Below the pieces are notes generated by a model. That model made no database searches and was not told the origin of the DNA. It worked only from the letters and a program-made list of their open reading frames with translations. DNA of 51,304 nt from Lampropedia puyangensis (GTDB lineage Bacteria > Pseudomonadota > Gammaproteobacteria > Burkholderiales > Burkholderiaceae_C): assembly GCF_004833285.1 (NCBI RefSeq), contig NZ_STFG01000007.1, positions 1 through 51,304 on the forward strand, in the 5' to 3' direction. The translations under genes were made by a program, and so were the position numbers. Below are positions 1 through 51,304 of the stretch, in pieces; positions within the stretch are counted from its first letter, which is position 1, and every line of letters begins with the position of its first letter.

Positions 1-51
1 TGTCTATCCCTGAAATCAGGTAATTTGCGCTGTTTGGGGGTAAAAACCATG

Positions 52-79
52 AAAAAAGCCTGCATGGGGTGTGCAGGCT
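52..79 (-). terminator. Intrinsic terminator of the siderophore-uptake operon
   Basis: An 8-bp perfect inverted repeat (AGCCTGCA at 57-64, TGCAGGCT at 72-79) is followed on the minus strand by six T residues. It lies about 70 bases past the stop codon of the YncE-like gene, so it probably ends the whole minus-strand iron operon. Bases 1-51 hold nothing I recognise. Confidence 0.75.
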
Positions 80-147
80 GGGCGTTGTGTGCTGACTTTA
101 CCTACAGGCCAGCAAAAAAACTTCAGGTTTTGGGGCAATACCCTTAC

Positions 148-1311
148 TTACCAGAGCAACCGTGCCACGCTTTCTGCGTCGGTAGCCGGGGCATCTTCCG
201 CATTTTTGATGGTGACAAACACTGCGCCGCTGCGTGGGTCAAGGGCCAGACTGTTGGGGTGTGCGGGCAATTCAAAGGTCTTGAGCAAGGCATAACTGCG
301 GCTGTCATACACCGTGACCGATGCCGATTCCCGATTGGTCACATACAAGCGGTGACGGGCCTCATCAGCAAGCAATGCAACCGGGCGCAGGCCTGTGGCA
401 ATGCTTTGGTCCACCGCGCCGCTGGCCGGGTCGATCACGACCACACGATTGCCATCGCCACGGATCGTGTAATCGAGTTTTGCCATGGTCTCACGCACCA
501 TATTGGGCCGGTCAGAGCCATGGTCAGTGGCCAATACTTTGCCGGTGGCAGGCTCAAAACGCAGGTTCAGCAATTGGTCTGCGGCCACTTCGTGCGTGTT
601 TTCGAGGGTCAGGCTGCGTGTGTCCACCGTCATCAGTTGGCCTTGCATATTGCCCACGTAGACTTTGCCTTTTTGCGCATCCAAGGTAATGCCCGCAGCG
701 CCAAAACCAAAACCGGGAATGACTTTTTCCAGCTGCAGGGTTTGCGTATTCATGACATACAGCACCCCACCGCTAAACCACAGGCCAGGCGCGTACAAGC
801 GGTGGTTAGAGGGGTCCAACACCAGTTCACGCAGGTTGTGCGGGTAACGCTCAACGTCTTTTCCACCGGGGCCTTTGGCTTGAATTTTCTCAGCCAGTTG
901 CGCTACCCCCACCACCGCGTTGGTACGGGTGTCCAGCACGGTGACCGAGGTCTGAAAGGCATTGCCCACATACAGGCGGTTGCTGTCATCGTCCAGTGCC
1001 AGCCCCAGGCCAGGGCGCTCCAGCACGATTTCTGCCTGCACGGCCAGCGTTAGGGGATCAAGGCGCAGAATGCGCGGCTTGGGTGCATTGGCCTCGCGCC
1101 CACCGGCCGAAGCGACAAAGACGGCATCTTGCTTGGCGGAATAAACAATCTCATACAAGGCTGGGGCCAGAGCTTGGCGTACAACCTGTTCAGTCACGGC
1201 AGTGGTGTTCATGCTAGAAGGTGTTGAAGAAGAAGGCGGCGCAGACTGGCAAGCGGCCAATGCGGCCACACAAACCAAACTGAGCGAAAAACGCGTCAAC
1301 GAAAGCGGCAT
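148..1311 (-). CDS. YncE-like beta-propeller lipoprotein
   Basis: A predicted exported protein of 387 residues. The first 21 residues form a lipoprotein signal peptide with lipobox LAAC and the lipidated Cys at position 21. The rest is a chain of YVTN/NHL-like beta-propeller blades, seen as repeated motifs such as NRLYVGNAFQTSVTVLD and HRLYVTNRESASVTVYD, covering roughly residues 45-380. This matches the YncE family of seven-bladed propellers. In E. coli, yncE lies beside the TonB-dependent receptor gene yncD, and here the gene closes a receptor operon 54 bases after the DUF3325 gene. A role in iron or siderophore handling in the periplasm is inferred; no catalytic residues are visible and the ligand is unknown. 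Confidence 0.85.
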   Translation of the reverse strand: MPLSLTRFSLSLVCVAALAACQSAPPSSSTPSSMNTTAVTEQVVRQALAPALYEIVYSAKQDAVFVASAGGREANAPKPRILRLDPLTLAVQAEIVLERPGLGLALDDDSNRLYVGNAFQTSVTVLDTRTNAVVGVAQLAEKIQAKGPGGKDVERYPHNLRELVLDPSNHRLYAPGLWFSGGVLYVMNTQTLQLEKVIPGFGFGAAGITLDAQKGKVYVGNMQGQLMTVDTRSLTLENTHEVAADQLLNLRFEPATGKVLATDHGSDRPNMVRETMAKLDYTIRGDGNRVVVIDPASGAVDQSIATGLRPVALLADEARHRLYVTNRESASVTVYDSRSYALLKTFELPAHPNSLALDPRSGAVFVTIKNAEDAPATDAESVARLLW

Positions 1312-1365
1312 GATAGTTTCCTCCGAATCAATATCAACATTAAAAAAGTGAACCCTTGTGGCCCA

Positions 1366-1677
1366 TCAAGCTTTGGCAGCACTGGTCTGCCAGCGCACCT
1401 GCAGGGCCAAAGCCACCAGCACGACGCCCGCAGCCAAGCTGGCGTGCCCGCACCATGCCGCCATGCCAAAACCCCAACCGAGAAAATGAATGGCCCCCCA
1501 CCCACTGGCCAGCACGCCCAACCAGCCTAATGCGCGCCAAGCCCAGCTACGGCTGCGTGGCCATTCACACCCAAAAAGGTCGGCCTGGTGCCGAGGCATG
1601 GCTACGGCCAAACAAGCAAACGCCAGCAGCAGTGCGGCCAACACCCCGGCATGCGCCCATAAAACCTGCCCGCTCAT
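1366..1677 (-). CDS. DUF3325 family small membrane protein
   Basis: A 103-residue protein with about three hydrophobic segments (near residues 9-27, 48-66 and 72-93) and the short polar MPRHQADLFG stretch after the first helix, which is the layout of the DUF3325 family. Members are found almost only in siderophore-receptor operons next to PepSY and DUF3649 proteins, as here. The start codon overlaps the PepSY stop by 4 bases (ATGA), so the two are translationally coupled. The biochemical role is not known. It may be a small partner of the PepSY protein in the inner membrane, which is inferred from conserved neighbourhood only. Confidence 0.8.
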   Translation of the reverse strand: MSGQVLWAHAGVLAALLLAFACLAVAMPRHQADLFGCEWPRSRSWAWRALGWLGVLASGWGAIHFLGWGFGMAAWCGHASLAAGVVLVALALQVRWQTSAAKA

Positions 1678-3446
1678 GCCATACCCCTTTCTTTGCTTTG
1701 CATGGCAGCAGCGCCGCTGCTAGCGCCATGTTTAGCGCTGCCTTTGACCTTGTGCTTGGCCTTGTACTTGGGCTGGTGGCGCAAAGTGCGGTATGCCAAC
1801 CAGGCGTGGGCAGCGGCAAACACCCATAGGGTCAACTCATAGCCTGCAAATACCCAATCACCCCGCCATGCACTGCGCAGCATGTCGCGCTCAGTAAATA
1901 CGGCATTGGCCACAGGCAGTAATACCAGCAAGACCGCTGCCAGCGCCAGCAGCTCAACCCATGCACGCTTGGCTGGGCGAACCAGCGCCCATGCCAGTGT
2001 GCCCAGCCACACCAGGAAAAATCCATTGATTTCAGTTGCCGCCCGATCTGCAGTTGCCAATGGCAAGAGTCGGTTTAGCCAGAAATACGCGGCCACAGCA
2101 ACCGATAAGCCTGCAATGGAGGCGATATTGAGCCGCTCGACCACGCGGAACCCCAAATGAGGCTGCAACGGATCAGGCAAGCGGCTGCGGCGCTTGACCG
2201 TCCAAAGCACCAAGCCCGTTCCGACCATCGCGGTGCCAGCCCAGCTCACGACGAAATACAGCCAACGCGTGACGATGTCAGCAAACCGCCCCAAGTGCAA
2301 TCCGTACAGAACGCCGCGTGTTTCAGCCGCCGCCCCACCGCCGTCAAAGCGGTCAACAACCTGCCCTGTTGTGCCATCAAACACCAAAGCACGCTGGGTG
2401 GTGCTGAGCTTGCCTTGCTCCCCCATGGTGATGAGGACCTTGGAATTGGCATCGCCTGGGTGGTACACGGTCACCGCGCCTATATGGGGTACCTGCCATT
2501 GCTGCTGCGCCTGCAAAACCATCTCCTGCACAGACGCCAGCGGTGCGGCCTGACCGCTGGGGCGTACCGCCATACTGGCCCCGCCCCGCATTTGCGCGGC
2601 AAACTGCTGCCGCTCAACAGGCGTGGGGAAGGCCCAGTCCACCGACCATGGCAAATACAGCAACATCAGCGTGACCAATCCACTCCAGGTAATCATGAAA
2701 TGAAATGGCAGACCCAAAACGGACAGGGCATTGTGCGCATCGAGCCAGCTGCGCTGGCCCTTGCCCCAACGGAAGGTGAAAAAGTCAGCGAATATTTTTT
2801 TGTGTGTAATCACGCCACTGATGATGGCCACCAGCATGAACATGGCGCACAAGCCCACAATCCAACGCGCCCACAAGGCGGGCATGTAGTGCAGGTTGAA
2901 GTGAAACAAGTAGAAGAAATCACCCCCCCGGGTCTGCCGTGCCTGCACGGGTTGCCCAGTTGCGGGATCGTATTCGCCACCGACAAAACCGCGCGGAGCC
3001 TGATGCCCACGCTGGGGGCCACGCGCAGCTTCCTGCGCAGCCAACTGCGCGCTGTGGTAGCGCACGCCGACCACAGGGTTGCGTGCGTTGGGTGGGGTAA
3101 TACTCACCTGCTGCGTTGCGGGCTCTTTGGCCAAGGTTTGATCGAGCATGCGCTGCACGATCGCCGCGGCCTGTTGCGGTGCATGGGCCTCTACGGCAGG
3201 CCACTCAGGCCGCATGTAGATGCTCATTTCATCTCTGAAAAAAGCCAGCGTGCCAGTCAAAAACACGGCATAGAGAATCCAGCCCGCGAGGAGGCCCGTC
3301 CAGATATGCAAGTCAGACATGGTCTGGCGCAAGCCCGGTGCTTTCGCCGGTTTGGCCTTGTTGGCAGGCTTGCCTGCAGCCTTTGTTGATACGGCTGCAG
3401 CCGCTATGGCTGACGCGTCAGCGCCCGGTTCTTCAATAGCAGACAT
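1674..3446 (-). CDS. PepSY-associated TM helix protein, putative ferri-siderophore reductase
   Basis: A 590-residue inner-membrane protein of the PepSY_TM family. After a low-complexity Ala/Lys N-terminus (1-45), the first membrane helix carries the family start LHIWTGLLAGW. A periplasmic PepSY region follows (about 75-180), then the conserved HFNLHYMP segment, a second helix and the GVITHKKIF / FRWGKGQRSWLDAHN motifs. More helices lie near 250, 390, 440, 475 and 500. Conserved His residues in the helices are candidate haem or electron-transfer ligands. Relatives such as Pseudomonas FpvG take part in reducing ferri-siderophores so that iron is released in the periplasm. That activity is inferred here. 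The gene sits 31 bases after the DUF3649 gene, in the same operon as the receptor. Confidence 0.85.
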   Translation of the reverse strand: MSAIEEPGADASAIAAAAVSTKAAGKPANKAKPAKAPGLRQTMSDLHIWTGLLAGWILYAVFLTGTLAFFRDEMSIYMRPEWPAVEAHAPQQAAAIVQRMLDQTLAKEPATQQVSITPPNARNPVVGVRYHSAQLAAQEAARGPQRGHQAPRGFVGGEYDPATGQPVQARQTRGGDFFYLFHFNLHYMPALWARWIVGLCAMFMLVAIISGVITHKKIFADFFTFRWGKGQRSWLDAHNALSVLGLPFHFMITWSGLVTLMLLYLPWSVDWAFPTPVERQQFAAQMRGGASMAVRPSGQAAPLASVQEMVLQAQQQWQVPHIGAVTVYHPGDANSKVLITMGEQGKLSTTQRALVFDGTTGQVVDRFDGGGAAAETRGVLYGLHLGRFADIVTRWLYFVVSWAGTAMVGTGLVLWTVKRRSRLPDPLQPHLGFRVVERLNIASIAGLSVAVAAYFWLNRLLPLATADRAATEINGFFLVWLGTLAWALVRPAKRAWVELLALAAVLLVLLPVANAVFTERDMLRSAWRGDWVFAGYELTLWVFAAAHAWLAYRTLRHQPKYKAKHKVKGSAKHGASSGAAAMQSKERGMA

Positions 3447-3477
3447 GGTAGTCCATCACACACAACACAATTGAGAT

Positions 3478-3786
3478 TCACGCAGCCTGTGGGTGTACCC
3501 ACCACACCCAAGGCGCCAACAGCACTGCCAGCGCCAGCAGGCCCAACCAGGCTCTGGCTGCGCTGCGTGCGGCAAACACCCAGATGGCCGCCGTGGCATA
3601 CACCAGAAAACTCGCCAGCAAACCTGCCAGCGCCGCCTCACTGCGTGGCAATGGCAGCGCCAGTGCGGCCAGCGACGTCAAGGCCGCCAGCGCATAACCG
3701 CCGAGCAATGCCGCCACGATGCGCGATACCAATGGCGCATACCGCGCCATTGCTGTCAACGCAGGCAAAGCCTTAGCCATCACCAT
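3478..3786 (-). CDS. DUF3649 family small membrane protein
   Basis: A 102-residue protein with three predicted membrane helices. The motifs RIVAALLGGYALA, PRSEAALAGLLASFLVYATA and WVFAARSAARAWLGLL are characteristic of DUF3649, a family often labelled as an iron-uptake accessory protein. Its start overlaps the last codons of the receptor gene by 7 bases, which places it in the same transcript and suggests coupled translation. With the PepSY and DUF3325 proteins it forms a three-protein inner-membrane set common in Burkholderiales and Pseudomonas receptor operons. The molecular function has not been established. Confidence 0.8.
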   Translation of the reverse strand: MVMAKALPALTAMARYAPLVSRIVAALLGGYALAALTSLAALALPLPRSEAALAGLLASFLVYATAAIWVFAARSAARAWLGLLALAVLLAPWVWWVHPQAA

Positions 3787-6389
3787 TGATAGCGCACGGC
3801 CAACTGGGCATTACGCGGTGCACCGTATTTGGCACGGAATGGCACATAGTTGTCGTAGTACTGCTTGTCAAACAGATTGTTGATGTTGAGCGTGGCTTGC
3901 CAGTAGCTGTTGATGCGGTAGCCCAAATGCACACCCACGGTGGTGTAACTGCCATGCGCTGGGGTTTCCAACACCCCCACACCGGGCAAGCTCAGCCCCC
4001 CGCTGCCAGCGCCCACGGTCCACATGTCGCGCTTGCCATGCCAGTGCACCGTGCTGGCAGCACTCAGACCGCTGAGCGCACCGCCAAAACGGTAGCTGGT
4101 GCCAAGCTTGAACATTTGCCGTGGAATATGGGTGTTGATGGTGTTGCCTTCGCCATCTTCCGTTTTGGTGTTGCTGTAGGCAGCAAAGACTTGCCAGTCA
4201 CGCGAGAGAAAACCTGTAGCTTCAATTTCCACGCCGCGTGAGCGGTTGCCCTTGCCTTTGGAGAGGTAGGCTTGCCCACCATCTGGCAGCGAATTGAGTG
4301 GCACGCTGTCATCAATCACGGCCAAGTTGTCTTGTTTGGCTTCAAAGAGCGCGACATTCAGATTCAGGCGCTTGTCCAGCAACTCAGACTTCAGGCCCAC
4401 TTCCACGTTCTTGCCGGTGATCGGGTCAAGGAAGTTGTTGTTCTTATCGCGGTAACTTTGCGGTTTGAAAATTTCCGTATAGCTGGCATATGCCGTGAGC
4501 TGCGGATTGAAAGCATATGTCAAGCCCACAAAGGGGATCAACTCGTTCTTGTAATCCAAGCGCGCATTGGTTGAAGCCAATGCCCCTGTCGTGGCGTAGT
4601 TGTCGCGGTAGGTTTTGTAACTTGACAAGCGCCCCCCAACTACCACGTGCAAGGGGTCAACCACATGAAAACGTGCACTGCCAAAATAGCCATGCTGCTG
4701 CGTGACCGTGCGGGTTTTGGCGCCAGTCCAGACCACGGTAGGTTCTGGGGCCGAACCATCCCACTCGTACAAATTAGGCACTGCGTAATCTTGCGGGGAA
4801 GCAAAGTCCAAGGTGTTCGCGGTATCTGCACTGCGCGTGCCACTCATCCCCACCGAGAGTTGGTGCGTGCGGCCAAACAGTGTGAATGGGCCATTGGCAT
4901 TGATCTCCGCGTTGTCCTGGTAGCGGTAGCCGTTGGCCGCCATGTTAGGCCGCACAGTCCAGCCCGAACCATCAGGATTGATCAGCGTGACCAAGCGCGG
5001 AACGGTAGAACCATTGCCCGAAACCAACGCGTTGCCAGTATTTTTGTTGTGGCTGTAGGCTATCTTGGCTTTCCAGCCATTGTCAAAGGCATGGTCCAGA
5101 TAAATAAAACTGTTGTTGTAGCGCTTGTCCCAATACGTCCAGTCTGGCGCCACGGTGGTCGAACGCGGTACGTTCACGCGCGCGCCTGTGCTGTCATAAA
5201 TAGGAATGCCAGTATTGGATTCGCCGTTTTGGTTGGTGGCCTGGTAGTCATGGCCAAAGGTCAACAGCGTGGTGGGCAACACATCCACTTCAAACGTGCC
5301 GGACAGCAGGGTATCGTCTTCGCTGCGATAGTTAACGAAGGAGTCGGTATCACGGCGTGCACCAATGACCCGCGCACGAACCCGGCCATCCGCGGTCAAG
5401 GCGCCACTGACATCGCCCGTCACCCGGCGATGTCCCCACGTGCCAATAGCGGCTGAGGCACTGGCCGCAAAGGTTTTTCCGGGGCGCTTACGCACCATAT
5501 TCACCACCGCCGACGGATCGCCCGCACCAGTGACCAAGCCCGTCGCGCCACGCACAACCTCCACCCGGTCGTAGAGGGACGAGTCCAAGATACTCGCATT
5601 GAATGGGCCGCGTCCCGTTGCGCGGTAGCTGCCCTGCAAACCATCCACCTGCATATTGGTGATATCAAACCCGCGAGAGGTAAATTGGTAGCCGCCACCC
5701 GGTGCCGCAGTGGCCGCAGTGACTCCGGTGGTGTGCAGCAACACGTCATCCACGGTCTGCAGACCCAGCTCATCAATTTGCTGGTGGGTAATCACGCTGA
5801 CCGATTGCGGCGTTTCTTGCAACCGCAAATCCATGCGACTGGCCGTATTGCTTTGGCCCACTGGAGCGTACATGCCGGTGTATTCGCTGGATGCATCGCT
5901 TTCTGAGATAGCGCTACTAACCACCACTTCTGTCAAAGCCTCAGCTTGACCATGGGCTGCTGATACCTGCTGCGCAGGCTGTGCGCGCAGTGCGTAAGCC
6001 CCGCCTCCTTGGCTCACTGCCTCCACCCCGGTACCGCGCAATGCCTGCTGCAAAGCCACCGCAGGCGCAAAAGTGCCCTGTACGCCTTGGCTGCGCAGCC
6101 CTTCCAGCAGCGCCGCATCGTACTGGATGATCAAGCCTGAACTGGCCCCCAATTGGGCCAGCACCTCTTGCAGCGCCGCTGCAGGAATGTTGTAGGCCTG
6201 GGTTGTTGCCGCAGCCGGCGTTTGCGCCTGTGCCGCATGCATGGCTACACCAGCGCCGATCCCCCCGATAAGCGCTAACTGTGCAACGGCGGCGGCAATA
6301 GGACGCAACCGACGGGGCAAAGCGCAGCCCAACTGCAAAGCAGATTCCGGCGCGGCAACAACTGACTTTAAAGAGCGAAACGTTGTCAT
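3780..6389 (-). CDS. TonB-dependent ferri-siderophore receptor with STN signalling domain
   Basis: An outer-membrane receptor of about 869 residues. A long signal peptide ends near AMHAAQA (about residue 55). A secretin/TonB short N-terminal (STN) domain follows at about 65-118; in transducing receptors this contacts the FecR-type regulator. The plug domain includes RMDLRLQETPQSVSVI and VEVVRGATGLVTGAGDPSA, and the 22-strand barrel ends in the aromatic residue W (AVRYQW), as expected for BAM recognition. Plug and barrel match the FpvA/FhuE class of siderophore receptors. The ATG at 6389 is preferred over an in-frame TTG at 6395. The sigma/FecR pair directly upstream, separated by a terminator, fits signal-induced transcription. 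The siderophore cannot be told from sequence. Confidence 0.93.
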   Translation of the reverse strand: MTTFRSLKSVVAAPESALQLGCALPRRLRPIAAAVAQLALIGGIGAGVAMHAAQAQTPAAATTQAYNIPAAALQEVLAQLGASSGLIIQYDAALLEGLRSQGVQGTFAPAVALQQALRGTGVEAVSQGGGAYALRAQPAQQVSAAHGQAEALTEVVVSSAISESDASSEYTGMYAPVGQSNTASRMDLRLQETPQSVSVITHQQIDELGLQTVDDVLLHTTGVTAATAAPGGGYQFTSRGFDITNMQVDGLQGSYRATGRGPFNASILDSSLYDRVEVVRGATGLVTGAGDPSAVVNMVRKRPGKTFAASASAAIGTWGHRRVTGDVSGALTADGRVRARVIGARRDTDSFVNYRSEDDTLLSGTFEVDVLPTTLLTFGHDYQATNQNGESNTGIPIYDSTGARVNVPRSTTVAPDWTYWDKRYNNSFIYLDHAFDNGWKAKIAYSHNKNTGNALVSGNGSTVPRLVTLINPDGSGWTVRPNMAANGYRYQDNAEINANGPFTLFGRTHQLSVGMSGTRSADTANTLDFASPQDYAVPNLYEWDGSAPEPTVVWTGAKTRTVTQQHGYFGSARFHVVDPLHVVVGGRLSSYKTYRDNYATTGALASTNARLDYKNELIPFVGLTYAFNPQLTAYASYTEIFKPQSYRDKNNNFLDPITGKNVEVGLKSELLDKRLNLNVALFEAKQDNLAVIDDSVPLNSLPDGGQAYLSKGKGNRSRGVEIEATGFLSRDWQVFAAYSNTKTEDGEGNTINTHIPRQMFKLGTSYRFGGALSGLSAASTVHWHGKRDMWTVGAGSGGLSLPGVGVLETPAHGSYTTVGVHLGYRINSYWQATLNINNLFDKQYYDNYVPFRAKYGAPRNAQLAVRYQW

Positions 6390-6483
6390 GTTCAATCAAG
6401 CAAATAGGTCAAAACACAGCCAATGCGGCAACGTGCTGGCGCGCCTTTTCATCAACTTCTATAAGCCTTGCCACTTGAAAATT

Positions 6484-6513
6484 AAAAAAGCCTCAGCAAA
6501 GAGGCTTTTTTTT
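6484..6513 (-). terminator. Intrinsic terminator between the FecR-type gene and the receptor
   Basis: An 11-bp stem (AAAAAAGCCTC / GAGGCTTTTTT) with a six-base AGCAAA loop is flanked by A and T runs on both sides. It lies 34 bases past the FecR-type stop codon. It should separate basal sigma/FecR transcription from receptor transcription, so the receptor needs its own promoter within 6390-6483. No Fur box was seen in that interval. Confidence 0.85.
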
Positions 6514-6546
6514 CATTTTTTTGATTGAAATGGGGTTTGAGCTGCC

Positions 6547-7620
6547 TCACCGCGCAGCCACTGTCACCCAGTAATTTGTGCGCCTGAGCACCTGCACAGG
6601 CAGATTACGCTGCAAGGATTGCAGCACTTTGTCGGTATCGGCGACTGCAAAAATGCCTGAAACCCGCAAGTGCGCAGCGCTGGCATCGCACGCCAAACGG
6701 CCAACACGGTAGCGAGCCAGTTTGCGCAGGAAAAGTGGCAGCGGCATATCGTGGGCGATGAGGCTGCCACGGGCCCATGCTGCATCTGTTTCACGGTAAA
6801 GCTCCTGGGCATAGGCTTGGCGCGCATCCAAACGCAATTGATACCCCGCACGCACGACCTGCATGTCCCCCACAGGGCCGTTGGGCGCTTGCACCGCACC
6901 ATCAAGGACACCCAAATGGGTGTGATCACCATCGACCCGTACCGTAAAACGCGTGCCCAATGCTTGTAACTGCCCTTGCGGCACCTGAACAAGAAAAGGC
7001 CGCGGATCGTGCGCCTGTTCAGAACGCAACTGCTGGGCCGTCGTCACCAGAATCTCTCCTGCCTTGAGCTGCAACACGCGTTGCTGCGCACTGAAGCGAA
7101 CGTTCAGCACAGTCTGGGTGTTAAGCACCACTTGCGAGCCATCAACCAATACTACCGTTTGCTGCTGCCCTGTGGCAGTGCGGTAATCCGCGCTCCACTG
7201 GTCCCACCAGCCGTTGCGACGCAGCATTTGCCAAGAGCTTGCACTGGTAAAAGCCGCCAAGGCCAGCAGCTTGATCGCCTGTCTGCGTTTGGGAGAATGT
7301 GCTGATGCGCGCGCAGTGGCGACTCCTACCGCATCCTTTTGCAACTGTGCGTGCAACACTTGGCGCAACAGCACACTTGCTGCTTGTGGCGGAGCATCGC
7401 CACGCAAACGCGCACTGAAGCGTTGTAGTTGGGCCCAAGCGGCAGCATGCTCAGGGGCTGCATCGTGCCAGCGCATGAAGGCTTGCCCGTCCTCGCTCTC
7501 CGGTGTTTGCCCCTCCAGCGTAACCATCCAGAAGGTGGCTTGCTCGGTCACTTCGCGCGACCAGCCAAGCGCATCCCCCGCAGGGCTCGCGTCAGACGCA
7601 GGGCGCATCGGCTTCATCAA
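6547..7620 (-). CDS. FecR-type sigma-factor regulator
   Basis: A 357-residue protein with the usual FecR layout. A cytoplasmic N-terminal DUF4880 domain (about 20-65, containing FMRWHDAAPEHAAAWAQLQRF-like residues) is followed by one membrane segment near 113-130. The periplasmic FecR domain (about 145-240) contains TGQQQTVVLVDGSQVVLNTQ and VLNVRF. The C-terminal DUF4974/STN-like region covers about 285-350. Proteins of this type sense the ligand-loaded receptor through its STN domain and control the partner ECF sigma factor as anti-sigma or activator. The start overlaps the sigma gene stop by 4 bases (ATGA). Confidence 0.92.
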   Translation of the reverse strand: MMKPMRPASDASPAGDALGWSREVTEQATFWMVTLEGQTPESEDGQAFMRWHDAAPEHAAAWAQLQRFSARLRGDAPPQAASVLLRQVLHAQLQKDAVGVATARASAHSPKRRQAIKLLALAAFTSASSWQMLRRNGWWDQWSADYRTATGQQQTVVLVDGSQVVLNTQTVLNVRFSAQQRVLQLKAGEILVTTAQQLRSEQAHDPRPFLVQVPQGQLQALGTRFTVRVDGDHTHLGVLDGAVQAPNGPVGDMQVVRAGYQLRLDARQAYAQELYRETDAAWARGSLIAHDMPLPLFLRKLARYRVGRLACDASAAHLRVSGIFAVADTDKVLQSLQRNLPVQVLRRTNYWVTVAAR

Positions 7621-8135
7621 TCGCCCGTCTCAAAACAACATGCATGCAGCCCTTGCGCAATATAGCGTTGCACGGTAGCGCGCGAGAGTTGGAGCTTGAG
7701 CGCAATATCCGCTTGACGCATGCCATCGAGCTGCGCCAGCAAAAATGCCTGCCGCACCAATGGTGGCAAACGCCCCAGGCGCTTGTCGATTTCCACCAAC
7801 TCTTCCAACAGCAAGGCTTGTTCTTCAGGGCTAAGGGCATATTCTGCAGGCCATTGCGCCAGCATTTCTAGGTACGTGGCCTCCAACGCGCCACGACGCA
7901 GGAAATGGTGCACGATGCCTTTGGCAATCGTTGTCAGCAATGCCCGCGGCTCTTGCACATCCTCCACATCACGACGCGTGAATAAGCGCTCAAACGTATC
8001 GTGCGCCAAATCCTCAGCGTCGCAGCGGTTGAACAGTCGGCGCGCCAGCCAAGCCTGCAGCCATGCGTGGTGCTCCCTGTACATGGTTTCCACACGCGGG
8101 TGCTGAAGGTCAGAGAATGCAGGCAGGGCGGGCAT
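7617..8135 (-). CDS. FecI-type ECF sigma-70 factor
   Basis: A 172-residue extracytoplasmic-function sigma factor. Region 2 is seen at about residues 17-80 (YREHHAWLQAWLARRL, CDAEDLAHDTFERLF, the DAxDLxxDxF signature). Region 4 is at about 110-165 (LGRLPPLVRQAFLLAQLDG, then the helix-turn-helix with ADIALKLQLSRATVQRYI). There is no region 3, as expected for ECF factors. It most likely directs RNA polymerase to the receptor gene downstream when the receptor signals through the FecR-type protein. It is the first gene of the operon and lies just behind a promoter overlapped by a Fur box. Confidence 0.93.
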   Translation of the reverse strand: MPALPAFSDLQHPRVETMYREHHAWLQAWLARRLFNRCDAEDLAHDTFERLFTRRDVEDVQEPRALLTTIAKGIVHHFLRRGALEATYLEMLAQWPAEYALSPEEQALLLEELVEIDKRLGRLPPLVRQAFLLAQLDGMRQADIALKLQLSRATVQRYIAQGLHACCFETGD

Positions 8136-8169
8136 ATGCGAAGGCTACAGAGAAAACGGAACGGTAAAT

Positions 8170-8218
8170 TAAGAATAATTATCAGGCGCATTATAGATGT
8201 GCAATGCACCATATTCAG
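8170..8218 (-). promoter_or_regulatory. Fur-controlled promoter of the sigma factor gene
   Basis: On the minus strand a perfect TATAAT (-10) lies at 8190-8195 with a weak -35 (CTGAAT, 8213-8218) at 17-base spacing. Directly downstream, covering the expected start of transcription, is TGATAATTATTCTTA (8170-8184), which matches 12 of the 14 specified positions of the Fur 7-1-7 consensus TGATAATnATTATCA. A repressor bound there would block initiation when iron is plentiful. The site is 35 bases upstream of the sigma factor start codon. Confidence 0.75.
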
Positions 8219-8320
8219 TGCCGAACTGGCGGCATTCAAGTCCTCAGCACCTAGCAATCCACGCCTTGCAGTGCAGCGCCGTACAATACGGGGTTTTCTT
8301 TCTTGACCACTTCTGACGCC

Positions 8321-9925
8321 ATGTCTCTCACCGCGCTGATCTCTGTTTCCGACAAAACCGGCATTGTCGAGTTTGCCCAAGCCCTTCACCAACAGGGCGT
8401 TCGCCTGCTCTCCACAGGTGGCACCGCCAAGCTACTGGCTGAAAAGGGCCTGCCTGTAACAGAAGTGGCCGAAGTAACGCAGTTCCCAGAAATGCTGGAT
8501 GGCCGTGTGAAAACACTGCACCCAAAAATCCACGGTGGTTTGCTCGCGCGCCGCGATGTGCCTGCACACATGGCAGCACTGAAAGAACATGCCATTGACA
8601 CCATCGACCTGTTGGTGGTGAACCTGTACCCCTTTGAGGCCACTGTCGCCAAACCCGGTGTGACATTGGCCGACGCCATTGAGAACATCGACATTGGTGG
8701 CCCTGCCATGGTGCGCAGCGCTGCCAAAAACTGGAAAGATGTGGCCGTGCTCACCGACGCCAACCAGTACGAAGAAGTGTTGGCACAATTGCGCGCCGGT
8801 CAACTGACAGATGCGTTGCGCTTCCAATTGTCGGTCGCAGCGTTCAACCGCATCGCCCAGTACGATGCGGCGATCAGCAATTTCCTCTCGTCTGTGACGC
8901 TCGACGAGACACAAGTGGGCAATGAGAGCTATGCGCCTGCACGAGGCGAATTCCCAGGCCAACTCAACAGCAGCTTCATCAAGCTGCAAGACTTGCGCTA
9001 TGGCGAAAACCCACACCAGAACGCTGCGTTCTACCGCGATCTGTACCCTGCCCCAGGCTCTCTGGTCACAGCCAAGCAGCTGCAAGGCAAAGAGCTGTCT
9101 TACAACAACATTGCTGACTCCGATGCCGCTTGGGAATGCGTCAAAAGCTTCTCTGCGCCAGCCTGCGTCATCGTCAAGCACGCCAACCCCTGTGGCGTTG
9201 CGGTGGGCGCCCATGCGCTCGAAGCCTATTCCAAAGCTTTCCAGACCGATCCGACCAGCGCGTTTGGCGGCATCATTGCCTTTAACCGCCCTGTTGACGC
9301 AGCCGCTGCTGAGGCCGTATCCAAACAGTTTGTCGAAGTGTTGATGGCCCCTGACTTCAGCCCTGAAGCCCTGGCTATTTTCAAAGCCAAAGCCAACGTG
9401 CGTGTTTTGAAAATCGCCTTGCCACAAGGCGGCGCAACACCGTGGGACAACGGCCGCAACGCACAAGAGGTCAAGCGCATTGGCTCAGGCATTTTGGTGC
9501 AAAGCTCGGACAACCATGTCTTGGCTGCAGCTGATTTGAAAGTGGTCACCACCAAGCAACCAACGGCAGAGCAAATTGAAGACCTGCTGTTCGCGTGGAA
9601 AGTAGCCAAGTTCGTGAAAAGCAATGCCATCGTCTTCTGCAAAAACTCCATGACCATGGGTGTGGGCGCAGGCCAGATGAGCCGGCTGGATTCCGCACGC
9701 ATTGCCAGCATCAAGGCCGAGCACGCAAAACTCAGCCTGCAAGGCACCGCGGTGGCCAGCGATGCCTTCTTCCCCTTCCGCGATGGTCTGGACGTGGTGA
9801 TTGACCATGGCGCCACAAGCGTCATTCAGCCGGGCGGTTCCATGCGCGACCAAGAAGTCATCGACGCGGCCAACGAACGCGGCGTGGTGATGGTGTTCTC
9901 GGGTGTGCGCCACTTCCTGCATTAA
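8321..9925 (+). CDS. purH: Bifunctional AICAR transformylase / IMP cyclohydrolase PurH
   Basis: This enzyme makes the last two steps of purine synthesis: it formylates AICAR with 10-formyl-THF, then closes the ring to IMP. About 534 residues, the usual size. The N-terminal IMP cyclohydrolase part (MGS-like fold) begins [15 protein letters not shown] and contains LLSTGGTAK and [15 protein letters not shown]. The C-terminal transformylase part holds [14 protein letters not shown], the catalytic [10 protein letters not shown] (Lys-His) and [10 protein letters not shown]. The ATG at 8321 is chosen over an upstream in-frame TTG at 8303 because family members begin just before the SVSDKTG motif. 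It is divergent from the sigma factor gene and monocistronic, ending at a terminator. Confidence 0.97.
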
Positions 9926-10022
9926 GCACACCACGGCTGATCGCACAACGCAACGGGTGAGCAGCGTTTGGTGGTAGTAAAAACAGCTAACAAACTGCTG
10001 CTCCCAAGCACTATCTCTCAAC

Positions 10023-10048
10023 CAAGGGCTGCCTCATCGCAGCCCTTG
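10023..10048 (+). terminator. Probable terminator of purH
   Basis: A 10-bp perfect inverted repeat (CAAGGGCTGC / GCAGCCCTTG) with a six-base loop lies about 100 bases after purH. It is followed by a moderately T-rich stretch (TCATTTGCACCCTTTTAT), which is weaker than a classical T run. A second, imperfect repeat (GAGCAGCgTTTG at 9959-9970, CAAACtGCTGCTC at 9991-10003) lies just before it. Confidence 0.6.
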
Positions 10049-10177
10049 TCATTTGCACCCTTTTATCTTGCGCCCTATTCTGCGGGGCATCGCATCACAC
10101 GAATGCCCGTACCAGCACCATAATGCACAGCCATAATGCGTGCGAGTGGCTATCGTCCACCCTCTGTTTGAGCCCCC

Positions 10178-11629
10178 TTGCGCACGACTGCGCCTTTGAA
10201 AATCCCTGTGCAAAGTTCCTCTACACCCTCCGCAGCCAACGCAGGTCAAGACGGCCTGCCCACAGCCCAGCGTCGCAAAGCCGTTTTCGTGATCTTGCTG
10301 GGACTGGTGCTGGTGGTGCTGGATGGGACCATTGTCACGCTGGCCCTGCCACGAATTGCCCATGCGTTTGATGTCCCCGCGGCCTCAGCGGTATGGGTCG
10401 TCACGGGCTACCAATTGGCCGTGCTTGGCTTGCTGCTGCCTATGGCCTCGTTAGGCGAACGTTTGGGATTCCGTCGGGTTTATTTATGGGGCATGGTGCT
10501 GTTTGCCATTTCATCGGCGCTGTGCACCTTGTCGCAAAGCTTGTGGCAACTGGTCGCGTGCCGCGTCGCGCAAGGGCTCGCGGGCGCGGCGGTCATGGGT
10601 GTCAATGCCGCATTGGTGCGCCAAACCTACCCAAGCCACTTGCTTGGCAGAGGCATTGCTCTCAACGCCATGACAGTGGCCATCTCTTCGGTGGCGGGCC
10701 CGTCATTTGCTGCGCTAGTTTTGTCCGCATTGAGCTGGCCTTGGCTATTCGCCATCAATGTGCCATTGGCGATTCTGACCGTTTGGCTTGGTCGCAAACA
10801 CCTTCCGGCCAATGTACGTTCGCCCAACCAGCCGTTTTCTGCACTGGATTGGTGCCTCAACATGGCCGCATTCGCTCTGGTTTTTTGGGGCTTTGATGGC
10901 TTGGTCACACATGGTTTTTCCGATGGCCAACTCACACCATCGGGTTACAGCAGCGCCCAAGGTCTAGCCATTGGCATTGCCGCTTGGCTCTGGTATCTCT
11001 ATCGGCAACGCCGCTTGGCCACACCACTATTCCCATTGGATTTGCTGCGTATCCCAGCATTTAGCCTGTCCATGTGCGCCTCAATTTGCGCATTCAGCGC
11101 GCAGATGCTGACCTTCATTGCCTTGCCATTTTTAAGCATGAGTATCTTGCAGCAAAGCCCTTTGCAAACAGGAATCCTCGTGAGCGTATGGCCGGTAGCC
11201 ATTGCCTTGACTGCGCCATTTGCGGGGCGCCTGATTGGGCATATTCAAGGCGCGACGCTGGGTTTGCTCGGAATGGCTTTGCTGAGTCTAGGCCTCGCAC
11301 TCACGGCAGCGCTGCCGCTACATACAGAAATGGGGTGGCACGTCCTGACACTCGCGCTATGCGGCATTGGCTTTGGCCTGTTCCAAGCTCCTAATAACCA
11401 CATCATCATGACCGTAGGACCCAAAAATCGCAGCGGGGCTGCCGGTGGCATGCTGGGCACTGCGCGGCTGACCGGTCAGTCTTTAGGTGCCGCATTGGCA
11501 GCGGGCATCTTTGCGCTGTTCCCGCCCCCCCAAGCGGTGAATGGCCCGCAATGGGCATTTGCGCTGGGCGCCGTATGCGCAGCATTGGCAGGGATTTCCA
11601 GTATTTTGCGCAGATCTCCATCGCCATGA
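10178..11629 (+). CDS. MFS transporter, DHA2 (EmrB/QacA-like) family
   Basis: A membrane transporter of up to 483 residues with about 14 hydrophobic segments. Residues 36-60 carry LVLVVLDGTIVTLALPRIA, the motif D1-like signature of the DHA2 drug:H+ antiporters, and LGERLGFRRVYLWG is the loop 2-3 motif A of the superfamily. AVSSVAGPSFAALV-like residues near 170 resemble antiporter motif C. Such pumps export drugs, dyes or metabolites with proton antiport; the substrate cannot be named here. The start is uncertain: no ATG is available, with TTG at 10178, TTG at 10196 and GTG at 10208 all possible. No clear ribosome-binding site helps. The thioesterase gene follows after 27 bases and may be co-transcribed. 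Confidence 0.88.
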   Translation: MRTTAPLKIPVQSSSTPSAANAGQDGLPTAQRRKAVFVILLGLVLVVLDGTIVTLALPRIAHAFDVPAASAVWVVTGYQLAVLGLLLPMASLGERLGFRRVYLWGMVLFAISSALCTLSQSLWQLVACRVAQGLAGAAVMGVNAALVRQTYPSHLLGRGIALNAMTVAISSVAGPSFAALVLSALSWPWLFAINVPLAILTVWLGRKHLPANVRSPNQPFSALDWCLNMAAFALVFWGFDGLVTHGFSDGQLTPSGYSSAQGLAIGIAAWLWYLYRQRRLATPLFPLDLLRIPAFSLSMCASICAFSAQMLTFIALPFLSMSILQQSPLQTGILVSVWPVAIALTAPFAGRLIGHIQGATLGLLGMALLSLGLALTAALPLHTEMGWHVLTLALCGIGFGLFQAPNNHIIMTVGPKNRSGAAGGMLGTARLTGQSLGAALAAGIFALFPPPQAVNGPQWAFALGAVCAALAGISSILRRSPSP

Positions 11630-11656
11630 ATAAACGCTACTGGCAAAATCCTCGCC

Positions 11657-12115
11657 ATGAATGCCAGCACCAACACACCCTCCTCGCGCCCTGAACCTGA
11701 ACAACGAAGCCAATACGTGGCGTTTGAACGCATCACCACCCGATGGGGTGACAACGATGTGTACGGGCATGTCAACAATGTGGTGTATTACAGCTGGTTT
11801 GATACCGGCGTAAATCAGCATTTGATTCGTAACCAAGTACTCGATATCCACCACGGCAGCGTGATCGGGCTGGTGATAGAGACCCATTGCAATTACTTTG
11901 CGCCGCTAGCCTTTCCGCAGGCCATTGATGTGGGCATCCGCGTAGCGCACTTGGGCAGCTCTAGCGTGCGTTACGAAGTGGGTATTTTTGCTGCAGAGGG
12001 TGATTTGTGTGCGGCACGCGGGCATTTCATACACGTTTATGTTGATAAAGAGAGCAGAAAACCTGTCCCTTTGCCTGAAAATTTGCGTACTTTTTTACAG
12101 TCCTTGCGCGCATAA
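11657..12115 (+). CDS. Acyl-CoA thioesterase, hot-dog fold (YbgC/4HBT type)
   Basis: A 152-residue cytoplasmic protein with one hot-dog domain. The active-site segment RWGDNDVYGHVNNVVYYSWF (about 32-51) carries the Asp, His and Asn of the 4-hydroxybenzoyl-CoA thioesterase/YbgC superfamily, and FAPLAFPQAIDVGIRV forms the central strand region. Members hydrolyse acyl-CoA thioesters; chain preference cannot be read from sequence. The first 20 residues are a polar extension. It follows the MFS gene by 27 bases and is separated by 84 bases from the antiporter gene. Confidence 0.88.
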   Translation: MNASTNTPSSRPEPEQRSQYVAFERITTRWGDNDVYGHVNNVVYYSWFDTGVNQHLIRNQVLDIHHGSVIGLVIETHCNYFAPLAFPQAIDVGIRVAHLGSSSVRYEVGIFAAEGDLCAARGHFIHVYVDKESRKPVPLPENLRTFLQSLRA

Positions 12116-12199
12116 GTTACAGTCCAAAGTTGCCCGTCGCAGCTACTAGCCTGCCTGTATTGTGTCGATCTGATTCCTTCTCTATCTCATTGCCCACGC

Positions 12200-13645
12200 A
12201 TGTCTGATTCCCGCACCGAGCGCCTCTCCCCCCTTCGTCTTCCCTGTAAGTCCATGCTGCTTACAGCGCTTGGTTTGTTTGCCTCTGGCGCGCAAGCAGC
12301 CAGCCTTGATGGATCATCTCTGAGTTTGTGGTGGGGCATTCCATTTGCTGGCGTTTTACTGTCGATTGCGCTGTTTCCTTTGCTGGCAAGCCATGTTTGG
12401 CACCACCATTTCGGCAAAATCACTGCGGTTTGGGCGCTCGCTTTTCTCATTCCATTCGCCTTTGTGTATGGTGCCCACACGGCAACGGCCAGTGTGGTGC
12501 ATGCCTTGTTGGCCGAATACATCCCCTTCGTATTGCTGCTCACGGCTCTGTACACGATCTCTGGTGGCATCTACCTGCGCGGCAACCTGCGCGGAACGCC
12601 AGCGCTTAACACGGCCATTTTGGCCCTGGGCACGCTGCTGGCAAGCGTCATGGGGACCACTGGCGCATCGATGTTATTGATTCGCCCACTGCTGCGCGCC
12701 AACGATGATCGCAAGCACCGCGCCCATGTGGTGATTTTCTTTATTTTCCTGGTCTCCAACATTGGCGGCTCTCTCACCCCCTTGGGCGACCCGCCCCTGT
12801 TCTTGGGCTTTCTCAAAGGCATTAGCTTCTTCTGGACTGCGCAGCATATCTGGCCAGAAACCCTGTTCTTGGTCGTCATTTTGCTGGGCTTGTTTTACGC
12901 CCTTGACAGCTGGTTCTACCGCAATGAACCGCGAACCCAGTTCGACCCTACCCCCACCGATACAGAATCCCTGCGCATTGAAGGCGGGCTCAACTTCATT
13001 TTGCTCGCAGCCGTAGTAGGCCTGGTACTGATGAGCGGCATCTGGAAGCCCGCTTTCAGCATTGACATCATGGGTACGGTGGTTGGGCTGCAAAGCATCG
13101 TGCGCGATGTAGGTTTTATCGTACTCGCCTTGCTATCATTGAAATTAACAGCCAAACGCATCCACGAAGCCAACCAATTCAACTGGGCGCCTATGGAAGA
13201 AGTTGCCAAGCTGTTTGCGGGCATTTTCCTCACCATCATCCCGGTCATTGCCATGCTGCAAGCTGGTACCAATGGCGCTTTTGCAGGTATCGTCAACTTA
13301 GTTACAGCAAGCGACGGCGAACCCATTCCGGCCATGTACTTCTGGGCCACCGGGCTACTGAGTGGCTTCCTGGACAACGCCCCCACCTACCTCGTATTTT
13401 TCAATACTGCCGGAGGTGATGCAGCCGAACTCATGACCTCGCTGGCAGCCACACTTACGGCAGTGTCAGCAGGTTCCGTGTTCATGGGGGCGCTCAGCTA
13501 TATCGGCAATGCGCCCAACCTCATGGTCAAAGCCATTGCCGAAGACCGTGGCGTGGCCATGCCCAGCTTCTTTGGCTACATCGTCTGGTCCTTCGGTATT
13601 TTGATTCCGCTGTACTTGCTGGTTACCTGGATCTGGTATCTCTAA
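12200..13645 (+). CDS. CitMHS-type sodium:proton antiporter
   Basis: A 481-residue polytopic membrane protein of the ion-transporter superfamily, type CitMHS_2, usually annotated as a sodium:proton antiporter. After a possible signal-like first helix (about 18-35, ending SGAQAAS), the family motifs appear in order: SLWWGIPFAGVLLSIALFPL, HHFGKITAVWALAF, TGASMLLIRPLLRAN (near 155), SNIGGSLTPLGDPPLFLGFL (near 185), SGFLDNAPTYLVFFN (near 390) and LSYIGNAPNLMVKAIAE (near 430). The two GDPP / NAPT re-entrant regions are the expected ion-binding parts. Some relatives were named citrate transporters, so the substrate is not certain. The next gene follows after 23 bases. Confidence 0.87.
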   Translation: MSDSRTERLSPLRLPCKSMLLTALGLFASGAQAASLDGSSLSLWWGIPFAGVLLSIALFPLLASHVWHHHFGKITAVWALAFLIPFAFVYGAHTATASVVHALLAEYIPFVLLLTALYTISGGIYLRGNLRGTPALNTAILALGTLLASVMGTTGASMLLIRPLLRANDDRKHRAHVVIFFIFLVSNIGGSLTPLGDPPLFLGFLKGISFFWTAQHIWPETLFLVVILLGLFYALDSWFYRNEPRTQFDPTPTDTESLRIEGGLNFILLAAVVGLVLMSGIWKPAFSIDIMGTVVGLQSIVRDVGFIVLALLSLKLTAKRIHEANQFNWAPMEEVAKLFAGIFLTIIPVIAMLQAGTNGAFAGIVNLVTASDGEPIPAMYFWATGLLSGFLDNAPTYLVFFNTAGGDAAELMTSLAATLTAVSAGSVFMGALSYIGNAPNLMVKAIAEDRGVAMPSFFGYIVWSFGILIPLYLLVTWIWYL

Positions 13646-13668
13646 TTTTTTTTCAGTAAGGAACAACC

Positions 13669-14649
13669 ATGTCCGAACGCCCGCACATTCTCGTTGCCAG
13701 CCCCACCTTCCCAGAGGTACTGGACAAACTGCGGCAACACTTTGATGTTGAACCCAACCTCTCAGACGACGCGTGGACTGGCGAGGCCTTTACGTCACGT
13801 CTGCCAGGCAAAGTCGGTGCATTTTTAACCGGCGCGCAAACCGTCAATGCGGAGGTATTGGCCCATGCACCGGATTTGAAAATGGTGGCCAACATGGCTG
13901 TGGGCTACAACAACCTCGAGATTCCTGCACTGGAACAAGCAGGTGTTGTAGCAAGCAACACCCCTGATGTACTCACCGAAACCACCGCTGACTTTGGCTT
14001 CGCCCTGCTGATGGCCACGGCACGCCGCGTCACTGAAGCAGAACACTACTTACGCGCAGGCCACTGGGGCAAATGGAGCTATGACTTGCTGCTAGGCAGT
14101 GAAGTGCATGGCAGCACGCTCGGCATCATTGGCATGGGTCGCATTGGCCAGGGCATTGCACGCCGGGGGGTGCATGGCTTTGGAATGAGCCTGATCTACC
14201 ACAACCGCTCCCAGCTCGACGCGGCCACCGAGTCTGAGCTCAAAGCCCACTACGCCCCCACCAAAGAAGAAGTGCTACGCCAAGCCGACCATGTGGTGCT
14301 GGTCTTGCCCTACACACCAGCGGCTTACCACCTGATTGGTGCTGCGGAAATCGCTTTGATGAAACCCACCGCAACCCTCATCAACATCGCGCGCGGCGGA
14401 ATTGTCGATGACAAAGCCTTGGCCCAAGCGCTTCAGGCAGGCACCATTGCTGCGGCAGGGCTCGATGTGTTTGAAGGCGAGCCCGCCTTCGCCAAGGAGC
14501 TGCTGGAGTGCAACAATGTCGTGCTCACGCCGCACATTGCCAGTGCCACCCGTACAACACGCCTGAAAATGGCCCACTTGGCAGCCGACAACCTGATCGC
14601 GTTCTTCACAACAGGCCAAGCGCTTACACCCGTAACGACTGCCCGCTAA
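13669..14649 (+). CDS. ghrB: NAD(P)-dependent 2-hydroxyacid dehydrogenase, probable glyoxylate/hydroxypyruvate reductase
   Basis: A 326-residue D-isomer-specific 2-hydroxyacid dehydrogenase. The nucleotide-binding loop is GIIGMGRIGQGIARR (about 152-166), followed by HNRSQ, where Arg after the second strand suggests NADPH preference. The catalytic set is visible: Arg in NIARGGIVDD (about 244), Glu in GLDVFEGEP (about 273) and His in LTPHIASAT (about 292). Overall it fits GhrB / D-glycerate dehydrogenase, which reduces glyoxylate and hydroxypyruvate. A clear AAGGA ribosome-binding site precedes the ATG. Close spacing to the antiporter gene suggests co-transcription. Confidence 0.87.
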   Translation: MSERPHILVASPTFPEVLDKLRQHFDVEPNLSDDAWTGEAFTSRLPGKVGAFLTGAQTVNAEVLAHAPDLKMVANMAVGYNNLEIPALEQAGVVASNTPDVLTETTADFGFALLMATARRVTEAEHYLRAGHWGKWSYDLLLGSEVHGSTLGIIGMGRIGQGIARRGVHGFGMSLIYHNRSQLDAATESELKAHYAPTKEEVLRQADHVVLVLPYTPAAYHLIGAAEIALMKPTATLINIARGGIVDDKALAQALQAGTIAAAGLDVFEGEPAFAKELLECNNVVLTPHIASATRTTRLKMAHLAADNLIAFFTTGQALTPVTTAR

Positions 14650-14662
14650 TCCGTGATTCATT

Positions 14663-14700
14663 AGTGCAGCCGGTCGCAAAATACACGACTCGGCTGCACT
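14663..14700 (+). terminator. Long stem-loop after the dehydrogenase gene, possible terminator
   Basis: A 10-bp perfect inverted repeat (AGTGCAGCCG at 14663-14672, CGGCTGCACT at 14691-14700) whose inner arms GTCG/CGAC can pair further around a bulge. It starts 13 bases after the stop codon. There is no T run, so it may act as a 3' end stabiliser or a weak terminator. Two smaller hairpins follow (14702-14719 and 14768-14783). Confidence 0.45.
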
Positions 14701-14807
14701 CGACGGCATTAGCATTGCCGCGTGTAGGAGCGCGACATGCATTAAGAGGCGCTGTCCATTACTCGTTTGGCATGACAATGCCATCATTTCCCCTATGAGT
14801 CAGCACG

Positions 14808-16322
14808 ATGGCAGCCCTCTCCACTCTTCCTCTTTGGCTCACCATAACGGCCATTCTTGGTGCAGGCCTTGTCTTGGGTTGTATGCTGGGCTACTGGTGG
14901 GCCAAACAACAATGGCGCAGCCTTGAGACACTGCGACAACACGATTGGCAAAACCAGCTTGAACGCGAACAAGCGCTGTGGCAATCACAAGTCGAGCACC
15001 TTCGCCAGGAACAACGCAGCCAGCAGCAGCAAGCCCTCACCTGGCGCGAAGCACTGGACACTGCCCGTGATGAAAGAGCGCAGTGGCAAGAGCGCGCCCA
15101 ACTCGCCGCAACGCTGGAGCAGCAACTCAAGCAGCAACGCGCCGCTACCGCACAAGCACAAGACGCATTGGCCCGGCTGCAAAGCGACCATGCCGCATTA
15201 AGCGCCATCCACGAAGAACAAGGCATTCAAGCCAAAGAACGACTGGCTTTTCTGGAGCAGGCCCAACACAGCCTGACACACCAATTCCAAGCGATGGCGC
15301 AAACCATTATGGAAGAGAAAAGCCAACGTTTCATGGAACAAAATCAGCAAGGCATTGGCCAATTGCTCGAACCACTACGCCACCGCCTGCAAGACTTTCA
15401 AGGCCGCGTGGAACAGTTTTATGACGCAGAAGGCAAGCAACGTGCAGCCCTGTCTCAGCAAGTGCATGACCTGATGGGGCTGAACAAACGCCTGTCTGAT
15501 GAGGCCCACAACCTGACCAAAGCCCTCAAAGGCTCCAGCAAAACCCAAGGCAATTGGGGCGAAGCCTTACTGGAGCGCATTCTGGAGCAAGCAGGCCTGC
15601 GCCAAGGGCAAGACTACGACAAGCAAGTCAGCCATACCTGGGACGATGGCCGCCGCGCCCAACCTGATGTGGTCATCCATTTGCCGGGTCAGCGCCATCT
15701 TGTGGTGGATGCCAAAGTTTCCCTCACGGCCTACGAACGCTGGAGCACGCTTGAGCAGGAGGCACCACCGGCTAACGCAGCAAACGATGCCCCCTATGCC
15801 AACCAGCGCCGCGCAGCACTGCGCCAGCACATCGAATCAGTACGCACCCACATCAAGCAATTGTCTGAGCGCTCGTACCAGCACATCCATGGTCTACAAG
15901 CTTTGGACTTTGTAATTTTGTTTGTGCCCATTGAACCGGCGTTGATGCTGGCCATCCATGAAGACGAGCGTTTAAACCAAGACGCATGGCAGCGCAACGT
16001 CTTGCTGGCATCCCCGTCGACATTGCTGTTTGTGTTGCGTACCGTGGCACACCTCTGGCGGCAAGAGGCACAAACCCGCAATGCACAAGAAATCGCCCGC
16101 AAAGGCGCGCAACTCTACGACCGGTTAGTCGCATTCGTCGCGGAGCTGGAAAAGCTTGGCACCCAACTGAATGCAGCCCAACAGTCCTATACCCAAGCCA
16201 TGCACCGCCTCGCCATACAAAAAGGCAATGTCATTCGCGAAGCAGAACAACTGCGTGATTTAGGTGTACAGCCCAGTAAATCATTGCCTGACACACTCAT
16301 CCATACGTCTTCGACTCGGTAA
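14808..16322 (+). CDS. rmuC: DNA recombination protein RmuC
   Basis: A 504-residue protein with an N-terminal membrane anchor (about 8-28), a long Gln/Glu/Arg-rich coiled coil (about 30-180) and the RmuC nuclease-like domain (about 215-445). Domain motifs include KGSSKTQGNWGEALLERIL, GRRAQPDVVIHLPGQRHLVVDAK and ALDFVILFVPIEPALMLA. E. coli RmuC limits recombination at inverted repeats and is related to restriction-endonuclease folds, acting on DNA at the membrane. The start ATG at 14808 directly precedes the membrane segment. It is likely transcribed on its own after three short hairpins that follow the dehydrogenase gene. Confidence 0.95.
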   Translation: MAALSTLPLWLTITAILGAGLVLGCMLGYWWAKQQWRSLETLRQHDWQNQLEREQALWQSQVEHLRQEQRSQQQQALTWREALDTARDERAQWQERAQLAATLEQQLKQQRAATAQAQDALARLQSDHAALSAIHEEQGIQAKERLAFLEQAQHSLTHQFQAMAQTIMEEKSQRFMEQNQQGIGQLLEPLRHRLQDFQGRVEQFYDAEGKQRAALSQQVHDLMGLNKRLSDEAHNLTKALKGSSKTQGNWGEALLERILEQAGLRQGQDYDKQVSHTWDDGRRAQPDVVIHLPGQRHLVVDAKVSLTAYERWSTLEQEAPPANAANDAPYANQRRAALRQHIESVRTHIKQLSERSYQHIHGLQALDFVILFVPIEPALMLAIHEDERLNQDAWQRNVLLASPSTLLFVLRTVAHLWRQEAQTRNAQEIARKGAQLYDRLVAFVAELEKLGTQLNAAQQSYTQAMHRLAIQKGNVIREAEQLRDLGVQPSKSLPDTLIHTSSTR

Positions 16323-16504
16323 TCGGCATACGCAGCCATCAGTGATGGCACAAAGTCCTTCGCCTTCAGCAATTGCAAAGGCGTAAAAACGTATGTTCCC
16401 CCATCTAACAGCAACAACACGCAAGCTTACTGCTGCTTCGTGCTTGATTTCTGCAATATCAACCAGGCAAGCACAGCACCATTCCTCAACACAAAAAACA
16501 ACAA

Positions 16505-16533
16505 TTGTTACCAAATAAAAGTAATGCTATCAT
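16505..16533 (+). promoter_or_regulatory. Sigma-70-type promoter of the surface-protein gene
   Basis: TTGTTA (16505-16510) and TATCAT (16528-16533) are separated by exactly 17 bases, matching the -35 and -10 consensus at 4/6 and 5/6 positions. The spacer is AT-rich, and an inverted repeat CCAAAT/ATTTGG spans spacer and -10, which could be an operator. Transcription would begin near 16540. Confidence 0.6.
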
Positions 16534-16597
16534 TTGGTTGCATTTTTGTTTCTTGATCAGAAAATAAGCCGTTAAGCATATTTCCGCGAGGAGGTCG

Positions 16598-16687
16598 TTG
16601 ATAGTTCTGCGCATTGTTCTTGTTCCCAACCAATCTCTGCATCATGCAAGCAAAGAGCGCAAGACGCCATCAACCCGCATCACTTAG
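16598..16687 (+). CDS. Possible leader peptide, 29 codons, TTG start
   Basis: A short frame starting at TTG three bases after a perfect GAGGAGG sequence and ending at TAG, inside the leader of the surface-protein gene. It begins hydrophobic (MIVLRIVLV) and ends basic. The spacing of three bases is shorter than ideal. No family is recognised. It may be a regulatory upstream reading frame, or the GAGGAGG may be chance; confidence is low. Confidence 0.15.
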   Translation: MIVLRIVLVPNQSLHHASKERKTPSTRIT

Positions 16688-16721
16688 TGTCAGAGACACT
16701 GCAGTAAAGGCATCGATTTTC

Positions 16722-19010
16722 ATGAAAACACATCGCTCACCCACTCACAAACGAACCATGATAGGCAAAGCTTTGATTGCTGCTTTTGCCGTCGCTTCCA
16801 GTGGCAGCGTTTTAGCGCAAACGAACTATTGGGTCGGCCCCGGTGACTTTACTGACGAAGACGCTTGGAGTGCAGCAAGCACTAATGTGCCCGGCGCCAA
16901 TGTTGTCAACGATATAAGTGCCACTTGGGGGCTTGATAGCTCTAACAACAGTGTATACCTCGGTAGTGCGTTCTACATTGGGCATGCCGCAGAGGGTTCA
17001 CTGAACATTAACTCCAGTGATTTCGGCTCCATCAGTATTGATATTGATGAAACAACATCAGGAATTGATCCTGCACCTTCAACTTTAGACCAATATGTCG
17101 ATCCTTTCTTCCGAGTTGGGGATGCGGAAGGGCACGGTCATCTGAGAATTAACGTTCAATCAACGCCAACAGGAAGCGGAGGAAGCGGCACCGTCAGACT
17201 GTATGTGGAAGAGGTAGGTTTAGGGGTCGGGCTCGGCAATAAAAGCGAGGGGATCGTTGATGTACTGGGTTCTGGGAAAACACTTGACCAAATGACAAAT
17301 GGTTCCCCTAATATGGTGGGCTTTTTCCACACCCAGCAGAACAGTGTTATTGGGCATGATGGCGGCGAGGGGAAAGTTAATCTCGATGGCGCAGGCCTTG
17401 GGTTCACGCCCAACGTCTATAACGGCCCACTCCCTCTTTTCATGGTCGGCGATGGTGGGTCCTCAAAAGGCAGCATTAATGTACTGAATAATGGGAAGCT
17501 GTCGGTCGGAGACTCGTACTCTGGAGACACGACTGACATTGCAGATCAATTACCGCTTAGCTTTATTGGCAATCGTTCTGGAGAAGGCACAGTTACTGTA
17601 GAGTCATCCGCATCCGGGGAGTTCGGCAACCAAGCCAGCTTTAACCTTGGTCTGGTCGTTGGTAGCGCTAGTGGTAACGGTACACTGAATGTTCTCGCGA
17701 ACGGAAAAGCAACTATTTCGAATGGGCCAACAAGCACATCGAATGGAACTTGCTCTGCTACGGACCCAAATCTTCCGCTTGCTTCCGTACCCCTGCAAAT
17801 CAGTGCTGACAACACCGCAAGTGGGCTTGTGCGGGTTTCTGGGACAAATGCTCAATTGATCGTAGCAGGTCTCACCAACAATGCCGACGATACAGTGCCA
17901 ACTGTGATTCAAGAAAATACTATTGGTCAAATTAGCATTGGAACTGGCGGCTCTCTGATAACGGAAAACAATGCAGTAATTAAAGTGGGAGTAAACCACT
18001 TAACGAGGGTTAGCACAGGGGCACCCAACTGGGAGACATACGGGAACCGAGTATCAGTCGGAGGTTTAGGCCCGATTATTGCCTCTGGTGCAGGGCAAAT
18101 TGTGTACGGATCAGAAACAACAACCCCCACAGCAGCTGGCTCTATTGAGGCATCATTGATCAATCTGAATTCAGCCGATGCCCAGGTTGCATTCAATCAC
18201 ACGGGATCACTGACTTTTAACATCCCTCTTTCAGGCACAGGCAAGCTGACGCAGCAAGCAGGGACCACCACCATTTCAGGCGACATTGTTGAGTTCCCTT
18301 CAGCTGCATTAACCACGAATAAATTTGAATTTGATACCACACCGGACTGCAAGCCAGACATTGCAGATGGCTATTTGCCAGACCACGCAGCATTCACGGG
18401 TGGGATTGATGTGCAAGGCGGCACGTTAACTCTTCCATCCAACGATGTTCTACCATACCTATCGACTACCAACATTAGTGGTGGTACGTTATTGCAAGGT
18501 GGTACAGACCAAAACTTAGGTGCTGTGACTCAAACAGGCGGTGTAATTCAATTGACTGGCGGTACGACTTCACAAGCTACAGATACAGCCACCGCTACCT
18601 CTTGGGCTGGTAGCAACGGCACCGTTGCCCTTGACACTGTGTTGGGACTTGATGGAAACGATAGCGATAAGCTGCACATCACAGGTCCAATCAGCGGTAC
18701 AACACTCTTGCACATCAGCAATCTGGGGGGCACCGGAGCACAAACAACAGCTGATGGCATTCTGGTTGTTCAAGCAGATGTAGCTCATCCAGATGACAGC
18801 TTCGCCCTCGCCACACCTGTCATTGCAAATGGATTTGAATATACGCTGAAACAAACGGGAAATAACTGGTATCTAGTCTCGAGCCCTACTGCAGTTCAAC
18901 CCTCTGTCGTGGCAAAACCAGTCCCGTCCATGTCCGGACTGGGCTTGCTTGGATTGGGATCACTGTTGGCTGCATTCTCCGCTTTCTCTTTGAGAAGACG
19001 TCAACGGTAA
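16722..19010 (+). CDS. Secreted pertactin-like repeat protein with IPTL/CTERM-like sorting tail
   Basis: A predicted surface protein of about 762 residues. The ATG at 16722 gives a clean signal peptide ending VLA before QTNYW; upstream starts (ATG 16644, TTG 16614) would add an unlikely polar extension. The body is a Gly/Ser/Asn/Thr-rich beta-helix with repeats such as SGNGTLNVLANGKATI and SSKGSINVLNNGKLSVG, resembling the T5SS/PEP-CTERM-associated repeat family. Near the end, SDKLHITGPISGTTLLHISN and GGTGAQTTADGILVVQ match the C-terminal stem of pertactin-like autotransporter passengers. No beta-barrel follows. Instead the protein ends VPSMSGLGLLGLGSLLA, a hydrophobic stretch and RRRQR, which resembles the IPTL-CTERM sorting signal. 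Two Cys occur (NGTCSA, TPDCKP). The protein is probably exported and then sorted or anchored. Its function is unknown. Confidence 0.8.
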   Translation: MKTHRSPTHKRTMIGKALIAAFAVASSGSVLAQTNYWVGPGDFTDEDAWSAASTNVPGANVVNDISATWGLDSSNNSVYLGSAFYIGHAAEGSLNINSSDFGSISIDIDETTSGIDPAPSTLDQYVDPFFRVGDAEGHGHLRINVQSTPTGSGGSGTVRLYVEEVGLGVGLGNKSEGIVDVLGSGKTLDQMTNGSPNMVGFFHTQQNSVIGHDGGEGKVNLDGAGLGFTPNVYNGPLPLFMVGDGGSSKGSINVLNNGKLSVGDSYSGDTTDIADQLPLSFIGNRSGEGTVTVESSASGEFGNQASFNLGLVVGSASGNGTLNVLANGKATISNGPTSTSNGTCSATDPNLPLASVPLQISADNTASGLVRVSGTNAQLIVAGLTNNADDTVPTVIQENTIGQISIGTGGSLITENNAVIKVGVNHLTRVSTGAPNWETYGNRVSVGGLGPIIASGAGQIVYGSETTTPTAAGSIEASLINLNSADAQVAFNHTGSLTFNIPLSGTGKLTQQAGTTTISGDIVEFPSAALTTNKFEFDTTPDCKPDIADGYLPDHAAFTGGIDVQGGTLTLPSNDVLPYLSTTNISGGTLLQGGTDQNLGAVTQTGGVIQLTGGTTSQATDTATATSWAGSNGTVALDTVLGLDGNDSDKLHITGPISGTTLLHISNLGGTGAQTTADGILVVQADVAHPDDSFALATPVIANGFEYTLKQTGNNWYLVSSPTAVQPSVVAKPVPSMSGLGLLGLGSLLAAFSAFSLRRRQR

Positions 19011-19061
19011 TAGCTTATATCTACTAGTGCACGATCACCAAACCTTTCATGTTTGCTGAGA

Positions 19062-19079
19062 ACCAATAAGCATATTGGT
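19062..19079. repeat. Inverted repeat after the surface-protein gene
   Basis: ACCAATA (19062-19068) and TATTGGT (19073-19079) form a 7-bp perfect inverted repeat with a four-base centre, 52 bases after the stop codon. No T run follows on either strand, so it is not a classical terminator and may be a protein-binding site. The rest of 19011-19282 holds nothing I recognise; no strong terminator separates the surface gene from the SapC gene. Confidence 0.35.
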
Positions 19080-19282
19080 ACGCAAGCATGGAGGGTGAGG
19101 GTATCAGCACAATATTTCTCGCAACATGCGAAGTACGTGTGAATACACTGATGTAACAACACATGACTTATGGTGTGACGCACAGTCTGTCCAAACTACA
19201 AACTAGACCTTGCAATAGCTTGCACCATTTTCACCAAATCACCGCGACCGTACTCTTTTCCATAAACGCCTCACGTTAGCCT

Positions 19283-20044
19283 ATGACAACTGCAGTCGCG
19301 CAGCCTGCTGCACCGATTTTTTACAACTCGTTGACAGCACTAGATTCCACCCTTCATTTGGGCTGGGGCGTTCGCAATCAGACATGCCTGTTGACTGCTG
19401 CAAAGGCCAATGCTATTCCTTTAGGGGTGAGTGAGTTCTGGTACGCCAGCGCGCATTACCCCATCGTGTTTGGTCCAGCCGGAGCCAGTGTTTTCCCTGT
19501 TGCGATTACTGCTATCGTTGAAGGTCACAATCTATTCATTGACGAACAAGGGGAATGGGCAGCTGACACCTATATTCCGGCTTGGTTACGCCGATATCCG
19601 TTCTGGATGCAGCCTGACCCTGATGGAGAGAATGCCAGCCTGTGGTTCGACCCCAGTGCCCAGCAAGTGGTGCCTTTGCATGAATTTGCAGATGCCAAGC
19701 CACTTTTTGATTTTTTAGGTAACCCTAACTTGGCCTTGGAGCGAATCATTCAGTTTTGCAAACAATGCCAAGCGGATACCAACCACACTTATGCATTCAT
19801 GCAGGCGCTGGAGGCACACGAGCTTTTACTTGATCGGCAAGTATCAGTTGAGCTTTCACCTGGTAATACTTACTCGCTCAGAGGATTTCGAGTGATTGAT
19901 ATGGCCAAATACCATCAGTTACCTGATGCGGTATTGGCACAGTGGGTACGCCATGGCTGGACATCGCTTATCGCGTTGCACCAAGTCTCTTTGCAACACA
20001 ATTGGCAGAAGCTTCTCACTCTCCACCGCCGTTTGAATGACTAA
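19283..20044 (+). CDS. SapC family protein
   Basis: A 253-residue protein without signal peptide or membrane segment. It matches the SapC family (PF07277) by its features in order: FYNSLTALDSTLHLGWGV at the start, ANAIPLGVSEFWYASAHYPIVF (about 40-61), a conserved VAITAIVEGHNLFI stretch, WAADTYIPAWLRRYPFWM (about 93-110), and a C-terminal helical part with LHEFADAKPL and LRGFRVIDMAKYHQLPD. The family takes its name from a gene in the Campylobacter fetus S-layer locus; in other Proteobacteria it often lies beside TonB receptors and flavin halogenases. Its biochemical role is unsolved. Here it opens the acyl-ligase/P450 operon, an unusual setting. The next gene follows after 41 bases. Confidence 0.85.
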   Translation: MTTAVAQPAAPIFYNSLTALDSTLHLGWGVRNQTCLLTAAKANAIPLGVSEFWYASAHYPIVFGPAGASVFPVAITAIVEGHNLFIDEQGEWAADTYIPAWLRRYPFWMQPDPDGENASLWFDPSAQQVVPLHEFADAKPLFDFLGNPNLALERIIQFCKQCQADTNHTYAFMQALEAHELLLDRQVSVELSPGNTYSLRGFRVIDMAKYHQLPDAVLAQWVRHGWTSLIALHQVSLQHNWQKLLTLHRRLND

Positions 20045-20085
20045 AGTCACCATCGCTTTTTTAAAGTTTCAACATAGAACGTAGT

Positions 20086-20730
20086 ATGAGTACTGGCGGT
20101 TTCCGAATTCCATTACGCAAAGCCCAAAACAATACGGCCTCAAACAAGAGCGCAGGAAGTCCGATTTATATTGAAACACCGCATCTCATCACGCGTAGTC
20201 TGGTTGCCGCTGATGTAACGCCTGAATTCGCTCAATGGTTTAACGATGCGCAAATGCTTCAAGGTTTGAACTTATCGGCCCTGCATTTTTCTGTTGATGG
20301 CTTGCGCGCCTTTGTGGCCAGCTTTGACAACGTGCAGCACTATTTAATTGGTATTTTCAGCAAGCTCGAAGACAAGCTATTGGGTTTTTACAATTTCAGT
20401 ATCAATCCGCAGCATCGCATCGCAACGCTAACACTTGGCGCAGACCCGCAGATCAAAACCGGACGGGAAGTGTTCTGGGAGTCCTGGTTCCCTTTATGTG
20501 ATGAGGTATTCGACCACAGAGGCGTGGACAAAATCACATCAAGGGTGCTGAGCAGTAACCGTAAATTGTTGTTCACTTTGATTGAAACCGAGCACTTTGT
20601 GTATGAAGCAACATTGAAACAAGAAATTCTCGGCCAAGATGGCAAACGTCTCGATGTGATGGTCTTGTCGTGCTTCAAAGATCTTGCTCTGCGCCCTAAC
20701 CCCAAGGGCTCTTCAGAGAAAAATGCGTGA
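20086..20730 (+). CDS. GNAT family N-acyltransferase
   Basis: A 214-residue protein with a polar 25-residue N-terminus and a GNAT fold. IETPHLITRSLVAADVTPEF begins the first strand and helix, GIFSKLEDKLLGFYNFSIN and IATLTLGADPQIKTGREVFW form the central sheet and cofactor loop, and ITSRVLSSNRKLLFTLIETEHF is the usual late segment before the last strand. Canonical members move acetyl from acetyl-CoA to an amine. Beside an acyl-AMP ligase and a carrier protein, an alternative is transfer of a long acyl chain from the carrier to an amine, as for N-acyl amino acid synthases of the FeeM type. That is inferred from context. The gene overlaps the next by 8 bases. Confidence 0.8.
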   Translation: MSTGGFRIPLRKAQNNTASNKSAGSPIYIETPHLITRSLVAADVTPEFAQWFNDAQMLQGLNLSALHFSVDGLRAFVASFDNVQHYLIGIFSKLEDKLLGFYNFSINPQHRIATLTLGADPQIKTGREVFWESWFPLCDEVFDHRGVDKITSRVLSSNRKLLFTLIETEHFVYEATLKQEILGQDGKRLDVMVLSCFKDLALRPNPKGSSEKNA

Positions 20731-22495
20731 ACGGAAAGTAGGCGGCTTCGCACATTTACTGGAAGCGTTGTGCTATGCAGCTGAAGTTCCCAGTCAACGC
20801 TTGAGCTGGTTTGACAGCACGGGACAACTGGCAGATACCTTGACCTACGCTCAACTGCTACAAAGAACAGAACACTTTGCACAGGCACTCACGCAACGCA
20901 CGGCACATGCAGAGATAAACTCCAACGCTATTGCACAAAGAATAGGCATCATTGCTCACACGGGGCCAGATTTTTTGGCTTTATTTTGCGCATGCCAATG
21001 GATTGGAGCCATTCCCTGCCCACTGCCTGTCTTGGGTGTATTACAAGACGCCGAGCGATATACCCAGAGTTTGCAAAACATGTGCGTAGCAGCCGGGATC
21101 TCCACAGTACTTGTACCGCCATCATTGAAAAAAGTACTGCAAACCCCTGCCCTCGCTGGCATTGCCTGCATCTCGTTTGATGAACTTGCCTGCTCTACTT
21201 CTGGCACGCGCATGCCAACCCCAACGGTGGCCCCCATACTGCCTGATGCGATTGCCTATGTTCAGTTCAGCTCAGGTTCAACCGGTCAGCCTAAAGGGGT
21301 TGCCATTTCACATGCAGCGCTTATGCACAATGTCGATGCGATTCTTCAGCATGGCATGAAATTAACAGAGGACGACTGCGCATTTTCATGGTTGCCGTAC
21401 TTCCATGATATGGGACTGGTCGGCTTCGTTTTGGCGCCATTGTGCGGACAAGTCAGTGTTGATTACTTAGCACCGGCAGCGTTTGCCAGAAGGCCTTATT
21501 TGTGGCTGAACCTGATGGCCGAACGTGGAAGCACCATCACATACGCGCCGAACTTTGCATGGCGCCTAGCAGCCCAGTGTGCTGAAAAAGTATCCCCAGA
21601 ACGTCAGCTACATGCCATTCGCATTGCTGGTATTGGCGGTGACTATGTCGATTACGGCGCACTGGTAGCCTTCAAAGAGGTTTTTGAAAAACATGGCTTT
21701 GATGCCAATGCCTTCAAACCAAGTTACGGCCTTGCTGAAGCGACATTGGCAGTGACAATGTGCCACGCCCCTTTTATCCAGCAATGCGCATACTTTTCAC
21801 TCGATGAAGTATCACACCAGGTAAAAGAAGTGCTGCCCGATACGCCAGACGCAAAACCTTTGGTCAACTGCGGCTTACCCCTTACAGATTGGACGATTCA
21901 CATCCTCGATGATGCAGGGCAGCCCTTACCACCGGGTGTTGAAGGCGCCATCAATTTGCAGGGCAGCGCACAGCTTAGCGGTTATTTTAAAAACGGGCAC
22001 CTTGAGCATACAGTGGCTGCACAGCCTATATCGACTGGTGACAGAGGCTTTCTCAGCACCGATGGGGCGCTCTACATCACCGGTCGCAGCAAAGACATGA
22101 TCGTGATCAATGGACGCAATATCTGGCCATTGGATGTTGAACTGGCGGTGCATGAGCAAACACTCATTGCCCTTGAGCATATGCAATTGATACAGGTGCA
22201 CGCATCAAACAACCATACGCCACAACTGCATTTACTAGTGCATGAGAAAGCACTTCGCCAGCACGGCGGTAGCGGCATACTCAACGCCATAGAAACCACT
22301 GCGACAGCAACAGCTGGCGCAAAAGTCATCGCCTCACTGGTGCCCAATGGCATGATTGCCTACACTTCATCAGGAAAGAAAGCCCGCGCTTTAACCGCTA
22401 GCCGCTTCACTGCACAATCAGAAATACCGCTCTCCATACCAGAGCAAGCCGATGGTTTGCCAACCAACTTTTCTCAAACTAAAACTACGCCATGA
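20723..22495 (+). CDS. Fatty acyl-AMP ligase (AMP-forming, FAAL-like)
   Basis: A 590-residue adenylate-forming enzyme. The ATP loop is FSSGSTGQPKGVAISH (about 180-195), followed by WLPYFHDMGLVGFVLAPL, typical of FAAL and FadD32-like enzymes, then SYGLAEATLAVTM (about 333-345), TGDRGFL, and ITGRSKDMIVINGRNIWPLDVE, where the RNIWPxDxE form is usual in fatty acyl-AMP ligases. The end carries a catalytic-Lys-like SSGKKAR (about 549-555). Such enzymes activate free fatty acids as acyl adenylates and pass them to a carrier protein rather than CoA. The ATG at 20723 overlaps the GNAT stop; an upstream CUG/ATG extension would run deep into that gene. The carrier protein gene overlaps its stop by 4 bases. 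Confidence 0.9.
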   Translation: MRERKVGGFAHLLEALCYAAEVPSQRLSWFDSTGQLADTLTYAQLLQRTEHFAQALTQRTAHAEINSNAIAQRIGIIAHTGPDFLALFCACQWIGAIPCPLPVLGVLQDAERYTQSLQNMCVAAGISTVLVPPSLKKVLQTPALAGIACISFDELACSTSGTRMPTPTVAPILPDAIAYVQFSSGSTGQPKGVAISHAALMHNVDAILQHGMKLTEDDCAFSWLPYFHDMGLVGFVLAPLCGQVSVDYLAPAAFARRPYLWLNLMAERGSTITYAPNFAWRLAAQCAEKVSPERQLHAIRIAGIGGDYVDYGALVAFKEVFEKHGFDANAFKPSYGLAEATLAVTMCHAPFIQQCAYFSLDEVSHQVKEVLPDTPDAKPLVNCGLPLTDWTIHILDDAGQPLPPGVEGAINLQGSAQLSGYFKNGHLEHTVAAQPISTGDRGFLSTDGALYITGRSKDMIVINGRNIWPLDVELAVHEQTLIALEHMQLIQVHASNNHTPQLHLLVHEKALRQHGGSGILNAIETTATATAGAKVIASLVPNGMIAYTSSGKKARALTASRFTAQSEIPLSIPEQADGLPTNFSQTKTTP

Positions 22496-22737
22496 GCCAC
22501 CCACAACTGCCGACCATCCAACGAATCATTTCTGAAAGCTTACTGATTCCTGCCGACCGTATTGCGCTGGAAAATCCTATTGCCGGCCTGCACAACATCG
22601 ACAGTCTTTCCTTTGAAATGATCATTGTGGCAATGGAGGCAGAATCGGGAAAGTCCATCGAGCCCGAAAATCTGATGCCGCTCAAAACAGTGGGGGATTT
22701 GGCCGATTTATTAAACAAGTTAAAACAAACGTCCTGA
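22492..22737 (+). CDS. Acyl carrier protein
   Basis: An 81-residue stand-alone carrier protein. The phosphopantetheine site is in NIDSLSFEMIIVAMEAESG, with the modifiable Ser at position 38 in the DSL motif, and the four-helix pattern of the PP-binding fold surrounds it. The chain after the site is acidic (EAESGKSIEPEN), as usual. Start ATGA overlaps the ligase stop, so ligase and carrier are made together in fixed proportion. It most likely receives the acyl chain from the ligase and presents it to the P450 encoded 11 bases downstream. It is distinct from the housekeeping AcpP, whose sequence is different around helix I. Confidence 0.9.
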   Translation: MSHPQLPTIQRIISESLLIPADRIALENPIAGLHNIDSLSFEMIIVAMEAESGKSIEPENLMPLKTVGDLADLLNKLKQTS

Positions 22738-22747
22738 ACAAGCACCT

Positions 22748-24031
22748 ATGAGCCAGACCGACACTGCATCAAATTTTTGTCATGAAATTTATGAGTTGGC
22801 GCGCCGCTGGCCCAAACAGAATCAAGTTCGTGCGCAGCCTGATGGTCGCCGCCTGTTGATTATTCAGAATCTGGATGATGCAGACAGGATCATGCGTCGC
22901 AATGCTGACAATTACTTTAAAAACTCAAAATGGTTGTCCCAAGTCGCAGGCAACTCCCGCCTCACTGCCGATAGCGAGGCTTGGAAATTTCGCCAAAAAA
23001 TTTCTCAACCATTTTTTGGGAAGTACGACCATACAAGGGCATTTGCGATCAGCAACATTCAGGCTAGGGCAATTGCAGAAGCGCTTGTGAGTAGCCAAGA
23101 CTCGACGACACTCAATGAGCACGTCATCCATCAAGGAATGGCCTCAATTTTTACGCAAATGTTTTTGGAGATGGAGCTTGTGCAACTGCCCATATCCCAC
23201 GACAGTCCTTCCCAATTAGTGGAACTGGCTTCTGCCTATGCTTTCGTTGCGCCAGGACAGGAAAAAAACCTCGAAAACAAAGAGCACATTCGAAAAATCC
23301 TGCAACTGCGCAAAAGCATCTTTGACGCACTCGCTCCGCTGCGCGACGATACATCACTCAAGAGTCCATTATTGAAGGCCATACTCAATGCTGAATCGGA
23401 AAAAAATTCCGACTTCTCGCTGGAAAAGGAACTCCCTACGCTAATAGATGCCGGCACGGATACAGCCGCTTACTCGGTAGGCTGGGGCCTGCATCTTTTG
23501 GCAGCATACCCCAAACTGCAAGAGCGCCTATATCAAAGTCTCAGCCACATCTATGCCAGCAATGCAGATAATCCTCAAGCATTGCAGTCAGCCATTGCAC
23601 AGCACAGTGAACTACGGGGATTCATTGCAGAACTTCTGCGTCTCTACCCCCCGCTCCCATTCGTAACTAGGTTAGCGCACGCGAACGATCAACTCTCTGA
23701 CATTGATGTGATTGCCGGTGATGTGGTTGTCGTATCACTAGTCGGCGTCAACAATAAAGCGTTAGAGCGAGACGATCCTTGGGTACCAAATATTGATGCA
23801 GCCATTAAAGAAGGGTATGGCATGGGTACTGGCTCGATTTCAAGCTTTGTATGGGGCAAACGTGTATGCGGCGGTCGCAGTTTTGCGTTAGTGGAATTGG
23901 CCACTGTATTGAGTGTACTGATTGCACAACTCAAAATTGAGTTCAGTGAAGACAAGCCGGTGGCGTATGAATGGGTTGGGCAAATGCGGCGTAAAGGGGG
24001 GCACCCTCTACGCGTTAGCCGCCGCACCTAA
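22748..24031 (+). CDS. Cytochrome P450
   Basis: A 427-residue soluble P450 with no membrane anchor. The haem-binding loop is FVWGKRVCGG with the axial thiolate Cys at 374. The oxygen-activating I-helix motif AGTDT lies at 235-239 and the K-helix ExxR is E295-R298 (ELLR). These three signatures are complete, so an active monooxygenase is expected. Redox partners are not encoded nearby. Position after a ligase and carrier protein suggests that the substrate is a carrier-bound acyl chain, as for BioI-type P450s; hydroxylation or desaturation are both possible. It ends the operon, 28 bases from the convergent transporter gene. Confidence 0.93.
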   Translation: MSQTDTASNFCHEIYELARRWPKQNQVRAQPDGRRLLIIQNLDDADRIMRRNADNYFKNSKWLSQVAGNSRLTADSEAWKFRQKISQPFFGKYDHTRAFAISNIQARAIAEALVSSQDSTTLNEHVIHQGMASIFTQMFLEMELVQLPISHDSPSQLVELASAYAFVAPGQEKNLENKEHIRKILQLRKSIFDALAPLRDDTSLKSPLLKAILNAESEKNSDFSLEKELPTLIDAGTDTAAYSVGWGLHLLAAYPKLQERLYQSLSHIYASNADNPQALQSAIAQHSELRGFIAELLRLYPPLPFVTRLAHANDQLSDIDVIAGDVVVVSLVGVNNKALERDDPWVPNIDAAIKEGYGMGTGSISSFVWGKRVCGGRSFALVELATVLSVLIAQLKIEFSEDKPVAYEWVGQMRRKGGHPLRVSRRT

Positions 24032-24059
24032 AGCAATACGTACATGAGAACCATGCCTG

Positions 24060-25259
24060 TTATTTCTTACGCTTGTGCCACGTACCATTAAGCACCGCAC
24101 ACGCTAAAAGTCCCACCACCAATCCCCAAAACGCACCGCCAATTCCCCATAAATTGACGTTGGCTGCAGCCGCTAAGAAGGTAATCAATGCGGCTTCTCG
24201 GGTCTTGGCATCGGCCATTGCACTGGCCAAACTGGAGCCAATAGTGCCCAGCAAAGCCAAGCCCGCAAGGGTGGTGATAAAGCTAGCAGGAAACGCCATG
24301 AATACTGCAGCCAACGTCACCCCAAACACCCCGACCAAAATGTAGAAAACCCCTGCAGCAATGCCCGCAACCCAACGCTTGCCGGGCTCCTCGTGTGCCT
24401 CCTTTCCTGTACAGATAGCAGCTGTGATCGCCGCCAGATTAAAAGCATGCGAACCAAAGGGCGCCATCAACAAAGAGCCCAATCCCGTCAGCGCGACAAT
24501 CGGGTTGGCACTGGTGCTAAACCCGTCATTGCGCAGCACCAACATGCCCGGCATGTATTGTCCTGTCAGCGTAATCAAGAACAATGGCAGAGCCACATTC
24601 AGCATGGATTGCAACGTAAAAACTGGGCTGGTGAATACAGGTACTGCCAATTGCAGTCGTACATCCGACAAATCAATGCGATGCTGCACTAGCAGTATGA
24701 ACAAACCCAAAAGCAAAATTCCCACCACGGCATAACGTGCGCATACCCGCTTAAAGACGATATAGGCAAGAATCAAACCACCAGCCAGCACTGGGTCTAT
24801 GCTTAAAGCGCCAAAAGCCTTAAGACCAAACTGCAACAAAATACCAGCCAATAAGCCAGCACAAATGCTTGCAGGAATCAGGCGAATCACCCGTTCAAAC
24901 CAGCCTGCCCACCCCAGCAAGAGAAAAGCAGCGGCAGACACCATATAAGCGCCCACCGCTTCAGCATAAGAAGTGCTAGCCAATGCCGTGACAAGAAATG
25001 CCGCAGCCGGTGTAGACCATGCCGTAATGATTGGCGCGCGGTATTTCCAACTCAACAAGACGCCAGTCACGCCAACGCCGATAGAAATAGACCAAACCCA
25101 TGACGCTGTTAATGCAGGACTCAGTCCTGCCACTTGGGCGGCCTGAAACACGAGAATAAAGGTTCCACCGTAATTCACGATGACTGAAATCAATCCAGCG
25201 ACAACAGGGTGGATGTAATCACGCCAACGCAAAAATGGGGCAACGATAAGAGATGACAT
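24060..25259 (-). CDS. benE: BenE family benzoate/H+ symporter-like transporter
   Basis: A 399-residue inner-membrane protein with 11-12 hydrophobic segments. The order of motifs follows BenE (PF03594): VAGLISVIVNYGGTFILVFQA near the start, WSISIGVGVTGVLLSWKYR, ITAWSTPAAAFLVTA, IPASICAGLLAGILLQFG, LTLTGQYMPGMLVLRNDGF-like residues and PFGSHAFNLAAITAAICTG. BenE of Acinetobacter takes up benzoate with protons, but many paralogues occur without benzoate genes, as here, so the substrate is uncertain. The ATG at 25259 is preferred to an in-frame TTG at 25280. It is divergent from the MocR-type regulator, which may control it. Confidence 0.85.
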   Translation of the reverse strand: MSSLIVAPFLRWRDYIHPVVAGLISVIVNYGGTFILVFQAAQVAGLSPALTASWVWSISIGVGVTGVLLSWKYRAPIITAWSTPAAAFLVTALASTSYAEAVGAYMVSAAAFLLLGWAGWFERVIRLIPASICAGLLAGILLQFGLKAFGALSIDPVLAGGLILAYIVFKRVCARYAVVGILLLGLFILLVQHRIDLSDVRLQLAVPVFTSPVFTLQSMLNVALPLFLITLTGQYMPGMLVLRNDGFSTSANPIVALTGLGSLLMAPFGSHAFNLAAITAAICTGKEAHEEPGKRWVAGIAAGVFYILVGVFGVTLAAVFMAFPASFITTLAGLALLGTIGSSLASAMADAKTREAALITFLAAAANVNLWGIGGAFWGLVVGLLACAVLNGTWHKRKK

Positions 25260-25317
25260 GGTGCTGTAGTGCTTTCTCAAAAAATAGCGTCTATCAAAGC
25301 GTTTTTATAGTTCTGAA

Positions 25318-25334
25318 ATGGACTGATAATCCAT
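25318..25334. promoter_or_regulatory. Possible operator between transporter and regulator genes
   Basis: ATGGACTGATAATCCAT is an inverted repeat (ATGGA / TCCAT around a seven-base centre) in the 103-base divergent interval. Its place between the two start codons makes it a candidate binding site for the MocR-type regulator. Known sites of this family are often direct repeats, so the assignment is tentative. Confidence 0.35.
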
Positions 25335-25362
25335 GCCATTTATGAAGTGATATACAGACCAA

Positions 25363-26883
25363 TTGTTTAAACATGCACAACTTGAATCAGTCAAAGCGTG
25401 GATCAAAGACCCTAGCCATGCGCGTTTGCCATTGCATGCACGCCTACAGCGCGCACTTCGCCAATTAATACTTGAAGGAGCGCTCGAAGCGGGTAAACCA
25501 CTGCCAGCCACGCGCGCACTTGCCTTGTCGCTTGAAGTGTCACGCGATACAGTCGAATCGGCCTACGGGCAGTTGCATGCGGAAGGTTTCATTGAGCGGA
25601 AAGTCGGCAGCGGCAGCTTTGTCTCAAACCGTGCAAGCCATCGTCCCAGCACAGGTATCAAAAGACGTTTCCCTCAACGCAATGCCCATGCAATGGGCGT
25701 TGCACTGCCTGCTCCGCAATTGAGTCAGCGCGGTATTGCCGTTTTACAAAACGGGGGCCTTCGGGACTTTGTGACTCCGCGCCCGTTTGCACCTGGCGTG
25801 CCGGAAACCCGCAACTTCCCTCTGCGCACGTGGGAGCGTCTACAGCGGCAGGTCCTGAAAGAACATGGCACCAACGCCTTGTTGCACAGCCCTCCACAAG
25901 GCATGGCAGTGCTGCGCGAAGCCATTGCAAACTATATCAATCTGGAGCGCGGTGCCCGAACTTCGCCTGAATGCGTACTTGTGCTCACCAGCTCACAACA
26001 GGCTTTTACGCTGTGCGCGAACGTGTTGTTTGATGCAGGCGAAGCCCTCTTTATAGAAGACCCTGCCTACCATGGCGCCCGCAAAGCCTTTCTAGCAGCA
26101 GGCCTGCAATGCTTGCCAGTCCCTGTTGATGGAAATGGCATCCAAATAAGCGAACTCAAACGTCTCTCATTACAAGCACAAAAGCCTCCTAAAGGGATTT
26201 GTCTCACCCCATCACACCAATTCCCCTCTGGCGCCACTTTGTCACTGGACCGCCGGCTGGCGGCGATTGAATGGGCCCAGCATAACCAAGGCTGGATCAT
26301 TGAAGACGACTACGACAGCGAATTCCATTACGAAGGCAGGCCAACCGCTTGCGTACAAGGGCTTGATACGCACCAGAGAACCTTGTATATCGGCACCTTC
26401 ACCAAATCGCTGTTCCCCGGTCTGCGCATTGGTTACATGGTCTTACCCCCACCATTGGTTGAACCGATGACCATTGCACGAACCTTGCTCGATGGCCACA
26501 GCGCCCCAATGGCCCAACTGACACTGGCACGTTTTATAGAAGCTGGGCACTATGGCGCGCACATCCGCACAATGCGGGCCGTCTATAAAGAAAGGCGCGA
26601 TGTCCTTGCTGAGTTAATCGAGCAACACCTCAGTGACTGGGTTGTTGCCAAAACACCGGACGGCGGCATGCAAATGCTCTGTATTTGCAGGCAAAACCTT
26701 CCTGAACAACGCATCATTGCCAGCGCTCGATCTGCTGGCATTGACTTGCTCGGCTTATCCGAGCTCTATGCCAGTGCCCCCTGTCCCACAGGTTTTTTAA
26801 TGGGATTTGCAGCCCATGCACCGCATGAATTACAAGCAGCCGTGATGCAGCTGGCCAAAATATTGCGTGCCTTAGCGGCATGA
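25363..26883 (+). CDS. MocR/GabR-type PLP-dependent transcriptional regulator
   Basis: A 506-residue chimeric regulator. Residues about 17-88 form a GntR-type winged helix (LHARLQRALRQLILEGAL, LPATRALALSLEVSRDTVESAY, EGFIERKVGSGSFV). From about 125 onward it is an aspartate aminotransferase fold of type I, with SQQAFTLCANVLFDAGEALF, IEDDYDSEFHYEG and the PLP-binding Lys (about 348) in GTFTKSLFPGLRIGYMV. Such proteins sense amines or PLP metabolites, not by catalysis but by binding. The only available start is TTG at 25363, since an upstream ATG is followed at once by a stop. It is divergent from the transporter gene, its likely target. Confidence 0.9.
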   Translation: MFKHAQLESVKAWIKDPSHARLPLHARLQRALRQLILEGALEAGKPLPATRALALSLEVSRDTVESAYGQLHAEGFIERKVGSGSFVSNRASHRPSTGIKRRFPQRNAHAMGVALPAPQLSQRGIAVLQNGGLRDFVTPRPFAPGVPETRNFPLRTWERLQRQVLKEHGTNALLHSPPQGMAVLREAIANYINLERGARTSPECVLVLTSSQQAFTLCANVLFDAGEALFIEDPAYHGARKAFLAAGLQCLPVPVDGNGIQISELKRLSLQAQKPPKGICLTPSHQFPSGATLSLDRRLAAIEWAQHNQGWIIEDDYDSEFHYEGRPTACVQGLDTHQRTLYIGTFTKSLFPGLRIGYMVLPPPLVEPMTIARTLLDGHSAPMAQLTLARFIEAGHYGAHIRTMRAVYKERRDVLAELIEQHLSDWVVAKTPDGGMQMLCICRQNLPEQRIIASARSAGIDLLGLSELYASAPCPTGFLMGFAAHAPHELQAAVMQLAKILRALAA

Positions 26884-26937
26884 ATCCACCGTTCGTGCAG
26901 CGCTGCTGCATGTCGATAATCGTATGACCATTACCGC

Positions 26938-26973
26938 AAAAAAATGCTGTACGAAAATGAATCCGTACAGCAT
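26938..26973 (-). terminator. Intrinsic terminator of the hfq-hflX-hflK-hflC region
   Basis: A 10-bp perfect stem (ATGCTGTACG at 26944-26953, CGTACAGCAT at 26964-26973) with a ten-base loop is followed on the minus strand by seven T residues (26938-26944). It lies 33 bases beyond the hflC stop and should end the long housekeeping transcript. Confidence 0.85.
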
Positions 26974-27005
26974 GAGTGTTCGCTAGAGGAGCCAGCGCTC
27001 AAGCG

Positions 27006-27947
27006 TTACTTGGCGCCCGCGCCATCCGTGCGCATGGCCTTGAAAAACTCCGACTCTGCCGGGTTAAGCACCATCACATCGCCAGGTTGGCCCAAACTGT
27101 TGCGATAGGCTTGCAGGCTGCGATAGAACTGGGCAAATTCAGGATCCTTACCAAAGGCATCGGCAAATGTACGTGTTGCAGCACTATCGCCCACTGCACG
27201 TGTTTCCTGGGCTTCTTTGTAGGCATCTGCACGTGTTTTTGTTGCTTGACGTTCGGCATTGGCGCGAATACGTTCACCTTCTGCCAAGCCTTCTGAACGC
27301 AGGCGTTCCGCCTCACGGGCACGCTCAGCCTTCATTCGGTTGAAGACCGACTCGGTAATATCCTTGGAGTAATCCACGCGGGTAATACGCACATCGGCAA
27401 TTTCTATCCCCCATGAGCCCACTACCGTACTCACACTTTGCCCATCAGCAGATTCTTGTGTGCGAGTAGCGCCTCCCACACTCTGGGAAACTTGCTTGAG
27501 CACCGCATCCATCAGTTCTTGACGCTGTTCAGACAACAACTGGCGCACAGTTCTGCGGTTGACTTCCTCTTGGAAAGCGCTGCGCACAACCCGGCTCAGC
27601 TGGGCCGCACCATCTTGCTCAGAACGTCCGACATTGCGGATATAGGCCTCTGGATCAGCAATACGCCAACGCACATACCAATCAATAACAACCCATTGCT
27701 TTTCTGCAGTCAAGGAAGGCTCTGTAGAGTTGCTTTCCAACGTCAGCAAACGGTTGTCCAAATAATCTACCGTTTGAAATGGAGACGGAAGCCACTTGAG
27801 ATGCAAGCCCGGTTCTTTAACCACACGACGGATTTCACTCAACTGGTAAACCACGCCATATTGGCGTTCATTCACCACAAAAAACAAGGAGCTTGCCACT
27901 GCCAAAGCAACCAGCAGCGACACAAGCCAAAAGCCAATTCGATTCAT
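27006..27947 (-). CDS. hflC: FtsH protease modulator HflC
   Basis: A 313-residue SPFH/band-7 protein with one N-terminal membrane helix (about 5-25) and a periplasmic body. The family start FVVNERQYGVVYQLSEIRRV is followed by GLHLKWLPSPFQTVDYLDNR, and the long Ala/Arg/Glu helix (VFNRMKAERAREAERLRSEG) near 190-240 is typical. HflC and HflK assemble a large membrane cage around the FtsH protease and limit its access to membrane substrates. The gene follows hflK by 27 bases. In many Burkholderiales hisZ and purA come next, but here the transcript ends at a terminator. Confidence 0.96.
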   Translation of the reverse strand: MNRIGFWLVSLLVALAVASSLFFVVNERQYGVVYQLSEIRRVVKEPGLHLKWLPSPFQTVDYLDNRLLTLESNSTEPSLTAEKQWVVIDWYVRWRIADPEAYIRNVGRSEQDGAAQLSRVVRSAFQEEVNRRTVRQLLSEQRQELMDAVLKQVSQSVGGATRTQESADGQSVSTVVGSWGIEIADVRITRVDYSKDITESVFNRMKAERAREAERLRSEGLAEGERIRANAERQATKTRADAYKEAQETRAVGDSAATRTFADAFGKDPEFAQFYRSLQAYRNSLGQPGDVMVLNPAESEFFKAMRTDGAGAK

Positions 27948-27974
27948 GAAAAATACCTCTTTGCTCTCATTCCA

Positions 27975-29408
27975 TCAACGCACTTCACGGCTAGGGCGGC
28001 GTTGCCCTGCAGGTGCAGATGGAGCCGAAGTACCGGCGGCTGATGGTGTTTGCACCGAAGGTGCTGTATTGGATACGGAAGCTGGGGCAGCAACTGACGA
28101 CGCATTAGTGCTGCTTCGTGCCTGAGCGTTGCTTTGCTCCATCAATTTATCCAGCGGCAAATACATCAAACTGCTGGCGTTATTCGGATCGACCAGCACC
28201 TTGTTGCTGTTGCGGTAAACCTCTTCCATGGTTTCCAGGTACATGCGTTCGCGCGTCACACTTGGAGCGCGGCGGTACTCACCCAGCACGGCATCAAACC
28301 GTGCAGCATCACCTTGTGCTTGCGCAGTCACACGTTCACGATAACCTTCGGCCTCTTCCTTCATGCGTGAGGCCTCACCCACTGCACGAGGAATCACTTG
28401 GTTGGCGTAAGCTTCTGCTTCGTTCTTCACACGTTCACGTTCCTGATCCGCGCGCAACACATCATCAAATGCAGCACGAACCATCTCAGGTGGACGCACA
28501 CCACTTGGCTGCATGTTGATGGCCACCACTTCCACGCCCACTTGGTAACGATCCAAAATGGCCTGCATCAAAGTACGCAGCGCAGGTGCAATGTCTTCAC
28601 GTCGCCCTGCCAACGCCTCATCCATCGACATTTTGCCAACAACTTCGCGCACGGCAGACTCAGCTGAAGCTGCGATTGCACCAGGTTGGTTGGCGGTATT
28701 GAACAGCCAGTCTTCAGCGTTGTTAATACGGTATTGCACCGTGAAGAGAATCTCAACGATGTTTTCATCTTGGGTCAACATCGCATACTCGTTCAGCCCT
28801 GTCTCTTGCAACGTACGGCCACTGCCAATATCCATGGTCTTGATACGCATATCCACCATTTCATGGCCCCCGATTGGGGCTGGCAGGCGGTAATTCAAAC
28901 CGGCAGAAACTGTGCGCTGGTATTTACCAAATGTGGTAATTACGGCTCGGTGACCTTCCTGCACAACAAAAAAGCCTGAAACCAACCACAAACCCACTAA
29001 GACGATAGCGACAATTCCGACCAAACCACCGGAAAGTGCTGGCGGCTTGATTCCTCCAGGAAAGCCACCGCCGCCATTGCGATTGCCGCCACCGGAAGGA
29101 CGGTTACCACCACCGCCACCAAAGAGGTTGCCCAATTTGCGATTCAAATCACCCAGCAATTCCCCCAAGTCAGGCGGTTGTTGCTGGTCTTGTGGTCGTT
29201 GTGGAGAAGGTGGCCCACCCTGTGGACGTTGCTCTGGCGCAGAAGGTGGGGGTAATGGGGTTTGCTCAGGTTTGTGGCCAGCCCCCTCATCTGAGGAGCC
29301 TGCACGGTCACCTGAACCGCGCCCCCAACCGGGATCATTTAAATTAAAAAGCGCACGCAATCTTTCAAGAAAACGTGTCAAGCCTTGGCCGCGTGATGTT
29401 GCAGTCAT
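27975..29408 (-). CDS. hflK: FtsH protease modulator HflK
   Basis: A 477-residue partner of HflC. The first 120 residues are Pro/Gly/Gln-rich and disordered, including Gly-rich runs before the membrane helix (about 125-147). The SPFH domain starts FVVQEGHRAVITTFGKYQR and includes YRLPAPIGGHEMVDMRIKTM and VLFTVQYRINNAEDWLFN-like residues. The C-terminal tail (from about 425) is low complexity, rich in Ser, Ala and Pro. Length is somewhat above the E. coli protein because of both tails. It lies 137 bases after hflX, probably in the same transcript. Confidence 0.96.
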   Translation of the reverse strand: MTATSRGQGLTRFLERLRALFNLNDPGWGRGSGDRAGSSDEGAGHKPEQTPLPPPSAPEQRPQGGPPSPQRPQDQQQPPDLGELLGDLNRKLGNLFGGGGGNRPSGGGNRNGGGGFPGGIKPPALSGGLVGIVAIVLVGLWLVSGFFVVQEGHRAVITTFGKYQRTVSAGLNYRLPAPIGGHEMVDMRIKTMDIGSGRTLQETGLNEYAMLTQDENIVEILFTVQYRINNAEDWLFNTANQPGAIAASAESAVREVVGKMSMDEALAGRREDIAPALRTLMQAILDRYQVGVEVVAINMQPSGVRPPEMVRAAFDDVLRADQERERVKNEAEAYANQVIPRAVGEASRMKEEAEGYRERVTAQAQGDAARFDAVLGEYRRAPSVTRERMYLETMEEVYRNSNKVLVDPNNASSLMYLPLDKLMEQSNAQARSSTNASSVAAPASVSNTAPSVQTPSAAGTSAPSAPAGQRRPSREVR

Positions 29409-29545
29409 TCACTCAGTCTCTTTGGTTCTAGAAATGGAGGGTGCCGTCGCTTTTGCAAGCTAAGCACCAACGCCAATAAAGCGCGAAAGGGATGATTGTG
29501 CCTAAATCAGAGTTCAGTAGGGTATTTCAAGGGTTATTTGTCAGG

Positions 29546-30763
29546 TTATACCTGCGCACCCTCACCCTGATCAAACCCATCATCAGTGAGCACATCACCG
29601 TGTTCATCTGCCCACGCTGGGGCACTATCAGATCGGTGCGCAAGCCACCAGCGCGAAAGCACTTCGCGCAACTCATCCAAACCCTGCCCTGTATGCGCAC
29701 TGATGAACACCCTAGGGATTTGACGTCCTTGAATTTCCATGGTGTCGTGCATAGCAACAGGTTGTTGTGCGTCCGCCAGACGGTCAAGCTTATTGAACAC
29801 CAGCATTTGCGGCACTTGGTCAGCACCAATCTCTTCCAGTACCCGCACGACCTCTTGAATTTGTTCTGGAAAATGCGGATTAGACGCATCGACCACATGC
29901 AGCAACAAGTCAGCATCAACGGCCTCTTGCAACGTCGCCTGAAATGCCTCAACCAAGCCATGCGGTAAATCACGGATAAACCCCACCGTGTCAGAGAGGG
30001 ACACATTGGCTTGCGCCTGCTGCAAATACAACTGGCGCGTGGTCGTGTCTAGAGTCGCAAACAGCTGATCGGCAGCGTAAGCGCGCGCCTTCACCATCGC
30101 ATTGAATAAAGAAGACTTACCCGCATTGGTATAGCCTACTAATGAGATGTTGAAGACTGCATTGCGCTGGCGTTGACGACGTTGGGTACTGCGCTGCTTT
30201 TTAAGTTTGCTCAAGCGCTCACGAACGCGCTTAATGGCATCGCCAATCATGCGACGATCCAACTCAATCTGGGTCTCACCCGGACCGCCGCGCGCGCCAA
30301 TACCGCCACGCTGACGCTCCAAGTGCGACCAGCGCCGCACCAAACGGGTACTGAGGTATTGCAACCGCGCCAATTCGACCTGCAACTTACCCTCGTGGCT
30401 GCGAGCACGCTGGGCAAAAATCTCCAAAATCAAAAAAGTGCGGTCATACACTGGCATGCCCATTTCGCGCTCCAGATTACGCTGCTGCGCAGGGCTCAAG
30501 GCTTGGTCGAAAATAATTTCACCCGCACCATGGCCCAATGCCAAAGCTTTGATCTCTTGCACCTTTCCTGTGCCGATGAAATAGGCAGGATCAGGAAATT
30601 TTCTTTTCACAACTACGCGATCACATACTTGAAGCCCGGCTGTCTGGGCCAGTAATCCAAGTTCTTCAAGTTCGCTATCAAAGTGCGCTTCTCCAAAATC
30701 GACCCCCACCAACAAAGCTGGTGGCACCTCTACGGGGGTGACTGCAAATTCGTTTTTACTCAA
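29546..30763 (-). CDS. hflX: Ribosome-associated GTPase HflX
   Basis: A 405-residue GTPase that splits stalled or heat-damaged 70S ribosomes. The N-terminal HflX domain includes FIGTGKVQEIKALA and IIFDQALSPAQQRNLE. The linker carries GGIGARGGPGETQIELDRR, a family signature, then a basic coiled coil. The G domain (from about 205) shows VGYTNAGKSSLFNAM (G1), ATLDTTTR (G2), DTVGFIRDLPH (G3) and NKLD (G4). The acidic C-terminal tail is short. It sits downstream of hfq as in E. coli, with 166 bases between them and no clear terminator. Confidence 0.97.
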   Translation of the reverse strand: MSKNEFAVTPVEVPPALLVGVDFGEAHFDSELEELGLLAQTAGLQVCDRVVVKRKFPDPAYFIGTGKVQEIKALALGHGAGEIIFDQALSPAQQRNLEREMGMPVYDRTFLILEIFAQRARSHEGKLQVELARLQYLSTRLVRRWSHLERQRGGIGARGGPGETQIELDRRMIGDAIKRVRERLSKLKKQRSTQRRQRQRNAVFNISLVGYTNAGKSSLFNAMVKARAYAADQLFATLDTTTRQLYLQQAQANVSLSDTVGFIRDLPHGLVEAFQATLQEAVDADLLLHVVDASNPHFPEQIQEVVRVLEEIGADQVPQMLVFNKLDRLADAQQPVAMHDTMEIQGRQIPRVFISAHTGQGLDELREVLSRWWLAHRSDSAPAWADEHGDVLTDDGFDQGEGAQV

Positions 30764-30929
30764 CTGAAATAATGAATCGGAATGGCTCCAGAAAAAACCA
30801 TCCTATAACGCAACAAGCCAGCCTCAAGCCCCCTGCAAAGGAGCCCAAAAGCTGGCCAATTCAAAGCAGCTTGCACTGCCCGGTTGCAATAGGAATTGCC
30901 TTTGAGTCGACAACAGCAACGCTGTCGTT

Positions 30930-31172
30930 TTACTCGCTTGCCTGCTCTGCAGGTGCGGCAAAGTTCACTGGTCTAGCTGGAACGATGGTAGAGATGGCAT
31001 GTTTGTAGACCATTTGGGTCACAGTATTGCGCAGCAAAACCACATATTGATCAAAAGACTCGATCTGGCCTTGCAGCTTGATGCCGTTTACCAAATAGAT
31101 CGAGACGGGAACGTGCTCACGACGCAGGGCATTCAAAAACGGATCCTGCAAAAGTTGGCCTTTGTTGCTCAC
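30930..31172 (-). CDS. hfq: RNA chaperone Hfq
   Basis: An 80-residue Sm-like protein that forms a hexameric ring and pairs small RNAs with mRNAs. The Sm1 part has [20 protein letters not shown] and [16 protein letters not shown], and the Sm2 part has the diagnostic YKHAIST. The C-terminal tail after residue 66 is only about 14 residues ([13 protein letters not shown]), short like other Burkholderiales Hfq proteins. It follows der by about 180 bases, in an interval where nothing else was recognised. Confidence 0.98.
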
Positions 31173-31353
31173 GATATAACTCCGTGTTGGCTATTGTTGT
31201 TAAAAAGAAAAGAACTCGTACCATAACACAGCATGAAGGCATTAGTGAAAACCATAGGCCATGCAGGGTGGAAAAAAGCAAAAACATACATTCTGCACAT
31301 AGCCTGGCGCTTAGCCATACTCCATAGTGCAACTTAAGCTGCCCAGCGACTGC

Positions 31354-32703
31354 TTACTTTTTGTCTGCGTATGGGTTTTCTGAGGTACGCAACTCTATGC
31401 GCAAAGGTGTTCCTTCGAGCTTGAATGCCTTGCGAAACCACGTCTCCAAAAACCGTTGATAAGACTGGCTCAGGTGATCCAGCGAATTGCCATGAATCAC
31501 GATAATGGGGGGATTCATACCGCCTTGGTGCGCATAACGCGGTTTAGGACGATACATACCACTCTTGCGCGGTGCTTGGTACTGCAGGGCCTCTTGCAAC
31601 AGCCGTGTGAGCTTAGCTGTTTGCATTTTGCAAGTGGCCGCCGCATAAGCAGCATCTATGGCAGTCCACAAAGGCCCCAAGCCCTGACGTTTGAGCGCAG
31701 AAATATGCTTGAGCGCAGCGAACTTCATAAAGCTCAAACGCAGCTCAATTGAACGTTCCAGTTGCTCACGCTGGTAGCGATCCAAAGCATCCCACTTATT
31801 CACAGCAACGACTACTGCCCGGCCTGATTCCAAAATAAAGCCTGCAATATGGGCATCCTGATCAGTAACACCATCTACCGCATCAATGACTAGAACAACC
31901 ACTTGCGCGCCCTCAATGGCTTGCAAAGTTTTAACCACGGAGAATTTTTCAATGGATTGAAACACTTTGCCTTTGCGGCGCAAACCGGCCGTATCAATCA
32001 GTTCGTAGCGCTGTTCACCACGCTGAAACGGCACGCGGATGGCATCACGGGTCGTACCTGGCATGTCAAAAGCGACCAAGCGCTCTTCACCCAACCAAGC
32101 ATTGATCAAAGTAGATTTGCCTGCGTTTGGCCTGCCAGCTACAGCAATACGGATTGTGCTGTCTTCTTGCTCTTCTTCAGAAGCGGCCTCCTCATCGTCA
32201 GACACCTCTGGAGGCAGCATCTCTTGCGCCAGTTCAAGCACATCGCGCACCCCTTGGCCATGTGCAGCAGAAATGGCATAAACCTCGCCTAAACCTAACT
32301 CATAAAATTCAGACAGCTGCGCGCTGTCCTTCATGCCTTCTGCCTTATTGGCAACCAACAAGGTCGGCTTGCCAATTTTGCGCAAATAGCGTGCAATCTC
32401 TTGGTCTTGCCCTGCCAAACCAGCTCGCACATCAAGCATGAAGATGACGAGGTCCGCCTCGGCAATCGCCTGCAAAGTCTGGCCCGCCATTTTCTGAAAA
32501 ATCGCGCCTTCGGAACTGTCTTCCAAGCCCCCTGTATCAATCACGATGAATTGACGCTTGCCCAGTTTGGCTGTGCCGTAGTGGCGGTCACGCGTCAGGC
32601 CTGCAAAATCGGCCACGATCGCATCACGGGTACGCGTCAAGCGGTTAAATAACGTGGATTTGCCAACATTGGGCCGACCCACCAAAGCAATGACTGGGAG
32701 CAT
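31354..32703 (-). CDS. der: Ribosome biogenesis GTPase Der (EngA)
   Basis: A 449-residue protein with two tandem G domains and a KH-like domain, essential for 50S subunit maturation. G domain 1: [14 protein letters not shown] (about 8-21), DTGGLE and NKAEG. An acidic linker follows ([13 protein letters not shown]). G domain 2: [16 protein letters not shown] (about 190), [20 protein letters not shown] and NKWDALD. The KH-like end has [21 protein letters not shown] and [11 protein letters not shown]. Complete and of normal length. It lies 113 bases after bamB, as is usual in this gene block. Confidence 0.98.
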
Positions 32704-32816
32704 GTCTAGCCCTTCACATTTCTAGCACATCAAAAATACGTAATGGCCGCTGTCAACAGGCAGCAGCCATCTTCAAACATTCACGCCTGCGTCACGGCAA
32801 GCATGGGTTCAATCCA

Positions 32817-33989
32817 TTAATCAGGACGGTAAGCAAACACCGCGCCGTTATTGGTAATGGCAATCAATGTATTGGCTGCATACACTGGCGCCAAACGAAT
32901 ACCTGAACTGTTGGTCTGGAATCGATTCAGAGGTGAGCCATCACTGCGCTCAAGCAAGTGCAGCAGCCCTGTCGAATCGCCGACAACCACAGCGCGCCCA
33001 ACCTGCACGGGCGCCGACAATTGGCGATACTGTAAGCGATCGCTCAACCATTGCTGCTTGCCATCCACACGGTCCCAAGCCTGCATACGCCCAGTGGCAT
33101 CAACGCTGTAAACGGCACCCTCATCTCCACCAACGCCAACAGCGCCGTTGAGTTTTTGCGTCCACGTGGTTTCACCACGCGATGCATTCACACACCCAAT
33201 GGCCGTTTGGAAGGCCTGCACACAAACGTTGTTACCCACTCGGCTGTAATGCCCTACGACATCGACCAAGCGTTCAATGTCGTTGATGCCACGCGGCATA
33301 GCAATAGGGGCCTCCCAGCGGATGGAACCGGTGTCCGGACTCATACCAACCAAACGACCAGAATAACCCGCAACCAAAGTATTGCCCACTGCCGTCAATA
33401 GCAACGACTCCTGAAGCGAAAGGTTCTCGCCATCCGTGCCGGGACGATCCCAAATCAATGCGCCATTGTCGGCATCCAAAGCCAACACAGCACGATCAGC
33501 GGTTACCACAAACACCCGCTCACCAGCCACGAATGGGGCTGTAAACGAACGGCCAGGCAGGGCATATCGCCATTGCTCCTGACCATCACGCAGTGCCACA
33601 ACTTCATTCTGTGCGGTGATGACCGCAAAGGTTTGTCCATCGCCACCAACACCGGCAACCAAACGGTCCTTCAGGCTGGCACGCCACAACTCAGCACCCG
33701 TGTTGGCTTGTAGACTAACCACGGTACCCGATGCGGTAGCCAAGGTCACCGCATCACCCTGAACCAACGGTGAGAGCTGAATAGATCCAACAGTGCCAAT
33801 ATTGGCCGTCCAAACTTGTGATGCGGCAAAACGCGCCACATTAGGTTCAAGTTCTTTAGGTTTAGGCGTCTTGCTGCTAGAGAACACGGAGCAGGCTACC
33901 AACTGCGCGGCAACTACGGCCAACAAGGCGCAGCGCAACACCCGTTTACGCGAAAGGCTATTCGCTTTGAGCGACAAGGATTGAGTCAT
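32817..33989 (-). CDS. bamB: Outer membrane assembly lipoprotein BamB
   Basis: A 390-residue lipoprotein of the BAM complex, which folds and inserts beta-barrel proteins into the outer membrane. The signal peptide ends in lipobox LVAC (Cys at about 33). The mature part is an eight-bladed PQQ-like propeller, with repeats such as TGAELWRASLKDRLV, ALDADNGALIWDRPG and GSIRWEAPIAMPRG, and the family motif YSRVGNNVCVQAFQTAIGCVN-like stretch near 250. It follows yfgM by 42 bases and the two are probably translated from one transcript; YfgM and BamB are linked across Beta- and Gammaproteobacteria. Confidence 0.96.
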   Translation of the reverse strand: MTQSLSLKANSLSRKRVLRCALLAVVAAQLVACSVFSSSKTPKPKELEPNVARFAASQVWTANIGTVGSIQLSPLVQGDAVTLATASGTVVSLQANTGAELWRASLKDRLVAGVGGDGQTFAVITAQNEVVALRDGQEQWRYALPGRSFTAPFVAGERVFVVTADRAVLALDADNGALIWDRPGTDGENLSLQESLLLTAVGNTLVAGYSGRLVGMSPDTGSIRWEAPIAMPRGINDIERLVDVVGHYSRVGNNVCVQAFQTAIGCVNASRGETTWTQKLNGAVGVGGDEGAVYSVDATGRMQAWDRVDGKQQWLSDRLQYRQLSAPVQVGRAVVVGDSTGLLHLLERSDGSPLNRFQTNSSGIRLAPVYAANTLIAITNNGAVFAYRPD

Positions 33990-34031
33990 CTGTGATCCTG
34001 AGAAAAAAGCAGCTATTTCCGGATTCGATTA

Positions 34032-34700
34032 TTAAGCGCCCGCACGGTTCAATGCCGCAGGAGTTTGGCCCAGCGCATTGAGTTTGCTTTGCACAACCAG
34101 ACGATAACGCGCAGTTGGTTCAAACGCTTCAAAGGCCGCGTTGTAAGCTGCAATGGCCTCTTGGGTTTTGCCTTGCTTTTGCAAAATATCGCCTTTGCGG
34201 TCATCGCGCAAAGCACGGAACTCGTATGGAAAGGAGAAGCCGTTCAACGTAGCCAATGCCGTATCCCACTGCTGCTGCTGCATTTGCACAGACGTCAAAT
34301 GCAATGTGGCCAACGCACGAAAGCCCTCATCCTTAGAATTGCTTGCCACCCATTTAAACGCATCTGCTGCTGCTGCCCAGTTTTCTTTTTCCACCCAATA
34401 GCGCCCTGCAACAAGGGATGCCTGGCTGGCCTGCACAGTTTTACCGTAAGAAGATTGCAAAAGCTCCAGACGCTGAGTCACAGCATCAGCCTGTTGCTGC
34501 TCAGTCCCTACGCGAACCTGATCAAACAATTCTGCTGCTTTGCTTGCTTGGCTTGACTGCCAATACTGGTAACCATTAAAGCCAGCAATGGCCGCAACTA
34601 CAGCGAACACAGCTACAGAAATCAACGTTCCCCAGCTACTCCAAAAATGCTTGAGTGTGGCCAGTTGTTCTTGTTCTTGCAAATCAAAATGTGTTGCCAT
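34032..34700 (-). CDS. YfgM family TPR membrane protein
   Basis: A 222-residue inner-membrane protein anchored by one helix (about 22-44, WGTLISVAVFAVVAAIAGF), with a periplasmic tetratricopeptide body. YfgM of E. coli works with PpiD at the Sec translocon in trafficking of outer-membrane proteins, which fits its place before bamB. The ATG at 34700 (MATHFDLQEQEQLATLKHF) matches the family N-terminus. A longer frame starting at 34736 would run through a terminator hairpin and is rejected. The promoter probably lies within the short interval after that hairpin. Confidence 0.9.
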   Translation of the reverse strand: MATHFDLQEQEQLATLKHFWSSWGTLISVAVFAVVAAIAGFNGYQYWQSSQASKAAELFDQVRVGTEQQQADAVTQRLELLQSSYGKTVQASQASLVAGRYWVEKENWAAAADAFKWVASNSKDEGFRALATLHLTSVQMQQQQWDTALATLNGFSFPYEFRALRDDRKGDILQKQGKTQEAIAAYNAAFEAFEPTARYRLVVQSKLNALGQTPAALNRAGA

Positions 34701-34719
34701 AAAAACCATCAATATTTGT

Positions 34720-34744
34720 AAAAACCTCTCGACCATCCGAGAGG
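34720..34744 (-). terminator. Intrinsic terminator between hisS and yfgM
   Basis: A 7-bp perfect stem (CCTCTCG / CGAGAGG) with six-base loop is followed on the minus strand by five T residues (34720-34724). It lies about 90 bases past hisS and 20 bases before the yfgM start, so it would end the rodZ-ispG-hisS transcript or attenuate read-through into yfgM-bamB. Confidence 0.8.
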
Positions 34745-34834
34745 CCTGTCATGAATACCCTGCAATCCCAGCACTATAGCAAGCACAATGATTGTCCTGC
34801 CGCTTATCGGCGCTTATTGACAGACCAATGCCAC

Positions 34835-36202
34835 TTACTGAGCAATCGGTGATTGTATGCGCGCGGCCAACGCATCGATATTGCTGAGTGCATAGAGCAC
34901 CTGCTCACCAGCATGGCGCAGTGGCTTGAGTGCCACCTCGCCACGGGCCAATTCATCCGTACCGAACACCAACGCCCATGCCGCACCACTGGCATCCGCG
35001 CGCTTGAATTGGGATTTAAAACTGCCCATTCCCTGCGCTGAATCCGCACTGGTGTGCAACTGCGCGGCCACACCCATACGGCGCAATGCTGTCAGTAAGG
35101 CCATAGCCTGTGGAAGCGCTGCGGCATCAGGCACAATCGCGTAAACAGAAGGGCTTTTCGCCGCCGGCACCAGCTGCTGCTCCTTAACCAACTCCAGCAC
35201 CCGCTCGACACCAAATGCCCACCCCACTGCGGGAGCAGCCTTACCACCGATCTGCTCGATCAGGTAGTCATAACGGCCACCACCACAAATCGTACCTTGT
35301 GAGCCAAGCGCTTCGGATACAAATTCAAAAACCGTCAGGTTGTAATAGTCCAGCCCTCGCACCAGTCGTGGATTGATCTGCCACTTCACACCTTGCGCCT
35401 GCAAAATAGCCTGCACTTGTTCAAAGTGTTTGAGTGATGCATCGCCCAAGTACTCCATCAATTTAGGCGCTTGTGTTGCCAATTCCTGCATGGCAGGATT
35501 TTTGGTATCCAAAATCCTTAATGGATTACTGTGCAAACGACGCTTTGCGTCCTCATCCAACTGGTCCTCATTCGCCTGAAAATAAGCAATCAAGGCTTCG
35601 CGATGGCGCTGACGCTCTTCAGGTTGCCCAAGACTATTGAGCTGTAACGTCACATCCTTGAGACCGATTTGCTGCCACAGCTCATGGGCCAGCAAAATCA
35701 TCTCTGCATCGACTTCTGGCCCGGCAAACCCCAAAGCCTCCGCCCCTACCTGGTGGAATTGACGGTAACGTCCACGCTGCGGACGTTCACGACGAAACAT
35801 GGGAGCCATGTAGTAAAGGCGTTTTCCTCCGTCATACAGATAGGAGTGCTCAGAAACTGCACGCACCACACCAGCAGTCCCCTCGGGCCGTAGGCTCAAA
35901 TGGTCGGCATCACCCTGTTTATCAGCCCTGTCTTCAAAGGAATACATTTCCTTCTCGACGATATCGGTGACTTCTCCCAAGCCACGCACAAACAAACCGG
36001 TATGTTCCAGCACCGGGGTACGCACATTGCGATACGACCATTGGTGCATCACAGCGCGCACCTTTTCCTCCAGCCACTCCCACAGGGCAGACTCCGGCGG
36101 CAGAATGTCATTCATTCCGCGGATGGCCTGTACAGGCTTGAAAGATGGTTTATTTTTGGAAGTAGCTGCACCCGTTTGGGGCAAAGAATCAAGATCGCTC
36201 AC
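34835..36202 (-). CDS. hisS: Histidyl-tRNA synthetase
   Basis: A class II synthetase that charges tRNA-His. From the GTG at 36202 it has 455 residues; an ATG at 36247 would add 15 residues and cannot be excluded. The family start is [20 protein letters not shown]. Motif 2 is [24 protein letters not shown] (read as [16 protein letters not shown]), and the His-specific signatures are [15 protein letters not shown] (HisA) and [14 protein letters not shown] (HisB). Motif 3 is [15 protein letters not shown]. The C-terminal anticodon-binding domain spans about 345-450. It follows ispG within 70 bases and ends before the terminator at 34720-34744. Confidence 0.96.
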
Positions 36203-36271
36203 AGAATTATTTTCACAGATAGAAGAAATACATACAGTGCGTCGCAAACAAGCGAGTCGGGCACCATTCTT

Positions 36272-37570
36272 TTATTCATTCGAGGCAGACGCCGATGCGC
36301 CATACCGACGCTCAACATAGTCACTAACAATACGGTGGAATTGCTGAGCAATATCATCGCCCTTGAGCAGCATAGTTCGCTCACCATCAATGAACACAGG
36401 TGCCGAAGGAGCTTCACCATTGCCCGGCAGGCTAATACCAATGTCAGCGTGCTTGCTCTCACCGGGACCATTGACGATGCACCCCATCACTGCCACCTTC
36501 ATGTTTTCCACCCCTGGATAGCGCGTGCGCCACAAGGGCATTTGGCCACGCAGAAAATCATCAATTTGCTTGGCCAATTCCTGAAACGTGGTACTGGTGG
36601 TTCGACCACAACCTGGACATGCCGTAACACTGGGCACAAATACGCGCAACCCCAGCGCCTGCAAAATTTCTGAAGCGACCAACACCTCCTGTGTTCTGGC
36701 TTCACCCGGTTGGGGCGTGAGTGAGACACGAATAGTGTCCCCAATTCCCTCTTGCAGCAAAATCGCTAGGGCTGCAGCCGATGCCACCGTACCCTTGGCT
36801 CCCATGCCAGCCTCAGTCAAACCCAAGTGAAGAGGGTAATTGCAGCGCTTAGACAATTCGCGGTAGACCGCAATCAAATCTTGTACAGCGCTAACCTTGC
36901 AGGAAAGGATCACTTGTCCAGGCTGCATACCCATTTGCACCGCTTTTTGAGCAGAACCAATTGCCGAGGTAATCAATGCCTCGTACATGACTTGACGGGC
37001 ATCCCAGGGTGCTGCACGTTGCAGATTTTCATCCATTAACTTGGCCAGCAACTCCTGATCCAAGCTTCCCCAGTTGACACCAATGCGCACCGGCTTGTTC
37101 CACTTCAGCGCAGCATCAATCATCTGGCCAAACTGAACATCGTGCCGAGCACCTTTGCCCACGTTACCAGGATTAATGCGGTATTTTGAGAGTGCTTGGG
37201 CACAAGCAGGCACCTCAGTCAGCAGTTTGTGGCCATTGAAATGGAAATCGCCTACAAGAGGGACATCCACCCCCATGCGGTCCAACTGATCACGAATGTG
37301 TGGAACAGCCTCTGCGGCTTTGTTGGTGTTGACGGTCAGACGCACCATTTCAGAGCCAGCCAACGCCAACTCTTTGACCTGAATGGCCGTTTCAATTACA
37401 GACTCCGTGTCCGTATTAGTCATCGACTGGATGCGTACAGGCGCCCCACCACCAATGGTGACAACGCGCGCGCGCCACTCGACACGTGCCTGCAATGACG
37501 TATGTGCTTTGGGTTGCGACAAGGCAATAGGACAAGAGCCGATCCCGAGCGGACTTTCAGCAGAATCCAT
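36272..37570 (-). CDS. ispG: 4-hydroxy-3-methylbut-2-enyl diphosphate synthase IspG
   Basis: A 432-residue iron-sulfur enzyme of the non-mevalonate isoprenoid pathway, converting MEcPP to HMBPP. The TIM-barrel start has [16 protein letters not shown], and [11 protein letters not shown] and RINPGNVG follow. The [4Fe-4S] ligands are the two Cys of CPGCGRT and the Cys of [10 protein letters not shown]. The ATG at 37570 is chosen because a good AGGGTGAGG ribosome-binding site lies just before it; the longer frame to 37606 would overlap rodZ. It is placed between rodZ and hisS, as in most Beta- and Gammaproteobacteria. Confidence 0.97.
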
Positions 37571-37602
37571 AGCCTCACCCTTATGAATCAAGAGTGACAC
37601 TG

Positions 37603-38721
37603 TCACGGAGTCACCTCAAACCGAGCCACATTGCCACGCGCAAATGGGTGCACATCGAAGTCCTGCCCTTTAACGGTGACTTTGACCGCATCCGCACGGC
37701 CTATTTCAACGCGAAGCGGAGGGGCATTGGTAATGGCGAGCTCACGCCCTTTTGGCAAAGTGCTTTGGTGCACGATAGCATTCGACTGGTCCCGAATCTG
37801 CACCCACACAGGTTCTTGGGCTTCAATACGGATCGTATCCACAGCAGCCACTGGCGTCGCAGCCTCTCCGTTCACAACAGGATTCACAGCTGGTGCCGAA
37901 GCGGCCGACTGAGCAACATTTGCCGCGCCAAGCCCAGTGCCATGGGATGCAGCAGTGGTCAAGGCACTTGAAACAACTGCAGTGTTTGCGCCCCCAAGCG
38001 GAGCCGCTCCTGCTACCGTTGACGAGGAAGTTTCTTCCGATTGTTCCTCTGACTCTGGCGCTTGTGCTGGTACAGGCTCGCCATCACTACTATCGGCATT
38101 AGCAGTCTGCAATGCAGCAAGTCCGGGCACCTGCAAAGTCTGAATGCCTGAGCCACGGTTCGTACTTTCGACGGTGCCTTGGCCGTTCGCTATTTGCGAG
38201 CTTTGGCTTGCATCCAGATTCAGTATGCGCTGGACTTGAGGCCAAAAATAGACAGCCACAGCAGCCAACAAGAGCGCGCCGACGGCTAGCAACACCTTAG
38301 GTGCGGAGGAAGCTTCTTTGATGCTGGATGAGCCCAGTGTGGGCTGCTCTCCCCCTTTGAAAGGTTGGTTGAGCCCATCAGAATCGCGCCCCAACTTGGG
38401 CGAGCTTGCGCTTGGAAATAAAGCCATGACTGGCGCCGAATCAGCCCCAAGCAAACGGCAAATACTCAATGCCAATGCACGCGTAAAAACCATGTCTGGC
38501 AGCTTCTCATAGGCATCACGCTCCAGAGCATCCAATTTATCAGGCGTCACTTTGAGAACTGCAGCCAACTCATGCAAACTCACGTGTCGCTCTTGCCTGT
38601 AATGCTGAAGCAAAGCTCCTGGTGTCTTGAGCGTTTCTATCGACGGTTTGGACAAGCCGCCTGCAGACTGCTCGCCCCCTTCTGGGCTGGAATGGCTTGT
38701 AGGACTCACTGCTTCACTCAT
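37603..38721 (-). CDS. rodZ: RodZ-like cytoskeletal protein (HTH plus DUF4115)
   Basis: A 372-residue membrane protein. A Cro/C1-type helix-turn-helix at about 35-95 ([39 protein letters not shown]) is followed by a linker, one membrane helix (about 140-160, [19 protein letters not shown]), an Ala/Ser/Glu-rich periplasmic linker and a C-terminal DUF4115 domain ([15 protein letters not shown] onward). RodZ connects MreB to the elongation machinery and helps keep rod shape. The start ATG at 38721 overlaps the pilW stop by 8 bases (ATGAGTGA). This gene order, pilW-rodZ-ispG-hisS, is conserved. Confidence 0.92.
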
Positions 38722-39550
38722 AAAACGCCTTGCGTTCATAAAGAACAAACTCTCGCGACTGGGGGAACTTACGGCTTAACACTTCACCCAGCTCACGAAT
38801 ACCGAGCTGGTTACCCATCGCGTTTTCAATCTTGACTCCCAACCATAGCGTTTCCGCATTGGCATAGGGAGAATTATTCAATCTGCGTACATATATTTGT
38901 GCGTCGGCGACTTGGCCTGCGTGGTACAACATGCTCGCCAAGTTGTAGGTTGCAATCGGATTGTTCGGATCGTATTCAACCGCTTTAAGCAAAGCCTGCT
39001 TTGCTGCATTGGTCTTGTCTGCTGCTTGTAAACACAGGCCCTTGGTCATCCATGTGCGCGCGGAGGTAGCGTAGCCCGGAGTTGCCAAGACTTTGTCAAA
39101 GTACACATCGCCGTCAGCATAGCGGCCTTGCTGGCACAAAATCCATCCATAGTTGTGCATCACATCTGGGTCAGAACCACGCTCGCGCATGACACGCGCG
39201 TAATCAGCCTCAGCACTGGCAAAATCCCCTCGTTGAGAATAAATCATGCCCCGCAGCACATAAGCTTCCGTCATGCTGGAATTGAGCTTCAATGCATTAT
39301 TGACCTCTTCCAGAGCCACTGTGACATTACCTGCGCGTAAATACTCTGCAGCCAACTCCAAGCGTGTTTGCGCGGCTTTTTGCGAATCCGCAGACTGCGA
39401 CACACCAGTAGCAGCTCCTCCTAAACTGGAGGTCGTCGTGACCGACGTTACACAGCCACTCAACACCAGCAGCGACAAGGCCACAATCGCCGTCGATACG
39501 CTATATCTTCCTGTTTTGTAGCTGCCTCGATTCAAAAAAACATGACACAT
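38714..39550 (-). CDS. pilW: Type IV pilus biogenesis/stability lipoprotein PilW (PilF)
   Basis: A 278-residue outer-membrane lipoprotein. The signal peptide ends in lipobox LSGC (Cys at about 33). The mature body is made of about six tetratricopeptide repeats (AAEYLRAGNVTVALEEVNNA, GMIYSQRGDFASAEADYARV, YGWILCQQGRYADGDVYFDK, and so on). PilW/PilF is the pilotin needed for assembly of the PilQ secretin, so functional type IV pili are suggested elsewhere in the genome. An ATG a few codons later would shorten the signal peptide and cannot be excluded. It is followed directly by rodZ. Confidence 0.93.
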   Translation of the reverse strand: MCHVFLNRGSYKTGRYSVSTAIVALSLLVLSGCVTSVTTTSSLGGAATGVSQSADSQKAAQTRLELAAEYLRAGNVTVALEEVNNALKLNSSMTEAYVLRGMIYSQRGDFASAEADYARVMRERGSDPDVMHNYGWILCQQGRYADGDVYFDKVLATPGYATSARTWMTKGLCLQAADKTNAAKQALLKAVEYDPNNPIATYNLASMLYHAGQVADAQIYVRRLNNSPYANAETLWLGVKIENAMGNQLGIRELGEVLSRKFPQSREFVLYERKAFYE

Positions 39551-39580
39551 ACAGTTGTACCCTTGTGATGTGGATTGGTT

Positions 39581-40726
39581 TTACACCGGCAATGACGAGC
39601 CACTCTCTTCAATGCGTTTTTTCTGCATCCGGACCACGGCTTGGGTTCGATCTTTCACCTCACCAGCCAACTGCCCACAAGCTGCATCAATGTCATCACC
39701 TCGCGTTTTGCGCACGGTTGTGACTACGCCCGCATCGAGCAGCACCTTTGCAAAAGCTGTAACTGCTTCAGGCGAAGAACACAACAAGCCAGACTGAGGG
39801 AAAGGATTGAAGGGAATCAGATTAAGCTTAAACCACCCGACACCCTGCCCTTGACCCGAAAGCAAGTCGACCAAAGCCTTGGCATGCTCTACCGTATCGT
39901 TCACATCGGCCAGCATGCAGTATTCAAACGTAATAAAGTCACGCGGAGCAAACTCCAAATAACGGTGGCATGCCGCAATCAACTCCTCCAGCGGGTATTT
40001 TTTATTCAACGGCACCAAATGGTCGCGCAAGGGGTCTTGCGGCGCGTGCAAGGATACTGCCAACGCAACAGGCACACTTTGCGATAAGCGATCCATCATC
40101 GGCACAATACCGGATGTTGACACCGTCACGCGCCTGCGAGACAAACCAAAGGCATTGTCATCGAGCATCGTTTTCAAAGCGGGAACGAGCTGCCCATAAT
40201 TCTGCAGCGGCTCACCCATGCCCATCATGACAATATTGGAGACCATTCGCTCAGAACTTTTAAAGCGCCTGCGCAACTCATGCTCGGCATACCAGAGCTG
40301 AGCCACGATTTCCCATGTTTTCAGGTTGCGGCTAAATCCCTGGTGCCCAGTCGAACAAAACCGGCAACCAATAGCACATCCCGCTTGGGAGGATACACAC
40401 AAAGTCGCTCTATCCCGCTCAGGAATGTAGACGGCCTCTACGGCATCGCCCCCTCCCACATCAAAGAGCCATTTGATCGTGCCATCACGCGAGACCTGCT
40501 CTGTTAAAACAGGCAAGGCCACCACCTCAGCACAATCCTTGAGCTTGCCGCGCAACGACTTGGCCAGATCCGACATCAAGTCAAAATCAGCAACACCACG
40601 CTGGTGAATCCAGCGATACAACTGCGTTGCACGAAAGCGCTTCTCCCCCAATTGGGCGCAAAACTCCACCAAAGCCTCTAAATCGAGACCCAGAAGATTG
40701 ACTTTCTGCACAGTGGATTCAGTCAT
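39581..40726 (-). CDS. rlmN: Dual-specificity 23S rRNA/tRNA adenine-C2 methyltransferase RlmN
   Basis: A 381-residue radical SAM enzyme that methylates A2503 of 23S rRNA and A37 of some tRNAs. The cluster motif is [12 protein letters not shown] (CxxxCxxC). [15 protein letters not shown] binds SAM, and the second Cys needed for catalysis lies in [15 protein letters not shown] near the C-terminus. The ATG at 40726 gives the family start [23 protein letters not shown]; a longer frame from 40771 is rejected. It begins the conserved rlmN-pilW-rodZ-ispG-hisS run and ends 30 bases before pilW. Confidence 0.97.
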
Positions 40727-40830
40727 GACGTGGGGGATTTTTCTATATAGGGCGCAAACACCCCATAACAATTAACCAAACAAAACAAAGACAGCAAGCC
40801 CAAGCTCATTACAGACACGAGCCTAGAGCC

Positions 40831-40880
40831 ATAAAAATAAAGGCGATCGTCGGCATTTTAACGCCCACTCGATCGCCTTT
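40831..40880 (-). terminator. Terminator of ndk
   Basis: An 11-bp perfect stem (AAAGGCGATCG at 40839-40849, CGATCGCCTTT at 40870-40880) with a 20-base loop is followed on the minus strand by a T-rich stretch (TTTATTTTTAT). It separates ndk from rlmN. Confidence 0.7.
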
Positions 40881-40946
40881 GGCCTCACAGGACTTCGCCG
40901 CACACACGGCGACATCCTTTATCAATGCGCCTTATAGCGCACATAA

Positions 40947-41372
40947 TTAACGCGAATAAACGTTCAGGCCCGGAAAGAAAAATGCCACTTCAGCTTGAGC
41001 TGTTTCCGCAGCATCAGAGCCATGCACTGCATTGGCGTCGATGCTATCAGCGAAGTCAGCGCGGATTGTGCCAGCGTCCGCTTTCTTTGGATCGGTTGCG
41101 CCCATCAGTTCGCGATTTTTCAAAATCGCGCCTTCACCTTCGAGCACTTGAATCATCACAGGACCAGAGATCATGAAATCCACCAAGTCTTTGAAGAAAG
41201 GGCGCTCTTTGTGCACAGCATAGAACTGCTCTGCCTCTTGGCGAGACAAGTGTGCCATACGTGCAGCAGCAATTTTCAAGCCTGCGTTTTCAAAACGGGC
41301 ATAGATTTGACCGATCACATTTTTTGCAACTGCGTCGGGTTTGATGATAGAGAGGGTGCGTTCGATTGCCAT
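40947..41372 (-). CDS. ndk: Nucleoside diphosphate kinase
   Basis: A 141-residue enzyme that balances nucleoside triphosphate pools by phosphate transfer through a phospho-His intermediate. The start [15 protein letters not shown], the [14 protein letters not shown] segment and the active-site His at 117 in NAVHGSD are all present, followed by the usual [10 protein letters not shown]-type end. Normal length. It is flanked by rluB upstream (78 bases) and a terminator downstream. Confidence 0.98.
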
Positions 41373-41450
41373 AGCCGTGTTTCTTCGTTAAATAAAAAAG
41401 CCCGCCATTCTAACTTTTTTCTGCGATGCAAAGAAAAAATCTGAATGACC

Positions 41451-42821
41451 TCAGCGTCCACGCCCTTTGCTCGAGCGCTTACCACCGCGCTGCGGAGGTC
41501 GAATCCCCCCCTCGCCAATATATCCTTGCGGTTTTCCACCCTCTGCGCCATCCGTCTTGCGCCGTGGTGTTTGCGGTTTACGAACAACCGGTGCTGATGC
41601 CATAGACGGCCTGCGTCCCGCACCCGACGTATTGCGACGCCCGCGTGCTGCCACTGGGGCTACGGGTGCTGGCAATGGCATTTCGACCTCTTCGGTCAAA
41701 CGCGCTACATCGCGCTCAGACAACTCAAACCACATGCCCCTGCGCAAACCACGCATCAATAAGACACTGCCATAACGGATGCGAATCAAGCGACTCACAG
41801 CATGGCCTACAGCCTCCATCATGCGGCGCACCTCACGATTGCGCCCTTCCGAAATGGTGACTCGATACCACTGATTGACGCCCTCGCCGCCCCCATCCTC
41901 AATACTGCCAAAAGCAGCCTCACCATCTTCAAGCGTAACCCCATTGAGCAAACGCGCACGCTCTTCATCCGACAATGCGCCCAAAATACGCACTGCGTAC
42001 TCGCGCTCAAGTCCATAACGCGGGTGCATTAAGCGGTTAGCCAGATCACCCGAATTGGTCACCAACAACAAGCCCTCGGTGTTCAAATCCAAACGCCCAA
42101 CGGCTTGCCACTTGCCTTGCGGCAAACTGGGTAAGCGCCTGAAAATAGTGGGTCGATTGAGAGGATCATCCCGCGTAACCATTTCGCCAGCCACCTTATG
42201 GTAGGCCAGCACACGTGGCGCGGGCGGGGCAATTCTGACCCGCACAGGCTTGCCATTGATCTTGATCTGATCGCCAAATTGAACACGCTGCCCCACGTGC
42301 GCAGGCTGGTCATTAACCAAGACTCGACCTTGCTGAATGAGCGCTTCCATTTCCAAGCGAGACCCCACCCCGGCTTGCGCCAAAACTTTGTGCAATTTGG
42401 GCTGTTCTGCATCCGGCTGCAGCACGCGTTTATGCACCGCTTTAGGTGCGGGCAAATCCTCACCATCATCGCCTGTTACTTCATCCAAAACACCGGCAAT
42501 CACATCTTCAAATGCATATCCCTCTTGTTCTAGAACCTCATCGGGCAACGCATGGCCTTGCCGTTCAATCTCGGCCTCTGCTTCACTATGCGCAGAATCA
42601 TTTACATGGCCACGCCGATCATCCTCTTGCATTGAATGGCGAGCGGATGGATCTGCTTTTTTGCGAACAGCCTGCTGCGCACGCAAAGCCGCAGGGCCAC
42701 GACGCTTAGTACCTTCACCCATCTCCGATGCAGCCCCGCGATTACGACGAGAGACTGCAGAGGCACTTGACCCTGCTGGGCGCTCAATGGGAGTTTCTGA
42801 AGGGGATTGTTTTTTTTCCAT
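41451..42821 (-). CDS. rluB: 23S rRNA pseudouridine synthase RluB
   Basis: A protein of about 456 residues. Residues 1-140 are a charged, low-complexity extension. The S4 RNA-binding domain follows (KLHKVLAQAGVGSRLEMEALI, about 140-200), then the RsuA/RluB/E/F catalytic domain, with the active-site Asp in VGRLDLNTEGLLLVTNSG and motifs RYGLEREYAVR and EGRNREVRRMMEAVGH. The C-terminal tail is Arg/Lys/Gly-rich. RluB makes pseudouridine 2605 in the 23S rRNA. The ATG at 42821 or the one three codons upstream (42830) may be used. Long basic tails are common in Burkholderiales RluB. Confidence 0.94.
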   Translation of the reverse strand: MEKKQSPSETPIERPAGSSASAVSRRNRGAASEMGEGTKRRGPAALRAQQAVRKKADPSARHSMQEDDRRGHVNDSAHSEAEAEIERQGHALPDEVLEQEGYAFEDVIAGVLDEVTGDDGEDLPAPKAVHKRVLQPDAEQPKLHKVLAQAGVGSRLEMEALIQQGRVLVNDQPAHVGQRVQFGDQIKINGKPVRVRIAPPAPRVLAYHKVAGEMVTRDDPLNRPTIFRRLPSLPQGKWQAVGRLDLNTEGLLLVTNSGDLANRLMHPRYGLEREYAVRILGALSDEERARLLNGVTLEDGEAAFGSIEDGGGEGVNQWYRVTISEGRNREVRRMMEAVGHAVSRLIRIRYGSVLLMRGLRRGMWFELSERDVARLTEEVEMPLPAPVAPVAARGRRNTSGAGRRPSMASAPVVRKPQTPRRKTDGAEGGKPQGYIGEGGIRPPQRGGKRSSKGRGR

Positions 42822-42936
42822 GGGACTCACTCAAACCTTCACTGTTTACGGAAGGTTTTCAAAAAAGGGAATATGGTGCCAGTACTTTGGTTTCAACAAT
42901 GAACTGGCTGTCGCGTCAATAGCGACGCATTTGTCT

Positions 42937-43857
42937 TCACTGATCCTTGCTCTGGCCAGGCAATTCCTGGGGCAAAGGCATGTGCGCATCGATTAACTCT
43001 TCGCGCGCCTCATCTTGCGCTTGAACCAACAACTGACCGGGACCAACTGCTTCCAACGCTTTAGAAGCAGCAGCCTCTATCTGCCTCTCAGCACTATCGG
43101 CATCTTGTTCATGCGGAGCACCTAGTGCATCGACCTCTTCAGTCAATGCCTCAGCCCCCAAACTAGCGACCTGTTCCCGCACTCCATCTGGGGTTGCTTG
43201 CGCAGCGGCAGCCACCATATCACTTTCGTCGGACACCGACTCTGGCGAAGACTGCTGCGATATTGAATTTGGTGCCTGAGCTAAGCCCAATTGCTGCAAG
43301 GTCACATCGCTAACGGCATCAATTTCTGGCAATTCGCGCAAGGAGTTTAGCCCCAAATCATCCAGAAACTGCGGCGTAGTCGCAAACAATGCAGGTCTGC
43401 CCACGCTTTCACGGTGACCAATAACCTCGATCCAACCGCGCTCTTCCAGTTGCTTGATGATTTGGCTATTGACGGCCACACCACGAATATCTTCAATATC
43501 CCCCCGGGTGACTGGCTGCCTATACGCAATGACGGCCAAAATCTCCATGGCTGCACGCGAATAGCGTGGTGCTCGCTCAGGCTCCATGCGCCCCAAATAG
43601 GGCAAAACCGCAGGACGGCTTTGAAAACGCCATCCCGAAGTAACCTGCACCAACTCCAAGCCGCGGCGCGCCCAATCAAACTGCAACTGCTCCAACCAGG
43701 CCTTGATTTGCAGCTCATCGAACGCCTCGTCAAACAAAGCCAACAAAGCATCCATTTGCATGGGGGTTTTGGCGCACAGCAAAGCGGCCTCCAAAACAGA
43801 GAGGGGGTCTACTGCCAGGGGCGCTCTAGGCTCTTCATGCACAAATGCATCAACCAT
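42937..43857 (-). CDS. scpB: SMC-ScpAB complex subunit ScpB
   Basis: A 306-residue protein of the condensin-like complex for chromosome segregation. Two winged-helix domains cover about 18-190 ([73 protein letters not shown]). The last 110 residues are an acidic, Ala/Gln/Glu-rich extension not found in the compact Gram-positive form. ScpA is not encoded in this window. It lies upstream of rluB by about 115 bases, an arrangement shared with many bacteria. Confidence 0.95.
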
Positions 43858-43975
43858 TCAAAACTCACATCCAAATTGTCAGGGGCTCAATGCGCTCCAA
43901 ACAGGCACTCCGTACTTGCGCCCATTTTACAGGGGTGTCATACCCCCACATAACTCGACATGCAAGCAACCTGCA

Positions 43976-45031
43976 TTACAAGCCATCAGGCTGCGGCATA
44001 TGCAACGCTCCCAGCAGGGCTTGAATATCCAGCGGCAGCGGTGCTTGCCAACTCAACGTTTCTCGCGTAACCGGGTGCTCAAAGCCCAAACACCACGCAT
44101 GCAACGCCTGGCGCGTAATGGTCACATGTGGAGCACCACCATAAATAGCATCACCCACTAAAGGCCACCCCAAATGCTTTGCATGCACCCGAATTTGATG
44201 CGTCCGCCCTGTATGCAAGCGGCAGTGCAGCAAGGCGTAATCACCCTCATCTTGGCAACTTGCCCACAGCGTCATATCAGTTTGCGCAGTTTTACCGGAT
44301 TGCGACATCAAATCCACGACTGCCATTCGCAATCGATTGGAAGAATCACGCCCAATGGCCGCATCAACCACCACGGTTTCCCCCCATTCGCGCCAAGGTG
44401 TTCGCGCATGTGGCGCTCGCTTGGCAATAGCCACATATTGACGCGAAACATCACGCCTTGCAATCATCTCAACCAGCGCAGCCACCATCGACAATGACTT
44501 TGCAACTACCATCAATCCACTGGTGTCCTTGTCAAGACGATGCACAATGCCAGCTCTCGGCAAAGTGGAAAAAACAGGATGATAGGCCAACAAGCCGTTG
44601 AGCAAGGTACCACTCCAGTTACCCGCAGCAGGATGCACAACCAATCCTGCAGGCTTATTCACCACCAGCAAGTGTGCGTCTTCGTACACGATATTGAGTG
44701 GCATCACCTCAGGCAAAAAAGCCTGGCTTTGCGCTGTAGGTTGAAGCTGAACGCGCAGCGTTTGACCAGCCGACACTTTCTGCGCAGGCTTGACAACAAC
44801 CGCGCCACCCAAAGTCACCCACCCCTCTTTGACCAGATGCTGCAAATGGTTACGAGAAAACTCCGGTGCCAACTCCAAAAGTGCCTTGTCCAAACGCTGC
44901 CCATGCAAGGCGACGCCGATATCCATGCTCCGCTCTTCACCCGCCGCATCTACATCGATTGGTGATGCCTCATCTCCAATCGCATCAGGATCAGCAATTG
45001 CAGCCAAGGGGGTGGATTCGCTCGTATTCAT
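43976..45031 (-). CDS. rluD: 23S rRNA pseudouridine synthase RluD
   Basis: A 351-residue RluA-family enzyme that makes pseudouridines 1911, 1915 and 1917 in helix 69 of 23S rRNA. The N-terminal S4 domain (GQRLDKALLELAPEFSRNHL, about 45-110) is followed by the catalytic domain, with the active-site Asp in AGIVHRLDKDTSGLMVVAK (about 164-182) and motifs VVNKPAGLVVHPAAGN and RTHQIRVHAKHLGWPLVGD. Its product RluD contains a polar N-terminal extension of about 40 residues. It lies after the surE-pcm-nlpD operon and its terminator, where other Beta- and Gammaproteobacteria often have rpoS. Confidence 0.95.
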   Translation of the reverse strand: MNTSESTPLAAIADPDAIGDEASPIDVDAAGEERSMDIGVALHGQRLDKALLELAPEFSRNHLQHLVKEGWVTLGGAVVVKPAQKVSAGQTLRVQLQPTAQSQAFLPEVMPLNIVYEDAHLLVVNKPAGLVVHPAAGNWSGTLLNGLLAYHPVFSTLPRAGIVHRLDKDTSGLMVVAKSLSMVAALVEMIARRDVSRQYVAIAKRAPHARTPWREWGETVVVDAAIGRDSSNRLRMAVVDLMSQSGKTAQTDMTLWASCQDEGDYALLHCRLHTGRTHQIRVHAKHLGWPLVGDAIYGGAPHVTITRQALHAWCLGFEHPVTRETLSWQAPLPLDIQALLGALHMPQPDGL

Positions 45032-45057
45032 TCACACAATTTAGTTATTCAAACAAC

Positions 45058-45089
45058 AAAGGATCGGGCGATCAACGCACCGATCCTTT
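45058..45089 (-). terminator. Terminator of the surE-pcm-nlpD operon
   Basis: A 10-bp perfect stem (AAAGGATCGG / CCGATCCTTT) with a 12-base loop is followed on the minus strand by TTTGTTGTTTG. It lies about 47 bases past the nlpD stop codon. Confidence 0.7.
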
Positions 45090-45135
45090 CATACAGGAGA
45101 AGGCAACCGTCAGTCACCTCCATTCGACACCCCTA

Positions 45136-45975
45136 TCAACGTTTGGGCAAATACCCAGCAGGATTGACCGGCTTGCCTTGGCGACGCACTTCAAAGTGCA
45201 GCTTCACACGATCAGCGTCGGTATTGCCCATTTCAGCAATTTTCTGACCACGCGTGACGCGCTGATCTTCTTTGACCAACAGTGCGCGGTTGTGCGCATA
45301 GGCAGTCAAAAACTCATCATTGTGCTTCAGAATGATCAAATTGCCATACCCGCGCAAACCAGCACCGGCATACACCACATGGCCATCGGCTGCAGCCAGC
45401 ACCGCATCACCAGCATTACCACCAATGTCATATCCCTTGTTGCTTGCCTCATTAAATCCGGCCAGCAAAGGCCCTGATGCAGGCCACACGAACTGGATAC
45501 CAGAAGTGTTGGCCGCGGGAGCCGTAGCCGCCACAGTTGTCACTGGTGCCGTCGAAGTTGTTGCACCAGCCCCCGTTGAACTGGAACCACCTGATGGTGG
45601 AATAGGGCGAACTTGAACACCACTGCCTGCAGGCGCTGATGCTGCATTATTGCTGGCCGCCACGTTAGTGCCAGGCGGAACAACACGCAATGTCTGCCCC
45701 ACCTCAATCACATCCGCATTCGCCAATTGGTTCCAGGCAGCAATATCCTTCCAGCTCTGACCTGTCTCAAGGCCTATCCGAATCAGTGTATCGCCTGGCT
45801 TGACTGTGTAGTGGCCTGCTGGTGCTGCTGCCACTGGAGCGACGGAACCCACTTGCCCAGAACCAGCACGGTCCTCAACAGGAGCTTCATTGAGGCTTAC
45901 CCCAGAACACCCCGCAACCAAGGCGCATGCTGCCACAATGGCCCCCACTCCTACCCAACGAGTTTGAAAAAGCAT
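45136..45975 (-). CDS. nlpD: NlpD-type LysM/LytM lipoprotein, amidase activator
   Basis: A 279-residue lipoprotein. The signal peptide ends in VAGC (Cys at about 23). A LysM domain (HYTVKPGDTLIRIGLETGQS, about 55-98) binds peptidoglycan. After a Ser/Thr/Ala/Pro linker, the LytM (M23) domain spans about 165-275. The zinc ligands are lost: Asn and Lys replace the His residues in NKGYDIGG and VKLHFEVR, although AYAHN remains. This degenerate form is typical of E. coli NlpD, which activates the cell-division amidase AmiC instead of cutting itself. It ends the surE-pcm-nlpD operon; rpoS does not follow. Confidence 0.93.
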   Translation of the reverse strand: MLFQTRWVGVGAIVAACALVAGCSGVSLNEAPVEDRAGSGQVGSVAPVAAAPAGHYTVKPGDTLIRIGLETGQSWKDIAAWNQLANADVIEVGQTLRVVPPGTNVAASNNAASAPAGSGVQVRPIPPSGGSSSTGAGATTSTAPVTTVAATAPAANTSGIQFVWPASGPLLAGFNEASNKGYDIGGNAGDAVLAAADGHVVYAGAGLRGYGNLIILKHNDEFLTAYAHNRALLVKEDQRVTRGQKIAEMGNTDADRVKLHFEVRRQGKPVNPAGYLPKR

Positions 45976-45989
45976 TGTCTGAATCCTTC

Positions 45990-46835
45990 TTAATCAACGC
46001 CTGATTTTAACGGAACAAAATGAACAGCCTCCAAGGCCTGCTGCCGCAAGCCCGAAGGTGTTTTGTCAATCACTATCAATACCTGCCTGCCACCATCGGT
46101 TGACGTGGGAGCCACAATCCTTCCCCCCATTGCCAATTGGTCCGTCCATGCTTGGGGAATGGCCTCCCCTCCTGCAGCGGAAATGATGGCGGCATAGGGC
46201 CCTCCTGAAGGAAAGCCTGCCATGCCATCGCCAAACAACAAATGCAAGTTGCTCACTCTCAATGGTCTAAGGTTGTCACGCGCGCGCTCATGCAAACCGC
46301 GCACACGTTCAATCGAATACACCTCGGTTGCCAAATGACTCATCACTGCGGCCTGGTAACCGCACCCGGTACCCACCTCCAAAAGTCGCCCAGGGATACG
46401 AGCGCCAGCATGGGCATAGACATGCATGATCAATGACAACATGCGCGCGACTACACCAGGCTTGGAAATCGTCTGACCGTAACCGATTGGCAAACTGTTT
46501 TCCTCGTAAGCCTTGGCAACCAAAGCCGAATCAATGAAGGTATGACGCGGCACTAAGCGCATCGCTTCTATCACAGCCGGATGTACGCCATCTAATACCG
46601 CCAAACGTTTAACCATACGTTCGCGTGCAGCCTGTTGGCTAGACGCACTGATAGCCCCAACAGGCTGACTCGCAACCATGGAACTGTAACCAGAGACTCC
46701 ACGCTGAATCGCAGTAGACGGAACCGTTTGCGCAATAGCGGCAGAAAGACCGCCAGCAACACGAACAGGAGCATTTTTGGGTGCGGCCACAGAAGGCAAT
46801 ATCTGAGCAGGAAAACGCGTTTTCTTCTGCATCAC
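45990..46835 (-). CDS. pcm: Protein-L-isoaspartate O-methyltransferase
   Basis: A 281-residue SAM-dependent methyltransferase that repairs isoaspartyl residues in aged proteins. The catalytic domain starts at about 70 ([23 protein letters not shown]) and shows the family segment [39 protein letters not shown] (cut here into its parts), the SAM loop [15 protein letters not shown] and [18 protein letters not shown]. The first 65 residues are an Ala/Ser-rich extension common in Burkholderiales. The start overlaps the surE stop by 4 bases, and nlpD begins 14 bases after its stop. Confidence 0.94.
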
Positions 46836-47665
46836 CCCTCCCCTTGAGATGCAATAGAGCCCACGCCTGCAACAGCAAGGTTTGCTGCTGACTTACTCAT
46901 GAAATTTTCCAGCATGCACTGATCAGACCAGCGCGACAAGGCAGTGTAATCAGTCAAATCAACATGCAAAGGGGTTATTGCCACATGCCCTTGAGCCACT
47001 GCATCAAAGTCGGTGCCAGGGCTGGCATCGGCCGCAGCACCAGACGCACCAATCCAATACATGGTTTCCCCACGGGGATTTTTCTGGCAAATGACTTTTT
47101 CTGCAGCATGACGGCGGCCCAATCGACACCATTTGAGTGGCTTGAGCAAAGTCAGCGGCAAATTGGGAATATTGACATTAAGCAACCATGGCGCCCGTCC
47201 AAACCATTGATGTTGTCGCAAATGTGCCACCACAGCGGCGGCGGCTTGCGCAGCAGCATCCAGCTGAGCCCAGTCCTTGTGTACCAAAGAAAACGCCAGC
47301 GATGGTATGCCAAACAAATACCCTTCCATAGCCGCCCCGACCGTGCCCGAATACACGGTGTCATCGCCCATGTTGGCGCCATTGTTGATGCCAGAAACCA
47401 CCAAATCAGGGCGGTAATCAAGCAACCCCGTCAGGGCCACATGCACACAATCAGCCGGAGTTCCATTAACGTAACGAAAACCGCCATGTGCTTGGTGCAC
47501 ATACAGAGGGGCATTCAACGTCAAGGCATTCGACTTGGCGCTATTGTTGTGCTCAGGCGCAACGACCTCCACCTGGGTATCAGGCAATGCGGCAAGGGCC
47601 TCGGCAAGGGCAATGATCCCTGGAGCCAAATAACCATCGTCGTTACACAACAGAATCTTCAACAT
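46832..47665 (-). CDS. surE: 5'/3'-nucleotidase SurE
   Basis: A 277-residue metal-dependent phosphatase of nucleoside monophosphates, linked to stationary-phase survival. The metal-site motifs are complete: NDDGY (8-12), the Ser and Asn of [12 protein letters not shown] (about 40-50) and the Asn of [19 protein letters not shown]-type loop (about 92-100). [11 protein letters not shown] is also conserved. The C-terminal swap arm ends about residue 255, and about 20 further Ala/Ser-rich residues follow. It is the first gene of the surE-pcm-nlpD operon. Confidence 0.97.
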
Positions 47666-47700
47666 ATTATCTACTTCAACTCTTGCTGATGGTTGCCCTC

Positions 47701-48339
47701 TCAGGGCTCCAGTAATGCATCAATTTCGTCATCCCAGAAAATAGTGTGCACTTGCCATGTTTGTTCTGGACGGTAAAAAGTACAGCCTACACGAACTGCG
47801 TGGTGCTGCAACTTCACCATATACAAATGCTGCACTAGGCTTTTGCCCCCCGTACGGGAGCGCACCCACTCTTGCCCCACAATCGCGCCAAACTGGCGTA
47901 CTAACAGGGCGAATTGACTTTTGGTTTGTCCTGCCAAGCGATTGATTTCTTCGCGAGCCAAAGGCCAGTAGGGGGTCAATGCCGCAAACGCCTGTTCTAT
48001 TTTCTGCTCAGCCACCAACTTCACGGCAGCATCGCACAGCTTGGTGGTATCGGCCATAGTGGCCAATGGTGCCAAATTCACCTTCCCCGTCTGCACGGCT
48101 GGAGGCGACTGCATTTGCATTAATGACTGCGCGCCATGCTGCAACGGCTGCTGCATGATGGGCGTATCTAATAACGGAATCACCCCATCATTGGGAATAA
48201 GCGGCTGCGCACAAGCAGCAGCGCCAGAAAAGGCCAAGGCGATGCCCAAACCAGCCACAACCCAGTAGCGCCGTAGGGCGACATAGTCCCCTAACAACGG
48301 AACAGGGGCAACCATTCTTTGCTGCAGCAAACGCATCAT
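47701..48339 (-). CDS. Hypothetical exported protein
   Basis: I do not recognise the family. The frame is open well upstream, but the ATG at 48339 is chosen: it has a GGAG ribosome-binding site and gives a predicted signal peptide (about 1-44; [23 protein letters not shown]) with likely cleavage after ACA. The mature protein is about 168 residues, with a Gln/Met/Pro-rich first part and a C-terminal domain (about 95-212) containing [33 protein letters not shown]-like residues and the end [18 protein letters not shown]. This end has the look of a small alpha+beta domain of the NTF2/DUF3887 kind, which is a guess. It lies 37 bases after sspB, likely co-transcribed, and 35 bases before surE. Confidence 0.75.
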
Positions 48340-48376
48340 AAGATCTCCAGGTGGTCGCCCAACACTCACATCAGCC

Positions 48377-48940
48377 TCACTTGACCAAACGCAACGATGG
48401 CCGTTTACCAGTCTTGCCCCCTGCTGTTGGAGGCTTTGGGTCAGGCTTATCAGTTGTTTTATCCTCTTCAGTGCGAGGAACTCCATCAAGAGAATGCAAA
48501 ACCGGCTTGGAGCTGACCCCGCCACTCTCCCCTGGTGCTGCAGAATCAATATCAGCGACATCTAAATCTTCCGCCGCAGCAGCATTCGGGACAGCGGGCG
48601 CCTGCGTATCAAGCAAGGCATCCGCCACTGAAAAAGCCATTCCCTGTCCATTTTCACTGGCATAAATGGCCATGACACGGTGAATCGGCACCACAATTTG
48701 CCGCGGCACGCCACCAAAGCGTGCCTGAAATTCGATGTATTCATTTCCCATTTCCAGTTTAGACGTCGCGCCATAACTGATATTGAGCACAATTTCACCG
48801 TTACGCACAAACTCTGGCGGCACCTGCACCGAACCATCGACCTTTACGGCCAGGTAGGGCGTAAAACCGTTATCGGTGCACCATTCATGCAAAGCACGTA
48901 ATAAATAAGGTTGGGTGGAAGGCAGTGCTTCAGTGGTCAT
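48377..48940 (-). CDS. sspB: ClpXP protease specificity-enhancing factor SspB
   Basis: A 187-residue adaptor that delivers ssrA-tagged peptides to ClpXP. The N-terminal dimer domain (about 8-115) shows PYLLRALHEWCTDNGFTPYL, GEIVLNISYGATSKLEMGNE, IEFQARFGGVPRQIVVPIH and VMAIYASENGQGMAF. A disordered linker follows, and the C-terminus has the basic/hydrophobic SLRLVK that docks on the ClpX zinc domain. It is 142 bases after sspA, with a terminator in between, so it may also have its own promoter. Confidence 0.96.
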   Translation of the reverse strand: MTTEALPSTQPYLLRALHEWCTDNGFTPYLAVKVDGSVQVPPEFVRNGEIVLNISYGATSKLEMGNEYIEFQARFGGVPRQIVVPIHRVMAIYASENGQGMAFSVADALLDTQAPAVPNAAAAEDLDVADIDSAAPGESGGVSSKPVLHSLDGVPRTEEDKTTDKPDPKPPTAGGKTGKRPSLRLVK

Positions 48941-49045
48941 AGTGGGATGGACAATGCATTCATGAGATCTGGTTGTTTAGCGCAAAGCCAGCCTCAACAT
49001 CATCTTTAACGAGAAACGATTTCAGGAAATGGATACCCTAACACC

Positions 49046-49080
49046 AAAAATGGCCAGGAATCCTGGCCATTGTGTTTTTT
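49046..49080 (-). terminator. Terminator between sspA and sspB
   Basis: An 11-bp inverted repeat (AATGGCCAGGA / TCCTGGCCATT) is almost a perfect palindrome, with a run of T on one side (plus strand) and five A residues (T on the minus strand) on the other. It begins 3 bases after the sspA stop and can act in both directions. Bases 48941-49045 hold nothing further recognised. Confidence 0.7.
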
Positions 49081-49082
49081 CA

Positions 49083-49682
49083 TCAGCGACGCATCACTTT
49101 TTCCGATGGCGTCAACGCTTCAATATAAGCTGGCCGCGAAAAAAGTCGCTCTGCATACTTGAGCAATGGAGCGGCATTGCGACTCAATTCAATGCCGTAA
49201 TGCTCCAAACGCCATAGCAGCGGGGCAATCGCCACATCCAGCATAGAGAAGTTTTCCCCCAACATGTATTTATTCTTGATGAAGTTCGGTGCCAGCTGTG
49301 TCAAACGGTCACGGATGTGCGCACGGGCCTTGTCCTGCGCCTTGGTATCTCCAGACTCCAGTGTCGAAACGTGCACAAACAGCTCTTTTTCGAAATTCAG
49401 CAAAAACAAACGCACACGCGCACGATCAACCGGGTCACCCGGCATCAGCTGCGGATGCGGGAAACGCTCATCAATGTATTCATTAATGATGTTGGACTCG
49501 TACAGGATCAAGTCACGCTCCACCAGAATAGGCACCTGGCCATAAGGATTCATGACATTGATGTCATCTGGCTTATTGAAAAGATCGACATCACGGATTT
49601 CAAAATCCATGCCTTTTTCAAACAAAACAAAGCGGCAGCGGTGGGAGAACGGGCAAGTGGTGCCCGAGTACAAGACCATCAT
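49083..49682 (-). CDS. sspA: Stringent starvation protein SspA (GST fold)
   Basis: A 199-residue protein with a glutathione S-transferase fold. The thioredoxin-like N-domain has YSGTTCPFSHRCRFVLFEKG and NPYGQVPILVERDLILYESN, and the helical C-domain follows (DRARVRLFLLNFEKEL, LDVAIAPLLWRLEHYGIEL). In E. coli, SspA binds RNA polymerase and supports stress survival. In Burkholderiales this gene usually follows petABC; here no pet genes lie upstream. The ATG at 49682 or 49679 may be used. Confidence 0.93.
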   Translation of the reverse strand: MMVLYSGTTCPFSHRCRFVLFEKGMDFEIRDVDLFNKPDDINVMNPYGQVPILVERDLILYESNIINEYIDERFPHPQLMPGDPVDRARVRLFLLNFEKELFVHVSTLESGDTKAQDKARAHIRDRLTQLAPNFIKNKYMLGENFSMLDVAIAPLLWRLEHYGIELSRNAAPLLKYAERLFSRPAYIEALTPSEKVMRR

Positions 49683-49945
49683 TGGGGGGAGTTCCTCAAA
49701 AAATAAAAGAGCGGTTTGCCATTGAAACCACTCTGCACGGCGGCATCATACAAAATTCGTACAGGCGATTTCAAGCCCCTTGAGCGATTCATGTGCAGCT
49801 TTCTTGCTGGAGCGCTTTCATTGCACTGCCTCTGCAGGCAAAAAAACTGTCACGCAGCTATAGCAGACGACTCAATGGCCCCTGAAGCAAACACAAATTT
49901 CCAGCACAATATCAACCTGTTTTATTTTCCTTAAAGGTTGCAACG

Positions 49946-50368
49946 ATGGGTGTACTAAAAGAATTTCGTGAATTTGCCGTCAAAGGCAATGTGATTGACT
50001 TGGCTGTCGGCGTAATCATTGGCGGTGCATTTGGAAAGATTGTCGACTCTGTAGTCAAAGACTTGATCATGCCAGTCGTAGGTTTGGTTTTTGGCAAACT
50101 GGACTTTTCCAACCTGTTTATCGCACTTGGCACCGCCCCCGCAGGCACAGCTGAAACACTGCAAGCCTACCGCGATGCGGGTGTTCCCGTCTTCGCCTAC
50201 GGCAGCTTTATCACTATCGCTTTGAACTTCATCATTCTGGCCTTCATCATTTTCATGATGATCAAACAAATCAACAAACTCAAACGTGCTGCTCCTCCAG
50301 AAGCACCGGCAGCCCCTGCAGAAGAAGTGGTGCTGCTACGTGAAATTCGCGACAGCTTGCGCAAATGA
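49946..50368 (+). CDS. mscL: Large-conductance mechanosensitive channel MscL
   Basis: A 140-residue pore protein that opens under osmotic downshock. The amphipathic N-terminal helix [20 protein letters not shown] leads into TM1 ([20 protein letters not shown]), then a periplasmic loop (about 50-85), TM2 ([20 protein letters not shown]) and a cytoplasmic helix ending [14 protein letters not shown]. Length is normal. It is the only plus-strand gene in the right half of the window and ends at a strong terminator shared with the convergent gene. Confidence 0.97.
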
Positions 50369-50388
50369 GCCTCCGACGCACGTTGTCG

Positions 50389-50428
50389 TGAATGTAAAAC
50401 GCCACAAATACGTGGCGTTTTACATTCA
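50389..50428. terminator. Bidirectional terminator between mscL and the Nif3-like gene
   Basis: A 17-bp perfect stem (left arm 50389-50405, right arm 50412-50428) with six-base loop AAATAC lies between the two convergent genes. The A and T runs inside the arms (AAAA/TTTT) help termination in both directions. Confidence 0.8.
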
Positions 50429-50456
50429 AGCAAGTGCAGCAAGCCCATTCGCAGCA

Positions 50457-51239
50457 CTAAGCAGGATTGTCTATTTCAATGAATTGGTGCTCTAGCCCCA
50501 ATTCATCGGCCACAAGCTGGGCCACACAAGGCGCGCCGTAACGTTCAGTCGCATGATGGCCTGCAGCAATGAACGTCACGCCGCACTCCCGCGCTAAATG
50601 TGCTTGCGGCTCAGAAATCTCACCCGTCACAAAAGCATCAGCCCCTGCGTCAATGGCCTTTTGAAAATAACTTTGTGCCCCCCCAGTACACCAATGCAAC
50701 TGGCGAATGGGCTTTCCTGCATCAATCACCGTCGGCGTCCGACCCAACTTTCGGGCAATATCTGCGCCTAATGTCAAGCCACTGCCATAAGTAACCTCAG
50801 CCTGAAACACCAAGGACCGGTCTTTAATAGGACGACCAGCCCCCCAGCCCATGCGCACCCCCAACTGCGCATTGTTGCCCCACTGCGGATGCGCGTCCAA
50901 AGGCAAATGGTAAGCCAGCAAGTTAATGTCATGCGCCAACAGTTTCTGGACTCGGCGCTTCATCCACCCTGTCAGCGTGCCATCCATGCCACGCCAAAAC
51001 AAACCATGGTGCACCAATAGTGCATCGGCTTGTGCGGCAATAGCAGCATCGATCAAGTCTTCGCAGGCAGTCACGCCACTGACCAGTTTGCGCACATGAG
51101 GCTTGCCCTCTACCTGCAAGCCATTCGGACCGTAATCCTCAAAATCACCAGGTTTTAACAATGCAGACAATGTCTCAAGCAGAACGCCACGCGTAACCGA
51201 GGTCTGCGGCCTAGCAACAGGCTCGTTTGAATCCGCCAT
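50457..51239 (-). CDS. Nif3-like dinuclear metal-centre protein
   Basis: A 260-residue protein of the Nif3/YbgI (DUF34) family, which forms toroidal hexamers. Metal-binding residues are visible in LLVHHGLFWRG (about 96-106), AYHLPLDAHPQWGNNAQLG (about 130-148) and AAGHHATERYGAP (near 226-238), with TGEISEPQAHLARE before the last. The biochemical role is unsettled; GTP cyclohydrolase or hydrolase activities have been proposed for family members. The ATG at 51239 has a GGAGGAAAG ribosome-binding site. The right 33 bases of the window repeat part of this gene. Confidence 0.93.
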   Translation of the reverse strand: MADSNEPVARPQTSVTRGVLLETLSALLKPGDFEDYGPNGLQVEGKPHVRKLVSGVTACEDLIDAAIAAQADALLVHHGLFWRGMDGTLTGWMKRRVQKLLAHDINLLAYHLPLDAHPQWGNNAQLGVRMGWGAGRPIKDRSLVFQAEVTYGSGLTLGADIARKLGRTPTVIDAGKPIRQLHWCTGGAQSYFQKAIDAGADAFVTGEISEPQAHLARECGVTFIAAGHHATERYGAPCVAQLVADELGLEHQFIEIDNPA

Positions 51240-51271
51240 TATTTCTTTCCTCCACCAGTCAATTTATCTTT

Positions 51272-51304
51272 CCCTGTCAGCGTGCCATCCATGCCACGCC
51301 AAAA
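51272..51304 (+). repeat. 33-base exact copy of an internal part of the Nif3-like gene
   Basis: The last 33 bases of the window are identical to 50967-50999 inside the Nif3-like gene, in the same orientation. The match is cut by the window edge and could be longer. No mobile element or gene boundary explains it. A tandem or assembly-derived duplication is likely. Confidence 0.85.

Follow-up and report, generated by a model that had tools for sequence, protein, structure and literature searches.

A recurrent cassette of acyl-AMP ligase, carrier protein, P450 and GNAT genes beside surface-protein genes suggests attachment of tailored fatty acids to those proteins

To our knowledge, the ACP-dependent protein acylation systems known to date (RTX toxins, CdiA) draw on the general acyl-ACP pool of the cell. 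During the assembly of mycobactin, a fatty acyl chain is loaded and passed on to a lysine side chain by MbtM, MbtL and MbtK, a set made up of a fatty acyl-AMP ligase (FAAL), a free acyl carrier protein (ACP) and a lysine-acylating GNAT. HlyC-type acyltransferases of RTX systems perform acyl-ACP-dependent lysine acylation of an exported protein, and CdiA is exported by two-partner secretion. For RTX proteins, type I secretion is described in the available text of PMC3034196. In the class IV contact-dependent inhibition system CdiC/CdiA, as described in the accessible part of PMC8510554, the acyltransferase gene adjoins the gene of a large displayed protein, which undergoes lipidation with a hydroxylated fatty acid. 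According to the text available from PMC10450907, the dedicated enzyme TibC modifies the passenger of the autotransporter TibA. NalP and SphB1 are described in the accessible part of PMC8151025 as lipid-carrying autotransporters.

The unit described here, which lies in a window of 51,304 nucleotides (the whole stretch of Lampropedia puyangensis DNA that was analysed), resembles each of these systems in one respect and departs from it in another. It shares the combination of FAAL, free ACP and GNAT with mycobactin assembly, which, however, builds a siderophore with an NRPS and whose acyl-transfer set is not known to include a P450 or a surface protein. Like CdiC/CdiA, it places an acyltransferase gene next to that of a displayed protein; unlike the cassette GNAT, CdiC is homologous to the RTX toxin-activating acyltransferases, and an own FAAL, ACP or P450 is not mentioned in the available text of PMC8510554. 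TibC attaches a sugar and not a fatty acyl group (PMC10450907, accessible part), whereas NalP and SphB1 depend on a signal-peptide lipobox and the Lgt-Lsp-Lnt pathway, with no cassette (PMC8151025, accessible part). No description of the system was found in the literature on autotransporter acylation and FAALs, on exosortases or on SapC, as represented by the titles and beginnings of abstracts of the open-licence papers listed, and a word search of the FAAL review PMC11837247 returned none of the terms GNAT, P450, autotransporter and surface protein.

The initial annotation had proposed an operon of five genes, for a SapC-family protein, a GNAT, a FAAL, an ACP and a P450, and their order, common plus strand and identity are borne out by the open reading frames and family matches (Table 1). 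The spacings of 41, -8, -4 and 10 bases are exact by ORF coordinates, the 8-base overlap following from the FAAL start at ATG 20723; the mechanical first start of this gene is TTG 20684, and the ATG was adopted because relatives have a matching start. The intact DSL site of the ACP and the complete P450 signatures (ELLR, AGTDT, FVWGKRVCGG) are present as described, and the cassette genes indeed include no PKS or NRPS. The extent of 19283..24031 holds for the five genes but is too narrow for the unit, to which the upstream gene at 16614-19010 also belongs; this key neighbour, a passenger protein gene lying directly upstream, had been overlooked. The finding is real, and richer than first stated. 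Promoter consensus sites numbered 3, against 9.0 in shuffles. Defence families gave no match for SapC, GNAT, FAAL and P450, nor did phage families for SapC and GNAT.

Table 1. Positions in the window of the passenger and cassette genes and of the block that contains them
Feature	Position	Strand	Evidence or remark
Block missing from the matching site in the same-genus genome G577	16323..27005	.	Passenger, cassette, BenE, MocR
Surface passenger protein	16614..19010	+	PF18883 71.8 bits, PF03212 23.2 bits; likely ATG 16722
Three invariant lysines K259, K329, K421 (from ATG 16722)	17496..17984	+	Candidate acceptor sites only
C-terminal tail VPSMSGLGLL...RRRQR	18921..19007	+	IPTL/PEP-CTERM-like by pattern
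SapC-family protein, 253 aa	19283..20044	+	PF07277 176.8 bits (cut-off 28.9)
GNAT-fold acyltransferase	20086..20730	+	RimL-/SpeG-like predicted fold; canonical CoA loop not conserved in family
Fatty acyl-AMP ligase (FAAL)	20723..22495	+	AMP-binding 169.6 bits; closest structure 3PBK
Acyl carrier protein	22492..22737	+	PP-binding 30.8 bits; NIDSLSF site
Cytochrome P450	22748..24031	+	p450 88.9 bits; ExxR, I-helix and heme signatures
BenE-type transporter	24060-25280		Within block
MocR-type regulator	25363-26883		Within block

The proposed FAAL-ACP-P450-acyltransferase unit was kept as a set, its core being present in eight further loci, and a co-occurrence check left the five-gene unit unrefuted. 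Together with the window, nine cassette loci in eight genomes were read by six-frame searches, ORF calls being misled by shadow ORFs in GC-rich loci. GNAT, FAAL, ACP and P450 are clustered in all nine, and in all nine a surface-protein gene adjoins the cassette, in four arrangements. This neighbour is an autotransporter-type passenger in eight loci (weakly related to that of the window in three) and a pair of IPTL-CTERM proteins in one; SapC occurs in five loci and a short-chain dehydrogenase in three. The order passenger-SapC-GNAT-FAAL-ACP-P450 is found in the window and in both copies of genome G536 (L045, L046). Locus L032 of Comamonas koreensis has the dehydrogenase between ACP and P450 of the same series, as does L044 (G416), which lacks SapC. 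In L047 (G516), three GNAT genes precede FAAL, ACP, P450 and dehydrogenase, and a distantly similar passenger, matched by no Pfam domain, lies on the opposite strand and runs off the contig with its anchor outside the sequence; by eye, a transporter-like gene lies nearby. Two IPTL-CTERM genes surround the ACP gene in L048 (G474), followed by P450, SapC, FAAL and GNAT. The remaining loci have beta-barrel autotransporters: one of 1679 aa between two GNAT genes, then FAAL, ACP and P450, in L079 (G752), and one with an AC_1 domain, followed by GNAT, FAAL, ACP and P450, in L095 (G1229). The L095 passenger gene contains an in-frame TAA at 7138-7140, a sign of decay or of an assembly error in a draft genome that is 86% complete.

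The cassette is rare in the sampled genomes. A search with the single GNAT protein (E <= 1e-5) hit eight of the 200 family genomes sampled, namely the window's genome, four with the cassette (G416, G474, G516, G536) and three without it as far as read (G491, G493, G521). With a GNAT profile, matches were obtained in five of 399 family genomes at 1e-25, in two of 198 genomes in the family of G752, in four of 369 genomes sampled across the class (1e-12) and in three of 299 sampled across the phylum (1e-20). Scanning genome contigs yielded a single locus, that of C. koreensis. At least two orders hold the cassette, because G752 and G1229 share the class of the window's genome and not its order. 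The GNAT matches in G521, G491, G493 (short locus only), G631, G784 and G1386 are not cassettes and were excluded from the nine loci. The match in G1386 (L096 8700-9221) is a lone distant GNAT relative with no clear FAAL-ACP-P450 cluster around it.

The closest solved relative of the window's ligase, the fatty acyl-adenylate ligase 3PBK, aligns over nearly the full length (E 5.7e-81). The top NCBIfam model, 'fatty acyl-AMP ligase', scores 439.2 bits, under its subfamily cut-off of 600, and the protein was assigned by its AMP-binding domain together with FAALs as nearest relatives. The DSL motif is kept in the ACPs of all nine cassettes and the heme loop FxxGxRxCxG is found in 9/9 loci; the strict I-helix pattern occurs in the P450s of eight, the sole match in L079 seemingly lying outside its P450. 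A link to plasmid FAAL clusters was rejected, all 237 matching plasmid records being less than 60% identical. No passenger, SapC, GNAT or P450 was seen in three plasmid FAAL neighbourhoods (E. coli, Roseomonas, Sphingomonas) in the incomplete PLSDB gene tables.

In the window passenger, a start resembling a signal peptide and a repeat region are followed by an autochaperone domain (PF18883) and then by a tail VPSMSGLGLLGLGSLLAAFSAFSLRRRQR. The beta-barrel PF03797 is absent from this protein, so that it does not qualify as a type Va autotransporter, but is present in the passengers of L079 and L095. The tail matches midcut_by_XrtH at 15.3 bits, below the cut-off of 45, and gave no match to TIGR04174 (E <= 0.1), the IPTL-CTERM model; the L044 homologue reaches 16.6 bits against a cut-off of 20.5, and both IPTL-CTERM proteins of L048 exceed it. 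A common tail pattern is seen in six aligned tailed proteins. The kind of anchor is paralleled by the sorting enzyme: exosortase H (TIGR04177) is present in all five genomes with a tailed or IPTL-CTERM cassette neighbour, i.e. the window's genome (G000:C34, E 7.6e-67, above cut-off), G588, G416, G536 and G474. It was not found in G752 or in the 86% complete G1229, both with beta-barrel passengers, nor in G516, where the passenger is incomplete at the contig edge. It is also present in G481, G577, G1016 and G1079, where no GNAT of the cassette family was found.

Homologues of the window passenger adjoin the cassette in L032, L044, L045 and L046, with weaker similarity in L047, L079 and L095. 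Three lysines (Table 1) are invariant in an alignment of six tailed passengers, five cassette-linked and one unlinked (L072), and a GK rung motif is found in 8/8 cassette passengers, that of L095 represented by its first piece only, versus three of ten unlinked proteins, one of them L072. The motif and the lysine pattern may merely reflect kinship. The unlinked L072 (8157-10820) is a third passenger copy in G536, without cassette genes, and in the same genome a further IPTL-CTERM protein (L046 14049-15827) adjoins the passenger of L046.

Passenger and cassette are jointly present in one inserted block, together with the BenE-type transporter and MocR-type regulator genes. At the matching site of G577, the gene after RmuC is the band-7 gene found at 27006 in the window; the two edges align over 71 and 76 bases, with only chance-size matches of 12-13 bases between. 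The GC content is 0.494 over 16722-24031, from passenger to P450, versus flanks of 0.573 (left) and 0.528 (right). A search for direct repeats at the block ends gave just 7-8-base matches. Genome G1137 keeps RmuC with a different neighbour and is uninformative on the site; a search of six other genomes gave no RmuC. The genes also diverge in parallel: identity to the window drops in the same order for SapC, GNAT, FAAL, ACP, P450 and passenger across the compared loci (L079 and L095 left out; L048 for SapC, GNAT, FAAL and P450 only; passenger for L032, L044, L045 and L046 only).

That the cassette recurs beside surface-protein genes suggests these proteins as the recipients of tailored fatty acids, and the most likely function, as judged from sequence, is that a surface protein is fatty-acylated by an acyl line with its own supply. 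We give a probability of about 0.48 to a dedicated acylation line in which the FAAL loads the ACP, the P450 oxidises the chain and the GNAT acylates the co-encoded surface protein before export. By analogy with its family, the FAAL would adenylate a fatty acid and load it onto the ACP; the P450 would oxidise the ACP-bound chain, with the short-chain dehydrogenase in three loci. Amino groups of the passenger, most likely those of lysines, would then receive the acyl chain from the ACP through the GNAT while still in the cytoplasm; the enzyme would do for the passenger what CdiC does for CdiA and HlyC for RTX proteins, though it lies outside that family. Once on the surface, the passenger would be anchored through a beta-barrel in some hosts and seemingly through an exosortase-H-type tail in others, with the lipid modulating adhesion or contact with membranes. 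Somewhat more tentatively, protein lipidation by the cassette may form a new class: a self-contained operon that works with a RimL-like GNAT and acyl-ACP as donor, and that retains its type of substrate while the substrate's anchor alternates between a beta-barrel and an exosortase tail. If so, bacteria equipped with a dedicated ligase, carrier and P450 could place a custom lipid on a surface protein, a role of one SapC-family protein would become testable, and the occurrence of such passengers with two kinds of anchor would offer a natural comparison of surface anchoring.

The main rival, which we consider less likely, is an operon for an N-acyl small molecule, such as an amino acid or polyamine carrying an oxidised fatty chain in amide linkage, with the surface protein as its receptor or carrier or as part of the same cell-surface programme. 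The initial annotation had left the choice between an oxidised N-acyl compound and protein acylation; the latter is favoured because a surface-protein gene adjoins the cassette in 9/9 loci, in four arrangements, and in L079 even stands between two GNAT genes. The FAAL-ACP-GNAT logic does have its precedent in mycobactin assembly, the MbtM model is among the FAAL matches (197.1 bits versus a cut-off of 621), SpeG structures match the GNAT, and Acetyltransf_8 is touched by three of 11 GNATs. However, the dehydrogenase is the sole addition between cassette genes; L047 has the transporter-like gene noted above.

The GNAT itself was modelled as a GNAT fold, nearest to RimL/RimJ-type folds and, tied, to SpeG. 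It has no Pfam match of its own, while Acetyltransf_3 is matched by eight of 11 family members (E <= 0.1). GNATs canonically bind the CoA pyrophosphate with a Q/RxxGxG/A loop, which by eye is not conserved in the 11-sequence alignment. The comparison with FeeM-type enzymes in the initial annotation is not supported: none of these members matches the FeeM, LuxI or HlyC families in Pfam; the FeeM and exosortase-associated acyltransferase families were unmatched both there and in NCBIfam for the window GNAT. The HlyC-type toxin-activating family, which we take to be PF02794, was rejected with 0/11 matches (E <= 0.1). The G474 protein (L048 8883-10211) carries an extra N-terminal domain of ~230-240 residues, by eye like a second GNAT and without a Pfam match.

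Modification of another surface target (lipid A, an amino sugar or a polysaccharide), with the passenger merely a linked surface gene, is improbable. The only NCBIfam match of the window GNAT is weak and to PseH, an amino-sugar N-acetyltransferase (25.5 bits versus a cut-off of 93.1), and its fold matches include PseH and FdhC; yet none of the nine loci has a sugar gene among its cassette genes, and the distant GNATs that occur in seeming sugar-nucleotide loci (G631, G784, by eye) have no FAAL, ACP or P450 homologues with them. More improbable still, the cassette might make the lipid moiety that exosortase H joins to tailed surface proteins, a reading consistent with exosortase H in every genome with such neighbours and with SapC being confined to these loci, but at odds with the beta-barrel partners of L079 and L095, in whose genomes the enzyme was not found, and with the four exosortase H genomes where the cassette-family GNAT was not found.

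Within surface-protein acylation, SapC would be an accessory, perhaps presenting or modifying the substrate, and only with the tailed form: it is present in five of the six loci with a tailed or IPTL-CTERM neighbour and in none of the other three. PF07277 is matched once only in the window's genome; in G516 SapC lies elsewhere, with no cassette homologues around, and it was not found in G416, G752 and G1229. The general tie to lipid chemistry drawn in the initial annotation is not supported. SapC is absent from four of nine cassettes, and none of 30 further SapC loci, a subset of more than 100 SapC matches, has GNAT, FAAL, ACP or P450 homologues (E <= 1e-3, <=1.5 kb on each side), so it cannot be regarded as a general lipid gene. 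The family is present in 91 of 399 genomes of the order, and in Campylobacter fetus, according to the available text of PMC4943207, sapCDEF belongs to the conserved portion of the S-layer locus. No PDB match to the predicted fold was found. Across an alignment of 32 sequences, residues E51, F63, N83, W92, P99, P106, F107, D123 and S236 do not vary. In one further locus (L022, 1-3187), SapC has a tryptophan halogenase (PF04820) on one side and a Cupin_8 protein on the other, and a similar arrangement in L019, L029 and L031 was judged from similar first residues of the first gene.
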